From the NCBI GenBank assembly GCA_005888735.1, contig VBBN01000037.1, positions 1 to 64,000 on the forward strand: a stretch of 64,000 bases of DNA, in the 5' to 3' direction. Origin of the DNA: Candidatus Bathyarchaeota archaeon (GTDB lineage Archaea; Thermoproteota; Bathyarchaeia; 40CM-2-53-6). Below are positions 1-64,000 of the stretch, piece by piece; the first letter of the stretch is position 1; every line of letters starts with the position of its first letter. Under the pieces are notes generated by a model. It searched no databases. It was not told the origin of the DNA and worked only from the letters and a program-made list of their open reading frames with translations. The translations under genes and the position numbers were made by a program.

Positions 1-1338
1 CCATCGTCTGGCTTTGTCACCTTCACAGCGTCTGGCCTTCCCAGTGGAGTCACCGCCTCTTTCACACGTAATCCATGCCCATTCCTTGGGGATGTACAAG
101 GAACTCCGGGTTGCTTCGTTTCCGTATCCCTTTCCGCCACCATCACCTCTGTAGTCGGGACTAGGAATGTAACTATCAGCGCCGAGAGCGAGGGTATCAG
201 CCATTCGACCAGCATATCGCTAACTGTTACGATTGCTCCGCTCGCTGCATCATTCACAGTCTCTAACCCGGTTACCTCCGGTCGCGTGGCCAGCTTCACC
301 GCGTCCGCGTCAGGAGGAAGCCCACCCTACAGTTTCAGCTGGGCTTTTGGTGACGGAGGTTCAGCAACAGGCAGCTCTGCCACCCACACCTATTCAACCG
401 GTGGGTCCTACACGGTCACACTGACGACTCAAGACTCAGCGAGCAGGACTATCGTTGTGTCGAAGGTGGTCACGGTTGCTTCGCTGGCCCCCAATGCTCT
501 GGCCATCTCAAATGATGGTAAGGTTTTCAGCTATCAGAACGGTGTCTTCACCCTGATAGCTCAGCCTGTGGCGACCCCGCTCAGACAAGTGGCCTGGAAC
601 CCTAACGGATCCTACGCGCTAATAGTGGGCGACTCGGGCGTGGTTTTGAAGTACGATGGCTCTCAACTCTCAACAATACCCACAGGGGTAACTACCAACT
701 TGTACGCGTTGGCTTGGAAGCCGGACGGGTCTTACGCAATGACCGCTGGCTCAGGAGGTGTACTGTTCAAGTATGATGGAGCCTCTATGACCCGGCTCCA
801 AAACCCGTTCACCAACTCAATACGGTCGATAAGCTGGAACCCCGCGGGGACCCAGGCATTGATGGTTGGATCCTCTGGTACCATGTTGCTCTACCAGCCG
901 AACGGACAAATCACAAAGATATCCTCTGGCACCACGGAGTACCTCTACTCTGCAGGTTGGAGTCCAAACGGGCAGTACGCGTTGGCGGCAGGTGGGAACG
1001 GTGTCATCGTGCGCTATGATGGAACAAGCGTTCAGGCCCTCAACACCACCGGTCTCTACAGCTCTATGATCGTTATCCACTCCATCTCATGGATTCCGTC
1101 AGGCACCTCTGCTCTGCTCGTAGGAGACTCGGGCCTAGTCCTCACCTACGATGGCAGCGTGCTTACCCGTGTCACGAGCCCTGCGGCGAGCAACCTGTAC
1201 TCGTTAAGCTGGCTTGGAACGACAGCCTACATCTCAGGTGGAAGCGGTTCCAGCCTGACATACACGGGCGGGGTGTTGTCCATACTCGCAAACAACACAT
1301 CAACCAGCCTCAGAGACCTAGCCTGGAAACCAAGCTAG
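1..1338 (+). CDS. Partial surface/secreted protein: Ig-like region, PKD domain, then repeated beta-propeller-like blades
   Basis: Frame is open from base 1; PKD-like 'YSFSWAFGDGGSATGSSATHTYSTGGSYTVTLTTQD'; repeated 'W.P.G.YAL.VG..G.....YDG' blades. Confidence 0.8.
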   Translation, partial: PSSGFVTFTASGLPSGVTASFTRNPCPFLGDVQGTPGCFVSVSLSATITSVVGTRNVTISAESEGISHSTSISLTVTIAPLAASFTVSNPVTSGRVASFTASASGGSPPYSFSWAFGDGGSATGSSATHTYSTGGSYTVTLTTQDSASRTIVVSKVVTVASLAPNALAISNDGKVFSYQNGVFTLIAQPVATPLRQVAWNPNGSYALIVGDSGVVLKYDGSQLSTIPTGVTTNLYALAWKPDGSYAMTAGSGGVLFKYDGASMTRLQNPFTNSIRSISWNPAGTQALMVGSSGTMLLYQPNGQITKISSGTTEYLYSAGWSPNGQYALAAGGNGVIVRYDGTSVQALNTTGLYSSMIVIHSISWIPSGTSALLVGDSGLVLTYDGSVLTRVTSPAASNLYSLSWLGTTAYISGGSGSSLTYTGGVLSILANNTSTSLRDLAWKPS

Positions 1339-1628
1339 TCCGCAGACCAAACAAGACAGTTTGCAAGAAACGTGAATTCGAATCCCCAAGGGTTTCATCC
1401 CCACCATTTTTCATATTCGAACAAGGCCTTGGTAGCCCGGGGAAGACCCGTCAGGCCTGACGACTTCATACCACGGATTTCGAAATTCCTTCACTTCTTT
1501 TTCTAAACTCGCCTCAATAATCTCCTAGCCACAAGCACCTCTGTAGAAGGATTACAGCACCCTTTAGAAATCAGAACACACCCGGGGCCAGAGAATCTCG
1601 CGTTCTGTAGCGCAGCTTCTGTCGGACC

Positions 1629-1996
1629 CGACTCGTTGGGACGAGTTGAAGAGCCGCTACACCAACTCGAGAGTAAACTGGTGGGTATTAGCCTGGCTGT
1701 CAAAGTTGGAGTCCTCAACAGGGCTGAGGACTCATTGCGAAGGTCTCACATGTCTTAGTAGAGGGGTTGAACTTGCACTTGCACCCACGCCCGAGAGCTT
1801 GGCAGAACAGGTTAGTTCAGACTCCCTTCTGGAGTCCAAACTAGGTTTGATTAATCTCTGTCGGGGAGTGACGAACTTAGATTCGGTGAATAGTTCAAGC
1901 TCTCTAACAGGGTCTTCACGCGAGGGAGTCCAAACCCGGGTTCGGTTCCCTTCTAAGGCATCGCTTGAGCTGAATCTTGGCCATCACTCGATGCCT
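1629..1996. ncRNA. Candidate structured non-coding RNA or regulatory region (hairpin cluster)
   Basis: Six local inverted repeats in about 370 nt, including perfect 9-bp (1709-1733) and 8-bp (1956-1996) stems; no convincing protein in the overlapping ORFs. Confidence 0.3.
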
Positions 1997-2239
1997 CATA
2001 GAAGATTCGCGATCCCCTAATCGTGAGATACGCCTTGGCGGTTGGCACGGATTCGTCCGAAATATCAGCTCAATTAAGCTTCAGTATGATGATAAATCAA
2101 TTGGGCCTCGCCGACTACGACACGTTTCTGGAGAGGAAAGAGACAACGTGTCTCGAGCCTAGTGCCCTCGTAGGACCGTGCCTCCTGGTTAGGATTTGGT
2201 CGGGGTCCGGCAAGACATTATCTCGAAGACTTCTGCGCC

Positions 2240-3766
2240 TTAGCCGAAGACTGGTAGCTGGTACGCGAATGCAGCGATGGCTACATCGAAGATATCGATG
2301 CGTCCATCAGCGTTCAAGTCGTCCACAGCTGAGTATCTAGAGTCTCCACTTTTCGAATCGTAAGCAAGGGCGACCTGCGACACGTCCAAGATGTCGATGG
2401 CCCCACCATGGTTCAAGTCCGGGTCCCGGATAACGCTGCAGCTAGCCGTGTTCGAGGAAACATTGAGAGAGCACGTTGCTCCTAGCCAATAGCTACTGGT
2501 GGGTATCGATAAGACGAACCTGGCCGTCGAGCCATAAGAGAGTGATACAGCAATGCTCTTCGAAAAGCCCGTCTGCCCGCTGGTGCTGTTGACCATCGTC
2601 ACCAAGATCGTCCCAGTCACAGTCTTGGTGGTTGCGTCCAATGATACGTTTCCGTTGATCGTGACCACTACATGATCGAAGCTTACAGTCTGCTGGATCG
2701 AGATCGTGGGGTCGCTACTCGATACCCTGACCGGGAGAATCGCTAACTGCTGGTAGGGACCACTAGTCCCGTAAATCCTCACAGTATAAGCCCCTACTGC
2801 ACCGTTGGCAGTGCACATAAGATACTGGGAGGTTGAGCCGGTGGGGGACTCGGTCACCGTCAGGACACTTGACGAATTAAGAAACACGCAATTTAGATCT
2901 GTTGATGAAGGGACTGCCTGAAGCGTGACGGCACTCGAAAAACCGTTGAGCCAAGTCACGGTGGTCAATGTCTGCTTCTGGGAGCCGAGAGGAATGTCTA
3001 AAGAAACCGGGGATACAGAGATTACGAAATAGGCGAGCGTGACAGTTACGGTCAGTGATACCCCGAAGACCATAGGACCGCTCTTCCCAGTGACTCCGAT
3101 GATATAGTCACCCGTGGGAGTCGAGTTCGATGCTGCGACAGTCAGCCTGGACACCCCCGAACTCCCCGGCGAAAGGCTGACGGAGACGGGGCTTAGCGAG
3201 GCCGAGAGAACTGAAGGAGCATTTTCTGATAGGGAGACAGTTCCAGAGAAGCTGTTTACACTCGTCAAAGTGACAAGTGAGGCGGAACCAGACCCCTGAG
3301 AGATTGTGAGAGAATATGCGCTGAGGGTGAAGTAGTCGTCAGTGACAATTAGGGTCATGCTGTCCGAATGAGCCAAGGACCCGCTTGTGCCAGTGACAGT
3401 GATGTTGTAAATGCCGGCGGATGCCGAGCTGACATCGAGCTCGGATGTGCATCCACACGTGGGGTAACCATCACCGTCGAAGGTGAGAGTGGGTGGAAAG
3501 AACGAAAGCGACCCTGCGAAACTCGGGGCCGCCGTCGCGAATAGAGATACTGTTCCAGTAAAGCCACTGATACCGTCTACGCTAACCGTGGTGAGTACTC
3601 CCCAAAAACCTGGCTGGATCGTGATGCTCGAAACGGTGACATTTGTGGAAAAGTCGGGTGTGAACCCGAAAACTCTGGTCGGACCGAAGAAGGAGAACGT
3701 TGAACTCAACACCAGAACAGTTACCAGTGAGGATAACAGTCCATTGATACGGTTATTCCGGGCCAA
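2240..3766 (-). CDS. Secreted protein with Ig-like repeats and C-terminal dockerin-like Ca-binding repeats
   Basis: N-terminal hydrophobic segment; Ser/Thr-rich repeats; C-terminal 'DPDLNHGGAIDILDVSQVALAY...DDLNADGRIDIFDVAIAAFAY'. Confidence 0.8.
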   Translation of the reverse strand: MARNNRINGLLSSLVTVLVLSSTFSFFGPTRVFGFTPDFSTNVTVSSITIQPGFWGVLTTVSVDGISGFTGTVSLFATAAPSFAGSLSFFPPTLTFDGDGYPTCGCTSELDVSSASAGIYNITVTGTSGSLAHSDSMTLIVTDDYFTLSAYSLTISQGSGSASLVTLTSVNSFSGTVSLSENAPSVLSASLSPVSVSLSPGSSGVSRLTVAASNSTPTGDYIIGVTGKSGPMVFGVSLTVTVTLAYFVISVSPVSLDIPLGSQKQTLTTVTWLNGFSSAVTLQAVPSSTDLNCVFLNSSSVLTVTESPTGSTSQYLMCTANGAVGAYTVRIYGTSGPYQQLAILPVRVSSSDPTISIQQTVSFDHVVVTINGNVSLDATTKTVTGTILVTMVNSTSGQTGFSKSIAVSLSYGSTARFVLSIPTSSYWLGATCSLNVSSNTASCSVIRDPDLNHGGAIDILDVSQVALAYDSKSGDSRYSAVDDLNADGRIDIFDVAIAAFAYQLPVFG

Positions 3767-4161
3767 ATCAGGATTCGCGACTGATCGAGCGTAGTATTGG
3801 CACCATTAATGGTTTTAGGAAGGATTTCCGAGGCGATTATAAGCCGGCGATACACGCCGATATCAAAATCTACCAGCGTCATTGCCAAGTCGAGGAGAGC
3901 GCTCTCTTGTGGTCGAAGGCAGGGTCCCACCAGGATACCCGGGCCTTAGTACAGTTTCTTCGATGGCTTTGCGGACCTCTTCCGTTTGAGCCGGTCAAAC
4001 GGAAAGAATTCGGGCGTTGGTGCTCTTTCCTTGTAGGTAGCCCGATGATTCAGTGTGCCTTCCAACTTGATGAAGGTATGAAGGTATGCATCAACCATGA
4101 ACGTCTGTACAGGATTTATTCTGTGAAGAAGCAGGAGCAGAAAAAGCTGAGCTTTTCTGTC

Positions 4162-4473
4162 TCACAATATCTTAGTTGAGTTCTTGAGCCGATCTCGAAT
4201 CTGAGGGTGCCTTGATGCTTCTTTGAAGAGAGCGGCGAGTTCGTCTGGACTGGCTAGGAGCGGCATGCGGGAAAACTGTTTTCCGTGGAACACGCAGAAC
4301 CGCAATGTCTCAGAGCCGTCCTCGAAACGGAGTAGCTGGATCGCGGGCTCCCAGCTGTGACCGCTCATCTGCACCTTGACTGAGGCTTCCTCTATTACTA
4401 GGCCTTTTCCCCATTCGAAGCTGAAAGGCCGCGGAACCGCTCGTCTGGTCGCGAGTAGAATCTTCTTTTTCAA
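4162..4473 (-). CDS. Hypothetical protein
   Basis: 103-aa ORF with plausible composition; no recognised family. Confidence 0.4.
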   Translation of the reverse strand: MKKKILLATRRAVPRPFSFEWGKGLVIEEASVKVQMSGHSWEPAIQLLRFEDGSETLRFCVFHGKQFSRMPLLASPDELAALFKEASRHPQIRDRLKNSTKIL

Positions 4474-4536
4474 CCGATATCACTAGAGAGGGTTAAGCAG
4501 CTGGTGGGCCAGAGTCTTAGTTGGCTGTCTTCTTCT

Positions 4537-5556
4537 TTAGTTCTTCAAGCTGTCTAGAATCGTCTCTTGTTCGGTCGCAGCTTCGTCTGTCACACTAATG
4601 ACGATTTTTCCGCGGGCATGTCCTGTTTTGAGATGCCGCATGGCTTCGGCAGTCTCTGCTAACTTGTAACGTCTGTCGATTACTGGCTTGAGTTTTCCGG
4701 CTTCGACAAGCTGCCTGAGAAAGTTGAGGTCGTTCTGGTTTGACCTAGCTATGAAGAATCGGATCTTCTTGCCGCCTTTAAGCCATAATCGCCCTAGGAT
4801 GAGGAAGTAGAGTAGACGTGCGAGGATTTTGTCTTTCATTCCGACGATGACAAGTGTCCCCCCGGGATTCAGTGAACGCTTGTACTCGCCTATCGAGTGA
4901 GCTGCCGCAATGTCGCATATCAGATCGTATTTCTGGCCGTTTTTCGTGAAGTCGTCTTTAGCGTAGTCGATAATGTGGTCTGCGCCGAGCGAGCGGACCA
5001 TTTCGAGATTCTCTGTGTTCGTGACGGCCGTGACTTCTGCGCCAAAGGACTTGGCAATCTGAACGGCAAATGTTCCTACACCGCCACCGGCACCGTTGAC
5101 AAGCACTCTTTGCCCTGACTGAATAGTTCCTTTGTCACGTAGACCTTGCGGCGCTGTTAACCCGGCCACTCCCACGGTCCCGGCTTCCTCAAACGGGCAA
5201 TTACCAGGCCGCAATGCCCGCCTATCTTCACGGGCCAGCGCATATTCTGCATAACTACCATCCGCAACCCCGAAAACCTCGTCACCTGGCTTGAACTGGG
5301 TGACACCATCGCTAACAGACTCGACCCGGCCGGACACGTCGGTCCCGAGTCTCGGATCCTTCGGCCTGCGTATTCCGCCCCTCATCGCCAGGCGGATGAT
5401 GATTGGTGCGCTCATCTGGTAGTAATCCGCAGGATTCGCAGATGACGCATGAACCTTGACTAGGACTCCGCGAGGATTGTTGGGGGAGGGCTTCTCCACG
5501 TCTTTGAGCTCGAGAACGTCTGGTGGTCCGAACCGGGTCCGGACGATTGCTTTCAT
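4537..5556 (-). CDS. Medium-chain dehydrogenase/reductase (NADPH:quinone reductase-like)
   Basis: 'MKAIVRTRFGPPDVLELKDVEKP', 'GTDVSGRVESVSDGVTQFKPGDEVFG', nucleotide-binding 'GAGGGVGTFAVQIAKSFGAEVTAV'; start placed at the internal Met. Confidence 0.9.
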   Translation of the reverse strand: MKAIVRTRFGPPDVLELKDVEKPSPNNPRGVLVKVHASSANPADYYQMSAPIIIRLAMRGGIRRPKDPRLGTDVSGRVESVSDGVTQFKPGDEVFGVADGSYAEYALAREDRRALRPGNCPFEEAGTVGVAGLTAPQGLRDKGTIQSGQRVLVNGAGGGVGTFAVQIAKSFGAEVTAVTNTENLEMVRSLGADHIIDYAKDDFTKNGQKYDLICDIAAAHSIGEYKRSLNPGGTLVIVGMKDKILARLLYFLILGRLWLKGGKKIRFFIARSNQNDLNFLRQLVEAGKLKPVIDRRYKLAETAEAMRHLKTGHARGKIVISVTDEAATEQETILDSLKN

Positions 5557-5918
5557 GCTGTTTCCAGTAGCCGGTTTGATTCTGTCCGCTTGACTTCTAC
5601 CTGAGACATCGTCCTGAGAGTGTTTGGGAGCTGAGCTAAGAGTGTTCCTGCCCATGGATTGTGAGACAATGGCAGAAGAGCCGTGGCCAAGTGGATGAGG
5701 GAGGTTCGCGAAGGCAGTGATTATGGGTGAGCCTGGTCGTACCCGCGCTCTCTCCCAGTAGCGTTGGCCGACCCTTGATATCACGTTGGGAAACGTTCAT
5801 CGCCTTTCAACTACCATTCCTAGGAGCTGCTGATTTGTCGTTCTAAACTCCGGGCTGTCGCGGTTAGCGGGGGGCGTAGAGCGTTTTTGTAGGCCGCTGG
5901 AGGAAGCTAGCATTTGAC

Positions 5919-6128
5919 ATGGAGTTTCAAGAAGTAGTAAGAAAGCGCAGAATGGTTAGGGCTTTCGACTCCACGCCTTTGCCGCGAGGTGTCGTGGAGC
6001 GAATCGTTCGCAACGCGCAACGCGGCCCTTCCTCGGGCTTCACTCAAGGCTTCGAGTTTTTGATATTCGACGGACCGGAAATGACTGCTACGTTCTGGCA
6101 GCATATTGCTTCTCTTGCTAGATTATAG
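5919..6128 (+). pseudogene. Truncated nitroreductase N-terminus
   Basis: 'MEFQEVVRKRRMVRAFDSTPLPRGVVERIVRNAQRGPSSGFTQGFEFLIF' matches nitroreductase N-termini; the rest of the domain is absent. Confidence 0.65.
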
Positions 6129-8089
6129 TCCTCCCCACTCATCTCCAACTATTAGCCTCAGCAGTCGTATCCCCCACCATTATTGTAGGAGTCCGCGCAG
6201 CTCTTTGAAATGTCTCATTCGAAATTCCCAGGAGTATTCTGATCTCCTCCGCTTCTCGCGAGGTCGCCGAAGGCAGGGAGTTGAAGTATTCGAGGAAACC
6301 CGTCCGAGAAATACAGGCGGAGCAAAGGTCCCATTCGACAATTTCGATCCCGAAAACTATCTCGGCGACGCGGGTTCGAGAAACACCGCAACCCGACGCG
6401 CAAGTCCCATCATGGGTGCGCCAGGCGTAGAAAACGCTTTGAGAGGCGACCTTGACCTTAGGCTCGAACAGGGTCACAGAACCCGCCTTGGCAGTTTTCC
6501 GGGTCTGCATGCATCTGGCCATTGTGTTGACGATCCTCCTTGAAGTGTCATTGATAAATGAGATGAGATTTCTCGATAGTCCGGACCAGGACGACTGAAT
6601 ATCGTCAGGAGGATAGCACTTGCCTCCCACTGGGAGTGCTGCCAAGTTGCCTTCAATTACCGCAATTCTGTCAACCCTTTTCAGCGGGGGCCCTGCGACA
6701 GCCTTCATCTTGGTGACCCTCCAAATACCAGTGTCGCCACCGACGAAAGTTGCAACGCGCTTCATCCAAGAGTTTCTAGTCCTTGCGGCAATCGCCATTG
6801 GCAAATCTCTCCCGCTTGGTGCAGTGCGGTAACAGCGCACCAGCCTTTAGGTTCAGATTGCAACCCGATTTTCAAAATTTTTGTTCGTCTCGCATGAGAT
6901 TTGCCCGGTTTGGTGCGGCCGCCGGACACCAGACTATAAGTGCAAATCCCATACGCCAACCACGACCCCGCAAACTTCTCAGAAGGATTTGAACCCGCAG
7001 GAGACGGTGCGAGAACCGACCTCCGGGTCACCCTTTACCTTGTGAATAAGCTGGACCATGCCTTCGATACGTGCGTTGGTTCGCGAGACGTTGTTTTCAA
7101 GGGTCCCTTTGGAACGCGTGAGGGACTGGGCATGTTCATTGATTACAATCCGTACCCTCACTGCGGCAATATTCAACCCGGGTCTGAAAGGTTGGAAGCG
7201 GTTCTCGACCAGTGGAGACCCCTCTTACCCGGAGTCTACAATATCCAGGTCAGCATGACAACTGTTGACCCTTCGTTTCCCGTGTTCAGGGGAAACGCGA
7301 CCGTCTTAGTTGTACCGTTGGCTTGATGTCAGGGAGCTGGGAAAAGTGAAGAGGACTTTCGGAAGAGGAAAAGAAGGTCTGGGAGGAATCGAATAGGACC
7401 GGTTTGGACTTCTACACTTGTGAAGAATGTGGTCGCTACTGTCTGATGTATGGAGACGACCGTCTGATTTGTGAAGACTGTTCCATAAAGGAGCGTGCCA
7501 GTCTTGGCCAGTCTTACAGTAAGGGCGTCTAGCTTCAAGGGTGGATTTGTAACACGCGAGGAGAGAGCGGGCCTAGCGAGACTAATTAGGGCAGACTGTT
7601 GTTTCGAAACGAGTTTAGAAAAAGAAGGTGGAGAATTTCGAAATCAGTGGTATGAAGTCGGTGGCAAGCCACGGGTATCCCCCGGGCTACCATTGGCCAG
7701 CCACCTACTTTATGCTCCGCACTATGTCGCGCTTGACCGCTTCTCTGATAGCGTTCATCAGCACGTTAGCTTGGTGTTCGTCTCTGTCTGCAGGTGTAGC
7801 GAAGCTTCTGTGAGGGTGTGCTTGCGCTTCGCTAATGGATGATCTCCTCCGGTTTGACACCTGCAACTGTTGCTAGGACCTTTCCGCCAACTCAATCTTT
7901 GAAAGTTGGGTCTTGGCTAGCAAATAGCCGAAGAGTAAGGAACCCAAAGCATAGCGTAAGTTGAATGGTAGGATCAGCCTTTCCGGCAGCGTAGGTGTTT
8001 CAGGTTTCAAATGAATGATCGACTCATCTTCCTTGCCTTTAATTCCGAGAGGGCGATTGGAAGACGATTAGGGGAAGGAGGTGTAGATT

Positions 8090-8902
8090 ATGGAAGACAC
8101 GCCCGGGCCGATTTCAACGGTGCGGAGGAGATGGTTCGACGCAACCCCTCATGGAAAACAAGGAGTGACCGAGCGTTATGTCGTATATGGGGAGTCGAGA
8201 CGATGGCTCCTCGGCCAACTCAATCTAAAGAATACGGACTTCGTCTTGGACCTCGGTTCGGGGCACGGCTTCCTTGCCTACGAGTTAGCATCCAGGACCG
8301 GTTCGAAAATAGTAGGGCTTGACCTTCTCGGAGGCGAACAGATGGGAACAGCTGCGAGAGGTGGGATTCTCGCTGGGCTGTCGAAGGCCATCGACTGGGT
8401 TGTCGGAGATGCGAGCAAGGCCCCGTTTTCTGCGGGGACATTCGATACGATCGTCTCATTCCTCGGCCTCGAAGATGTCCACATTACCGGAGGTGTTGGC
8501 GCGATGGACAAAGTAATACGGGAATCGGCACGCGTATTGAAGTCCGACGGGACCCTGGCTATTGCTGACAACACGTTCCCAGAATGCGCTAGCAATGCAG
8601 GTCAAAGGCTCTACCTCGAGATACTAAGAAAGGAGCTGGGGGCTCAGCTCCCGTCTAAGAGTTCTCTGATAGAGACCATGGAAGGAAGTGGCTTCGAAGA
8701 CATCGAGACCGCCACGTATGATCCCAAGATAATCCTGGACGAAAGAGAAGCTCACATCGAGTTGTCCGACATCGCGGAGGCTGAGCCTTTCGGCAAGCAT
8801 CTTGATATCGAGGAGATCTGGGAGAGGTACGGCGACCGAGTCCGAAAGTCAGGGCTGGAATATCCATTAATCCTACTACTATCGGCTAGAAAGTCATCGT
8901 GA
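8090..8902 (+). CDS. SAM-dependent methyltransferase
   Basis: Motif I 'FVLDLGSGHGFLAYELASRTGSKIVGLDLL', 'GDASKAPFSAGTFDTIVSFLGLEDV'. Confidence 0.85.
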   Translation: MEDTPGPISTVRRRWFDATPHGKQGVTERYVVYGESRRWLLGQLNLKNTDFVLDLGSGHGFLAYELASRTGSKIVGLDLLGGEQMGTAARGGILAGLSKAIDWVVGDASKAPFSAGTFDTIVSFLGLEDVHITGGVGAMDKVIRESARVLKSDGTLAIADNTFPECASNAGQRLYLEILRKELGAQLPSKSSLIETMEGSGFEDIETATYDPKIILDEREAHIELSDIAEAEPFGKHLDIEEIWERYGDRVRKSGLEYPLILLLSARKSS

Positions 8903-9281
8903 ACGCACCTTGTGGGTCGTACCCTTCGATAGTTTCAACGTAAGATTGTAGCCACGGACTTCGAAACCTAACTTGTCGTAGAGTCTCCTTGCATCCGCAG
9001 CATCACCTGGACAATCTAGCAGAACCAGATCAGCTCCAACTCTACGGAATTCGTCGAATAAATGCGCCAAGAGGCTGCTGGGGTCTCCCCCGGGCTACCA
9101 CCGCCAAGTCCGATAGCGCTGCAGTTGGGCGAAGGGGGTCAAACACTGCGCCCTCGGCCTATGACCAATCCGACAGGTCGAGGGGCGCCTCGACTATCGA
9201 AGTAACCTCTCAGGTAATCCCAAGTATCAGGCTTCGCTCTTCAGTAGGTAGCCGCCGAGAACCCGAGAGCTGTTCGACGAT

Positions 9282-9566
9282 GGGTCGTTGTCCATCCTGT
9301 GGCAAGGAGTCGAGCTTCAGGCTGTGGTCGGCCGTCAGGAGGGTTTACGGGTTGGAGATGTGGCCGTTTGCATCGGCTGCGCGTCCCCTTTGATTACGGT
9401 AGGGTTGCCGTATGAATTCAGATTGATGACCAAGGTGGAGTTCGAGGAACTCGACTCCGAGACGAAGAGGTTCCTGGAGAAGGCTCAAGCAAGAGTCAGA
9501 GAGGGTCACACTCGGAAGTCAACTGTCTCTGGTAATTCTTCCGTTGAGAATCTATTTGATCGATAA
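9282..9566 (+). pseudogene. Zinc-binding small protein, apparently frameshifted
   Basis: 'CPSCGKE' lies in one frame and 'VGDVAVCIGCASPL' in the next, together resembling one zinc-ribbon protein. Confidence 0.35.
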
Positions 9567-10121
9567 AGCGGGCTAACTATGGTGGTGACCCAGCCCACCA
9601 GCGGGCGCCAGAACAGGACAGAATGGAATCGGAAAAATAGCATCCGAAAACAGGTCTGAATCTGACCAATCAACATGCAAAAATGAGATTTCGCTGGAAG
9701 TATCTCGAGATTCTCGCCGGTATCCTAGCCCCTTTCGCAACGTTGGCAATTCTTCCCGGCTGCCCGTTTTTCTTCCTGTTTCCTCCAATTGTTTATGGGG
9801 CGTTGCGATCTCTCATCGTTTGAAAGAGAGACGGGGTTTGTTCTAGCTGTTGCAGGAGCTGCCCTGTTCATAGCAGGGGAAGCATGCCGTCGCGTGAAGT
9901 CCAATCCAAAACCGCCGGTCGCCTGATTTCTTGGAGAGAGGGGCCAAATCCGAAGATTCGGCCCGGCTGCCTTGAGAATCGTAGTGACCTGTTATGACAA
10001 TCGCAGATTGCAGGCTCCACTAATCACTGGGGAACTACCAGAACCTCGAGCTCAGTTCGACGCCGTATCCACAGCTTCCTCGATGCAGAACGTAACAGCT
10101 GTTAATTTTGGAATAAAAGTC

Positions 10122-10146
10122 TTATAAGCAAGTAATACCCATTACT
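10122..10146 (+). promoter_or_regulatory. TATA-like box plus dyad AGTAAT-ACCC-ATTACT upstream of the RAM-domain gene
   Basis: 'cttataagcaagtaatacccattact'; TATA-like element followed by a perfect 6-bp dyad. Confidence 0.45.
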
Positions 10147-10159
10147 ATGTTGCAATAAA

Positions 10160-10699
10160 ATGCACGAGAAAAAAACAACAATGCAAACCAATATGAGTTT
10201 CCCGACCTACGTCTTCGCGACCGTTAATCCGGGCCGCATGACGAACGTGGTCGCGGAGCTAAAGCAAAATAGCCAGATAGACCTCATCGCACCGGTCACA
10301 GGCAGATACGACCTAGTACTACGCCTGAAACCAAACACACCACACAACGTTTACCAGACAGTCAAAGAAATCCGCAATGTCAGCGACATACGTACCACCA
10401 CTACAGAAACAGGCTTCGACGGTATTCAGCCGACCCGAAAACTCGAGAGCCAGATGGCCCTTGGGATTTCACTGTTGAACGTTCAGCACACGTCGATTGA
10501 GAACACCATTAAGCAGCTCAGCAACGTACCAGGCTTCGTAGAAGCATGTAGCGTACCCGGACAGTTCGACATCGTAGCACTCTGGCAAGCAAGAACCTCT
10601 GAAGACATAGTGAAGACTTCCGTTGAGAAAGTAAGTAACCTCGAAGGCCTCTTCAAGAGCGAGACACTTCTCGCTTATGCACCGTTCTTCAAAGCGTAG
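10160..10699 (+). CDS. Tandem Lrp/AsnC ligand-binding (RAM) domain protein, no HTH seen
   Basis: Two repeats: 'TYVFATVNPGRMTNVVAELKQNSQIDLIAPVTGRYDLVLRL' and 'ISLLNVQHTSIENTIKQLSNVPGFVEACSVPGQFDIVALW'. Confidence 0.75.
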   Translation: MHEKKTTMQTNMSFPTYVFATVNPGRMTNVVAELKQNSQIDLIAPVTGRYDLVLRLKPNTPHNVYQTVKEIRNVSDIRTTTTETGFDGIQPTRKLESQMALGISLLNVQHTSIENTIKQLSNVPGFVEACSVPGQFDIVALWQARTSEDIVKTSVEKVSNLEGLFKSETLLAYAPFFKA

Positions 10700-11176
10700 T
10701 CATCCGAATATAGCTCCGTCGACCTCCCCCTTTTTTAGTATCCAAAAGACGCCTGAACAGGCACTCGATGAACGATCCGTAGTCTAACGATTACAGTGTA
10801 AGCGATCCCGAGCCTAACACTGTTGGATTCGAGATAAAGCGCGGTTCCCCCAAGGACCTTTTTCCGCATACTTGGGCGGACCCGCCTGGTGAGTTTCTAC
10901 AGTTCTCATCTGATGTGGTCTTCCTCTTTGTTTTCTAGGACGAGGCTGGGTTTCCTCGGAGAGCGGTGTATTTCGGTAGCATTCTCTAAGCATCCGAGGG
11001 TCTAATGACGAGGCTACGCCATTTTCGGACAACAGTTCCCAGTCCAAGCATGTTTCCTATCACCCTTCCATGTCGCTGAGCCGGCAGCGGGTGGATCCTA
11101 GAACTCGATTACCATGCATTTTGAAGGTGTCGGGGGTTGGGAGGACTCCAGATTCTCCTGCGCCACCGCCAGTCTC

Positions 11177-11359
11177 TCAGCCTATCGTCTTCGCCGGTTT
11201 CGGCCGTTTCTCTTTCCGGCGCTCTGAATCTTGTTCTCTCTCGGTTACCTCTTCGGAAACATGCTCTTCCGACTCGTCCTCAGTCTCTTCCTCTAGCTCT
11301 TCATCCTCATCCTCGTCATCATCTGCTCTCCCGTTCGCCTCGCTATCCTCCGAACTCAT
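11177..11359 (-). CDS. Small highly acidic low-complexity protein
   Basis: 'MSSEDSEANGRADDDEDEDEELEEETEDESEEHVSEEV...'; the opposite strand would be poly-Ser. Confidence 0.35.
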   Translation of the reverse strand: MSSEDSEANGRADDDEDEDEELEEETEDESEEHVSEEVTEREQDSERRKEKRPKPAKTIG

Positions 11360-11600
11360 TTTTTGGATCCCCCTCTGATTCTCATCCGGATATAGAAGCT
11401 TCACAGCCGATTTTCTCAAATCTCTGAGTCATTTTGAGCAAATGTCGAGCCTGTGCGTCTTCTGGCATTCACCGCTTGCGGTGCGCGCTGATAGTAACAT
11501 TTTCGCCAATCATTTGTTCCAGACAGAAGAACGACCGGAATCCGGAAACGGAACGACTTCGCTGTTATGTCTTGCATCCCACGATGGCCGAGGGATGCCT

Positions 11601-11930
11601 TCACAACGTTATTCTTCTGGTCTTCCGTTCAGACCGGCGTTCAAGTTTGGGAAGTCTTATTTCGAGAATATCTTCATCCATGCTTGCTGACACTTTTTCC
11701 GTGTCTATGCTTTCGGCAAAACCGAAGTTTCGGCGGAATGTGGAGAAAGCTCTTTCCCTATGCAAATAGGTTTTTCCCATCTCCTCTTTCTCCACGTTAG
11801 AGTCAGCAGCAAGCGACAACTCGTTTGTCCCGACTTGAATATTCAGGGTTTCCTTCTTCAACCCTGGAAGCTTTCACGACATATTCGTTGTCAGAGTCGA
11901 TAACATCAACGTAAGGTATTCGCGTCGGGC
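11601..11930 (-). pseudogene. Small heat shock protein (Hsp20/alpha-crystallin), one frame break
   Basis: 'YVDVIDSDNEYVVKAS' in one frame continues in another as 'LKKETLNIQVGTN...YLHRERAFSTFRRNFGFAESIDTEKVSASMDEDILEIRLPK'. Confidence 0.7.
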
Positions 11931-11939
11931 AGTTCGTAT

Positions 11940-12890
11940 TCAATAGGCCACTCGAATCCCCTGAAGGGGTCTCCTGCGTGACTGCGGCGTAGGAGGACCC
12001 GCGATGCCAATGTCCTGAATTCGAAGGTCTAGTGATTTGCCCCGAAACGACTTCCGCGTGGGCCTCGGGACCGCATCGCACAGGCTTTGGGCAAGCCTGT
12101 TTGCTCTCCACTTTGTCCGCGTGAATACTAGGGCTGACTTTATTCCTCCGCGCCGGAGGAGTTCGATGAGGAGGCCCGTCTTGAGATGTTCTTGGACCGG
12201 GTATACTGTATGCCGTATTGACTCGGGGGGTTGGTCCTGGAGTCCTGCTGTGACTCGGAAGGGTTCCTGCATTATTTGACGTGCTAATTGTTCGACTTCC
12301 CGGGGAATCGTGGCGGAAAAGAGAAGTGTCTGACGTTTCTTCGGGAGGGTGCTGACGATCTGTCGGACGTCAGGTAGGAAACCCATGTCTAACATTCGGT
12401 CGGCTTCGTCGAGGACGAGTACTTGCAGGTCGCGGAAGTCCGCGTGGTTTCTTCGGATATAATCCAGTAGCCGGCCTGGTGTCGCCGTGACTATGTCTAC
12501 TCCGTCTCTTAGGGCTCTTTCTTGGAGGTGCATTCCGACTCCTCCATAGACTGCTTTTCCCCTGATTCCTGTTCCTCCCGCGAGGTCTTTCAGCATCGTC
12601 TCTGTCTGGACTGCTAGTTCTCTCGTGGGTGAGAGGATGAGGACTCGTGTCTTGCGGGCGGGATGTTTTGTGAGTCGTTGGATTATCGGGAGGAGGAAGG
12701 CGGCGGTTTTCCCGGAGCCTGTTCTGGCGGAGCCGATGACGTCGCGGCCTGCTAGTATTGCTGGGATTCCTTGCGCTTGGACCTGGGTGGGGGATGTGTA
12801 TCCTAGTCGTTGGACAGCTTTCAAGAGAGCAGGGTCAAGCCCGAGACTCTGAAAGGACATGGCTGCCTGCAAAGCTTCCCCAACCGTCAC
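11940..12890 (-). pseudogene. DEAD-box RNA helicase with disrupted C-terminal RecA domain
   Basis: 'GSARTGSGKTAAFLLPI', 'VLDEADRMLDMGF', 'LFSATIPREVE', 'SALVFTRTK'; no readable motif VI, frame degenerates after 'RANRLAQSL'. Confidence 0.7.
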
Positions 12891-13961
12891 GTCTCGACCA
12901 ACAGCCCGGGGTACACATAAGGATGATTCCTGCTCGAAACTCTTTCACCCGGGCTGAGGTGAAGAGGAACCATCTAGAACGTGGATTGGCCTCAAACCTA
13001 TGGTCCAGACCTCAACCATTCTCTTAGCTGAGAGACTCTCGCCTCTTGCCTCTGAACTATGGGATCATCCAAAGTGTTGGGATTCAGCTGGCGAAACATC
13101 TCGCTTAGCTGTGTTGAAAGAGACGCGAGTGCCTCGACTCACTCGTCAACTGGGACTGTTCCGACGTAGACGGTCTGGGGCCAGCTAACTCCTTGCGTTG
13201 GCCCAAGATTGTCGACTTTGAGGAAGGCCTTCAGAGTGCGACGGTTCCGTTCCATCCAGAGGCCGAAGCCTGTTCCTGTTAGCCAGTACTTGTACCCGCC
13301 TTTCTCCTCATTAGAGAGGTCATGGATCATTCTGGCTGTTCCTCTAACGCTTCCTCCCTAAAAGGCATGGTGACTGTACTCTTCCGACCTTCTATTCCGA
13401 GAGCATGAAACGCATTCTTTCTGTTGATCTCAAATGCTAACGTCGGTTCAAAGATGGAATAGCCTTCATCATCAGCGACTTGGTCCTCCACAACCTCAGA
13501 GAGGATGAACCTACACGTCAAAGTGTCGGTTTCCCGATTCTTCGTCCGGTGGCCTAGCCTGGGTCCTACGACCGTTTGGGAAAGCTAGTCATCTAGGAGA
13601 ATTGGTCTAGGCTTGTTTTGCTGTTTCTGAGTCTGACGTTTTCTTGGGTTTTCTTCGAAACGGATTCCTCATCTTGTTTTTCACCTTTGTAGAAGGATCG
13701 GGTTCGCATCCTATAGGTGTTTGGGGTACATCACGCATTTCATGCCTCTTTCGGTCTCGGATTGCCGAAGAAAGCCCATAATAGACGCGTTTCTCCGAAA
13801 GGAATAGATAGCCTTCTCGCCGAAGTCTAACTCCCCGTCTTGCGAGGCTACATGAGATCCGCGAGACGAAGCCATTCTCATTGTCCACTGAATGACCATT
13901 TGTCTCAGCAGGAAGGGTCTCGCGAAAAGGTTCTTATCCCAACCGTAGCCCGACGACCGTC

Positions 13962-14159
13962 ATGAGTAATCTGAAAACAGAACTGGAACACATCAAGCAC
14001 CACATCAAATACCCTGCGAACAAGACACAGGTCCTAGCAGCCTGCAACAACATGACGGACGTTCCGTCCATTGACAAGGAATTCGTCACCAAGTCTCTGC
14101 CTGACAGCAACTACAAGGGCCCAGAAGACGTCGTAAAAGCCCTCCTCAACAAAGTCTAA
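13962..14159 (+). CDS. DUF2795-like small protein
   Basis: 65 aa, 'HIKYPANKTQVLAACNNM...DSNYKGPEDVVKALL'. Confidence 0.6.
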   Translation: MSNLKTELEHIKHHIKYPANKTQVLAACNNMTDVPSIDKEFVTKSLPDSNYKGPEDVVKALLNKV

Positions 14160-14650
14160 GCTTCCTCCAACCTCCCTCTTTTCTTCACCGTCCATTCCTA
14201 CCACCCCCGCGCCGTATCTTCTCCGAATATTCTCAATTCTGATTGTCAGCTTGTTGAATGGTCTAGCATAGTATGGGGGTTTCGGGCCAGATTCGCCTAT
14301 GGCGCTCCTAGTGGGCTCTGGATCCCTTTCATTTAGGGTATGGGTTACCTGCTGAACGGAGTTCGGATTTCCCATGGGCCCCGCTGAGCCCTCGGCGCCG
14401 AGAGAGCGTTGCTGCGTTAGTATTTGCGGCATGGATCATTAGGTCCCTGACAGACCCGCTTCAAGCATAGGTTTCGAAAAACTCTACGGAATCAGAAACC
14501 AGCTCAAATGCGCTAGTATGCAGGTCAAGGGGAGCGCTTTTTCTGAGTGTGATGTAGCCCTTTCAAGCTTGACTGTCTTCGAGCCTGCCTCCAAAGATGA
14601 CCCTGCAAGGATGCTCTAGGTTGGGTCGATGAGCAAAGCAGTTGACGAGT

Positions 14651-15715
14651 CTATTCCAATTGCTTTGAGTAGGCGATCCAGTCAACTTGCCGTTCGAATC
14701 CCAATTTCGTGTTTATGGCAAGCATGGGAGCATTACCCGTTTCGTTTTCGGTCTTGATACGTTCAAAGGTGTTCTTCTGAGCGTATTGAATCACTTGTAG
14801 CTTCATAGCGAAGGCTACTCCTTTTCTACGGTACTCTCTTCTTACACCTGTTAGGGCTTGAAATAGGCCGCGTGGTTCCTTGTCAAGTCGTCGGATCGTG
14901 CTCAGTCCAACATACTTGGCTCCGTCCTTAGCGATTGCGTAGGCTTCAGGGAGAAGACCGGGGTCTTTCATGTCGAATGACAGCCATTGCTCGTATGATA
15001 CAGGGGTGTAGGGCTCGGGCATTGGGACGTCAGCCATCAACGTCTGGTTCAGTTCGTAGAGCTTTTCGTGGCAATCTGGGTTGAGTTCTAGCTCCCGTGC
15101 GAGAGATGTGATTTCGACCCCTGCCCTGGACGCCTCTTCCGAGTAGTGGCGGAACTGAGAAACGTCCACGGTCGACGGGTTTAGTCTGGATTCCCAGGTG
15201 CGGAATCTCTCCTCGAAGCCTCTTTTGGTCAGAAATGTTATTGATAGTGGCATGTCTCCTTTTGCATAGGCCCAGGCCTCTACAGCTTGGAGGTCTGCCA
15301 AGTGTCTCATCAGGTTCTCGTAGATGAATTGACCCACGCCTCCGTTCTGGTGATTCGGGTCCACGAGTATTCTTCCTTGGAATTTTCGCGGGTTGAACAT
15401 CCATGGCATGTGCCCTATTTCCCCCAGCGCCACGATTTCGTGGGTATCGTTGTTGAAACAGGAATAGCGTTGAAGATAGTACTTGGACCTGTCTAGATTG
15501 TCGTCGGAGGCTTTCAGCTCTTGAGCGCTCAAAGAGTAATCTGGAAATGTCGAGTTTCGGATTTCCGCAAACCTTTCGTACTCCGACGGCTGGAACTTCT
15601 TGAGTTCAAACTTAGTTCCTATCACGTCAGACTCCTGTGTAGCTTCTCTTCGAACCTTTTCGAGGCTCTGTTGATTCGAGGTCATGAGTAAAGTTCGTTC
15701 CTTCCTCTGAGGCAA
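14651..15715 (-). CDS. Tandem GNAT acetyltransferase
   Basis: Two acetyl-CoA-site-like segments: 'ILVDPNHQNGGVGQFIYENLM' and 'TGVRREYRRKGVAFAMKLQVI'. Confidence 0.8.
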   Translation of the reverse strand: MPQRKERTLLMTSNQQSLEKVRREATQESDVIGTKFELKKFQPSEYERFAEIRNSTFPDYSLSAQELKASDDNLDRSKYYLQRYSCFNNDTHEIVALGEIGHMPWMFNPRKFQGRILVDPNHQNGGVGQFIYENLMRHLADLQAVEAWAYAKGDMPLSITFLTKRGFEERFRTWESRLNPSTVDVSQFRHYSEEASRAGVEITSLARELELNPDCHEKLYELNQTLMADVPMPEPYTPVSYEQWLSFDMKDPGLLPEAYAIAKDGAKYVGLSTIRRLDKEPRGLFQALTGVRREYRRKGVAFAMKLQVIQYAQKNTFERIKTENETGNAPMLAINTKLGFERQVDWIAYSKQLE

Positions 15716-15720
15716 GTCAC

Positions 15721-17640
15721 TTGGTTTATTTCTGCCTTTACGCCAACGATATTCTGGAGGGCTTCGAGTCTCCTTTGACTGGCAACGGATCCGGTATTCA
15801 TTACCGTCACAGTGTGCCGGCCATCTTGGACGCGAGAGAGGAGGGCCGGGCCCAAAAAACTACTGACAAACGACCAGAACCAAGACTCCCAATCTTTTCA
15901 ATTCTTGAGACGATAGACTTCTCGGACCACTTCGTAATCATCGGCGATGTCGGCACGGGGAAGAGCACCGTAACCCCGATTCACGAATACGAATTGTGTA
16001 AGGGGAACAGGCAAATCGTCATCCGGGAGCCCTCGAGGGCCGCGTGCAACGCTCTCTACTATTCGCTCCAGGCGCTTTACCCGGAACTAGGAGCTGCACT
16101 GGCAATCATTACAAAGGACACTCAGATCAATGTCGATGGCAAGATCAAGATAGTCACAGACGGCGTCTTGTTGAGGATGTTGGCCGAGAACTCGATTTCC
16201 GATTCTTCAATCTACTTTGATGAAAGCCACCAGATGTCTTCCCAGCTGGAACTGTGTATGTCACTCGCGAAGAAGGGGAGAGCCATGGCAAGGAACTTGT
16301 TTCGGATCATGAGTGCCACAATCGACCCGGAGGAGTTCTTATCGTTCCTGGGTATTTCGAAGCTCTATTCCATGAGCGGTCGCAGATACCCCGTCGCTCT
16401 CGATGTGGAGGTCGCAAATGACAACGATGAAATGTTCAAGACTCTATCGGTCTTCCTTCGCTCGCAGCCCCGCGATGAATCGTGGCTAGTTTTTCTCCCC
16501 ACGAGGCGACTGGTCGAGAGATATGCCAGCAGCTATGGTGGCGTCTACATCCACGGAGGTCTTGACGGGTCAGAAATCAACAAGATCCAGCGACGAGCCG
16601 AGCTTGACAAGAATCTGAGGATTTTTGCGACGAACGTAATCGCTTCCTCAGTGAACATCTACGTCGATAACGTGTTGATATTTGATGACGTGATCGACAG
16701 CAAAGACAAGCTAGGCCGAAAAACGCTCCACTACAAAAAGATAGACAACAACTCCCTCTTACAGATGATGGGCAGAATCGGTCGCTTCAAGCCCGGTCGA
16801 GCCGTCATTCTTACTGATACGCCCCTCCCAAAGAAGATCAACCCGATACCAGTGCACAAGGCTCTCGAAACCGAGACCCCCTTTGACTTGGTGCTTCTCA
16901 TGTCCAAGTATGGTCTCAAACTCGCAGAACTAGAGTTCATGTCAAAGGTGGATCACCGCGAGGTTGCCTTTGCAGAAGACTGGCTCATTGAAATTGGAGC
17001 AATCGACCACCGCACCCGCAAGGCCACCTGGAAGGGAATCTTGATGAGCGAAATCCCATACGAGCCCGACTTTTCACACATGATCTCTAGCGCCCTGATC
17101 TCAGGTAATTATCATATGGCAAGATTTCTCCTAGCCAGCGGCTCTTTCGGTGACTCGCTCAACCATGCTTACAAGTCAGATGCGGAAGGCATTGCTCGCC
17201 GGCTATTGTATAGCTTCGACGGCTCAAATGAGCTCAATATCAAAGCGCATCTACTCAAAGAGTACGCGGAAGACAGCGATGGGTCATTCATCTCAAAACT
17301 GGTTGTGAACGGGCTCTTCGCCGGATTTGTTGAGGAAGCCTGGAAGAACTATGAAGCAGCCAGAGGAGCATTGAATGATCTCCTCCGTTCATCGAAGAAG
17401 AAGCCAATACCCAAGGAGGTCGTAGTAGATGCTGATGTTACCAAGCTCAAACCATACCTTGAAGACTGTTTGTCATTCGAAAGATACGGCCTAAAGGAAA
17501 GGAACGGCCAGGATCTGCGCGAGATGAACATTGAAGGGCCGTTCTTCGCAAGAGCTCTGACGATAAACTACAAACGCATATTGTTCGACATCGTTGCATT
17601 GAGGGCATCGAGTAGGCGTCGTAATCACACTAGGCATTGA
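15721..17640 (+). CDS. DEAH-type superfamily 2 helicase
   Basis: Walker A 'GDVGTGKST', 'FDESH', 'SAT', motif VI 'QMMGRIGR'; start codon uncertain. Confidence 0.8.
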   Translation: MVYFCLYANDILEGFESPLTGNGSGIHYRHSVPAILDAREEGRAQKTTDKRPEPRLPIFSILETIDFSDHFVIIGDVGTGKSTVTPIHEYELCKGNRQIVIREPSRAACNALYYSLQALYPELGAALAIITKDTQINVDGKIKIVTDGVLLRMLAENSISDSSIYFDESHQMSSQLELCMSLAKKGRAMARNLFRIMSATIDPEEFLSFLGISKLYSMSGRRYPVALDVEVANDNDEMFKTLSVFLRSQPRDESWLVFLPTRRLVERYASSYGGVYIHGGLDGSEINKIQRRAELDKNLRIFATNVIASSVNIYVDNVLIFDDVIDSKDKLGRKTLHYKKIDNNSLLQMMGRIGRFKPGRAVILTDTPLPKKINPIPVHKALETETPFDLVLLMSKYGLKLAELEFMSKVDHREVAFAEDWLIEIGAIDHRTRKATWKGILMSEIPYEPDFSHMISSALISGNYHMARFLLASGSFGDSLNHAYKSDAEGIARRLLYSFDGSNELNIKAHLLKEYAEDSDGSFISKLVVNGLFAGFVEEAWKNYEAARGALNDLLRSSKKKPIPKEVVVDADVTKLKPYLEDCLSFERYGLKERNGQDLREMNIEGPFFARALTINYKRILFDIVALRASSRRRNHTRH

Positions 17641-17750
17641 GAGACCACCATTGGAAGCAAAGATCGATCTTTCTCCTGTCTGAAGATTGTTGCTTTTTCA
17701 ATCAGCGTTCTCCGCCGAGACGGGTCCTAGGTCCCAGATTCCTCTCTCGC

Positions 17751-17930
17751 GTCTCAAGCGCCGGAATCGTACCAGGTTGGTTTCAAGAGACTCATTCCCA
17801 GTCTGGTAGGGAGAACGGGCGATTTTCCACGGACAGGCGTAAGACGGGCGAGCCCCAGATTTCGGAAGGGCGAGGATCGCTAGCATTTTCCTTCAGGTCG
17901 CTAGGGTGAGCGTTACTATCGGCGGACAAG
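17751..17930 (+). repeat. Dispersed intergenic repeat, copy 1
   Basis: Shares 'gtctcaa.cg', 'gggagaa.gggcgatttt' and 'ggatcgctagcattttccttca' with copies near 27.7, 42.2 and 49.4 kb. Confidence 0.6.
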
Positions 17931-18692
17931 CTGCTTTAACCCGGCGTTTCGCGTATCCTGCGTTACCACGTCCCCAACTCCCGTCGTGTCTGTGGTGATT
18001 CGGTTGACTCGGTTCCACCTGTCGCATAATGCTTTGACATGCCCGATGACCATCGAATAATCTGTTTCAGCGGCCCGTGAGGTCTAGGGCCTCCTTCCAC
18101 GTTAAATGATGCCTGCTAAAGGGGAATGCCGGGTCGAAGCAGATCTTGTAGAATAGGCTGTCATTGCTACCTTGAGTGCTCGACGCGATAAAAGTTCCGC
18201 CCGGTGTAGACAAGGTGAAGAGGATTGCATCGTAGAGACCGCAGTCGTCGCGTATGAATCCCATCTCGTCACAGTATACCAGGTGCAGGCTTGGACCCAT
18301 GATCGTGTTCGGATTATTCGGAAACGCCTCCACAACACTGCCATTGCAAAAAGTCGATCCGGGTCTTCTGAAACGTTGAGACCCTACCTTCCGGAACCCT
18401 AGTGGCCATAGTAGAGATCCGTTCCACTACTGCATTGCTCTGGCGGAGGCTGGGAGCAACGACTGCTATTGCGCTCCCCCGGTGAGTGAGTGCTGTCCAG
18501 AGTATTTTTGAGCTGGTAGTGATTGTCCTTCCGCTCTGTCGGGACCATCGTAGGCAGATGAACCGAGGGGTCTAGCAGGACTTTGCGTTGGTAGTCTGTT
18601 GAGTTGAACCTGAAGGTTTTGGCGCAGAACTCAATGGGGTTCGGCGGTGCTAGGTTCTCTCGGAGGCTGTCGAGTGCTGAGTTGGTCTGCAC
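17916..18692 (-). pseudogene. Decayed head-tail virus terminase large subunit
   Basis: Joined minus-strand frames: 'NPIEFCAKTFRFNSTDYQRKVLLDPS' / 'RFICLRWSRQSGRTITTSSKILWTALTHRGSAIAVVAPSLRQSNAVVERI' / 'CNGSVVEAFPNNPNTIMGPSLHLVYCDEMGF...TFIASSTQGSNDSLFYKI' / 'DYSMVIGHVKALCDRWNRVNRITTDTTGVGDVVTQDTRNAGL'. Confidence 0.75.
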
Positions 18693-18705
18693 GATCCGGC
18701 ATGGG

Positions 18706-19185
18706 CTAGGCGAAGAGCAAGCGGTCGTGCGCCTGCCTACGACGCCTGATCAAAACAGCGGGAACAAGACACAGAACAGCGACCAGAAGCAGCTTCATCG
18801 GGTCGGTGAAAACAGATGTCAACACCTGGCTCTGGGTCGCCTTCCCCACCAGCGAAGTGTCAAGAAGCGCCCTAAACGCCCCCATAACCAGAACAACAAC
18901 AATCCCACCCACCAGCATCAGAGCAAAAAGATACTTGCCATATTCCCGCCTGCCAGACTCGTAAAACCCTGACACCTGTGTCGGAGGCTCCGGCCGCTTC
19001 TCCTCGCCTAGGTTCAAAGTCACCTCCGGACTATCTCCCAACTTCTTACTGAACTGGGCACGCCGCGTCAAACTGTCAAGAATATCGTCATCAGTAACAG
19101 GCTCATCCTCAGATAACCGTTCCGGCGATCCTGAAAAACTGAACCGGTGCTTCGTTCGCGGCGACCCTCGCCGGCGACCCCCCAA
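18706..19185 (-). CDS. Membrane protein, two predicted TM segments
   Basis: 'YLFALMLVGGIVVVLVMGAF' and 'LLLVAVLCLVPAVLI'. Confidence 0.6.
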   Translation of the reverse strand: MGGRRRGSPRTKHRFSFSGSPERLSEDEPVTDDDILDSLTRRAQFSKKLGDSPEVTLNLGEEKRPEPPTQVSGFYESGRREYGKYLFALMLVGGIVVVLVMGAFRALLDTSLVGKATQSQVLTSVFTDPMKLLLVAVLCLVPAVLIRRRRQAHDRLLFA

Positions 19186-19224
19186 AACGCACAGCTCCAG
19201 GATACACTATAACACACGCCGGAT

Positions 19225-19905
19225 TTGAGCCTAGGAGTACCACGGAGCCAAGATCCGTGGACAGGGCGCCTCGCGAAGCCACGCGAGAGAGAAGTGGTCA
19301 GTCGGCCCGGCAAGGCCCGTCTTCATCTTTTTCTGAAAACTGAGCGAATCATCCACCCTCAGCCCAAGGCTTATTCCCGGAAAAACTGGGCTTCCTTCTG
19401 GCCCGAAACAGTTTTGGTCCGTCCCAAGAAGCGCCGTTTCAAACTAGTCGCGCTAGGCGGAACCTTCGATTTTCTCCACAAAGGCCATCGTCAGCTCCTC
19501 TCGAAGGCCTTCAGCAACAGCGACAAAGTCATCATCGGCGTCACAAGCGACAAGCTCGTCAGGAAAATGCGCAAATCGCACCCCGTCCAGCCTTACAAGA
19601 CCCGAGTCCGAGAACTCGAAAAATTCCTCCAAGCCAAAGGACGGGATCGACGCGCGAGAATCACCCGCCTCCAGGAACCGTTCGGACCCCCAAAGACCGA
19701 CCCCAAAGTCGAAGCGCTCATTGTCACCTCAAACACAATCGAGAGCGGAAAACAGCTCAACAAGCTCAGAAAACGCAAAAACCTACCAGAACTCGTACTG
19801 GTCCAGACGCGATTCACCAGGGCTCAGGACAATAAGATAGTCTCGTCCACGAGAATCCGTAATGGTGAAATCGACCGCGAAGGCCGACTAATGCAAAAGC
19901 CCTGA
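19225..19905 (+). CDS. coaD: Archaeal-type phosphopantetheine adenylyltransferase (nucleotidyltransferase)
   Basis: 'KLVALGGTFDFLHKGHRQLLSKAF', 'VIIGVTSDKLVRK', 'SSTRIRNGEID'; start uncertain, domain begins near 19435. Confidence 0.8.
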   Translation: MSLGVPRSQDPWTGRLAKPREREVVSRPGKARLHLFLKTERIIHPQPKAYSRKNWASFWPETVLVRPKKRRFKLVALGGTFDFLHKGHRQLLSKAFSNSDKVIIGVTSDKLVRKMRKSHPVQPYKTRVRELEKFLQAKGRDRRARITRLQEPFGPPKTDPKVEALIVTSNTIESGKQLNKLRKRKNLPELVLVQTRFTRAQDNKIVSSTRIRNGEIDREGRLMQKP

Positions 19906-19956
19906 CAGAAATGCGATTTTTTGGGGGAATACTCCACCCTCGGCTTTGGTTTGAGC

Positions 19957-20325
19957 CTACGTCTTACTCTCGGCGCCGTAGACCTTCAGCATCGCCTCAA
20001 GCTCGCGCGTAAAACCATCGCTCAGATGCCACTTCGACTCCCGCTTCTCGATAAACCCGGCACCTACCAAGCCGTGAATCATATTGTAAAACTGGCCAAC
20101 ACTCATTTCCCTCTTCCCAATCCAGTTCTTCCAAGTCTGAATCGGAAGACCAGCCGGTTCAGCCCTCTTTACCTCGCGCCAGAAAGAGTGAGCCTCACCC
20201 GCGAGAAACTCGCTCTTCCAGAAAACCCGCTTGAACAGATCCCCCGCCGCCTCCGGCAAGTTCCCAGCCTTGAAGAGAACCGTTGTTTTCGGCTCACCAG
20301 AATGTCTAGTCGCACGTCTTGGCAT
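19957..20325 (-). CDS. Winged-HTH-like DNA-binding protein
   Basis: 'MSVGQFYNMIHGLVGAGFIEKRESKWHLSDGF' resembles wHTH recognition helix and wing. Confidence 0.5.
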   Translation of the reverse strand: MPRRATRHSGEPKTTVLFKAGNLPEAAGDLFKRVFWKSEFLAGEAHSFWREVKRAEPAGLPIQTWKNWIGKREMSVGQFYNMIHGLVGAGFIEKRESKWHLSDGFTRELEAMLKVYGAESKT

Positions 20326-20441
20326 CTAAATCGCTTGCAGCGGTGGAGGAAAAAGACTGCCGTTTAATCCTTACTACAAAACCCGTCCAGTTTTTTCGAC
20401 CTAGCGTTTTCGTAAGTAAACTCTCTCCGAAAAACGCGACT

Positions 20442-21527
20442 CTAACAGGTGGAATTTGTCTGAGGAAACTCGTAAGAAGAATTCGATGGCCTCGAGAAGT
20501 CAGCCTGCATATACTTGGACATCACCTCGTCTTCATCGTGATAATCGAAGTAACTTCCCCTCGAACCTGGGAGTTTATGACCCATAAGCGCTTCCTTCGT
20601 ATCCTCATCAATCTGCGGAGTCGCATTGAGCACTTTTCGGAAGCTTTTCCGGAGGCAGTGGACCCATACTCCCTTGGGGTCGAGCCCTGAGCGCTTCACC
20701 GAGGCTTTGACAATTCTCCAGACTCCCTCCCTCTTGACCTGTTCATCAGGCTGCTCCTCTGTGACGAAGATTGGGTCGTCAGGTTCGGGGTCCCAGCCAG
20801 CCGAAATCCGCAGCTGCAAGTAGCGTTTCAGCGTCAAAGCAGCCTCTTCTCCAAGCCCAGTCACGTAGTAGCTGAGCCCATAGGAGCCGAGCTTGCTATC
20901 CAAGCTAGGCGTGACCTTGATCCTTACCGGTGGAGAAATCGTCGGGGACAGTTGTCGACTTACCAGTCCATAGGTCCAGTTGCACAAACAGCTGACCCGG
21001 ACTCCGCTCTGGAAAAGACACAAGATCATCGCAGCATTTCTGAGAGACCCAGAGTTGTCCGCTATCCGGTAAGCTTCCTCCCGCGACGGAACATGTTCAT
21101 AACCGATCTTCTTCTTCGCAGGCGTCCTGATTCTCTCCGACCGCTTGAATTCCAGGCTCCTGTCCTGGGACTCAAGGAAGCCCTTCATGGTGATGATGAT
21201 CTGGCGGGCCCAGACTCCCTTCCCCTCTTGGAGGTACCGATTCGCCACCCTCTTGACGAGAATTTTGATTTCACGATCCGGCAACTGTAGCAGTTGCGAA
21301 ATCTCCCCCAGGCCCGAGGCTCCTAGGACCTTTTCTAGCTGGTACAGTTTTTTCTCGCGAGTTTCAGACGACGTGTACGCATCTATCCAGTCGCGGATGA
21401 TCGGCTCTTGGAGGAGCCACTCGTAGCTCTTCGGACCAGCCGAAAACCTTCCGCGGTTCCCCCTGGCTTGCTTTCTCCTCGCCTGGGCTGTCCTTCCAGC
21501 CTCGGAAAGGGTGACAACTGCGACCAT
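20442..21527 (-). CDS. Tyrosine recombinase/integrase (XerC/D-like)
   Basis: Catalytic pattern 'SGVRVS' (R), 'HCLRKSFRK' (HxxR), 'MGHK', Tyr in 'GSYFDYHD'. Confidence 0.85.
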   Translation of the reverse strand: MVAVVTLSEAGRTAQARRKQARGNRGRFSAGPKSYEWLLQEPIIRDWIDAYTSSETREKKLYQLEKVLGASGLGEISQLLQLPDREIKILVKRVANRYLQEGKGVWARQIIITMKGFLESQDRSLEFKRSERIRTPAKKKIGYEHVPSREEAYRIADNSGSLRNAAMILCLFQSGVRVSCLCNWTYGLVSRQLSPTISPPVRIKVTPSLDSKLGSYGLSYYVTGLGEEAALTLKRYLQLRISAGWDPEPDDPIFVTEEQPDEQVKREGVWRIVKASVKRSGLDPKGVWVHCLRKSFRKVLNATPQIDEDTKEALMGHKLPGSRGSYFDYHDEDEVMSKYMQADFSRPSNSSYEFPQTNSTC

Positions 21528-21776
21528 GGACGGCTCGTGCTTAGGTTGGGCGTCGTGACTTAGGAACGATAGACAAGAAAGTGTTACTTTCGGCTGTTCC
21601 GAACGTATCCTTGTTTACTTTCGGTGATCATGACGCCTTGCACGTCGATGTGCCCACGATCGCGTTTTCCCGACCCATCCCCTAGTCATCCGGGCCGAAA
21701 TCTTAGCAGCTCAATCTCAGTTCTACTGGATAATTCTTGAAGAACCGAGCACTCCAATTTTCTGGAGACATGTAAA

Positions 21777-21796
21777 ACCTCCAATATGTTGGAGGT
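21777..21796 (-). terminator. Hairpin terminator candidate downstream of the 21835-22269 gene
   Basis: ACCTCCAA-TATG-TTGGAGGT perfect 8-bp stem; TTTTAC follows on the minus strand. Confidence 0.4.
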
Positions 21797-21834
21797 CGCA
21801 TAGCGCCCGCGGGTCTTAGGGCTGAACGGTTGGC

Positions 21835-22269
21835 TCATGTCGTATATCGGGATTCTTGCTTCTTCGGGGCCGTCTGCATCTGTTGCTCAGGGGACCCTCC
21901 GATTGGAGGAAGTGGAGGTGGAATGCCAAGGCTTCTCGACATTAGGATTGCCTCAGCCATGGCGATACTGGATACGGCCTGTATTACCGGTGTTGGCGGC
22001 GGCTTGTTCTGTTTGTGCTCTTCAAGCATTTTTGAAATTTCGCTCTTTTCCGCGTCTACTCTGGCACGGCCTTTGACGCTCAGCTGAGCAATGGAAGGCG
22101 AATAGTTGACGGTAAAGACGAACGGAGCCTCGGCCAACAACTCTCCTTTCTGTTCGAGACCGAGGACATTAATGTTGACCGCAATCTGCACCTGACCCGG
22201 CAGCTGACTCTCATACCCCCAATATCTCTCCCCGGAAACGTTGGTTACCTGCACTGTCACTCGGATCAT
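21835..22269 (-). CDS. Conserved-looking hypothetical protein
   Basis: 144 aa, beta-rich N-terminus and Pro-rich tail. Confidence 0.5.
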   Translation of the reverse strand: MIRVTVQVTNVSGERYWGYESQLPGQVQIAVNINVLGLEQKGELLAEAPFVFTVNYSPSIAQLSVKGRARVDAEKSEISKMLEEHKQNKPPPTPVIQAVSSIAMAEAILMSRSLGIPPPLPPIGGSPEQQMQTAPKKQESRYTT

Positions 22270-22306
22270 AGTACTCGGACCAAGCTACCCGAGCCCGGCG
22301 TGCTCT

Positions 22307-22546
22307 TTATTGTTTCTGGCGAATGTCTGGAGACGAGGCCAGTTGAGTTTGTGATTTCTGCGCACGTTGAACAACGAGTTTTCGTCCGTCGACCTTGATG
22401 GACAGAAGGTCCCCTTCCCTGAACGGGAAACTTGAATCGTCTGTAAGTTTGGTTGGCAAGTAAATTCTGGGAGATCGGTAAACCGTACCTTCAGAGCTGG
22501 ACGCTTTCTTGGCAACGGCGAGTCTCGTCAGTATTTTTCTAACCAA
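22307..22546 (-). CDS. AbrB/SpoVT-like small protein
   Basis: 'RIYLPTKLTDDSSFPFREGDLLSIKVDGRKLVVQ'. Confidence 0.45.
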   Translation of the reverse strand: MVRKILTRLAVAKKASSSEGTVYRSPRIYLPTKLTDDSSFPFREGDLLSIKVDGRKLVVQRAQKSQTQLASSPDIRQKQ

Positions 22547-22644
22547 TTTCTTTCCAGCTCCATGCTCAGATTTCGAACGTCTTTACGTAAGCGAGCTCTT
22601 TAACGCTTTCGAACACTAGCTTGTAATTTGGTAGGTTCCATTAA

Positions 22645-23193
22645 TTGGACGACCTTGTTGAATTCTGGGGAATCGCCTCACGGCTGAAGTCTATCCCAAG
22701 AAAGGGATGGAAAGAAAGACTAAGACTGGACAAGGTGGAATCTGTAGCCGACCATTCCTTCGGGGTTGCCGCTCTCGCCCTGTTTGAGGGGGAAAAGCGC
22801 GGGTATGACGTCGGTAGCCTGCTCAAGCTCGCCTTGATTCACGACCTCGAGGAAGCCATTACTGGCGACCTAACTCCCCGGGACAAGCGGCGTGTAAGCA
22901 AGAACTCTCTAAGTCAGATGAGAACAGAGGCGATTCGATCGATTATCGAAAAGATCCCGCAGACCGCTCGCGACAGCTATCTAGGACTGTGGCAGGACCT
23001 GAGAACGGGCAGAACCCGAGAGGCTCGTCTCATCAAGGCGCTGGACAAGCTCGAAATGGCCCTTCAAGCAAAAGAATACGAGAGAACCGGGGTAGACAGG
23101 AGACAACTGGCCGATTTCTACCTCTCCGCCACTAGGCAAGTAACGGATCAGAAGCTGAGACGCGTCTTGAGAAATGCGGTCATGCATGATTAA
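22645..23193 (+). CDS. HD-domain phosphohydrolase (YfbR/HDDC2-like)
   Basis: 'ESVADHSFGVAALAL', 'LALIHDLEEAITGDLTP'. Confidence 0.85.
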   Translation: MDDLVEFWGIASRLKSIPRKGWKERLRLDKVESVADHSFGVAALALFEGEKRGYDVGSLLKLALIHDLEEAITGDLTPRDKRRVSKNSLSQMRTEAIRSIIEKIPQTARDSYLGLWQDLRTGRTREARLIKALDKLEMALQAKEYERTGVDRRQLADFYLSATRQVTDQKLRRVLRNAVMHD

Positions 23194-23726
23194 AGCGAAG
23201 GCGCGAGTGCAACCCTGGCCTTCGCCACCTTGAGAAGCGTCTCCTTTGGGAAGAGAGGTTTGAATTCCCGAGTAAGAATCGCAATGTATTCCGCGATTTC
23301 ATCTTCACTCATGTACTGAAACATGTAGTTGCCGTTGTAGGGTGAAGGTTCTCCCTCTCTCTTCATGAATTCAATGTGCATGAGAGGATCCCCTCTCTTG
23401 ATAGTAATTGGCTGACGCTCGTTACTCAAGTTAACGAGCTCCAAAGCGAGTCTTCCCACAAATCCACTGTGGACTTTGGCTGCATTGAGGAACGAGAGGC
23501 CCATTCGTCCATACTTGCTCTTGGCAGTCAAATGCGCCACGAAGCTTGGCGGAGTGAAAACCACCTCGTTGGAGATGAGGTTCTGGTGTTCCAGGTAGTG
23601 GAGGGTTCGCTCTTCCTTGACCGTGAGAACGTAGCCGTCCCCATCGAGGAGGCTATAGTCGAAAGGGTGAAGACACTTGTAAGACTTGATCAGCTCTACG
23701 AGTTCATTCTTCCCGATTATGCACAT
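23190..23726 (-). CDS. dcd: dCTP deaminase / dUTPase family
   Basis: 'TAKSKYGRMGLSFLNAAKVHSGFVGRLALELVNLSNERQPITIKRGDPLMHIEF'. Confidence 0.85.
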   Translation of the reverse strand: MCIIGKNELVELIKSYKCLHPFDYSLLDGDGYVLTVKEERTLHYLEHQNLISNEVVFTPPSFVAHLTAKSKYGRMGLSFLNAAKVHSGFVGRLALELVNLSNERQPITIKRGDPLMHIEFMKREGEPSPYNGNYMFQYMSEDEIAEYIAILTREFKPLFPKETLLKVAKARVALAPSL

Positions 23727-23774
23727 ATTGCGAACCCTCGATAGCCGTTGAATTTGACAGTTTCGGTTTGAGGC

Positions 23775-24314
23775 TCACGCACCAACTGCCTGGACAAGGG
23801 ACAGTGAGATGAAAGGCGTCGCCGATATCAGCTGGACATAGTCAGCATTGAGAATCACCAGAACGTCACCTGATCGGTTAGGGGGAACCGGAACAGTTAC
23901 CACAGCGCTCACGGACTTCCCTATGGAAATGGGGATAGATTGTCCATTAGAATTAACAATCGTTGCGTTATCAGCCTGAAGAGTGATCTCGTCGTAGCGG
24001 CCTGAACTGATCTTGGCCGAGATGAGAGGGTCGAGAGTGAGCTGGTTCTGGGGCTGAACTAGGTCGATTCTTGGCAGGAGCTGAGTTAGGGTGACGAAGC
24101 CCGAGCTTCCTGGAAACCCTGAAACGTGCAACTGGACTGAAATGAACCTAATGTAAACGTGGCTGACTATGCCGGGAGGGATGACACCTGCGACTCTAAC
24201 CCTGATAGTTCCCTGAGATACTGGGGGTGCAAGGGTCACCACGAGAACGGCAATCAGCACAGCCACAAATACGAGCTGCCGCCATTTCGGGAATGGATAT
24301 TCAGCCATGGTCAC
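23775..24314 (-). CDS. DUF4382-like secreted protein
   Basis: N-terminal TM segment, then 'VYIRFISVQLHVSG...ISSGRYDEITLQADNATI'. Confidence 0.5.
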   Translation of the reverse strand: MTMAEYPFPKWRQLVFVAVLIAVLVVTLAPPVSQGTIRVRVAGVIPPGIVSHVYIRFISVQLHVSGFPGSSGFVTLTQLLPRIDLVQPQNQLTLDPLISAKISSGRYDEITLQADNATIVNSNGQSIPISIGKSVSAVVTVPVPPNRSGDVLVILNADYVQLISATPFISLSLVQAVGA

Positions 24315-24360
24315 GGCGAGATTTTCGGACTGCTATATAACCGCCCGTCTGGACCCGATG

Positions 24361-25014
24361 TCAAGAAAAGTATCGCCAAACCAGAAATCGAAGGTACTCT
24401 GTTAGATTTGCCCGGAGGCTCATCTTGCTTGTTCCAGCAACTCTTGAAGGAAAGCTGACCTTGACCTCTGTCACTCTGAATCCGGAATGTAGCGCTCGGA
24501 AGACAAACTCGGGAAGGAAAGCAAAACCTTGGCTCTTGACTCGTGGAAGTACGTCTTCCAAGACTGGCCGTGTGTACAACCTGTAAGCGCTCGTATAATC
24601 GGAATAAGCTCCTCCAAGGACCCAGTTTACTATCCAGCTGATTAGGCGTCTGCGAAGTGGGGCGGCTGTGGTCGCTCTTGCTCCGAGAACAAGATCCCCG
24701 TCGACTTCTAGGAGGCGGCTCATCTCTTCTGGCACGTGACTAAGGTCTGTGTCCAACGTAAGGACGGGACTCTCATACTCTAGTGCTTTCTTTAGCCCAA
24801 CCGAGTAAGCCACGCCAAGTCCGGGAGGGACATCAAGAATCACGACTGGGTATCTTCTCAAGACAGCGGCTGTCTGGTCTGTTGCTGTCACCGGTATGAT
24901 TATCCTCCATTGCTTAGCATTACTCCCTAGTGCTGAGGTGAGTCTCTCAAGAAATGTCCGTGCAGTCTCCTCTTCATTGCGCATCGGGGCTACGACAGTG
25001 AGACTTTCTATCAC
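24361..25014 (-). CDS. Family 2 glycosyltransferase (dolichol-phosphate mannosyltransferase-like)
   Basis: 'TVVAPMRNEEETARTFLERL', 'VLTLDTDLSHVPEEM', 'YDYTSAYR'-like segment. Confidence 0.85.
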   Translation of the reverse strand: MIESLTVVAPMRNEEETARTFLERLTSALGSNAKQWRIIIPVTATDQTAAVLRRYPVVILDVPPGLGVAYSVGLKKALEYESPVLTLDTDLSHVPEEMSRLLEVDGDLVLGARATTAAPLRRRLISWIVNWVLGGAYSDYTSAYRLYTRPVLEDVLPRVKSQGFAFLPEFVFRALHSGFRVTEVKVSFPSRVAGTSKMSLRANLTEYLRFLVWRYFS

Positions 25015-25059
25015 GTCAACGCACCGAATCGAGACACGAGCGTCGAGGTTTTCATGCGA

Positions 25060-26394
25060 CTAGGTCACGGTCCCTTGCAAAACCTGAACCGTGTAACCAC
25101 TCGCCGTGTCTGTGAAAGTCTTCGTTGACTGTTGTGTCGCGTTTGAATAGTAGAGGGCGTGGTATTGCGGGATGCTGTTTATGGTAACAATGTCCCCTGG
25201 GTAGTCGACGACTAGATACACGGTTTGGTTCTGGAGCTGTTTCCACGGGACGGAATAGCGATCGTATACAGAGATTTCAGGATGGTTCTGCCTGAAGAGC
25301 CACAGATAGGTGTAGCTCAGGATAACACCCTGAGGATGCTGATCCACGACGTAGTTGATCGCTTGTTGTTGAGGTGTCGCTGGATTCTGGAGAGTTACTA
25401 GAAGGAGAGATGAAATAATCAGTGCTGCGATAAGCACCGTGAGCACGTAACCTCTGAACTTTACCAGAGCTCTGAGTCTGGGGGTCAGGTCAAAAGCGTC
25501 GAACAGCAATAATGTTGCAAGGATTGAGAAGAAAGGAAGAACCGGAATTAAGTAGACCGTAGATATTTTCAGGAACAATACAGCGAAAGAGAGAAGATAA
25601 GTGAGAGGGAAGACTACGAGCGGGTCTCTCTTATATGAGGCCCACAGGGCGCCTGCTATTCCTACGAATATGAACGGATCCCTAGAGGTGATTCTTTGGA
25701 GAATCAGTGTAAGGCCGTTGACGGCCCGTTCCCCGCCAAGGCCAGTTAATGCAAATTGTGAGTCAAGGAACGCTGTTAGACCAATCTGGCTGACACCGTA
25801 GACGGCCCATAGCACGGGTATGACCGCCGCCAGTACGAACCAGAGCAAGGTCCTTGCCAGGGTTCTTTTTTCGCGCCTGAAGTACACCAGAAAGGCCGGA
25901 ATGAAAAAGAGCGCTGTTTGTTTTGAGACAATGGCGCCACCAAATAATAGAGCCGAGACTAGGTTGTTTTCCCTCTTCTTCAAGAGTACGAGAAGGGACA
26001 TGAGAAGGAAAAGCGCCATGAAGTTGTCAACCACAACAAGCCTCAGGTACCTAGCAGAAAGCGGAGTCGCCACGTAAAGTAATGCAGCTACTAGAGCGAA
26101 CCCACCGGACCTCTGGTACATCATATCAGTAACTTTGTAGAGCAAGACGCCGTCAAGAGCAGAGAGTGCGACCATGAGTAACCTTGGATAAAGGTAGGTG
26201 CCGGGGTTCACGGCCGCGAAGAGTATGGCAAGTATCGTCAGGGCGCCGAATGGATGGCCATAGTAGGACAGCTGTCCTGTCTGTACCCATTGAGCGCTGA
26301 ATGTGAGATATGCCCCTTCGTCAAAAAACCAAGCGGGATAATTCAGAAGGTTCGGAACGTGCACTAGTAGCGATACTGCGACAATTACGAGCAT
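25060..26394 (-). CDS. PMT/ArnT-like membrane glycosyltransferase
   Basis: 'WFFDEGAYLTFSAQW' loop, many TM segments. Confidence 0.75.
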   Translation of the reverse strand: MLVIVAVSLLVHVPNLLNYPAWFFDEGAYLTFSAQWVQTGQLSYYGHPFGALTILAILFAAVNPGTYLYPRLLMVALSALDGVLLYKVTDMMYQRSGGFALVAALLYVATPLSARYLRLVVVDNFMALFLLMSLLVLLKKRENNLVSALLFGGAIVSKQTALFFIPAFLVYFRREKRTLARTLLWFVLAAVIPVLWAVYGVSQIGLTAFLDSQFALTGLGGERAVNGLTLILQRITSRDPFIFVGIAGALWASYKRDPLVVFPLTYLLSFAVLFLKISTVYLIPVLPFFSILATLLLFDAFDLTPRLRALVKFRGYVLTVLIAALIISSLLLVTLQNPATPQQQAINYVVDQHPQGVILSYTYLWLFRQNHPEISVYDRYSVPWKQLQNQTVYLVVDYPGDIVTINSIPQYHALYYSNATQQSTKTFTDTASGYTVQVLQGTVT

Positions 26395-26611
26395 GTGACT
26401 CTTCCAGCCACGGATCTTGCTGTACAGCCGGGAAACCTGCGCGTGGAGGGTCTCGGTGAGGCCTGGTCCGAGCTGTCCAAAGCGCGCATTCGTGCCAGAC
26501 AGTTTTTGTCTCCCAGCTGTCCCGTCGCGAGTTCAGAAACCCTATAAGGGATACGTCTGTTACGAGCCAGTTCCTTCCGAGGTCACCTCACTCAATCCTG
26601 ACAGCCGGTGA

Positions 26612-27568
26612 ATGCCTCTGTCTTCCGGTCACCCCCTTGCGGTTATCGCTTTAGGCGGAAACGCACTTTTGCAACGTGGCGAACGTGGCTCCTTCGATGA
26701 ACAGTACCGAAACGTTAGGAGGATTATGAGCCAAGTCGCGGACGTCATTGTCAATGGACAGAGACTCCTCATAACTCACGGCAATGGTCCGCAAATTGGT
26801 GCAACCTTGATACGACATGAGCTGGCGGGTCAAACGGTTCCAGTTTTTCCTCTCTATGCATGCGGAGCTGAAACGCAAGGATTTCTAGGATACATGATTC
26901 AACAGTCGCTCGAATCAGAACTGGCCAAGAGAGGAGACGACACTCCGGTCGTTACCTTGGTAACTGAGGTCGTTGTCGACAGAAGTGACCCTGCCTTCAA
27001 GAATCCAACGAAACCGATTGGCCCGTTCTATACTGAATCGCAGGCTCACAGACTATCTATGGAGAGAAAGGAACTCGTGTTGAAGGAGGATTCGGGTAGA
27101 GGGTACAGACGGTTGGTACCTTCCCCGGATCCGAAATCCATCCAGGAAGTTCAGGCAATCCGCGCCTTGGTAGACAAGGGAGTCGTAGCCATCGCCTGTG
27201 GAGGAGGAGGGATTCCAATTTTGCAGGATAATGGTAACCTAGTGGGGGTCGACGCCGTGATTGACAAGGATTTGACGGCTGAACGACTGGCGACGTCGCT
27301 GAAAGCGTCTACGCTTGCAATAATGACCGACGTTGACGGTGTCTTTCTCAACTATGCCAGAGATGACCAGCACTTTCTATCACATGTTGGAAGTCAAGAC
27401 CTCGCGAGATATGCCGGAGAAGGACACTTTGCCTCTGGAAGCATGGGCCCGAAGGTAGAGGCTGTCTTGAGGTTTCTGCGGAACGGGGGACGACGCGCTG
27501 TGATAGGGTATCTTGAAACCCTCAAAGATGTCCTCAACGGCAAGGCTGGAACTCAAATCACCAACTAG
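26612..27568 (+). CDS. arcC: Carbamate kinase
   Basis: 'VIALGGNALLQRGERG', 'LITHGNGPQIG', 'AIACGGGGIPI', 'GVDAVIDKDLTAERLA'. Confidence 0.95.
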   Translation: MPLSSGHPLAVIALGGNALLQRGERGSFDEQYRNVRRIMSQVADVIVNGQRLLITHGNGPQIGATLIRHELAGQTVPVFPLYACGAETQGFLGYMIQQSLESELAKRGDDTPVVTLVTEVVVDRSDPAFKNPTKPIGPFYTESQAHRLSMERKELVLKEDSGRGYRRLVPSPDPKSIQEVQAIRALVDKGVVAIACGGGGIPILQDNGNLVGVDAVIDKDLTAERLATSLKASTLAIMTDVDGVFLNYARDDQHFLSHVGSQDLARYAGEGHFASGSMGPKVEAVLRFLRNGGRRAVIGYLETLKDVLNGKAGTQITN

Positions 27569-27652
27569 CCTCGGCAAAGTCCCCTCAGATGGGAGCAAAT
27601 TGCGCAGACCCGTTTACTCTAGCCGTTCTTGCGCCGGATTGTTCTCTCTCAA

Positions 27653-27856
27653 GTTTCAAAACTCGGGAATCGTACTCGGTCGTTTTTCGAGGGTGGTTTT
27701 CCGTCCGGCGGGGAGACTGGGACGATTTTTGTTGACGGGGCATGACATGGGCGAGTCTTGGTTTTGGGCACGATGGAATCTTTAGCACTTCCCTTCAGGA
27801 CGTCACGAGCATAAGTGGTCGCGGGGAGATTGCGATTCAGGGCTGGTTCTGGGCCT
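27653..27856 (+). repeat. Dispersed intergenic repeat, copy 2
   Basis: 'ggtcgtttttcg...gtccggcggggaga.tggg' and 'gagattgcgattcagggctgg.tctggg' shared with other copies. Confidence 0.6.
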
Positions 27857-27996
27857 TGTCTTCTGCCTGTCGATACTGTTTTCTTTGAGGGAGCACCTTC
27901 CCCTGACAGGGACATCCCACGGAATATTCGAGCCTCGTCGAAGTATACCTGAAGATTGGTGGGACGACTAAGCGGTTAGAGATCACCACTCTTCTT

Positions 27997-29679
27997 GTGG
28001 ACCTTCTGAGGAGAAGTCCAGTTTCTTCCATCGATAAGGTTGTTTACTTGACACAGGGCAGGCTTTACCCCAACTATCTTGGAATTGAACTGGGAATAGC
28101 TGAGAAGCTGGCGATAAAGGCGATAGCAGCTGCAACTGGGGAGGTTGAAGACAGAGTCAGCGCTGCTTACAGGAAGACGGGGGACTTGGGTACCGTCGCT
28201 GAAGACTTGTTGAGAGGAAAGGGGCAGCTTAGATTTGGCGGGGAAAGGCTCACTGTCGACGAGGTCTACGCAACATTCGACAAAATCGCGCGCTCGAGGG
28301 GCCCGGGCTCTACCGAGTCGAAAATCAAGCTGCTTACCGAGCTCCTAGCAAAGTCGACACCAGCTGAGTCCAAGTTCATCATACGCATGGCCGTAGGAAA
28401 ACTGCGGCTCGGAGTTGCGGACATGACGATTCTGGATGCTCTCGCGGTGGCGCACGGAGACGGGAAGGATTCTAGAACACTATTAGAGCGGGCCTACAAT
28501 CTCTCTTCTGACCTCGGCGTCGTTGCGACAACCCTCTTGACAGGGGGAATGAATGCGATTGAATCATTCAAAGTTACAGTGGGGAAACCGATCCGGCCAA
28601 TGTTAGCGGAGCGTCTGTCAGATCCGAGAGAGATTCTGGACAAAATGAACGGAACGGCGGCAGCCGAGTACAAGTACGACGGCCTCAGAGTCCAAGCCCA
28701 CGTTTCCCAGGAGGAAGTCACACTTTTCTCGCGGAGAATGGAAAATATTACGGATCAGTTCCCGGACGTTCAGAAGCTTCTCAAAGAGAAGCTTGCTGCA
28801 AAAGAGGCAATTGTCGAGGGAGAGGCGGTTCCCGTCGACTCGACAACAGGGGACATACAGCCATTCCAGGCCATTTCCCAACGAAGAGGCAGGAAGTACG
28901 ACTTGGAGCGGATGGTCGAAGTAATTCCGATAGCCCTTTTCCTATTTGACCTGCTCTACTTGAACGGTAGAGATTACACGCAGGATCAGTTTCTAGAACG
29001 TCGAAACACTCTCGGCGAATTAGTTGAAGGCCGGGAGAGGCTCAACCTGTCCTCTCAAATAATTGTGAACGAGGCCGGCCAGCTTGACAAGTTCATGGAG
29101 CAAGCCATTGCAGATGGCTGCGAGGGACTCATGATAAAGTCGATCGGCCCCGATTCCGCCTACAATGCCGGTGCCAGAGGGTGGAATTGGATCAAGTACA
29201 AGAGAGACTACAAGTCGGAAATGCAGGACACCGTGGACCTTGTCGTGGTGGGAGCGTTTTCAGGGCGCGGACGCAGGGGAGGCACGTATGGAGCTGTACT
29301 ATTGGCAGCGTACGATCAGAAGGATGATGTCTTTCGAACCGTATGCAAATGCGGGTCGGGCTTCAAGGACGAGGACCTTTCCAAGCTTGCCTCTCTCCTA
29401 AAGAAATATCTAATCCCGCACCGGCATGCAAGAGTTGATTCCAAGGTCGAAGCAGATGCCTGGTTTACGCCAGAACTCGTGCTCGAAGTCACAGGGGCCG
29501 AAATAACGCTCAGCCCAGTGCACACGTGCGGGATCGGAATTGTCCGTCCAGGTTCGGGTCTGGCTATAAGGTTCCCAAGATTTACGGGGAGATGGAGGGA
29601 CGACAAGTCGCCAGAGGAAGCGACAACCCAAACTGAGGTCATAGAGATGTACCAGACCCAACTTAAGAAATTGGGATAG
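27997..29679 (+). CDS. lig: ATP-dependent DNA ligase
   Basis: Active-site 'EYKYDGLRVQAHV', 'EGEAVPVD', 'EGLMIKS', 'WNWIKYKRDY'. Confidence 0.95.
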   Translation: MDLLRRSPVSSIDKVVYLTQGRLYPNYLGIELGIAEKLAIKAIAAATGEVEDRVSAAYRKTGDLGTVAEDLLRGKGQLRFGGERLTVDEVYATFDKIARSRGPGSTESKIKLLTELLAKSTPAESKFIIRMAVGKLRLGVADMTILDALAVAHGDGKDSRTLLERAYNLSSDLGVVATTLLTGGMNAIESFKVTVGKPIRPMLAERLSDPREILDKMNGTAAAEYKYDGLRVQAHVSQEEVTLFSRRMENITDQFPDVQKLLKEKLAAKEAIVEGEAVPVDSTTGDIQPFQAISQRRGRKYDLERMVEVIPIALFLFDLLYLNGRDYTQDQFLERRNTLGELVEGRERLNLSSQIIVNEAGQLDKFMEQAIADGCEGLMIKSIGPDSAYNAGARGWNWIKYKRDYKSEMQDTVDLVVVGAFSGRGRRGGTYGAVLLAAYDQKDDVFRTVCKCGSGFKDEDLSKLASLLKKYLIPHRHARVDSKVEADAWFTPELVLEVTGAEITLSPVHTCGIGIVRPGSGLAIRFPRFTGRWRDDKSPEEATTQTEVIEMYQTQLKKLG

Positions 29680-29785
29680 GCTGCGCATATAACTAGGTCA
29701 ACCCGACCTTTCCAATTGTCTGGAAAAGGATACCAGCGAAATTCTCTGGATGCTTTGAGGGCTACCTGCAATGATTGGACGGGCG

Positions 29786-30955
29786 CTAGTCTAGCGCGCT
29801 GAGAATACGACGATATGTTTCCTCCACTGTCTCGACTCCAGTGTTGAGGAGGATACATTTTACATCGAACACGCCTATCATGTCTCGGAAAAACCGCTCC
29901 TGCCGCGAATGGTCCAGCTTAAGGAGGTAAGGGTTGTACCATGGCTCGCGTCCCAATTTGCCCCACATGTCTCTTGGACCCGCTCCAGGGCGAATCATGT
30001 ATTCGCCCTTCTTCAGAACCTCGACTGCTGCGTCCTCTCCCAAACGGGCTTCAGCCGGGCTGGTTTCATCTCTCTGCAAGAGAACAAGCAGTTTGATTTT
30101 CGCCTCGTCCGCTATCTTCGATGGACCAAGTAGGTTCTGCCGCGGCACTAGGGCTCTGCTGTTTCCGAAGGCGTAGTAACACCATTCCATTCCCTCGTCG
30201 AAAACACAAGTACCTCGATTAAGTCGGCAACCAGTCGAGCCTTCAGTGAATTCACAGTCATTCTTCCTCACAACTACATTCTCACACTTACTTTCGTCGA
30301 ATGTCTTTCTTAGCCATGACTTTGTGAGCTGTGTCTCGGTTCTCATGTAGAGACTCTTTTCGGGCTGACGGCCAATCAAATAGCCGAGCCTACGTCCCTC
30401 ATTATGGTCGATGTAGACCCAATCATCTCCCACAATTCGGCCATCCGAGAGCTCCATTAGTTTGAAGGACTGTGTCGTCTTGCCCGTCCCTGTGGGCGCT
30501 ACAATGATGACTCCTTTACCGTTCACGTCTACACACGCGCCATGTATCGAGTGAGTGTTTCGCTTGTCTTCAAGAACCGCCGCTGCCATACCCAGTGCCC
30601 AGCTCTTGCACTGCCCATAATATTCCGTGTTGAAGAAGACGGACTCGTTTGTTTCCGGGCAGTAGTACGCCGACGGTTCTACACCATTCACGCCGAATGC
30701 GGAAAAAATACGCGCATCGGGGGGCCGCTCGGGATCGGCGTCCCACCAGTTGAGTTTCCAGAAATCATATTGGTGTTTGCTATTTCCCCAGAATTCGACC
30801 GTGACACTGTTTAGGTTTGCCTTTGAGCGATACGAGGCTCCTGCGGCGAGTTGCTTTTCTGCTGTCGCGCGGAGCTCTGAGAATCGTGCCTTTGTTACGG
30901 TCTTGTCGCTTTTCACACGAGAGGTTGAGGAAGTGAGGTAGTTGTGAAGTCTCAC
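29786..30955 (-). CDS. HprK/PEPCK-like P-loop kinase-domain protein
   Basis: 'GVIIVAPTGTGKTTQSFKLMELSDGRIVGDDWVYI'. Confidence 0.65.
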   Translation of the reverse strand: MRLHNYLTSSTSRVKSDKTVTKARFSELRATAEKQLAAGASYRSKANLNSVTVEFWGNSKHQYDFWKLNWWDADPERPPDARIFSAFGVNGVEPSAYYCPETNESVFFNTEYYGQCKSWALGMAAAVLEDKRNTHSIHGACVDVNGKGVIIVAPTGTGKTTQSFKLMELSDGRIVGDDWVYIDHNEGRRLGYLIGRQPEKSLYMRTETQLTKSWLRKTFDESKCENVVVRKNDCEFTEGSTGCRLNRGTCVFDEGMEWCYYAFGNSRALVPRQNLLGPSKIADEAKIKLLVLLQRDETSPAEARLGEDAAVEVLKKGEYMIRPGAGPRDMWGKLGREPWYNPYLLKLDHSRQERFFRDMIGVFDVKCILLNTGVETVEETYRRILSALD

Positions 30956-30958
30956 CGG

Positions 30959-31805
30959 CTAAACGCTCCCCGACGAAAGAGCGGCAATGGCCTCGAATAT
31001 GAGGTGACACTTCTACTAGGTCGAATCCAACGAGGCTCTTCAGGATTGACGAGCGGAGAAGTGTTAGGAGTTCGTCGGTTGAAAGTCCGTCAGGCTCAGG
31101 ATTTCCAACTCCCGGAGCATAGGCCGGGTCCAACACATCAATGTCCACGGTGACGTAGCAGCTGTGGAATTGAGAGAGGAACTTCGAGATCCTCGCACAC
31201 GTCTTCTCGAGCCCTGCCTTCCGTATGTCCTGCGGGGTCATTATTTCTACATCCGAACTTTTCGCGAAGTCCAGCTCTGGCTTGGAAAAGGCCCGAATGC
31301 CCACCTCCATCAAGTGGTTTGGACCGAGATGTTCGACGACACGTCGCATGAAAGTAGCGTGCGACAGTTTCTCACCTAGAAACTCGTCCCTCAAATCCAT
31401 ATGCGCATCGAAGCTGATGACACCTAGGTCTTCAGGAATCGCGTCAACAGATGCTTTGGTTATCGAGTGTTCGCCTCCAAGCATAATCGGCACCTTCTTT
31501 GCACCATAAATTTCCGAGACAACGGCCGACACTCTTTCAAGAGTGCCGTCGAGCGACTCAAGAATATCAACGTCTCCCATATCATGCACTGGAATCTTCT
31601 CAAGATCAACATTGGACCTAACGCTGTAAAGCTCAAGGTTGGCGGAAACATCCCTGATTGCACCAGGAGCGAATCGCGACCCCGAGCGGTAGGTGCTCGT
31701 CTTGTCGTATGGAACACCGAATACGACGAAACGTGACTTTGCCAGTGGGGCAGAAATGCCGGTGAAAGGTGACCTGGCGGAGACGAATAGTTGACCGCGG
31801 CTCAA
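30959..31805 (-). CDS. speB: Agmatinase/arginase family (ureohydrolase), C-terminus frame-disrupted
   Basis: 'MLGGEHSITKA', 'ISFDAHMDLRDE', 'TVDIDVLDPAYAPGVGNPEPDG', 'FDLVEVSP', then 'HLIFEAIAALSSGSV*' in a different frame. Confidence 0.85.
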
Positions 31806-31878
31806 ATCTAAGCCATTTCATCTGAATGATGAGTTGTAAACCTTATTTCAGGAGGAATGAGCGCGGTATGAACTCGAC

Positions 31879-32292
31879 ATGTCAACGAAGGGACCTGATC
31901 TGGAAGGGAAGGAGGAGAGTTCGTCAGGCATAAGGCCAGTTGGCTTATCCTTCTCGTCCGCATTTCTTGCCATCACTGGAGTCTATTATCTCGTCTATCC
32001 AATCTTGGCTTCTGATACGACCCTTCTATATCTAACTGGGCCCATCAGCGTCCTCTCGCTCCTCGGAAGTTACGGGATTTGGAGAACCGTCCGTTGGGGC
32101 CTCTGGCTCGGGCTTCTCTCTCCCCCGCTTCAACTAGTCGCGACATCCAGCGCTTTAGCGGTTGTGGTTCAGCCTCCGTATTCGTTGACAGACCCTATCG
32201 TGATAGGGTTCATCGCCTCGCTTGCTGTTCTGATTCTACTGTCTATCCTTTCATTCCTTATGGTCTTGGACAGACGACGGAGCTTTGCGTAG
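31879..32292 (+). CDS. Small multi-pass membrane protein
   Basis: Four hydrophobic segments. Confidence 0.55.
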   Translation: MSTKGPDLEGKEESSSGIRPVGLSFSSAFLAITGVYYLVYPILASDTTLLYLTGPISVLSLLGSYGIWRTVRWGLWLGLLSPPLQLVATSSALAVVVQPPYSLTDPIVIGFIASLAVLILLSILSFLMVLDRRRSFA

Positions 32293-34551
32293 AATCGCGA
32301 TAGCCGAACGGGGCTCAGCCGCAGGATCGGCCATGGGAGTCAGTTCCTTGAGGCGAGTCATCCGGACTCTGTTTACATAACAACGCGCACACGAGATCAT
32401 CTTCCTGTACCCCTTCGATCTGGTAAGGACCAGTTGGAATCCACAAGCGGAGCACTTTTGATGTAGTAAGGTCAGTTTTCCGAACTGGGGAAGGGGTAGA
32501 CTGAAACTGCATCCTTTTTCCAATCTTCCAGTGCAGCCGATGAATCTCTTCCTGGATTGCCTGCTGCGTACTATCTTCAAAGCTGACCCGCATTGAGGGC
32601 ATGGAGACATGAGGGTTCTGTCGAGTGACGTTTGTGCAGCTACTGTCCGACACAGCTGAGATCCAACGTCATCTTCCGCTATCACAAGATCTCTCATGAC
32701 AGATCGGAACTGACTCAAGGTTTCGAGCAAAACATTCACGCGCGTTCGCGACTCTTCTTGGATTTCTGTCAAGAGCTCCTCGAGTTTCGCGGTAAAGCCG
32801 GGGTCGAGTATTAACGGACAGTGTCTTGCTAGGATCCTCGAAATCTCAATCGCTAGAGGCGTCGCTTCAATTCGTGATTTCTTGATGTAGCCACGCTTGT
32901 AGAGAGTGTCAATTGTCTCAGCTCGCGTCGCCTTCGTTCCGATATGTGCCTGTTCCATTCTCCTTAGAAGACTGTTTGAGTTGTAGCGAGGAGGAGGTTC
33001 AACGAACTTCTCTGTTGCCGCGATCTTCTTGAGCTGAACTCTCTCTCCTCCCTTCAGATCTGGTAGCTCTTGCGAGTACTCTCTTGAGTAAGGTGCGTAG
33101 AACTCTGTCCATCCGGCGTTCAGTACGCGAGACGCCTTTGTGAGAAAACTGTGTGGCCCGTGCTTCAAAGTCATCGTTGACAATGTTCTAAGGCTCGGTT
33201 CCCCGAATACCGCCATGAACCTTCGAACTATCAAGTCGTAGAGGTTTTTTTCGGGGTCGGTAAGGAACGACTTAGGCGGTTCGCCGGTTGGATAGATTGC
33301 AGGATGCGCAGGGTCATCTTTCGGACCTTGTTGGGGAGTTAGTCTCTCGGAGATCAGAATCTTGCCTGCGAGTCGGGAATATTCATTTTGTTGCGAGAGT
33401 TGATGCAGAATTTCCCTGTATCCCAGATCCCTTGGAAGTTTCTGACTTGACGTCCTAGGATAGGACACCACTGCACCGAGGTAAAGCCGCTCTGCCACCG
33501 CCAAGGTCTTTGATGGAGAATAGTGAAAGTGGCGAAACGCCTCTGCTTGTAAGCTTGGGAGGTCGAACGGGTTAGGCGGAAGTTGGTGGAACTCCCGGGT
33601 TTCTACGCTCTCGACCTCTAGGTCCTGTCCTTCGCAATCTCTGACGACCTGTAACGCTTCGGATGAGGTTGGGACTCTGGGTTTAGCGTATTCAAGAGTG
33701 TATTCTTTGCCCTCGCTCTCTATGATGGCGTCGATGGTCCAATAGGGGGTTGGAACGAAACTCTCGATTTCCAACTCACGCTCAACCACGAAATTGAGTG
33801 TTGGGCCTTGCACTCGTCCTGTGCTGAGCGCAGCGTAGCTTCGGCGCTGTTTGAGTGTGGATTCTGTCAGGGCACGTGACAGGTTTATTCCATAAAGCCA
33901 GTCCAGTTCATGGCGACACCGTCCGGCTTCTGCCACAGAGGAATCTAGGCGTGGCGATAGGTTTCTGTAGGCCTCTCTTAATTCTCGGTCTGTCATCGTG
34001 CTAAACTTCATCCTACTTGCCTTCCTGTCTGCCCCATGGCATGCATAACGTAGAATCGTCAGGCCGATGAGAGATCCTTCAATGTCGTAATCGCACGCGT
34101 TAACGTAGCGGTCGGCGTTCTCAGCCAACGAACCAATTGCGGCAATCCATTTTGCTAGCCTCGTCGAGCGACGCTCCACTTGGCTCTTGGCTTTCCAATT
34201 GAAATCCCACACTGGGTATGTGTTTCTCAGAACTTTGCCTTTTGTGCCAACCGAGTAAAGATGGCCAATTGCTGAGCAGACTACAACGGAACCCTGCCTC
34301 GTAGTGCATTCGAAGAAAGTCACTCCCCCGTGCATTTCTCTTTTGGAAGGGGAAGCTTCCTCGTCTAAAGCTGCAGCCACTCTCGCCGCGGCACTAGGTT
34401 TCTCACAAAGAACTAGAGTCCTCGTTCGCTTCACCTCTCTTGGCGCAGGAGAAACTTGGCCACCTCTCTTGTCCGAGTGCCGGCTTGCGGGAGTTTGGAC
34501 AACTTCTCGATAAATCGGGGATAAGTCAGGTTGCCATACGCGAGCTTCCAC
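32251..34551 (-). CDS. topA: Type IA DNA topoisomerase with C-terminal zinc fingers
   Basis: 'TLVLCEKPSAAARVAAAL', 'YDIEGSLIG', active Tyr 'VSYPRTSSQKLP', Cys pairs 'CPQCGSALK...', 'CSACGF'; true start may be about 34.4 kb. Confidence 0.93.
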   Translation of the reverse strand: MEARVWQPDLSPIYREVVQTPASRHSDKRGGQVSPAPREVKRTRTLVLCEKPSAAARVAAALDEEASPSKREMHGGVTFFECTTRQGSVVVCSAIGHLYSVGTKGKVLRNTYPVWDFNWKAKSQVERRSTRLAKWIAAIGSLAENADRYVNACDYDIEGSLIGLTILRYACHGADRKASRMKFSTMTDRELREAYRNLSPRLDSSVAEAGRCRHELDWLYGINLSRALTESTLKQRRSYAALSTGRVQGPTLNFVVERELEIESFVPTPYWTIDAIIESEGKEYTLEYAKPRVPTSSEALQVVRDCEGQDLEVESVETREFHQLPPNPFDLPSLQAEAFRHFHYSPSKTLAVAERLYLGAVVSYPRTSSQKLPRDLGYREILHQLSQQNEYSRLAGKILISERLTPQQGPKDDPAHPAIYPTGEPPKSFLTDPEKNLYDLIVRRFMAVFGEPSLRTLSTMTLKHGPHSFLTKASRVLNAGWTEFYAPYSREYSQELPDLKGGERVQLKKIAATEKFVEPPPRYNSNSLLRRMEQAHIGTKATRAETIDTLYKRGYIKKSRIEATPLAIEISRILARHCPLILDPGFTAKLEELLTEIQEESRTRVNVLLETLSQFRSVMRDLVIAEDDVGSQLCRTVAAQTSLDRTLMSPCPQCGSALKIVRSRQSRKRFIGCTGRLEKGCSFSLPLPQFGKLTLLHQKCSACGFQLVLTRSKGYRKMISCARCYVNRVRMTRLKELTPMADPAAEPRSAIAILRKAPSSVQDHKE

Positions 34552-34670
34552 ACGGAGAATGCAGATCGGATGTTTGCAGATGCTTTCTCATGGGGAGCGC
34601 AGTACATATCCTCGCTGGTGGCTGCTTCGAACCCACAGATAGGACAGTCTGTGCTCGACTTCTTGGACAA
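34431..34670 (-). CDS. Small zinc-finger protein upstream of topA
   Basis: 'CPICGFEAATSEDMYCAPHEKA'. Confidence 0.5.
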   Translation of the reverse strand: MSKKSSTDCPICGFEAATSEDMYCAPHEKASANIRSAFSVWKLAYGNLTYPRFIEKLSKLPQAGTRTREVAKFLLRQER

Positions 34671-34834
34671 GCTGGCTTTCGGGATTGCTCCCCTTATGCC
34701 TGGTATAAATGGAAGACCTGGGTGACGCCTAAATTCTAAATAAGGTTCTGTCCACGGTGACTTAGTGAGCCGAAGACAAAACCTTTCCGATCAGGTCGGA
34801 CAGGTTCCGAGGGGTTTTGCTCGAGCCTATTCTT

Positions 34835-34858
34835 CTCGTATATCGAAAGATATACGAG
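34835..34858. promoter_or_regulatory. Perfect 10-bp inverted repeat with GAAA tetraloop
   Basis: CTCGTATATC-GAAA-GATATACGAG. Confidence 0.6.
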
Positions 34859-34964
34859 GGTTAGGTGGATGTTGAGAAATCGAGGGCCGCGTTCTCAGCC
34901 TCCTTTTGACATGTTTTCAGCTGGGAATCCAAGGTTTCATATACTGTACGCCATAGAACCGCCG

Positions 34965-36192
34965 TCGGATGCACTGTTGGTAGACAAGAGAGCCGTGCTG
35001 TTAGTGATCGACGGTATGGCCGACCGCCCGCTTATCGACCATGACTACAAGACCCCCCTCGAATACGCAAATACTCCCAACATGGATAGGCTCGCAAAGG
35101 TTGGTTGTCAGACCAGGGAGCGACGTGGCAAGCCTTGCCCTACTTGGATACGACCCATACCGCTACTATACTGGGCGAGGCGCACTGGAAGCCATTGGGG
35201 CGGGAATAGAACTCAGGGAAGGAGATGTGGCTTTCCGATGCAACCTCGCAACCGTCGACGATGATTTCCGAGTGGTAGATCGGAGAGCTGGACGAATCAG
35301 AAAGGGCGTGAATAAACTGGCAAAGGCAGTGGACGCCATCAAGGTCGAAAGTGTCCCGGGCGTCAAGACGATTTTCAAAGCGACAGTGGATCACAGGGGA
35401 GTTCTAGTTTTAAGGGGAGAGAAACTCTCCAGGAACGTCTCCGATGTCGATCCCAGAGAGGAAGGTCTGAAAATCGGAATTGCGAGAGCCACAGACGGAA
35501 GCGAGGGAGGAAAGCGGACTGCAGCTGCGGTAAACGAGTTTGTCAAACGTTCTCACGAGGCTTTACGTGAGCATCCTCTCAATCAGGAGAGAGCCAACGA
35601 TGGGGAAAAAGTGGCCAACATAGTTCTTACAAGGGGAGCTGGTACTCTGCCCGCTCTTCCAAGTTTCAAATCGCTTTACGATCTTCGGGGGGCGTGTGTT
35701 ACCGGGACTGCATTGGTTAAGGGGCTCGCCACGGCGGCCGGAATGGAGGTGATGGATGTGAAAGGGGCCTCTGGAGGTCTCAAGACTGATTACGAGGCAA
35801 AAGCGAAGGCCGCCATTGAGGGCTCAAAGGAGAGAAACTTCATCCTTCTACACATCAAAGCCCCGGACATTGCTGGACACGACGGAGACTTCAAGGCAAA
35901 AGTGCGCTCTCTTGAGGAAGCCGATGTTCTTGTTGGGCAAATAATTGACGAGATCGACATAGGTCTAAACTACGTTGCCCTCACGGCCGATCACGCCACC
36001 CCGGTCGGCTACGCGACCCACACGGCTGACCCAGTTCCGATTGTTATTGGGGGACCGGATGTCCAGGCCAGCAGGCTTTCAAAATTCAGCGAGGCAAACG
36101 CTATGAGGGGGAACCTTGGGAGAATCAGAGGAGTCAACCTGATGCCGATCATTACTGACATGGTTGGCAGAAGCCGTCTGTACGGCTCCTAG
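34965..36192 (+). CDS. apgM: 2,3-bisphosphoglycerate-independent phosphoglycerate mutase (archaeal type), frame-disrupted near 35.1 kb
   Basis: 'AVLLVIDGMADRP...PLEYANTPNMDRLAKVG', then in another frame 'RPGSDVASLALLGYDPYRYYTGRGALEAIGAGIEL', 'GHDGD', 'TADHATPV'. Confidence 0.85.
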
Positions 36193-36242
36193 AGCCAAGA
36201 CGCATCTTTCCAGCCCGATTCGTTCGCTGGACAATTGGTGGA

Positions 36243-37508
36243 CTATTGTGAACGCTGGATCTTCGCTACGAAATACCCTGCTGTCTGGTCTTGATGAGGG
36301 TAGAATCTCCTGGCTTCCCGAAGGCCTATTCCCTCCGATCCAAAGCTGTTCAGGCAGGGAATCAGCTCGAATTCTGAATTGTTCCGGAGGAATTCTGAAA
36401 CGACGCTTTCGTTTTCTTCGGTGGTGATGCTGCAGGTGCAGTACAAGATCCGGCCCCCCGGTCGCGTTAGATCTGCCGCTTTTGCCAACATTCTTCCTTG
36501 AAGTTGCGAGCATTTCTCAACAAGCTTTCGAGACAGTCGCCACTTCATCCGTGGGTTATTGTCGAAAATTCCGGTGCCGCTGCACGGCGGGTCTAGGAGA
36601 ACCAGATCGAATAGCCCCCTCACGCCCAGCTCTGAGGCGTCGGCAACGAGGGGGCTCCCAATCTTGACCCCAAGACGGTGAGTCTCCCGACGCCAATCAG
36701 TCATTCTCCGGTAAGAGTAGTCCACTGAGATTATCGTTCCTCGGTTTTTCATGAACTGTGCCAGAGCCGCGGTCTTTGCGCCAGGAGCCGCGCAGAGGTC
36801 CAAGACCTTCTCTCCAGGTGCAGGGCCTGAAGCTGAGACGGCGAGGAAAGAGGCCAGGTCTTGGACCTGGAACAGACCGTTTTCAAATTGCCCGGCAAAC
36901 TGTGACAGAGATCCCGAGATGACAAAAACGTCCTCCAACCCTTTCACTTTTCCCCACTTATCCGACAACGACTTTCCGATAGATAGCAGCCCCCGTCTTC
37001 CACGATTTCGCAACGTGTTCACCCGTGCGTAGCGAGGCCTGGAAGGTGGGGAGAGAATGCGCAAAGCTCTGGTTCGGCCAAAGACACGGTAGCAGTACTG
37101 GACCCACCAGGTGGGGTTATGGGTCCTGAGCGCAGTCCTTTCAATATCGCTCGAGCCTGTTGGCACGGTGTCAGTCTCTAGTGTTTGTAGGAAACCGAAT
37201 AGGTATTCTAATCGCCGACGCATTTCTCCGGACGTGACCCCCCGGAGCGCCGTCATGACTTTCCCCATCTCAGATGGCGCGCAATTTCGTATCGCGTAGA
37301 TAGTTAGTCTCGATAGAGACTTGTCCTGCCGCGATAGTTGAAGGTCGGACAGCGCGACTTGGCCTATTCTATCTACTAGGTCGAGTTCTGCCAAAGCTGC
37401 TAGAAGCACGTCACGGCCCTCGTCGCGATACACACGAAGAGCGGGGTTCTGCGAAACGATCTTTCGAATCGCCTGCGTCTCTCCCGTCCCACTTTCAACA
37501 AGTGGCAT
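36243..37508 (-). CDS. Nop2/Sun (RsmB-like) m5C RNA methyltransferase
   Basis: 'VLDLCAAPGAKTAALAQ', 'LLDPPCSGTGIFDNNPRMKWR', 'GGRILYCTCSITTEENE'. Confidence 0.9.
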   Translation of the reverse strand: MPLVESGTGETQAIRKIVSQNPALRVYRDEGRDVLLAALAELDLVDRIGQVALSDLQLSRQDKSLSRLTIYAIRNCAPSEMGKVMTALRGVTSGEMRRRLEYLFGFLQTLETDTVPTGSSDIERTALRTHNPTWWVQYCYRVFGRTRALRILSPPSRPRYARVNTLRNRGRRGLLSIGKSLSDKWGKVKGLEDVFVISGSLSQFAGQFENGLFQVQDLASFLAVSASGPAPGEKVLDLCAAPGAKTAALAQFMKNRGTIISVDYSYRRMTDWRRETHRLGVKIGSPLVADASELGVRGLFDLVLLDPPCSGTGIFDNNPRMKWRLSRKLVEKCSQLQGRMLAKAADLTRPGGRILYCTCSITTEENESVVSEFLRNNSEFELIPCLNSFGSEGIGLREARRFYPHQDQTAGYFVAKIQRSQ

Positions 37509-37617
37509 GGCTTCGAGAGCAAGTCTCAGTGCTCCACCTATGTCAGAGCTCGGCGGGGTCGTAATTTCCTCTCCGGCGAACCTTTTTACAGAATGCGGCC
37601 CGAACGCCTACTAGATA

Positions 37618-40183
37618 ATGTCCAGCCTCGATCAGTACATGGTCAGCCGTGAACCTTTACAGGTGCACCCGCGCGAGGACCTGAAGAGCCAGCTGGTCTT
37701 TGGGCCAAGTATCCCGCGAAATCTAACGGGGTCATATTTCATCGGTGCTGGCTATGATGGCGAGAGGCGACTGGTATTTCTCAAATTGTACGAACCCGAA
37801 ACGCAGAGGGTTCACTTCTGGTTTGACAACACAGGGCATCTACCTTATTGTTATTCTAAGAAGCCAATTGCGGAGTTGGAACGAGACGATAGGGTCACTC
37901 GCCACCCAGGATTCATACGATGCGCTAGAGGGCAGAGAGATCCAGGTCACCAAGATAATCGTCAAAGACCCGCTCTCAATCGGAGGACGCGCGACTGGTT
38001 GCATTCGAGACATCATCACAGCCTGGGAAGCAGACATTCGCTATACTGAGAACTACATCTATGATCGCCAACTCGAGCCCGGAATGGTCTACAAGGTCGA
38101 AGAAGGCCGATTACAGCTCGGGAGCAAGGAAGACCCTGCCCAAACCATTACTGACTTCCGCGAAGGGGACGAAGAATACAAGAAACTGGTTTCACGATGG
38201 CTCGGCCTGCTTGAGGCCCCTCTACCCACCTTCAGAAGACTAGCCCTGGACATTGAGGTACATTCCCCAATTGACACAAGGGTTCCCGATCCTTCTCTCG
38301 CAGAGTACAAAGTGATATGCGCCAGTCTCTGTGGGTCCGATGGAATAAGACGCGTTTTGGTACTGCAGCGGCCAGAAATGGGGGAGGCATCCGTCCAGCT
38401 TGAGGACACTGCAGTAGAATTTTTCGAGACGGAGGAGGACCTAATCGCCAGCATTTTCAAAGCTTTGTTCGACTACCCTTTGGTTCTGACATTCAACGGT
38501 GACGATTTCGATCTACGCTACCTGTACAATCGAGCGCTCAACCGGGGCTTCACTAGGGACCAAATTCCTATCGAACTGGGGCGGGAGTCGGCGGGTCTGA
38601 AATACGGTATTCACTTGGACCTCTACAGATTCTTCTTCAATCGGTCAATCCAAGTGTACGCCTTCGGAAACAAATACCGCGAGGTCACACTGGACGCGAT
38701 TTCAGAAGCGCTTCTCGAAGTGGGAAAGGCCGAAATATTAACTCCTATCTCTCGACTTTCCTATACGGAGCTCGCTCGGTATTGCCTCCAAGATGCTCAA
38801 CTAGTTCTGGACCTGACGATGTTCGATGGAGAAGTTGTGATGAAACTGGTAAGTGCACTCTCGCGAATCAGCTTTCTACCAATTGAGGATATGGCAAGGC
38901 AGGGAGTGTCGGGTTGGATTCGGAGCATGATGTTCAAGGAGCATCGAGAACGAGGATATCTCATCCCTCGTTCGGAGGAAGTCAAGAAGGCGAAAGGCGA
39001 CACTACTACCACCGCGGTCATTCGCGGAAAGAAGTACAAGGGAGGAATCGTTGTTGACCCGGTTCCGGGGGTCCATTTTAACGTCGCAGTTCTAGACTTT
39101 GCCTCCCTTTACCCCTCCATTATGAAAGCGTGGAACCTTGGCTATGAAACACTCCAGTGCGATCATGTGGAATGTAAGACTAATCGTGTCCCTGATACTG
39201 ATCATTGGGTTTGCCGACTGAAGAAGGCGATGGAGAGCCAGCTCATTGGCTCGCTTCGGGACATTCGAATTAAGTGGTACAAACCTCGTTCCAAGGACAG
39301 ATCGCTCGAAAACGACATTCTCAGCTGGTATCAGGTCGTCCAGAACGCGCTTAAGGTGGTTCTGAACGCTAGCTACGGAGTATTCGGTGCCGACCGTTTC
39401 TCGCTTTATTGCCCTCCGTTGGCGGAATCCATCGCGGCAATCGGAAGATACGACATTACCAAAACTATTGAAAAGGCAAAGGGGCTTGAAATCGAGGTAT
39501 TCTATGGTGATACGGACTCTCTGTTTTTGGGAACCCCTTCACGAGACAGGCTTGACGCGCTGATCGCATGGTCGAAGAAGGAGCTTGGGATGGAGCTTGA
39601 AGTGGACAAGAACTACCGTTATGTCGCCTTGAGCAACCGCAAGAAGAACTACCTCGGAGTCCATGAAGACAGTAGGGTGGATATCAAAGGGCTTACAGGT
39701 AAAAAGCGTCACATTCCCGAATTCCTCAAGGCAGTCTTTGTTCAACTGGTTGACATTCTAGGGCAGGTCAAAACCCCTGGAGATTTTGACGAGGCCCGCG
39801 CCAAAATCAAAGACTTGGTGCGTGAATCCTACTCAAAGCTGAAGAAACGGGAATATTCGAAAGAAGACCTCGCGTTCAACATGATGATAGGAAAGTCTGT
39901 TGGAGGATACACGAAGACAACTCCGCAACATGTCAAGGCAGCACAGCAGTTGAGGAACAAAGGCGAAGACGTTAGGGCTGGAGACCTTGTCAGCTTCGTC
40001 AAGGTTAGAGGAGGCTCTGGGGTGAAGCCGGTCCAGCTTGCGAACATACAAGAGATAGATGTTGACAAGTATACTGAGTACATTCGTTCGACCTTCGAAC
40101 AAGTTCTCGATGCTCTGGGTCTCGACTATGAAGAGTTAACTGGCGCCCGAAAACTAGAAGCCTTCTTTCCGGGGAGCTGCTAG
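37618..40183 (+). CDS. polB: Family B DNA polymerase, frame break near 37.9 kb
   Basis: Exo 'LALDIEVHSP', motif A 'DFASLYPSIM', motif B 'NASYGVFGA', motif C 'YGDTDSLF'; N-terminus is in a different frame. Confidence 0.93.
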
Positions 40184-40190
40184 GCAACTG

Positions 40191-40937
40191 CTGACTGTTC
40201 TGCCGGTCAAGCGAATCCCCGACATAAAGAAGGACGATGACCTCGCCAAGATTATTGTCAGCGCGCTCGAGTCTGACGATGATGAGCTTCAGAAGGGAGA
40301 CATTCTAGTAATCGCCCAAAAGGTGGTTTCCAAGGCAGAGGGGCGCATTCAAGCACTTTCAAGCGTGAAGCCGTCAGCATTTGCGATCGGTATGGCTCGG
40401 GCCATGGACAAGGACCCGCGACATTTGGAAATCATCCTGAGAGAATCGAAGAACATCGTTCGAATGAGAGGCGGCCACTTGATTACAGAGACTCGGCACG
40501 GTTTCATCTGCGCAAACTCCGGCGTAGACATGTCCAATGTTGGCAAAGGCGGGGAGGAGGTGACTTTGCTGCCGAAGGATCCTGATGTGTCCGCGGAGAG
40601 GATTCGCAGTGGAATCCGTCGGGTTACTGGCTTAGACGTTCCTGTTGTGATAACTGATACGTTTGGCCGCGCTTGGCGGCTCGGGCATGTGAATTTTGCG
40701 ATCGGGGTCTCTGGACTCAAGCCCATCAAGGATTACAGGGGAACGAGAGACATGTACCGGCGAGTTCTGAGGGTCACGGAGATTGCTGTGGCTGACGAGC
40801 TGGCTTCAGCAGGGGAGTTGGTGATGAACAAGGCTGACAGGGTCCCTGTCGCTATCGTAAGGGGCTACGGGTATGCACGTGGCCGCGGAAGCGCGCAGCA
40901 GCTGGTTCGGCCCGAGGAATTGGACCTCTTTCGATAG
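40191..40937 (+). CDS. cofE: Coenzyme F420-0:L-glutamate ligase
   Basis: 'LPVKRIPDI...GDILVIAQKVVSKAEGR', 'HGFICANSGVDMSNV', 'ITDTFGRAWRLGHVNFAIG'; start codon uncertain. Confidence 0.9.
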   Translation: MTVLPVKRIPDIKKDDDLAKIIVSALESDDDELQKGDILVIAQKVVSKAEGRIQALSSVKPSAFAIGMARAMDKDPRHLEIILRESKNIVRMRGGHLITETRHGFICANSGVDMSNVGKGGEEVTLLPKDPDVSAERIRSGIRRVTGLDVPVVITDTFGRAWRLGHVNFAIGVSGLKPIKDYRGTRDMYRRVLRVTEIAVADELASAGELVMNKADRVPVAIVRGYGYARGRGSAQQLVRPEELDLFR

Positions 40938-40997
40938 CGTCGTGTGCTCCAGTAAGCCTTTTGACTTGTTGTTCTTGTAGTTCGGAAATGATCAACA

Positions 40998-42086
40998 GTG
41001 GATCGTCAGATTCGAGTGGCGCTTGCTGGGGTGGGAAATTGTGCTTCAAGCCTGGTGCAGGGAGTCGAGTATTATAGAAGTAAGAGTGCAAAGACAATTG
41101 GGCTTTCACTCCCTAGGATAAAGGGTTACTCGGTCGATGACATCAGTTTCGTGGCTGCCTTTGACATTGACAGTAGGAAAGTGGGACGAGACCTTTCCGA
41201 AGCCATCTCCGCAGAGCCAAATAATGTCAGAACTATAGCCCAACCCAGGAAGCTTAACGTCAGGGTTTCTATGGCTCAACCGCTTGACGGAGTCTCACCT
41301 TTCACGGCGGAGAAGATTCAGGTGAGTGCCGCCAAACCCTCCAATCTTGCACAAGTTCTGCGAGACTCACGGGCTGACATTCTAGTGAACCTAACGCCTA
41401 CAGGCTCGACCAAGGCGAGCGAGATGTATGCTGACGCTGCTGTCAACGCAGGTTGCGCGTTCATCAACGCAACACCTGCCAAGATCGCCGGGAACGGCAG
41501 TTGGCAGGCGCGGTTCAGGAAAGCCGCGCTAGCTCTTGTTGGGGATGATGTGATGGACCAGATTGGTTCAACCGTTCTCCACAGAAACCTTCTCTCGTTT
41601 CTGGTTGGTCGAGGAGCCCACGTTGATGAGACCTACCAGCTGGACATTGGAGGTGGAACCGAGTCGGAGATCGCTCTTGACAAGAGGCGATACGAGATCA
41701 AGAGAAGCGTCAAGACGGCCGCTGTTGCGGCTGTTGTTCCGTACAAGTTTCCCATTGTCGCGGGGTCCTCGGACTTTGTCGACTTCATGGAGAACCGGAG
41801 AACTAGTTATTTCTGGATAAAGGGGGTGTACTTTGCCGGGACGGAGTTTACGATTGACATGCGGCTTTCCCTAGAAGATGGACCAGCCTGCGCTGGCTTA
41901 CTGATTGATGCAGTTCGGATGGTCAAGGCGGCGAAAGATGCAAGCATCGCGGGTCCATTATTGGCAGTGTCTGCATACGGTTTCAAAGCTCCGCCAAGGA
42001 AACTTTCAGAATCCGACCTGCAAACCGACCTCTCATGGTACAGGGGTTCAAAGCGAGTCGTGGAAAAGCTACCCAAGAAGCCTTGA
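40998..42086 (+). CDS. ino1: Myo-inositol-1-phosphate synthase family
   Basis: 'RVALAGVGNCASSLVQGVEYY', 'VNLTPTGSTKASEMYADAAVNAGCAFINATP'. Confidence 0.9.
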   Translation: MDRQIRVALAGVGNCASSLVQGVEYYRSKSAKTIGLSLPRIKGYSVDDISFVAAFDIDSRKVGRDLSEAISAEPNNVRTIAQPRKLNVRVSMAQPLDGVSPFTAEKIQVSAAKPSNLAQVLRDSRADILVNLTPTGSTKASEMYADAAVNAGCAFINATPAKIAGNGSWQARFRKAALALVGDDVMDQIGSTVLHRNLLSFLVGRGAHVDETYQLDIGGGTESEIALDKRRYEIKRSVKTAAVAAVVPYKFPIVAGSSDFVDFMENRRTSYFWIKGVYFAGTEFTIDMRLSLEDGPACAGLLIDAVRMVKAAKDASIAGPLLAVSAYGFKAPPRKLSESDLQTDLSWYRGSKRVVEKLPKKP

Positions 42087-42144
42087 CGTTGTCCAGTCCG
42101 GTCTGAAACCAGTCCTCAAAGAAAGTCGGGACCTGTCTTTCCTA

Positions 42145-42296
42145 CGTCTCAAACGGCCGCGTTCGTACCTGGTCGTTTTTCCGGAGTTGTTTTCTGGCGT
42201 GTAGAATGGGCGATTTTTGCGCGGAACCAAGCGTGGAGTTGCGGAGACCTCGAATTCTGCTGACAGATTGCGATTCAGGGCTGAATCTGGGCGACT
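42145..42296 (+). repeat. Dispersed intergenic repeat, copy 3
   Basis: 'gtctcaaacggccgcgttcgtacctggtcgttttt', 'gtagaatgggcgattttt', 'cagattgcgattcagggctgaatctgggcga'. Confidence 0.65.
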
Positions 42297-42349
42297 TGTG
42301 AGTGGCAGCTAGCACTGATGGTTTCAAGTGATGGCGTGGTAAGTTCAGC

Positions 42350-43126
42350 TTATGGAGCTGTGGACATTGAGGCATATTTTGCGGCAAGCTTGGACGGGGC
42401 CCTCGATTTCGTGATGCTTCGACCGATTATGAAGTAGTAGGTTCCGGCCGAAGAGGCAGCTCGAATCGTCCCTCCTTGTGTCCCTATTCCAGGCGAGTAA
42501 ATCGGAATTCTCTTTCGAAGTACACGGTCCACTTCTTTAACCACCGTTGGACGAGTCGCTCCTACGACAGCGCCGTCCGCCTTCCACTTCACCGCGGCTT
42601 CGGCAAATACGATGTATTGTTTTCCCACAGCTCCTGTGTTGCGGAGGACGCTCTGCCCATAGCTGCTTGAAGCATCGGGATGGCTCATGTAAACTAGAAC
42701 AATGACGCCTCTATCTTGTTCGTGTGCCAGTCTGAAGACTGGTTCGAGCGCACCCTTCCACCCGGCGAACGGGTTAACGATGATGGCGTCAAACCCGAGG
42801 CGGAAATAAGCGGAGGTTATAGCCTGATTAATTTCGTCGATATCGTTAAGCTTGTCATCGATTATGCAAGGCATCCCGTAATCATGCACGAGACCCACGA
42901 GACTACTAGTTCCACGATTACCGAGATTGAGGACTGTCGCCCGCCCGAATTTGACCGCACACAGGAATCTTGCGGTGCTCTTGACTAGCCGGAACGCTTC
43001 GTTTAGAAGGGCTTTTTGGCTCGCCTCATTAAGGTCAACTGCTAGGATGACCCTACTTGAACGGTCTTGAGAGGACTGGAACATTCTCTCTTTGAAGGAA
43101 GATCGCTGCGCGTCGCTCGGACGCAT
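42350..43126 (-). CDS. pyrF: Orotidine-5'-phosphate decarboxylase
   Basis: 'ILAVDLNEA', 'AVKFGRATVLNLG', 'CIIDDKLNDIDEIN', 'GADGAVVGAT'-like and 'SPGIGTQGG'. Confidence 0.88.
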   Translation of the reverse strand: MRPSDAQRSSFKERMFQSSQDRSSRVILAVDLNEASQKALLNEAFRLVKSTARFLCAVKFGRATVLNLGNRGTSSLVGLVHDYGMPCIIDDKLNDIDEINQAITSAYFRLGFDAIIVNPFAGWKGALEPVFRLAHEQDRGVIVLVYMSHPDASSSYGQSVLRNTGAVGKQYIVFAEAAVKWKADGAVVGATRPTVVKEVDRVLRKRIPIYSPGIGTQGGTIRAASSAGTYYFIIGRSITKSRAPSKLAAKYASMSTAP

Positions 43127-43131
43127 CTATC

Positions 43132-43344
43132 CTACCTTTGATCTGTTCGCCATAACTCTCTCCGCAGAAGGTCTCTGACGGCGGCTCTTATCGCATCGCT
43201 CCTGTTATGATAGACTCCTGCTTTGACCAATTGGTCAACATCGGTCACCAATTTCTCCGGCAACTTCACTGTGACCAGCTTCACGTCTTCTTCCTCACGG
43301 GCGCACGGTCTGAGATTCAAGATAAAGATAGGGGTTAGCTCCAA
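43132..43344 (-). CDS. Ribbon-helix-helix (CopG/NikR-like) regulator
   Basis: 'LVTVKLPEKLVTDVDQLVKAGVYHNRSDAIRAAVRDLLRRE'. Confidence 0.8.
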   Translation of the reverse strand: MELTPIFILNLRPCAREEEDVKLVTVKLPEKLVTDVDQLVKAGVYHNRSDAIRAAVRDLLRRELWRTDQR

Positions 43345-43398
43345 CTCAATCGTCGATAACGTATTTATTCCCGGCGGGGAATCAATTCTCGAACTGAA

Positions 43399-43731
43399 TT
43401 GGGTGGCGCGAAGAAGAAGAGCATGGCTCAGATGGAGAAGGAGCAGGATCAGAAAGACAAGAAAGAAGAACCCGGCCAGCAGAAGAAGGCAAAGGGCAAG
43501 CAGGTCATGGAGAAACGCGCCAGGGGGCTACAGGCTCCCGACGTGTCCGATCCGAAATTTGTTTCCGAGGTTCAGAAAATGAGCGCCATCACCCCATTCT
43601 CATTGGCCACTCAGTTCAACTTGAGATTGAGCGCGGCTAAGGATATTCTGGAAGACCTGGAGAAGAAACGTTTGATAGCAGTGGTTGGCGGAAACGCTCG
43701 AATACGAATCTATCAGCCCGCCGCTGCCTAG
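43399..43731 (+). CDS. rps25e: Ribosomal protein S25e
   Basis: Lys-rich N-terminus, 'KMSAITPFSLATQFNLRLSAAKDILEDLEKKRLIAVVGGNARIRIYQ'. Confidence 0.9.
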   Translation: MGGAKKKSMAQMEKEQDQKDKKEEPGQQKKAKGKQVMEKRARGLQAPDVSDPKFVSEVQKMSAITPFSLATQFNLRLSAAKDILEDLEKKRLIAVVGGNARIRIYQPAAA

Positions 43732-44138
43732 TCCTTTCTCATCGTAATTAGCGTGCCATCCCGAACGCGGCCAAACAGCTCAAGACCTTCAGTAATCCTT
43801 CCAAGCAGGTTTACCGGTCCATAAGGCTTCGTAGGCCCGAAGAAGACACAAACAGCGTCACCCATAGGCCAATAGCCAATTGAGCCCACCTCGACACTGC
43901 TCCGAGGGCTTTCGCCTGATGCTTTGACGGGGACCTGAAAGTAGACCTCTTGCCCGTATATGGCTGCGCGTCCGCTGACTGGAAGCTTTCGCAACAAAGA
44001 GTCAGCGGTTCGAGGAGAAGAGAACCTGAACAATTCTCCTTTCGCTTCCCCGAGGCTCTCGATAACGAAGGCCACTTTCGGCCGTGATATTTCCGCGGCT
44101 GCCTTGGTTGACATGCAAAACATTGGGGATTCGCCCAA
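43728..44138 (-). CDS. Cyclophilin-like fold protein (TM1367 type)
   Basis: 'AIYGQEVYFQVPV...VEVGSIGYWPMGDAVCVFFGPTKPYGPVNLLGRI'. Confidence 0.7.
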   Translation of the reverse strand: MGESPMFCMSTKAAAEISRPKVAFVIESLGEAKGELFRFSSPRTADSLLRKLPVSGRAAIYGQEVYFQVPVKASGESPRSSVEVGSIGYWPMGDAVCVFFGPTKPYGPVNLLGRITEGLELFGRVRDGTLITMRKD

Positions 44139-44146
44139 TCTATATA

Positions 44147-45502
44147 ATGGACATAGAACCCCCAGCGCGTTCAGAGTCGGAAGAACGAGTGAAACGTGTA
44201 ATGATCCTCGGCGCGGCCGGCAGAGACTTTCACAACTTCAACACTGTATACAAGGATTCAAAGGATCATACTGTCGTTGCTTTCACAGCAGCGCAAATAC
44301 CGGGAATAGCAAATAGAACTTTTCCAGCCGACCTCGCCGGGCCTCAGTATCCCCACGGCATTCCGATTTTTCCCGAAGACCAACTTCCAAGCCTAATCCG
44401 TCAACATCATGCGGATTTGGTTGTTCTCTCATACAGCGACCTCTCGTATCAAGAGGTTGTACACAAGGCTTCGATCGCTCTTGCCGCAGGAGCAGACTTC
44501 GAGCTGCTCGGCCCAAAGAGCACGATGCTCCATTCTCGCCTCCCAGTTGTATCAGTGGGAGCGATTAGGACAGGCGCGGGAAAGAGCACTGTCTCCCGAA
44601 AGGTCTCAGAAATTCTGCGTCATCATGGAAAACGCGTAGCAATCATTCGACATCCGATGCCGTACGGTGACCTGGCAAAGGAAGCCGTCCAGAGGTTTGC
44701 CACCACCCAAGACTTGGATAGGAATGAGTGTTCCATTGAAGAGCGGGAGGAGTACGACCCCCATATTGCGAACGGTTTCGTAGTTTTCGCGGGTATCGAC
44801 TACCAAAGGATTTTGGACCTTGCCGAGAAGGAGGCCGACATAATTCTCTGGGATGGTGGCAACAACGACATTCCATTCATCAAACCGAACGTGCACTTTG
44901 CTGTTCTGGATCCCTTCCGTCCGGGACACGAGCTCAACCATTATCCCAGTGAGGTTAACGTTCTGATTGCAGATGCCGCCGTTATAAACAAGGTCAACAC
45001 CGCGGACCCAAAAAACGTCGAGCTCGTCGAGTCGAACCTAAGACAACTAAACCCGAAAGCGACAGTCATCAAAGCCGCATCTGAAATAACCCTCGACAAG
45101 CCAAACTTGGTCAAAGGTCAAAGAGTGCTTGTCATTGAGGATGGGCCAACTGTTACTCATGGAGACATGCCGTACGGAGTTGGCTTTATCGCCGCAAAAC
45201 AATTCCATGCATCTGAAATTGTAGACCCTCGAAGACACGCAGTCGGAATCATCAAAGAAACCTACGCCAAGTATCCACATCTCACTCAAGTCCTGCCAAC
45301 TATGGGCTACGGGGAACAGCAAATACACGATCTAGAGAAAAGTATCGCAGGAGTTGACTGTGACACGATCATGATCGCGACACCCGCCGATATCAGGCAC
45401 CTAGTAAAGCTCCCGAAGCCAACAGTGAGAGTCACCTATGAGCTCAAAGAAATGCCCGGACCAAGTATCGAGACGGTTCTTCAGAAAGCGACGATAATCT
45501 AG
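44147..45502 (+). CDS. Cyclic 2,3-diphosphoglycerate synthetase-like P-loop protein
   Basis: 'VMILGAAGRDFHNFNTVYKDS', 'VSVGAIRTGAGKSTVSRKV'; start uncertain. Confidence 0.8.
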   Translation: MDIEPPARSESEERVKRVMILGAAGRDFHNFNTVYKDSKDHTVVAFTAAQIPGIANRTFPADLAGPQYPHGIPIFPEDQLPSLIRQHHADLVVLSYSDLSYQEVVHKASIALAAGADFELLGPKSTMLHSRLPVVSVGAIRTGAGKSTVSRKVSEILRHHGKRVAIIRHPMPYGDLAKEAVQRFATTQDLDRNECSIEEREEYDPHIANGFVVFAGIDYQRILDLAEKEADIILWDGGNNDIPFIKPNVHFAVLDPFRPGHELNHYPSEVNVLIADAAVINKVNTADPKNVELVESNLRQLNPKATVIKAASEITLDKPNLVKGQRVLVIEDGPTVTHGDMPYGVGFIAAKQFHASEIVDPRRHAVGIIKETYAKYPHLTQVLPTMGYGEQQIHDLEKSIAGVDCDTIMIATPADIRHLVKLPKPTVRVTYELKEMPGPSIETVLQKATII

Positions 45503-45507
45503 ATGAC

Positions 45508-46629
45508 TCATGCAATTGTCTTTCTGAGCGTTTCAGACACATATTCTATGTCCGATTCGGAAAGCTTTGGATGAACGGGCAGGGAGAAGACTTGACGGGA
45601 CGCTTTCTCCGTCTCAGGGAGCCTCCCTCTCCGAGAAACGTTACCGTCACGGTAGTATGGAGTGCTGTGAACAGGCGTGGCGTAGTAGACAGCTGATTCG
45701 ATGTTCTTGTTCCAGAGCCGGTCGACAATCTTGTTTCGTTTCGCTGCGTTCACGCCTCTGAGTCTAACAGTGTACAAGTACCAGCTATGACTGCGGCCGT
45801 CAGGTTCATGTGGAAGAAACAGCTTGCCGGACATGCTTAGCCTCTCGGTGGCAATCTCTGCGTTTCGACGCCTCTTCTCCAAGAAAGCAGGTAGTTTCTT
45901 CAACTGGGCGAAGCCGATTGCTGCCGCCATCTCGGTGATGTGATAATTGGTTCCAAGTCTAACTGTCCAATAGGGTCGCTGCTCCCCCTGGGATCGGATC
46001 ATCCGTAGAGCCTGGGCGTATGAGTCATCATTCGTGGTGACCATGCCCCCCTCTCCTGTCGTCAAGTTCTTGCCCGCGTAGAAACTGAAGCAGGTCATGT
46101 CTGCGATTGAGCCGACCCGCTTGCCGTTGAACTGTGCGCCGTGGGCTTGGGCGGCGTCTTCGATTACCGCGATTCCTTTTTCCCTTGCGAAGTCCATCAT
46201 TGATGAAATGTCGGCTGGGAGCCCATACATGTCGGTCGGGATTACAGCTTTGGTCTTTCGTGTCAAAGCCTCCTCCACACTGTCCAGGCGCATGCAGTAG
46301 CTGTCTTTGTCAATGTCTGCAAACACTGGAGTTGCTCCTGTGAGGACCACCGCATTGGCGGCCCCGACAAAGGTGAATGATGGAATGATGACCTCGTCTC
46401 CAACGCTCACATCGGCGGCCAAGAGTGCTGCGTGTAGAGCTGCTGTGCCATTGACAACTGCTATGGCGTGTTTAGCGCCGACGAACTTAGCGAAGCTCCT
46501 TTCGAACTCTAGGACCCTTGGTCCCATACCGCTTTTGTCAGTGAGCACTCCGCTTCGAAGAACGTCCACGACCGAGTCGATTTCTTCCTTTCCGAGAAAA
46601 GGTTGGTTGATTCTGATGAGTTCGCGCAA
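45508..46629 (-). CDS. DegT/DnrJ/EryC1 aminotransferase
   Basis: 'HAIAVVNGTAALHAALLA', 'VIIPSFTFVGAANAV', 'EDAAQAHGAQFNGKRVGS', 'FSFYAGKNLTTGEGGMV'. Confidence 0.93.
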   Translation of the reverse strand: MRELIRINQPFLGKEEIDSVVDVLRSGVLTDKSGMGPRVLEFERSFAKFVGAKHAIAVVNGTAALHAALLAADVSVGDEVIIPSFTFVGAANAVVLTGATPVFADIDKDSYCMRLDSVEEALTRKTKAVIPTDMYGLPADISSMMDFAREKGIAVIEDAAQAHGAQFNGKRVGSIADMTCFSFYAGKNLTTGEGGMVTTNDDSYAQALRMIRSQGEQRPYWTVRLGTNYHITEMAAAIGFAQLKKLPAFLEKRRRNAEIATERLSMSGKLFLPHEPDGRSHSWYLYTVRLRGVNAAKRNKIVDRLWNKNIESAVYYATPVHSTPYYRDGNVSRRGRLPETEKASRQVFSLPVHPKLSESDIEYVSETLRKTIA

Positions 46630-47002
46630 CTCGACCTGTTAACTCCACTGCCCCCCGTGCTTTCTCGGTTCCGCTAAAAGAGTATGCCCAGCTGTAACCA
46701 AACTTAGATGATGTCAGGCAGGGGAGAGGCCCAACGCTGTAGAAATTGCTATACTGCATCGAGACGATTGTCGCATCTGGGGTGTCTGATTTCTTGAGTT
46801 ACTCGATTTTATCCGTGAAACGATACAACGCTGAGCCTCCTGACATATGAAACGCGTCAGACATCTATTTCGGTCAGCAAATCGTGAAGCGAAATCGCAC
46901 GCCTGAAAGGGCTGAAATCGACGAAATTGGGCTCAGAATCGTAGTTTCGGACGCACTGTTACCCGAAGATTGATTTTCCCCGAGTTTCAAAGCTCTTGGG
47001 CT

Positions 47003-47020
47003 CAAATAAGATTTATATTG
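47003..47020 (+). promoter_or_regulatory. TATA box/BRE-like promoter of the thermosome gene
   Basis: 'aaataagatttatattg' about 25 nt upstream of ATG 47038. Confidence 0.5.
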
Positions 47021-47037
47021 CGCACAATTTTTGTTCC

Positions 47038-48723
47038 ATGTTAATCGTAAAAGGTTGGTTGAGTTTGTCATTCGAATTGAACGGGCAGCAAGTAATCATT
47101 CTGAAGGAAGGAACCTCCAGGAATAAGGGACGAGACGCTTTCAAGGCCAATGTGATGGCGGCTAAGATAATTTCAGAATCTGTCAGGTCCTCTATCGGTC
47201 CTAAGGGAATGGACAAGATGCTTGTTGATGGATTTGGCGATGTCACCATAACAAACGATGGCGCTACGATTCTAGACGAGATGGAGGTTCAACACCCTGC
47301 GGCAAAAATGCTTGTTGAGGTTGCCAAGACTCAGGATGATGAAGTTGGAGATGGGACGACAACTGTTGTCGTCGTTGCTGGAGAATTGTTAAAGAAAGCG
47401 GAGGAGTTGGTCGACCAGAATATTCATCCCACGGTGATAGTTGACGGTTACCGGATCGCTTCTGCTCGTGCACTGGAGATTCTGGACGAGATCGCGATAA
47501 AAGTGGACTCAAACGATAAGGCTACGCTTCGAAGGATCGCCGAGGTCTCGCTGGCAAGTAAGATTCTCGCGGACCAGAAGGAAACAATGTCAGAGCTAGC
47601 GGTGAATGCGATATTACAGGTAGCAGAGAAGACTCCGCAAGGATGGAGAGTAGACATTGACGATGTGAAAGTTGAGAAGAAGCCTGGCGAAGCGCTCGCT
47701 GATACATCTCTGATTAAGGGGATTGTTCTTGACAAGGAGGTCGTCCACCCGGGAATGCCGAAGAGGGTGGAGAATGCAAAGATAGCGCTTGTCGACGCTC
47801 CACTGGAAGTGGAGAAGACAGAGTTTGAGGCTAAGATCAACATTGAGAACCCTGACCAGATGAAAGCCTTCCTCGATGAGGAAGAGAGCATGCTGAAGGG
47901 AATGGTCGAGAAAGTGTCCAGTTCAGGGGCGAATGTTCTCTTGTGCGAGAAGGGAATCGATGATGTGGCCCAACACTACCTGGCAAAGAAAGGCATTCTA
48001 GCCGTACGTCGCGTAAAACAGTCTGACATTGAGAAGCTAGTCAAGGCTACCGGTGCAAAGGTGGTAAGCAGCATCGACGAACTGAAGGCTTCAGACTTGG
48101 GCGAAGCGGGGCTTGTTGAGGAGCGAAAAGTGGCAGATGACAAGATGGTCTTCGTCGAGGGATGCAAGAACCCGAAGGCAGTCACCATACTCGTCAGAGG
48201 TGGTAGTGAGAGGCTTGTGGACGAAGCTGAGAGATCGATTCACGACGCGCTCTGTGTAGTGAGAGACGTTGTCCGAGACCCACGGATCGTCGGCGGAGGT
48301 GGTGCGCCTGAAGCAGAGCTTGCCATGAGGCTGCAGGATTACTCGCAGAAATTGTCAGGCAAGGAACAGCTGGCGGTGATAGCTTTCGCTGACGCCCTGG
48401 AGACCGTACCGATGGCGCTGGCGGAGAACGCTGGACTGGACCCTATCGATATCATGGTCCAGTTGCGTTCCGCTCATGAGAAGGGGCAGCTCTGGGCTGG
48501 GGTGGACGTTGACGAGGGGAAGGTTGCGGACATGAAGGAGAAGGGAATAATCGAACCTCACGGCGTGAAAGTGCAGGTGATCAAGTCAGCAGCTGAAGCT
48601 GCTGGAATGATACTGAAGATTGACGATGTTATAGCGGCGGCCAAGTCGAAGGATATGGCCGGGGGTAAGGGTCCAGGCAAGAGTCCGGAAGAGGGTGGCG
48701 AAGAGGGAAGCAGTGAGTTCTAG
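47038..48723 (+). CDS. thsA: Thermosome (group II chaperonin) subunit
   Basis: '[29 protein letters not shown]', '[13 protein letters not shown]', '[16 protein letters not shown]'. Confidence 0.97.
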
Positions 48724-49009
48724 GGACTCCGACAGTATTCAGATCGGACCCCCAAAGCTCACACGCTTCGAACGTGCACGAGTCGTCGGCGCCAGAGCGT
48801 TGCAGGTCTCAATGGGTGCTCCGGTATTGCTGGACAATGTCGAGGCTTCGATGTCGCCGATTGATATTGCGCTTTTGGAGTTGGAGGAGGGGGTTTTGCC
48901 AATTAGTATACGGAGGGCGTTGCCGGATGGGACGAGCCAGAACATTCCGTTGAAATGGCTTTTGCAGCCTCAAGCCGGTGAGAGGAAGCCCAAGAAACGG
49001 GAAGAGTAG
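48695..49009 (+). CDS. rpoK: DNA-directed RNA polymerase subunit K
   Basis: '[25 protein letters not shown]', '[25 protein letters not shown]'. Confidence 0.9.
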
Positions 49010-49030
49010 AGCCGTCTAACCTCCGGAAGC

Positions 49031-49270
49031 GTGCTAGCTCTGACCACCCCGGCGGAGGAGCGGTCGGCGTGGAGGACTTCTTTTCTCATCATGCTCTTCT
49101 TCTCGGTACTGGCCGCCCTTCTTGAAGGCCTGAACTTCTTTGGAGTGACCCAGTTTCCCTTATTCACGCTGGAATTTCTGCTGAGTATTGTCTACATTCC
49201 GACTTGCGTGTTGGCCGTAGGATGGGCCTATTCCAGGGCCAAGGAAACAACAGCTTGTTCAGGCAGTTGA
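49031..49270 (+). CDS. Small two-TM membrane protein
   Basis: Two hydrophobic helices. Confidence 0.45.
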   Translation: MLALTTPAEERSAWRTSFLIMLFFSVLAALLEGLNFFGVTQFPLFTLEFLLSIVYIPTCVLAVGWAYSRAKETTACSGS

Positions 49271-49292
49271 AACGGTAGACCTCCCACTTTTT

Positions 49293-49504
49293 GTGTCTTA
49301 AACGGCCGCGTCCGTACCGGTCGTTTTTCACGGGGGTCATTTTTTTGTCCGGCGGGGAGAATGGGCGATTTCGGGCTGACAGGGGCGAGAGTCGGTAAGT
49401 CAGGATTTTGGTAGAGTGGGATCGCTAGCATTTTCCTTCACGCGGTGGAGGCGATCGTTCTGGTCGATGGACAGATCGCGATTCAGGGCGCGTTTTGGGC
49501 GAGT
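49293..49504 (+). repeat. Dispersed intergenic repeat, copy 4
   Basis: 'gtcttaaacggccgcgtccgtaccggtcgttttt', 'gtccggcggggagaatgggcgattt', 'ggatcgctagcattttccttca', 'cagatcgcgattcagggc'. Confidence 0.65.
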
Positions 49505-49774
49505 TCCGGGCTTGGAGGAACGGTAGTCTTTCTTTACTGGTCTTGTCTCTCGAGACACCCACACGACTAGAATTTTTTTCTAGAGGGGTCTGCTGTCCGG
49601 GTGTGATTCTGAGCTTGTTTCCCGCTGATCAGCCGACTATGGGCTTGTTGAATGTTTTAGGACCCACACGTATTCCCCTAGAGTTAGCTGTGAAATGAGC
49701 GGGTCTGAAAATCTCGAGCTTGTTTTTCCGATCGGGCTTGATTCTGGACGATTCTCCCAGTTGTGTCGCGTACT

Positions 49775-50281
49775 TTAGGGCGAGTGAGGTCCGATGGACA
49801 AGGGGAGCTTGCTACTCATGAGATATGCGTCGGCCCCGTCATGGTAGTAGTGTGAAACTACTCGAATGGTGTCAAAGTTCAGTTGCTTGTATAGAGCGAC
49901 GGCTTCCTCATTCCCTGTTCTAACCTCAAGGAAGCATTCTTCGGCTCCGTGCAGCTCCAGTGCTTTCAGCGACGAGACAACCAGCTCGCGCCCGATTCCG
50001 TGTCGACGCTGATCGGGTACAACTGCGACAGAGACGATGTGCCCCTTGCGGAGCATTCTGAAACGGCGGACATCAGAGAAGCCGAACTCGAGACGGCACA
50101 TGATGTAGCCGACAACCTTCCGGTCGACCTCGGCGACGATAAACGCCTCGGGACAGCTCTTGTAAACTTCCATGAAAAAGTAAGGGCTGTAGTTTTCAGG
50201 CAAACAGACCCGGTTGATCTCGATTACGAGAGCAAGGTCATCTGGCCGAAATGGCCGTAAGAGGTAGGGTGCCTCCAGCAA
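49775..50281 (-). CDS. RimI-like N-terminal acetyltransferase
   Basis: 'VSVAVVPDQRRHGIGRELVVSSLKAL...FLEVRTGNEEAVALYKQLNF'. Confidence 0.85.
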   Translation of the reverse strand: MLEAPYLLRPFRPDDLALVIEINRVCLPENYSPYFFMEVYKSCPEAFIVAEVDRKVVGYIMCRLEFGFSDVRRFRMLRKGHIVSVAVVPDQRRHGIGRELVVSSLKALELHGAEECFLEVRTGNEEAVALYKQLNFDTIRVVSHYYHDGADAYLMSSKLPLSIGPHSP

Positions 50282-50372
50282 CTCGAGCCCTTGCCAAGAA
50301 GCAGGAATCCACTAGTGTATAATATCTTCTCGCCGGTCTCAAGATGATTTACGATGTGACAACACGTTTAAA

Positions 50373-51536
50373 TTGGCAATAAAGGCTCGCGAGCCGCAAA
50401 CGGCGTCCGACAAAATGAGCGACTCTCCACCGATAGCGACGCCTCCAGCGCCGACTCCGCAACCGGTCACGCAAACAACATTCACAGTCTACACCGGCCC
50501 GCCTCTCGACACGATACGTTCGCTGGTCGCCTCACAGTTCCAGGTAAAAGACGCGTTTCTCGACCGCCGCGGAACCTCCGAGGGAGAAGTTCAAGATGAT
50601 TTTAGGCGATCTTGGGAAACAAGGCCTTATCGCAGCACTTCGAGGTACTGGCGACACTCTAACCCTGAAGGTTTTCCAGAAGCCGCACCTGAAGCCACCT
50701 CGGCGAGAAATTAATCTTGGACTTTTCTTTGCTACTGTCGCGACAGTATTCGTGGCAGGCTATCTCATCTGGATGGCTCAAGCCCAGAGCACGATAACCC
50801 AGCTATTCGAACCTACAGCCAATCCATTCGTTAAGGCAGGAATGTTTGCCACCGGGCTTCTCTCGATTATTGGCTTGCACGAGTTCGGGCACAAGTCGGC
50901 GGCGATACATCACAAAATGGATGCGACGCTTCCATACTTCATTCCGGGTCCGCCCCCGATCGGAACGTTTGGGGCTCTGATCTCCCTTCGAGGACCCCCG
51001 GCTAATAGGGACCAGTTATTCGACTTGGGCCTGAGTGGCCCGGTGATCGGGTTCATTGTGACTATTATTGTCGGAATACTGCAAGTGCCAACGGAGGCTC
51101 GGCGATCGACTTCTCCTCATGGCCATCTCAGCCACTGATCCTTATCCTTACATCGTTTCTAGGCGGGGTCCTTCGACCGGGAACAAACGGCTCGATACTT
51201 CTGGACGGACAGCTGCTCTTCGCAGCCCAAATCGGTTCTTTGCTCACCTTCCTGAACATTGTGCCCGCGTGGCAACTGGACGGTGGACACATTTCCAGAG
51301 CTGTATTTGGGCAGAGCGGCCACAGATTCGCAACCGTCATCGGTCTAATACTCCTCCTCGCCGCGGGATACTGGACGTTTGCCATACTGGTCCTCATCAT
51401 GATGAGCTTTTCTCGACGCGGGTTCGCCGGAGTAGAACCGCTTGACGATGTGAGCTCGGTGAGCAACTTGAGAAAGGTGGTCTACCTTCTTTCGCTTGTG
51501 ATGCTCGTTCTCACTTTTGCGTTTTCTCCGTTGTAA
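50373..51536 (+). CDS. M50 (site-2-type) intramembrane metalloprotease, apparently split by two frame breaks
   Basis: 'GLHEFGHKSAAIHHKMDATLPYFIPGPPPIGTFGALI' in one frame, 'LTFLNIVPAWQLDGGHISRAVFG' in another. Confidence 0.8.
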
Positions 51537-51547
51537 GAGACTACGCA

Positions 51548-52255
51548 TTGACGACCAGAGAGGTTGTGGCCCGGGTCCTAGTCGAGACGTTGAAGCTGAC
51601 TCGGAACGCGGAAACGGTTAAGCTCAACAGCGTTGCGGTAAAGGCTCGAGTCTCACAGGAGACTGTTGTCAACGTGCTATCTGACATCCTTCAGACCGTT
51701 GATCATCCTCTGGTTCGAATCTCGCGCCGAGACCATTTTCGAATTGCGATGCTTGCTGCAGAAAGTGGATGGTTGGACTCCACGGCTGTGGGGCTTTCCT
51801 GGCAGGAATTCGAACAATTCGCAGAAGAGTGTCTTCGGCTGGCAGGGTTTGAGACTAAACGGAACGTGAGGGTCAAGGACCAGAAGAGATTCTGGCAAAT
51901 AGATGTCGTAGGGACGAGGTCACGCCTTGTGTTGTCCATTGACTGCAAGCACTGGAAACCACCCAACTACCCATCGAAGTTCAAACAAGCATCAGCACAC
52001 CAAAAGACTGCCACCACGAAGCTTCTTTCCCAGAAAGAGCACGGTACAGAGAACGTGATCGGGCTGCCGGTCATCCTGACTCTTCACGATCCTCACCTCG
52101 ACATCGTTGACGGGACTGTGATGCTGCCTATCCGAAAACTACCCGACTTTTTGTCCAATATTACTCCCTTCGCACAAGGCCTCCCGTTCCTCTACGGAGG
52201 AACGGACAAGATGGAAAACCCTATCAAAGCAGCGTCCTTGACACTTGGAGATTGA
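51548..52255 (+). CDS. Mrr/restriction-endonuclease-like (PD-(D/E)xK) protein with HTH-like N-terminus
   Basis: 'WQEFEQFAEECLRLAGFETKRNV...FWQIDVVGTRSRLVLSIDCKHW'. Confidence 0.65.
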   Translation: MTTREVVARVLVETLKLTRNAETVKLNSVAVKARVSQETVVNVLSDILQTVDHPLVRISRRDHFRIAMLAAESGWLDSTAVGLSWQEFEQFAEECLRLAGFETKRNVRVKDQKRFWQIDVVGTRSRLVLSIDCKHWKPPNYPSKFKQASAHQKTATTKLLSQKEHGTENVIGLPVILTLHDPHLDIVDGTVMLPIRKLPDFLSNITPFAQGLPFLYGGTDKMENPIKAASLTLGD

Positions 52256-53096
52256 GTTGAAACTCGCTGTGATAGGCGCGGGAACCATGGGTTCCGGGAT
52301 CGCCTATGCCTCGGCCAGCTCGGGCCATGATGTGTTTGTTGTTGAGCAGGACCAGAAGCTCTTGGACCAAGGAATGAAGAGAATTAACGACTATATTGAA
52401 CGAGGGGTCAAGAAGGGACAGCTCGACAAGAGCCGGGCCGAAGCCCTACGAACCAGCATCAAAGGAACGGTGGACTTTGCAAAGGCCTGCAAGAACGCGG
52501 AAATTGTGGTAGAGGCGGTGTTCGAAGACCCAAGAGTGAAAGAACAGGTCTTCATTATCCTTGACAGGACCTGCCCGCCTAGGACAATCATCGCCTCGAA
52601 TACTTCCTCTATCAGCATTACGAAGCTGGCTTCTGCGACACGACGCCCGGACAAAGTTCTTGGGCTTCACTTTTTCAATCCAGTCCCAACAATGAAGCTA
52701 GTCGAGCTCATCAAAGGAGACAGAACATCAGAGGAGACCGTAATCACCGCTTCGAAGTTTGTGCAGAGCCTCGGGAAGACCGTGGTTCAATCAGCTGATA
52801 AGACGGGCTTCATAGTAAACAGAGCGTTGATGCCGTTTCTAAACGAGGCAATCAAGCTCTTAGATGAAAAGGTCGCCACTCCGGAGGACATTGACAATGC
52901 CTTCCTCCTTGGGACGAACCATCCCATGGGACCGCTCCACCTCGCTGATTTTATAGGCCTCGACGTGGTTCTTTCAACCTTGAGGGTGTTGGAGACGGAG
53001 TACGGGTCTTGTTTCAGCCCTGCAGGCACATTGGTGAGACTAGTCGGGGAGGGCAAATTAGGTCGTAAGACAGGGAGCGGATTCTATGGATACTGA
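52245..53096 (+). CDS. 3-hydroxyacyl(butyryl)-CoA dehydrogenase
   Basis: 'LAVIGAGTMGSGIAYASASSGHDVFVVEQD', 'IIASNTSSISITKLA', 'GLHFFNPVPTMKLVE'. Confidence 0.95.
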   Translation: MEIELKLAVIGAGTMGSGIAYASASSGHDVFVVEQDQKLLDQGMKRINDYIERGVKKGQLDKSRAEALRTSIKGTVDFAKACKNAEIVVEAVFEDPRVKEQVFIILDRTCPPRTIIASNTSSISITKLASATRRPDKVLGLHFFNPVPTMKLVELIKGDRTSEETVITASKFVQSLGKTVVQSADKTGFIVNRALMPFLNEAIKLLDEKVATPEDIDNAFLLGTNHPMGPLHLADFIGLDVVLSTLRVLETEYGSCFSPAGTLVRLVGEGKLGRKTGSGFYGY

Positions 53097-53742
53097 GGAT
53101 GCAGTCGCGCTGGATGCTCAGAACAAAGAGTTGACGGACTCGATAATCAAAGGCGACGGAGACCGCGCCGCTAAATCTGCCATAGAAATTTCACACCATA
53201 GGGAGCATGTGAATGATATTGTCGACACAATTTCTGACGCGATGAACATCGTTGCTGACCTCCACGAGATTGATCCATACCCCGTGGAGAAGATGGAAAG
53301 TTGCGAGCAGGCCGCCGAGAAAGCCCTACAAGTAATACGTCACAAGATACGAATCGAACAGTCCAAGATTGTGGGCCGGGTCATGGTTACCTCCCTCAAG
53401 GGTGATCCTCATAACTTCGACAAGACTCTGCTCATGACAATGCTCGAGATTGGAGGCTTCACTCCGCTCGACGGTGGGACAGACATGGAGCCGAACGAAG
53501 TCATTCGAAAAGTGGCTGAGATGAGGCCTGACGTACTGGCCATTCCTCTAGTCTCGTCTTCTGCCGCGAAAAACCTACTAGAGACTGCCTCGCTAATCGT
53601 GGCGCAGAAGCCGAAGCCGCATGTTGTCGCGTATGGACGGGGAATGGCGGAGCTTCCTCTTGAACCTGGGTTCGGGGCTGTTGAGGAGGACTCTCTAGCT
53701 GCTCTCAGCAGAATTGCAGAACTGCTGATAGCTAGGCAGTAA
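53086..53742 (+). CDS. B12-binding (corrinoid protein-like) domain protein
   Basis: Helical N-terminal module, then 'GDPHNFDKTLLMTMLEIGGFTPLDGGTDMEPNEVI'. Confidence 0.75.
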   Translation: MDTEDAVALDAQNKELTDSIIKGDGDRAAKSAIEISHHREHVNDIVDTISDAMNIVADLHEIDPYPVEKMESCEQAAEKALQVIRHKIRIEQSKIVGRVMVTSLKGDPHNFDKTLLMTMLEIGGFTPLDGGTDMEPNEVIRKVAEMRPDVLAIPLVSSSAAKNLLETASLIVAQKPKPHVVAYGRGMAELPLEPGFGAVEEDSLAALSRIAELLIARQ

Positions 53743-54351
53743 CTAGCGCTTCTTTCGCAATAGAAGCATGAGGTTCCGGGTTCCCCTAACTCTCCATAAC
53801 TGGAGCCCAGAAACGACGGTCGCGGCCAGCGCGGCTAACAGCTGGGAGGCGATGAACCTTGTGGAAATGTCCGTCTGGGCGATCCCGTAGGCCCAATTGT
53901 AGAATGAGACAGCTGTCCCCCGTGTTGATGGAAGAGTGTTTGACGCCGAGGCAGCCCAGCTGACAAACCAGCCAGATTCCAGAATGTAAGGCAGGAAGAG
54001 GACAAGGGTGAAGGGGGCCAGGACTAAGGCTGCGACTCTAATCATACGGATGGGGTAAAGCGCACGTCTCACCTGCCTATCGGGCCCTGCCTTCACGTAA
54101 GCAGTGTTTTCGAACACGCTCATCCAGAGCGTCAACAGGACAACAGCATTACCAAGCGACAAGACCATCGCGATTGAAATCGGGAAGGGCCAGACCGGCG
54201 CTGAAACGGTCTTGTCAGCTAGCCCTAAACTTACCATATAGTTGAAGAAGAAAAGCTCTATTGTAATTGCGATGGCCGCGAAGATGAGGGCCGGGACCCA
54301 GCCTCTGAGGATCTCCCATCGAAGGAATATTCTCTTGTAAGGAGCCGCCAC
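53743..54351 (-). CDS. Multi-pass membrane protein
   Basis: Four or more hydrophobic segments. Confidence 0.6.
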   Translation of the reverse strand: MAAPYKRIFLRWEILRGWVPALIFAAIAITIELFFFNYMVSLGLADKTVSAPVWPFPISIAMVLSLGNAVVLLTLWMSVFENTAYVKAGPDRQVRRALYPIRMIRVAALVLAPFTLVLFLPYILESGWFVSWAASASNTLPSTRGTAVSFYNWAYGIAQTDISTRFIASQLLAALAATVVSGLQLWRVRGTRNLMLLLRKKR

Positions 54352-54539
54352 TGCCTTGCCCTCAGATGAACCGGAGGCTTTGTTGTCTTGTTAAAAAGGC
54401 CAACGGGGTCGCAATGTAACTTGGACGTTTCGCTAACAGTAACGGGAGCTTAGTCTATCTCACGGTTCAATTTCGACTTTGGAAGGCTCCAGTCTAGACC
54501 GTCACTAATTGCAGAGCAAGAAGTTTCACTGTGGTGTGA

Positions 54540-55388
54540 TTGAAAACTACGAAGGGCGTCCTAGTTGTCCTAGTCGCCGTTCTAGCAACAATCTTCTTTC
54601 AACCCGGGTATTCTATTCTTAGTCCTCAAGAATTCGCGATTCTCAACAGTGGAGACAAGCTCGTCATACTATCGGACCAGTCTTCCATCCAAACTGTCGT
54701 GGTGAGAGGTAACCTAACCGCCGCCTCGTGGTCGAAGGCTTACTTCTCGAGGAACTTCACGCTGACGTCAAACTCGACAAGCACCTACACGTTAAACATC
54801 TGGTCATCCTATCCTGGCCCCTACACGACCTCGGTGAACGTGAGAGATCACGTGCGAGGCTCCTCTAGCCAAGTTGCGTCATACTTCGTGTCGGGAGGAG
54901 ACCTAAACCTCACCGTACTGGCGACGTTCCAGGCTCCCGGTCCGGGCTCAGATGGATCGCTGGGACTTCCATCTTTCTACGAGTGGGTGTCACAGTTCGG
55001 GGGCGCGTTTCCTGTCTGGGTCAAGCTTCTCTACCTTGTGCTAGGGGTCCAGTTCGCATTTGTTGGGTTCAACTGGGTCAAGTTCGAGGACGAGCGGCGA
55101 CGAATTGAAGGTCACTTGCCGCCTCTCGACTTGGGGAACAAGATCTACCTGTGGACAGACGTGGCGTTCAGAGCGCTTCTGGTCGGGTTCGCTATTAGCC
55201 TCTCAGTGATGGTGGGAGAGGCCTTGATCGTAGGCCTGGCGCAATACCTCTTTCTCGTTAATTTAACAATAGTTCCCCTTCTTGATTTCTTCTCGCTTTT
55301 CTTCTTCGCAGTGGTCGCCGCCCTTGTCTATTTGGCCCGTGAGGGAATGGATCGACTGCTCGATTTGAAACCGATAATGGAGGACTAG
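54540..55388 (+). CDS. Membrane protein: signal/anchor, extracytoplasmic beta-rich domain, three to four C-terminal TM helices
   Basis: 'VLVVLVAVLATIFFQPGYS' N-terminus; 'LLYLVLGVQFAFVGF', 'LLVGFAISLSVMVGEALIVGL', 'LLDFFSLFFFAVVAALVYLA'. Confidence 0.7.
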   Translation: MKTTKGVLVVLVAVLATIFFQPGYSILSPQEFAILNSGDKLVILSDQSSIQTVVVRGNLTAASWSKAYFSRNFTLTSNSTSTYTLNIWSSYPGPYTTSVNVRDHVRGSSSQVASYFVSGGDLNLTVLATFQAPGPGSDGSLGLPSFYEWVSQFGGAFPVWVKLLYLVLGVQFAFVGFNWVKFEDERRRIEGHLPPLDLGNKIYLWTDVAFRALLVGFAISLSVMVGEALIVGLAQYLFLVNLTIVPLLDFFSLFFFAVVAALVYLAREGMDRLLDLKPIMED

Positions 55389-55482
55389 AAAGACGCCGAA
55401 CAAACTGAGGGTCGCCTCGAACGACGATCAGCTTTCGGAGTTTCTCTTTGGATCTGTAAGGCCATGGTGGGACCGCCACTCA

Positions 55483-58188
55483 TTGTTGAGAAAGATGCTC
55501 TATCTACCGCTTAGAACAGTGGACAAGTCTTACGGTCGGTGGAGCAAGGCAAGGGTCTCGCCTAGAAGGTTCCGGAAGATTCAGGAGAGGCTGGACAGGG
55601 AGTATCCTCCAGACAAGTTTTCCCCCTCGAACCTAATTGGACGGGACAAGGAGTTCAACCTCCTTCTCGATTCGTTCAGGTTGCACGTCTTGCGCCATCC
55701 GATTCTTACTAAATACTTTGGCAGAGAAGAGCTTCCCAAAGCCGTCTGCCTCGCGGGTGACAGTGGAACAGGCAAGACGTTCCTGACCATGGTCGGACTT
55801 CGGGAGATGTTACTGGAGGGGTTCAGGAGCGGGGTCCTAGTGACACCGGTCATCCTCAAAGGCTCTGATGTCTACTCCGAGTTCTACGGGAAGAGTACAA
55901 GGCAGCTTGGAAGGTTCCTGGACTACGCCAGCTCTGTCCCGTCGGTGGTGTATATTGATGAGTTTCAGAGTTTCGGTCGCAAGGTCAAAGGGGAGACGGG
56001 GGCAGAAATCGAAGATACCAGGTTGCAGGATGAGCTGAACAGGTGGCTTGACAAGATTGTAAGCGGGAAATCTCGGACCCTGGTCATTGTCGCAACGAAC
56101 GCGTACGAGAAGATTCGAGAAGACATCCGGCGCAGGTTGACCAAAGTTAGTCTCAACGACGGCATAACACGCGAAATGCTTCTTGCTGTTGTCAACGATT
56201 TTCTCAAGCGGGAAGGATGGACCAATATCAAAGGAGAAGACCTACTCGATCTTCTGGAGAGAGAGGTCACAATCCGCCGTCGAAGCTCGCTGACCCCAAG
56301 CGACATCCAGGAGATATTTCGAGAGGTCCGGAAGACAAAGGAGGCTCCGTTCAGGGAGAGGTTCCGAGACCCCAAGTCGACTCTCAAAGACTTCGAGAAG
56401 CCGAAACTCACCGCCATCATCGATGACTTCGTCACGGCAGCGCGCACTATGAAGTTCTACTCTGAACAGGAAAAGTCCCAGGAGATTACGGACGCCGTCT
56501 ACGTGATGAAGCCCAAGGTCTCCCGAGACGACATTGGGGGACTGCACGACTTGAAGCATAAGATTCTGAACCATGTCGCGCTAGCATTCAACCCCTCGAT
56601 GGCCGAGTTGGGCCACGAGTCCAACCCGCGCTTCTTCCTCCTGGGACCCCCAGGAACAGGGAAGACGTTGATGGCGATGGTAGCAGCCGCCGAGAACAGT
56701 GCAGGTTTCATCAAAGTCAGAGGCGGCGAATTGATGAGCGGAGCAAGTTACATGGGAGACCCGGAGAAGCGCATCAAGGAACTCTTCGCCCTCGTCCGAC
56801 AGAAGAGCCCGTGCATACTACTCCTAGACGAGGCGGATGCGATATTCTGGGGCGCAGACCCGACAAGCAACAAGATTCTCGCACAGGTCAAAGCCGAGCT
56901 GAGTGAACTCCGGCCCGAGGACAGGGTTGTTGTGATCGCCACGTCTAACAAGGAACAGCTCATCGACCAGGCTACACGTGATCGTTTCGAACCGAATATA
57001 TTCTACGTTCATGCACCGTTGAACGATAGCGAGTGGAACGAGGTGGTTGGGATCCATCTGAGAAAATTCCAGCGATTCCTTCACCCTGAGGTCGAGTCTC
57101 CTAAGATAACCAAGATGTTCCGTCGAGAGAGGATTCTCAGCCCGAGAGGGGCAGCGGAGACCGTTGCGGAAGCGCACCGGCTGTGGGCGTCGGAGGTGGC
57201 GGCTGCGAGGGAGATTACTAAGGCTCTGGGAAAAGTGGAGGCTGACCTGCAAGTCCACACGAAGTACCAGGAGGACCTTGACAGACTGGACTTGATGCTT
57301 TCGGCCTACACGCAAGAAGGAATCAACCTCACGCGAGACATCGTGGGCCAGGACAATTACAAGATACGACTCTTCCACTTCGAACGTGCGATATCCAGTT
57401 TGGAGTCGCTCGAGGACAAGGAACACCGGGAGATTGCCGAGGCCTTGATTCTGCCACAAGCGACTGCCGGAGTGACCTACGGCTTATACACAAGTGACCG
57501 TGGAAGCGGAGGAATATTGACGATACAGTGCACTGTCCGCCCCTTAAGCCAAGGGGAGAAGAATGTCTCTGTCACCGGGCAGGCGAGCTCCATGATGATG
57601 GGACAGTCATTTGTCCCAGATGATAGTGTTGTTCAGAGTGCCGAAAACGCTGTGGAAGCGGCTAGATCATGGCTATGGTCTAGGACAAGGGTCAACCTCG
57701 CAAAATTCCATATCCACTTCCAGATCAGAAGTATCCTAGAAGGCGCGCCTGGACAGGGAGTCTCGGGTCCGAGCGCTGGTTACGCGATGCTTAACGCGCT
57801 TGTCTCAGAACTCTCGAACATTCCAGTGTCCCTGTCCAAAGTGATGACAGGAACCATTGGGCTGAAGATGGATGTCGGACCGGTCGGCGGACTTGGGGGC
57901 AGGGGGCGTGAGGCGGGGAAGTTGGTGGGGATGCTGAAGGCGGAAAAGGTGAAGATAACGGATATTCTGGTCCCCTATGCCAATTTCAAGAATGCCACCG
58001 ACGAGATGAAGGTGGTCCAGGACGAGGGCATCAATGTGCACCCGATAACGAATGCCCATGAGGGCTGGCCGGTACTGTTCTCGTTGAACTCCGAGGAGCT
58101 AGCGAAGAAGATTCGAGCGGCTTTGATCGAGAGGGAGTCGCTTGTCGATGTCGAGTCTACTGCCGCACGGTTTGTAAAAAGTTCCTGA
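55483..58188 (+). CDS. Double AAA+ ATPase fused to Lon (S16) protease domain, catalytic Lys position is Arg
   Basis: D1 Walker A 'GDSGTGKT', B 'VVYIDEF'; D2 Walker A 'GPPGTGKT', B 'ILLLDEAD', 'RDRFEP'; LonC 'SGPSAGYAMLNALVSEL...VMTGTIGLKMDVGPVGGLGGRGREAGKL'. Confidence 0.9.
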   Translation: MLRKMLYLPLRTVDKSYGRWSKARVSPRRFRKIQERLDREYPPDKFSPSNLIGRDKEFNLLLDSFRLHVLRHPILTKYFGREELPKAVCLAGDSGTGKTFLTMVGLREMLLEGFRSGVLVTPVILKGSDVYSEFYGKSTRQLGRFLDYASSVPSVVYIDEFQSFGRKVKGETGAEIEDTRLQDELNRWLDKIVSGKSRTLVIVATNAYEKIREDIRRRLTKVSLNDGITREMLLAVVNDFLKREGWTNIKGEDLLDLLEREVTIRRRSSLTPSDIQEIFREVRKTKEAPFRERFRDPKSTLKDFEKPKLTAIIDDFVTAARTMKFYSEQEKSQEITDAVYVMKPKVSRDDIGGLHDLKHKILNHVALAFNPSMAELGHESNPRFFLLGPPGTGKTLMAMVAAAENSAGFIKVRGGELMSGASYMGDPEKRIKELFALVRQKSPCILLLDEADAIFWGADPTSNKILAQVKAELSELRPEDRVVVIATSNKEQLIDQATRDRFEPNIFYVHAPLNDSEWNEVVGIHLRKFQRFLHPEVESPKITKMFRRERILSPRGAAETVAEAHRLWASEVAAAREITKALGKVEADLQVHTKYQEDLDRLDLMLSAYTQEGINLTRDIVGQDNYKIRLFHFERAISSLESLEDKEHREIAEALILPQATAGVTYGLYTSDRGSGGILTIQCTVRPLSQGEKNVSVTGQASSMMMGQSFVPDDSVVQSAENAVEAARSWLWSRTRVNLAKFHIHFQIRSILEGAPGQGVSGPSAGYAMLNALVSELSNIPVSLSKVMTGTIGLKMDVGPVGGLGGRGREAGKLVGMLKAEKVKITDILVPYANFKNATDEMKVVQDEGINVHPITNAHEGWPVLFSLNSEELAKKIRAALIERESLVDVESTAARFVKSS

Positions 58189-58741
58189 AAATCTCAGAGC
58201 CCTTGGAGGTATGAGAGACTTCAGGGTGGAACTGGACCCCGAAGATTCTCCCATTTTCATGCCGCATCGCTTGTGCCGTGCAGTTGTCAGAATGAGCGAG
58301 GAGGTGGAAGCCGGGCGGTGATTTCACGACCTCGTCGGTGTGCGACTCCCACGCTGTGAAGGATGGACCGACGCCAGTGAGAATGGTGTCCTCACTGTCC
58401 ACGGATATTTCGACGGGGCCGTATTCGGGCTTCTTGGCAATATCAGTCTCGCCGCCGAAAGCCTTCGCCAGTAACTGGTGAGTAACGCAGATGCAGAGCA
58501 TCGGCAGAGTGACCCCCCTGATTAGCTGGACGGCGTCGGCGAGTTCCCTTGGCAGGTTTTCTAGCTGTCGGACGCTTTGCGGGCCTCCGCCCATGACCAA
58601 CCCGTCAGCCTTCAATCTCTCCAACTCCTCGGGAGTGGTCGAGGATGGAAGGAGTTTGGACTCGATGCCGAGGTCTTGGAGAGACCTGGTTATCAGGTGG
58701 TTGTATTGCCCTTTGACGTAGACGACGGGAACGAAGGTCAT
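58157..58741 (-). CDS. guaAA: GMP synthase glutaminase subunit
   Basis: 'LVMGGGPQSV', 'MLCICVTHQLLAKAFGG', 'IFGVQFHPEVSHTSKG'. Confidence 0.9.
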   Translation of the reverse strand: MTFVPVVYVKGQYNHLITRSLQDLGIESKLLPSSTTPEELERLKADGLVMGGGPQSVRQLENLPRELADAVQLIRGVTLPMLCICVTHQLLAKAFGGETDIAKKPEYGPVEISVDSEDTILTGVGPSFTAWESHTDEVVKSPPGFHLLAHSDNCTAQAMRHENGRIFGVQFHPEVSHTSKGSEIFRNFLQTVRQ

Positions 58742-58742
58742 C

Positions 58743-60065
58743 TCATTCGAACTCGACTGTCCCGGGTGGTTTTGGCGTTATGTCGTAGTAGACCCGGCTT
58801 ACGTCTTCGATGTCGAGGATGGAGTCTGCAATGTCCTTCAGGACTTTCCATGGAACCTTGGCGACGGCCGCAGTCATGAAATCCCGTGTTGTGACAGCGC
58901 GGATTACGACGGAGAGCGAGCCTCCCCCTCTCTTTTCCTTCACGAGAAATGCGACTCTTGTCAAGTCTTGGGATTTCTCGACCAACGCTGATTGTAATCT
59001 TCCCAGTTTGTCGGGGAGCCAACCGTACGCTTCTCTGCTCTCCTCGATGAGCTTGACCCCACAGAGCCGGCCATAGCTTCTCACGTCTCCTTTCACTCCT
59101 GTGACGCGCTGTTCGAAGACGTCGGTGCGAACTTCGTTAGTTGGAAGGCCAAGTGCCTCTGCGCTATTGTCGCGAAGGGCCTTGAATGTGGGATCTGACG
59201 AGAAATCGTTCTCGATTACGGCGGCAAAATACTGGTCGTAAGAGAGGGGTCCGAGCTTGTTCTCAACGAGCTGGGTGGCAGACTTGAGAACCTGAAGCTT
59301 AGTCTTGGTAACCGCGCCGATACAACGGACGAGGAGGCCTGGTCCCGGGAATGGTTGTCTTCCGGCAAGGTCTGGTGGAAGGTCGAGCTGTCGACCAACG
59401 CTGCGCACCTGGTCTTTGTAGAGATCCGCCAGAGGCTCTAGAACTTTGAAACCATAAGTGGCGACGGGGTCTATTCCCACCTGTTCCAGAACGTTGTGCT
59501 GGGTCTTGATTCCGCCCTGCGTTTCTATCCAGTCGGGGGCGATTGTTCCCTGGACGAGGAACTCACAGCCCTCTCTCGCGGCCTCGTCCTTGAGAACTTG
59601 GTAGAATGTCTCGCGAAACTTGTTTCTTTTCTCCTCAGCTAGAAAAGTGCCTTTCACAGCTTCCAAGAATCGTCCTCCTGCGTGGATGAGCCTGACCTTA
59701 ATTCCCAGAGGAGGCGAGGAGAGCTTGGCCCTGACCTTCTCAGGCTCATCTAACCTCATAAATCCTGTGTCTATCAGAACAGGGATTAGGTTGTCGCCGA
59801 GGGCTTGCTTGGCTAGAACAGTTGCGACGGTGCTGTCGACCCCACCTGATATTGCTGCAATGGCCTTTTTTCCAGAAGTGATTTCTCGTAGTTTGGCTGT
59901 CTGGGCCGATAAGAAGCTGGCCGGGTGGAAACCCTGGACCTGAGCCGACAACCATCCGCCACTTGGTATCGAGGCGGACCTGGACAATTTATTCTTTACC
60001 GATGGGTTCCCCGAATTTCTTGGTTCGCTGATTGGAGGGGTTGGGGACTTATCTGTGTTGACCAT
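58743..60065 (-). CDS. guaAB: GMP synthase ATP-pyrophosphatase subunit
   Basis: 'AAISGGVDSTVATVLA', 'FLVQGTIAPDWIET', 'QPFPGPGLLVRCIGAV'. Confidence 0.93.
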   Translation of the reverse strand: MVNTDKSPTPPISEPRNSGNPSVKNKLSRSASIPSGGWLSAQVQGFHPASFLSAQTAKLREITSGKKAIAAISGGVDSTVATVLAKQALGDNLIPVLIDTGFMRLDEPEKVRAKLSSPPLGIKVRLIHAGGRFLEAVKGTFLAEEKRNKFRETFYQVLKDEAAREGCEFLVQGTIAPDWIETQGGIKTQHNVLEQVGIDPVATYGFKVLEPLADLYKDQVRSVGRQLDLPPDLAGRQPFPGPGLLVRCIGAVTKTKLQVLKSATQLVENKLGPLSYDQYFAAVIENDFSSDPTFKALRDNSAEALGLPTNEVRTDVFEQRVTGVKGDVRSYGRLCGVKLIEESREAYGWLPDKLGRLQSALVEKSQDLTRVAFLVKEKRGGGSLSVVIRAVTTRDFMTAAVAKVPWKVLKDIADSILDIEDVSRVYYDITPKPPGTVEFE

Positions 60066-60076
60066 CCCATACTCAG

Positions 60077-60559
60077 TTGGACGGAGTCCATGTTGAGGCG
60101 TTTGGAACAGTAGGTCTCAGATTGCGCAGGAAAATTTGGGTTTTGATTATCTTGCTCGGGATGCTTGTAGACGTGGTTCTTGCCGATTCTCCGGGCCCCG
60201 TTCCATTTGCGCAAGCTGTCGCGAGTGCTGAGCACGATCCCGTTTTTCTCTCGCTTCTCACGCGTGTTATCAACGGGTCTACAGTCAATGCGACTTACGT
60301 GTACCTCGGACACACCAATAACATAGCGCGGGACTACTATTGTGTCCACAATTTCTATGAGATGTGGCTACACAACTACAACCCATTCCACCAGTACACA
60401 ACAACGTCGCTAATCTTTGCCGTCTTGTGGCAAGCCCACTTGCAGGCCCAGTATAGGCCCTACGGGGTCGATCTCTTTGTCCAGGTGAACCCGACCGCCG
60501 GACAAATCCTCAATGTCGAGCGGTACCCACCGTGCGTGGGGCCTCCAACTCCGCCGTAG
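60077..60559 (+). CDS. Small secreted hypothetical protein
   Basis: Signal-like 'IWVLIILLGMLVDVVLADSPGPVP'. Confidence 0.5.
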   Translation: MDGVHVEAFGTVGLRLRRKIWVLIILLGMLVDVVLADSPGPVPFAQAVASAEHDPVFLSLLTRVINGSTVNATYVYLGHTNNIARDYYCVHNFYEMWLHNYNPFHQYTTTSLIFAVLWQAHLQAQYRPYGVDLFVQVNPTAGQILNVERYPPCVGPPTPP

Positions 60560-60629
60560 TACCCTGTACTGGAAGAGGTAGACTCGCAGATTTGTCCGAA
60601 TCACTCTTTATCAACTTCGAAGCGTGTAG

Positions 60630-62261
60630 TTGGACGGAAAACGGTTGGCTTTAGCTGTACCGCAGATTATCGGCAAGGGCACCTGGCTCGACAGAGTAGC
60701 TTCAGAGATAATCGAGCGGGAGAAACAACTAGGCCGGGATACAAGGAGCCTCCGGGTTGAAAGCGGACTCGGTGCCTCGGGCATTCCCCATCTTGGAACC
60801 TATGGCGACGGGGCGAGAGCCTTCGGTGTAAAGATGGCTCTCACAGTGGAGGGCATTCAGGGCGAGTACATTGCGTTTTCTGACGACAAGGATGGTCTTC
60901 GGAAGGTACCCGCTGGCCTGGCGAAGTCTCTGCAGAAGTACCTTGGGTTTCCCGTGTCCAACGTTCCAGATCCTTTCGATTGCCATGAAAGCTATGGTCA
61001 GCACATGAGCCTCCTTCTACTAGACGCCTTAGATAAGACTCGGATAACCTACCGCGCTGTCTTCGCGTCCGAGGCATACAAGCAAGGGGTGTTCAACACT
61101 CAGATTGAGAAAATCCTGCAGAACTCGGAGCGTGTGGGGGAAATTATCCAGGAGACACTTGGTCAAGAGAAGTACACGGAGGTTCTACCGTACTTTCCCG
61201 TATGTTCTAGCTGTGGCCGCATCTCAACAACACGAGCGCTAGACTATGACTCCGCCACGCACTCGGTCACGTATGCCTGTGAGGGGATTGAATTGCGCGG
61301 TGGAAACTTGGAAGGTTGCGGATACGATGGAGAGGTGGACGTTCGGTCTGGGAATGGGAAGCTCAGCTGGAAAGTAGAGTTCGCAGCGCGATGGTCTGCG
61401 CTAAGAATCAACTACGAGGCATACGGAAAAGACCTCATCGAGTCTGTCAAAGCTAACGACCGAGTCATGGAGGAGATCCTTGGCGAGCCTGCTCCGTACC
61501 ACACTCGCTACGAGCATTTTATCGACAAGACAGGAGCGAAACTGTCCAAGTCTACTGGGAATGTTATTGCCCCGCAGCTCTGGTTGCGATACGGGTCTCC
61601 CGAGACGCTTTTGCTGTTGATGTACAAGAGGAGCGTCGGTTCGAGGCCTGTCTGGCTGCGAGACATTCCCACCTACATCGCCGAGGTGGATGAGCTTGAG
61701 GATGTCTACTTTGGGAAAAAGAAGGTGACGGATATGAAGGAGCTGGCTCGGCTCACAGGGCTCTACGAGTATTGCTGGACGCTGCAACCGCCCGAGAAGC
61801 CATCACTCCACGTTCCCCACAACCTCTTGGTCTACCTAGCGAAGGTGGCACCCAAGGGAAGGGAACGAGAATTCGTTCTGGAGAAACTAGCAGGGTACGG
61901 GTACAAACCGGCAATAGACGATAAGCAGTTCGAAGAGCGCTTGGAAAGAGCATTCAATTGGGCGCGCGAAGTGGAGACGTTCACCGCACCTGACGTCAAG
62001 GTTGAAGGGGCTGAGAGAGATGCAGTGTTGGAACTGGCAGGGATTGTGAACGCTAGTAGCGACGAGACCTACCTCCAGAACGCAGTTTTCAGTTTGGCCA
62101 AGAAGCACGGCTTGGAACCGGGGCGTCTCTTCAAGACCTTGTACAGGATACTAATCGGGTCCGAGTCAGGTCCAAGGCTTGGACCCTACATTATCGCGAT
62201 GGGACAAGAGAATGTTGCATCGGCGCTGGTCAAGTCCGCAAAGACGAGCGGGGGAAGCTAG
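60630..62261 (+). CDS. lysK: Class I lysyl-tRNA synthetase
   Basis: HIGH-like 'SGIPHLGTYGD', 'GAKLSKSTGN', zinc-like 'CSSCGRIS'. Confidence 0.95.
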   Translation: MDGKRLALAVPQIIGKGTWLDRVASEIIEREKQLGRDTRSLRVESGLGASGIPHLGTYGDGARAFGVKMALTVEGIQGEYIAFSDDKDGLRKVPAGLAKSLQKYLGFPVSNVPDPFDCHESYGQHMSLLLLDALDKTRITYRAVFASEAYKQGVFNTQIEKILQNSERVGEIIQETLGQEKYTEVLPYFPVCSSCGRISTTRALDYDSATHSVTYACEGIELRGGNLEGCGYDGEVDVRSGNGKLSWKVEFAARWSALRINYEAYGKDLIESVKANDRVMEEILGEPAPYHTRYEHFIDKTGAKLSKSTGNVIAPQLWLRYGSPETLLLLMYKRSVGSRPVWLRDIPTYIAEVDELEDVYFGKKKVTDMKELARLTGLYEYCWTLQPPEKPSLHVPHNLLVYLAKVAPKGREREFVLEKLAGYGYKPAIDDKQFEERLERAFNWAREVETFTAPDVKVEGAERDAVLELAGIVNASSDETYLQNAVFSLAKKHGLEPGRLFKTLYRILIGSESGPRLGPYIIAMGQENVASALVKSAKTSGGS

Positions 62262-62264
62262 GCT

Positions 62265-62705
62265 ATGCTTGCCGTTCCCGCGCTTGAGGTCAGAAGAGTT
62301 CTGCCGGGCGACATGGACGAGGTTGTGGAGTTGGAGAAGGCTTCTTTTGATGATCCCTATCCAAGGTATTTCCTTGAACAGCTAGCTGCCGCTCACCCCG
62401 ACACGTTTCTCGTTGCTTCCACGGAAGGCGAGATATTGGGATATACTGTCGTCGACATGTGGGAGGACCACGACCACCTCATATCCATAGCAGTTCACTC
62501 TGAATGGCGAAGAAGAGGAATCGGACGTCGTCTCCTCCTAGCACTGGATGCGGCACTTGGAAATCGGCGACCCATGCGACTGGAGGTCAGAAGAAGCAAC
62601 ACCGAAGCAATTCAGTTCTACCTGAAAAATGGATTCACAAAAACTAGGACGGATGAAGGATACTACCAAGATGGCGAAGACGCACTCATAATGGAAAGAG
62701 CATAG
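62265..62705 (+). CDS. rimI: RimI-like ribosomal-protein/N-terminal acetyltransferase
   Basis: 'ISIAVHSEWRRRGIGRRLLLALDAAL...LEVRRSNTEAIQFYLKNGFTK'. Confidence 0.88.
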   Translation: MLAVPALEVRRVLPGDMDEVVELEKASFDDPYPRYFLEQLAAAHPDTFLVASTEGEILGYTVVDMWEDHDHLISIAVHSEWRRRGIGRRLLLALDAALGNRRPMRLEVRRSNTEAIQFYLKNGFTKTRTDEGYYQDGEDALIMERA

Positions 62706-62959
62706 CCGAATGTGGGCAGAGAGATGCCCAAGCCTTAGCTTGGCCTGACCACGCGGTTCGGCTACACGCACCGTTTTCGGAGTCTACATTCGGGACCAAG
62801 TTTTGAAGAGTCCTATGTAAGGAGAAGAGAAGGCTCGAGGTATCAGGAGGGGTGTGCCTTGCGGGGATCGCGCATGGTCATGCCTGACTCGATCAACCTG
62901 AAAAATTTGCAACGAAGTTCCAACCTTGGATTGCGGACTAGCATTCCTACAAATATCCT

Positions 62960-63035
62960 GGCGGGCTGGATTCGAACCCGCGACTCCCCTTCAGAATAAG
63001 GCATTTGGCGGCGCATGTTGGAGAGGCTTCCATCC
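62960..63035 (-). other. Degenerate tRNA-like 3' segment
   Basis: Minus strand '...GAAGGGGAGTCGCGGGTTCGAATCCAGCCCGCCA': T-loop and CCA end like the nearby tRNA-Arg, but no matching 5' acceptor strand found. Confidence 0.4.
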
Positions 63036-63053
63036 GATCTTAGGGTGCAATTC

Positions 63054-63407
63054 TTAGAGGGCTTTTGATAATAGGTCATAGAATGGTGAAAGTGTCAGGG
63101 CTTTGTTTCCAACCAGAGCACCACAAGAGTCACAAACACAGGAAGCCTTCATGATCGTCGCTTTTCTAGGCCTTGGAAAGGTTACCCATTCGTTGGCAGA
63201 ATCCGCCAACAGAGGCAAGAACAGTGCAGGAATGCCCCGAAATGGAAGACCTGTGAAAAAGAGAACTAATGCAAATGGAGCGTACCCTGAGAATTGGATA
63301 AGACTGCCAATCAGGACATTGATTGGAAAAGGCCACATGGGCACTGATTGAAGACGGCAGAGGTTTGAGATGGGTGATTCCAATTGACAGGAAACAAATG
63401 CTCCCAA
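63054..63407 (-). CDS. Hypothetical TM protein with C-terminal CxxC
   Basis: Hydrophobic stretches plus 'CVCDSCGALVGNKAL'. Confidence 0.35.
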   Translation of the reverse strand: MGAFVSCQLESPISNLCRLQSVPMWPFPINVLIGSLIQFSGYAPFALVLFFTGLPFRGIPALFLPLLADSANEWVTFPRPRKATIMKASCVCDSCGALVGNKALTLSPFYDLLSKAL

Positions 63408-63573
63408 TTGGTGTAGGATAGCACATGACTCTTCAGAACTTGGTGGCCAGGGAATGTGGCTTTGAAAGGTACTGGGACTAATGTCAAGGCAGAAGATGAA
63501 AAGCCCCGGGACTTCCCTGCTATCAATGTACTATATAGTGACCCTGCTTGGCTTGGTGTTCCTGTTTGTGTAA

Positions 63574-63652
63574 TGGCGGGCTGGGTGGGATTCGAACCCA
63601 CGATTTGCGGCTCCGCAGGCCGCCGTCTTGGTCCTGGCTCGACTACCAGCCC
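63574..63652 (-). tRNA. tRNA-Arg(GCG) with encoded CCA
   Basis: Acceptor GGGCTGG/CCAGCCC, anticodon arm GCGGC-CTGCGGA-GCCGC, T arm GTGGG-TTCGAAT-CCCAC, 3' GCCA. Confidence 0.85.
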
Positions 63653-63715
63653 GTAGGCACGAGCGGAGTTGGGAGGTCTTATTAGCGATTTCACCCCGAG
63701 ATTGATTCGATATAC

Positions 63716-63922
63716 ATGTTCACCTGTGCGAAATGCAACAATCGAGACTTTCAGTTGACGCAACTTTCTGAGATGAGATTATTGGCCGAGTGTGCGTCAT
63801 GTGGTTCATCATTTATCATGGATACTGTTAGTGAGAAAAAAGCGCGTGTCGAAGCTTCAGATCCCAACCAGCATTTGATCTGGAACTGGAAGGATGAAAA
63901 GTGGCTTCCAGCGTCCCGGTGA
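63716..63922 (+). CDS. Small zinc-ribbon protein
   Basis: 'FTCAKCNNRDFQLTQL...LLAECASCGSSFIMD'. Confidence 0.6.
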   Translation: MFTCAKCNNRDFQLTQLSEMRLLAECASCGSSFIMDTVSEKKARVEASDPNQHLIWNWKDEKWLPASR

Positions 63923-64000
63923 TTGAGCACTCAGCTTCTCTGGCTAAGAGGAACATAGTGCTGTTCTTCAGGTCCCACGTACTCAGTCAAGGGACGCATC

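Follow-up and report, generated by a model that had tools for sequence, protein, structure and literature searches.

What kind of machine is encoded by an archaeal gene in which two AAA+ modules appear to be followed by a Lon protease domain? The gene lies in a window (the whole stretch of DNA analysed here, 64,000 nucleotides) that is part of a 2.39 Mb Bathyarchaeota genome. The source organism is a soil Bathyarchaeota archaeon, and its named relatives are mostly Bathyarchaeota MAGs whose sample names suggest soil. An earlier sequence-only reading had seen a single polypeptide here, with a pair of AAA modules and, at its C-terminus, an S16 Lon domain. The features on which our account relies are the following, with residues numbered from the TTG at 55483 as residue 1:

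54540..55388, + strand: membrane partner gene, 282 aa, with an N-terminal signal/TM segment, a predicted outside domain of ~150 residues and C-terminal TM segments
55411..55482, + strand: conserved N-terminal extension, VASNDDQLSEFLFGSVRPWWDRHS, with two invariant Trp, recognised from orthologues and pN/pS; start codon uncertain
55483..58188, + strand: AAA-AAA-Lon protease ORF, 901 codons plus stop, with the TTG start as called in the sequence-only reading
55720..56142 (approximate bounds, residues 80-220), + strand: D1, first AAA module, with Walker A G92DSGTGK98T, pore loop Y135G136xS138, Walker B D159E160F161 and R216R217R218
56635..57003 (residues 385-507), + strand: D2, second AAA module, with Walker A G388PPGTGK394T, pore loop YMG425, Walker B D449E450, N489 and R501
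57070..57456, + strand: region between the D2 core and Lon, predicted to be helical from the alignment and a low-confidence model
57457..58056 (residues 659-858), + strand: S16 Lon protease domain, with Ser764 (GPSAG) and Lys813 (PVGGxxxRGxxxGK in the window)

Pfam detects each of the three domains independently, which bears out the proposed layout: AAA (PF00004) matches two stretches of the ORF product (whole-protein E 1.6e-44), and Lon_C (PF05362) covers residues 659-858 with an E of 3.4e-15, above the Pfam cut-off. The motifs sit where they had been seen, namely GDSGTGKT and VVYIDEF in D1, GPPGTGKT and ILLLDEAD in D2, and GPSAG in Lon. The proposal would have fallen had D1 not been an AAA+ module; scanned alone, D1 is PF00004 (E 2e-17), and the same family matched in 16/16 D1 homologues scanned. 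Cdc48/VCP-like ATPases are the best PDB matches of both D1 and D2 and no curated model covers the architecture as a whole, so that the description of the protein as an unusual layout, in which a double ATPase of Cdc48 style is joined to Lon, stands. No clear transmembrane segment is present in the protease's own sequence as read. An AlphaFold model, built from 12 close homologues only, reached a mean pLDDT of 40 and a pTM of 0.26, and because of this poor confidence we make no structural claim for the protease. The domain architecture is solid; the function is inferred.

Where does the protein begin? The frame is uninterrupted across 901 codons, from the TTG at 55483 to the stop at 58186-58188, and comparison with orthologues carries the conserved coding frame further upstream, by 24 codons or more beyond the called TTG (VASNDDQLSEFLFGSVRPWW...), conservation setting in near 55411 as (V/M)ASNDDQ(L/V)SEFLFGSVRPWW. 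Since pN/pS over the 24-codon extension is as low as 0.05-0.11 in comparison with four relatives, these codons are very probably translated. Judged by the conserved frame and its low pN/pS, the true N-terminus should lie at or just before 55411; the exact start codon remains uncertain. Many relatives have a start codon at or a few codons before the beginning of the extension, and no ATG, GTG or TTG was found in the extension stretch near 55411 of the window.

The search for homologues sharing all three domains, which the sequence-only reading had called for, covered one phylum (257 Bathyarchaeia and 325 other genomes), with no other archaeal phyla and no bacteria, and found the layout in several of its families and classes. 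A nine-sequence profile recovered homologues in 40/257 Bathyarchaeia genomes (families f1, to which the window belongs, f5, f9, f15 and f24) and in 27/325 sampled genomes of the other classes (f30, f32, f41, f43, f47, f49, f54 and f56). The tandem enzyme occurs in nearly all members of f1 and most of f15. Over the full length, identity stands at 77-83% within the same family, at 39% to a second family of its order and at 32% to one further family; in the Lon domain it falls to about 30%. The active sites are nevertheless invariant in all 47 full-length homologues: K98, D159, E160, Y135-G136-S138 and R216-R217-R218 in D1; K394, T395, G425, D449, E450, N489 and R501 in D2; Ser764, R807, G808, G812 and K813 in Lon. 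The pore loops, too, are present in every aligned sequence, as YG in D1 and as [YW]xG or YG in D2. Between species, the protease gene has a pN/pS of 0.14-0.18 and is under purifying selection.

These data bear directly on two less flattering accounts of the locus. The fusion might be an assembly artefact or a decaying pseudogene, as the MAG origin of the sequence and a frame-disrupted M50 gene nearby in the window could lead one to suspect; we give this practically no credence, since an identical layout in 47 full-length homologues from many assemblies, together with the low pN/pS, excludes chance and mis-assembly and refutes it. Some AAA and Lon-domain proteins belong to defence or mobile systems, and the tandem enzyme does give generic AAA matches to PADLOC models such as IetA. 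Those matches span one AAA module only, however, on which ground we rejected a defence system; likewise, plasmid and phage records gave partial AAA matches, none covering 80% of the query, and near-universal presence in f1, presence in most of f15 and clade-wise descent speak against this very improbable assignment.

Could the Lon domain be catalytically competent? Membership of the S16 Lon superfamily, that is, Lon_C with a Ser-Lys dyad, is met by the PF05362 match, by the invariance of Ser764 and Lys813, and by the alignment of the lysine to that of Archaeoglobus fulgidus LonB (AfLonB). In this profile alignment the family's invariant lysine falls onto the AfLonB lysine with a 4-residue insert (PVGGlgyRGaGK versus PVGGVTQK); replacement of the catalytic lysine by Arg807, a first reading of GGLGGR, was rejected on the strength of the same family-to-AfLonB alignment. 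A proline before the catalytic serine is a mark of LonA, and in both LonA and LonB the catalytic serine and lysine stand exactly 42 residues apart (PMC9569914). The tandem enzyme does not meet this criterion, the residues between the two numbering 46 in 32/47 sequences and 48 in 15/47. The active centre, then, combines a LonA-like motif with a LonB-like profile and a spacing unlike both, and because of that spacing proteolytic activity is not guaranteed. The longer active-site loop relative to known Lon enzymes, along with the resemblance of both motors to Cdc48, a segregase, leaves room for a protein that works chiefly by unfolding or remodelling, extracting proteins, say, from the membrane or from complexes, with a slow, regulatory or structural Lon domain. 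We regard this as rather improbable: across 47 homologues neither Ser764 nor Lys813 varies, although Lon-domain identity falls to about 30%, which makes a dead protease unlikely.

The second constant element of the locus is a neighbour. In every lineage examined with readable flanks, the protease gene is adjoined by a gene for a small membrane protein, usually upstream on the same strand and often overlapping by some 20-50 nt; in family f32 (L127, L128, L129, L130 and L131) it is adjacent but divergently oriented, and the linkage therefore survives without an operon. By a simple hydropathy count, the family's partners share an N-terminal hydrophobic segment, ~130-150 residues and two or three C-terminal TM segments; the window's own partner has no Pfam or PDB match. 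Partner sequences fall into two types, type A in f15, f24, f32, f41 and f43, and type B in f5, f9, f30, f49, f54 and, weakly, f1, whose partner resembles the other type B proteins with an hhalign probability of only 31%. The enzyme tree splits into two groups that match the partner types (support 100), the f1 branch being long. Co-occurrence is strict: the type A profile found its target in 18/18 carriers of the f15/f24 enzyme and in no other of the 257 genomes of the class, and the type B profile in 18/18 carriers of that type and in 0/31 enzyme-lacking genomes, among them five f30 members that have neither enzyme nor partner. Variations were also seen. In family f5 (L053 8824-9198; L054 5915-6319) the partner has lost the outside domain and kept only TM segments, and two genomes carry a second type A copy (G184:C1:32927-33667; G191:C1:113849-114538), one of them right beside the first.

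The earlier proposal of a single-chain machine is incomplete, because the constant neighbour gene encodes a membrane protein. This points to a two-component, membrane-linked machine, binding between the components being inferred. Without interaction data, and with membrane segments confined to the neighbour, it remains conceivable, if unlikely, that the enzyme is an active double-ring AAA-Lon protease that is soluble and serves general cytoplasmic turnover; the membrane protein would then not anchor it, but be its substrate, its regulator or a partner in signalling. However, two dissimilar types of membrane protein that co-occur strictly with the enzyme and lie next to it across classes are more than a chance substrate would lead one to expect.

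What, then, is the physiological role of this gene pair? With moderate confidence, we favour a double-ring, membrane-coupled AAA+ protease for quality control of the LonB/FtsH type. Two stacked classic-clade AAA rings of the Cdc48/VAT type, D1 and D2, would feed a covalently attached Lon-type serine-lysine chamber, the hexamer itself being an inference. The small multi-span membrane protein encoded next door would probably anchor or recruit the hexamer to the membrane and present substrates, presumed to be membrane or mislocalised proteins. Gripped in each ring by its aromatic-glycine pore loops, a substrate may be threaded from D1 through D2 into the Lon chamber and degraded there. In archaea that lack LonB, the tandem enzyme might in this way fill the role of membrane-bound LonB or FtsH. 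We consider this mechanism the most likely one on anatomical, genomic and evolutionary evidence; ATP-driven unfolding, threading, proteolysis, partner binding and a membrane quality-control role are all inferred in the absence of biochemical data.

How does this proposal fit the distribution of the known enzymes? According to a review, the ATP-dependent proteases of archaea are the proteasome and membrane LonB only, and LonB probably functions like FtsH, which is absent from archaea (PMC4343526). Canonical LonB, counted at E below 1e-55, occurs in 80/257 genomes of the class and the tandem enzyme in 40/257, with zero overlap where 12.5 genomes would be expected (Fisher P 7e-8 at genome level); carriers within the class are thus without canonical LonB. 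The genome-level P should not be taken at face value, because both enzymes are clustered by family, and at family level the chance of zero overlap is about 0.19. Replacement of LonB is consequently suggested, not shown. Both enzymes are missing in some lineages, and therefore neither is strictly required. FtsH M41 is missing from each of 38 genomes examined, whereas it was matched in ten control genomes. A LonC/AAA_32-type protein (E about 1e-44) stands alongside the tandem enzyme in f1, and the window's genome likewise encodes a separate LonC-like protein, in which AAA_32, LonB_AAA-LID and LonC_helical domains were recognised (G000:C62:157256-158599; 814-residue frame).

Several other genes surround the locus. 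Genes for a GNAT acetyltransferase and an M50 site-2 protease, another membrane protease in this neighbourhood, occupy 49775-51536 of the window, about 4 kb from the AAA-AAA-Lon gene; in family f5 the pair adjoins that gene (L053 4344-6105; L054 9044-10809). The window's M50 homologue (50328-51533, + strand) is split across frames, with three tblastn pieces in two frames, and an intact relative of 432 residues is found at L060 12493-13791. The product of 51548-52255 (+ strand) is small and carries an Mrr_cat restriction-endonuclease-like domain; a similar-sized gene takes the same place in relatives. Beside the protease gene, GMP synthase is apparently encoded, to judge from the translations, by two adjacent genes for amidotransferase and synthetase (58157-58741 and 58743-60065, - strand).

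Is the enzyme new? The sequence-only reading would have lost its point had a well-described family with this exact architecture come to light. None did: among the curated models of Pfam, NCBIfam and PADLOC there is not one that spans all of it, and nothing on an AAA-AAA-Lon layout was found in the open-access literature, subscription papers and preprints lying outside the search. Among AAA+ proteases its combination of domains is new, and it comes with a dedicated partner. We lean, if only slightly, towards an undescribed third class of archaeal ATP-dependent protease, in which a tandem Cdc48-type motor is joined to Lon, has a dedicated, co-diverged membrane partner of two types and replaces membrane LonB in several lineages of the phylum. 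If true, this conserved, vertically inherited double-motor Lon would take its place beside the proteasome and LonB (PMC4343526), could explain how membrane proteins are cleared in lineages without LonB and FtsH, and would allow a test of what a second motor ring contributes to a single-chain Lon protease.

Compared to systems that are already well described, the tandem enzyme shares something with each and coincides with none. With Cdc48/VAT/p97 (TIGR01243) it has tandem classic AAA modules in common, PF00004 being matched twice in the ORF product, yet Cdc48/VAT has an N domain and no protease domain where the ORF product has Lon, and the model gives 146 bits, far under the family cut-off of 803. 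In LonA and LonB one Lon-type AAA module stands immediately ahead of the protease domain, but the tandem enzyme has two modules, both Cdc48-like; in line with this, the best stretches of the NCBIfam Lon models fall in the protease region only, with scores far below the cut-offs. LonA (TIGR00763; protease part only, 58.7 bits in all, cut-off 608) shares the GPSAG motif with its proline before the serine, but has one AAA module and a long N-terminal region, unlike the tandem enzyme. The LonC/AAA_32 LonB-like protein, too, has one AAA module, with AAA_32, LonB_AAA-LID and LonC_helical domains. FtsH and YME1L also couple a classic-clade AAA motor covalently to a protease and work at the membrane with membrane partners; FtsH, however, has one AAA module, an M41 zinc protease and its own TM segments, and the tandem enzyme differs in all of these. 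Archaeal LonB (TIGR00764; MEROPS S16, B type) belongs to the same protease-domain superfamily, and that of A. fulgidus is the closest solved protease domain to the tandem enzyme's Lon, although the model scores 32.9 bits (cut-off 516.6), in the protease part only. LonB carries one Lon-type AAA module with an inserted membrane anchor and a B-type serine motif, whereas the tandem enzyme has two Cdc48-type modules, no LonB-like hydrophobic insert in an AAA module as far as the family alignment goes, a GPS serine motif with longer Ser-Lys spacing, and a membrane protein that is encoded separately. For all these differences, the niche proposed for LonB and the tandem enzyme is the same, namely membrane-linked ATP-dependent proteolysis in archaea.
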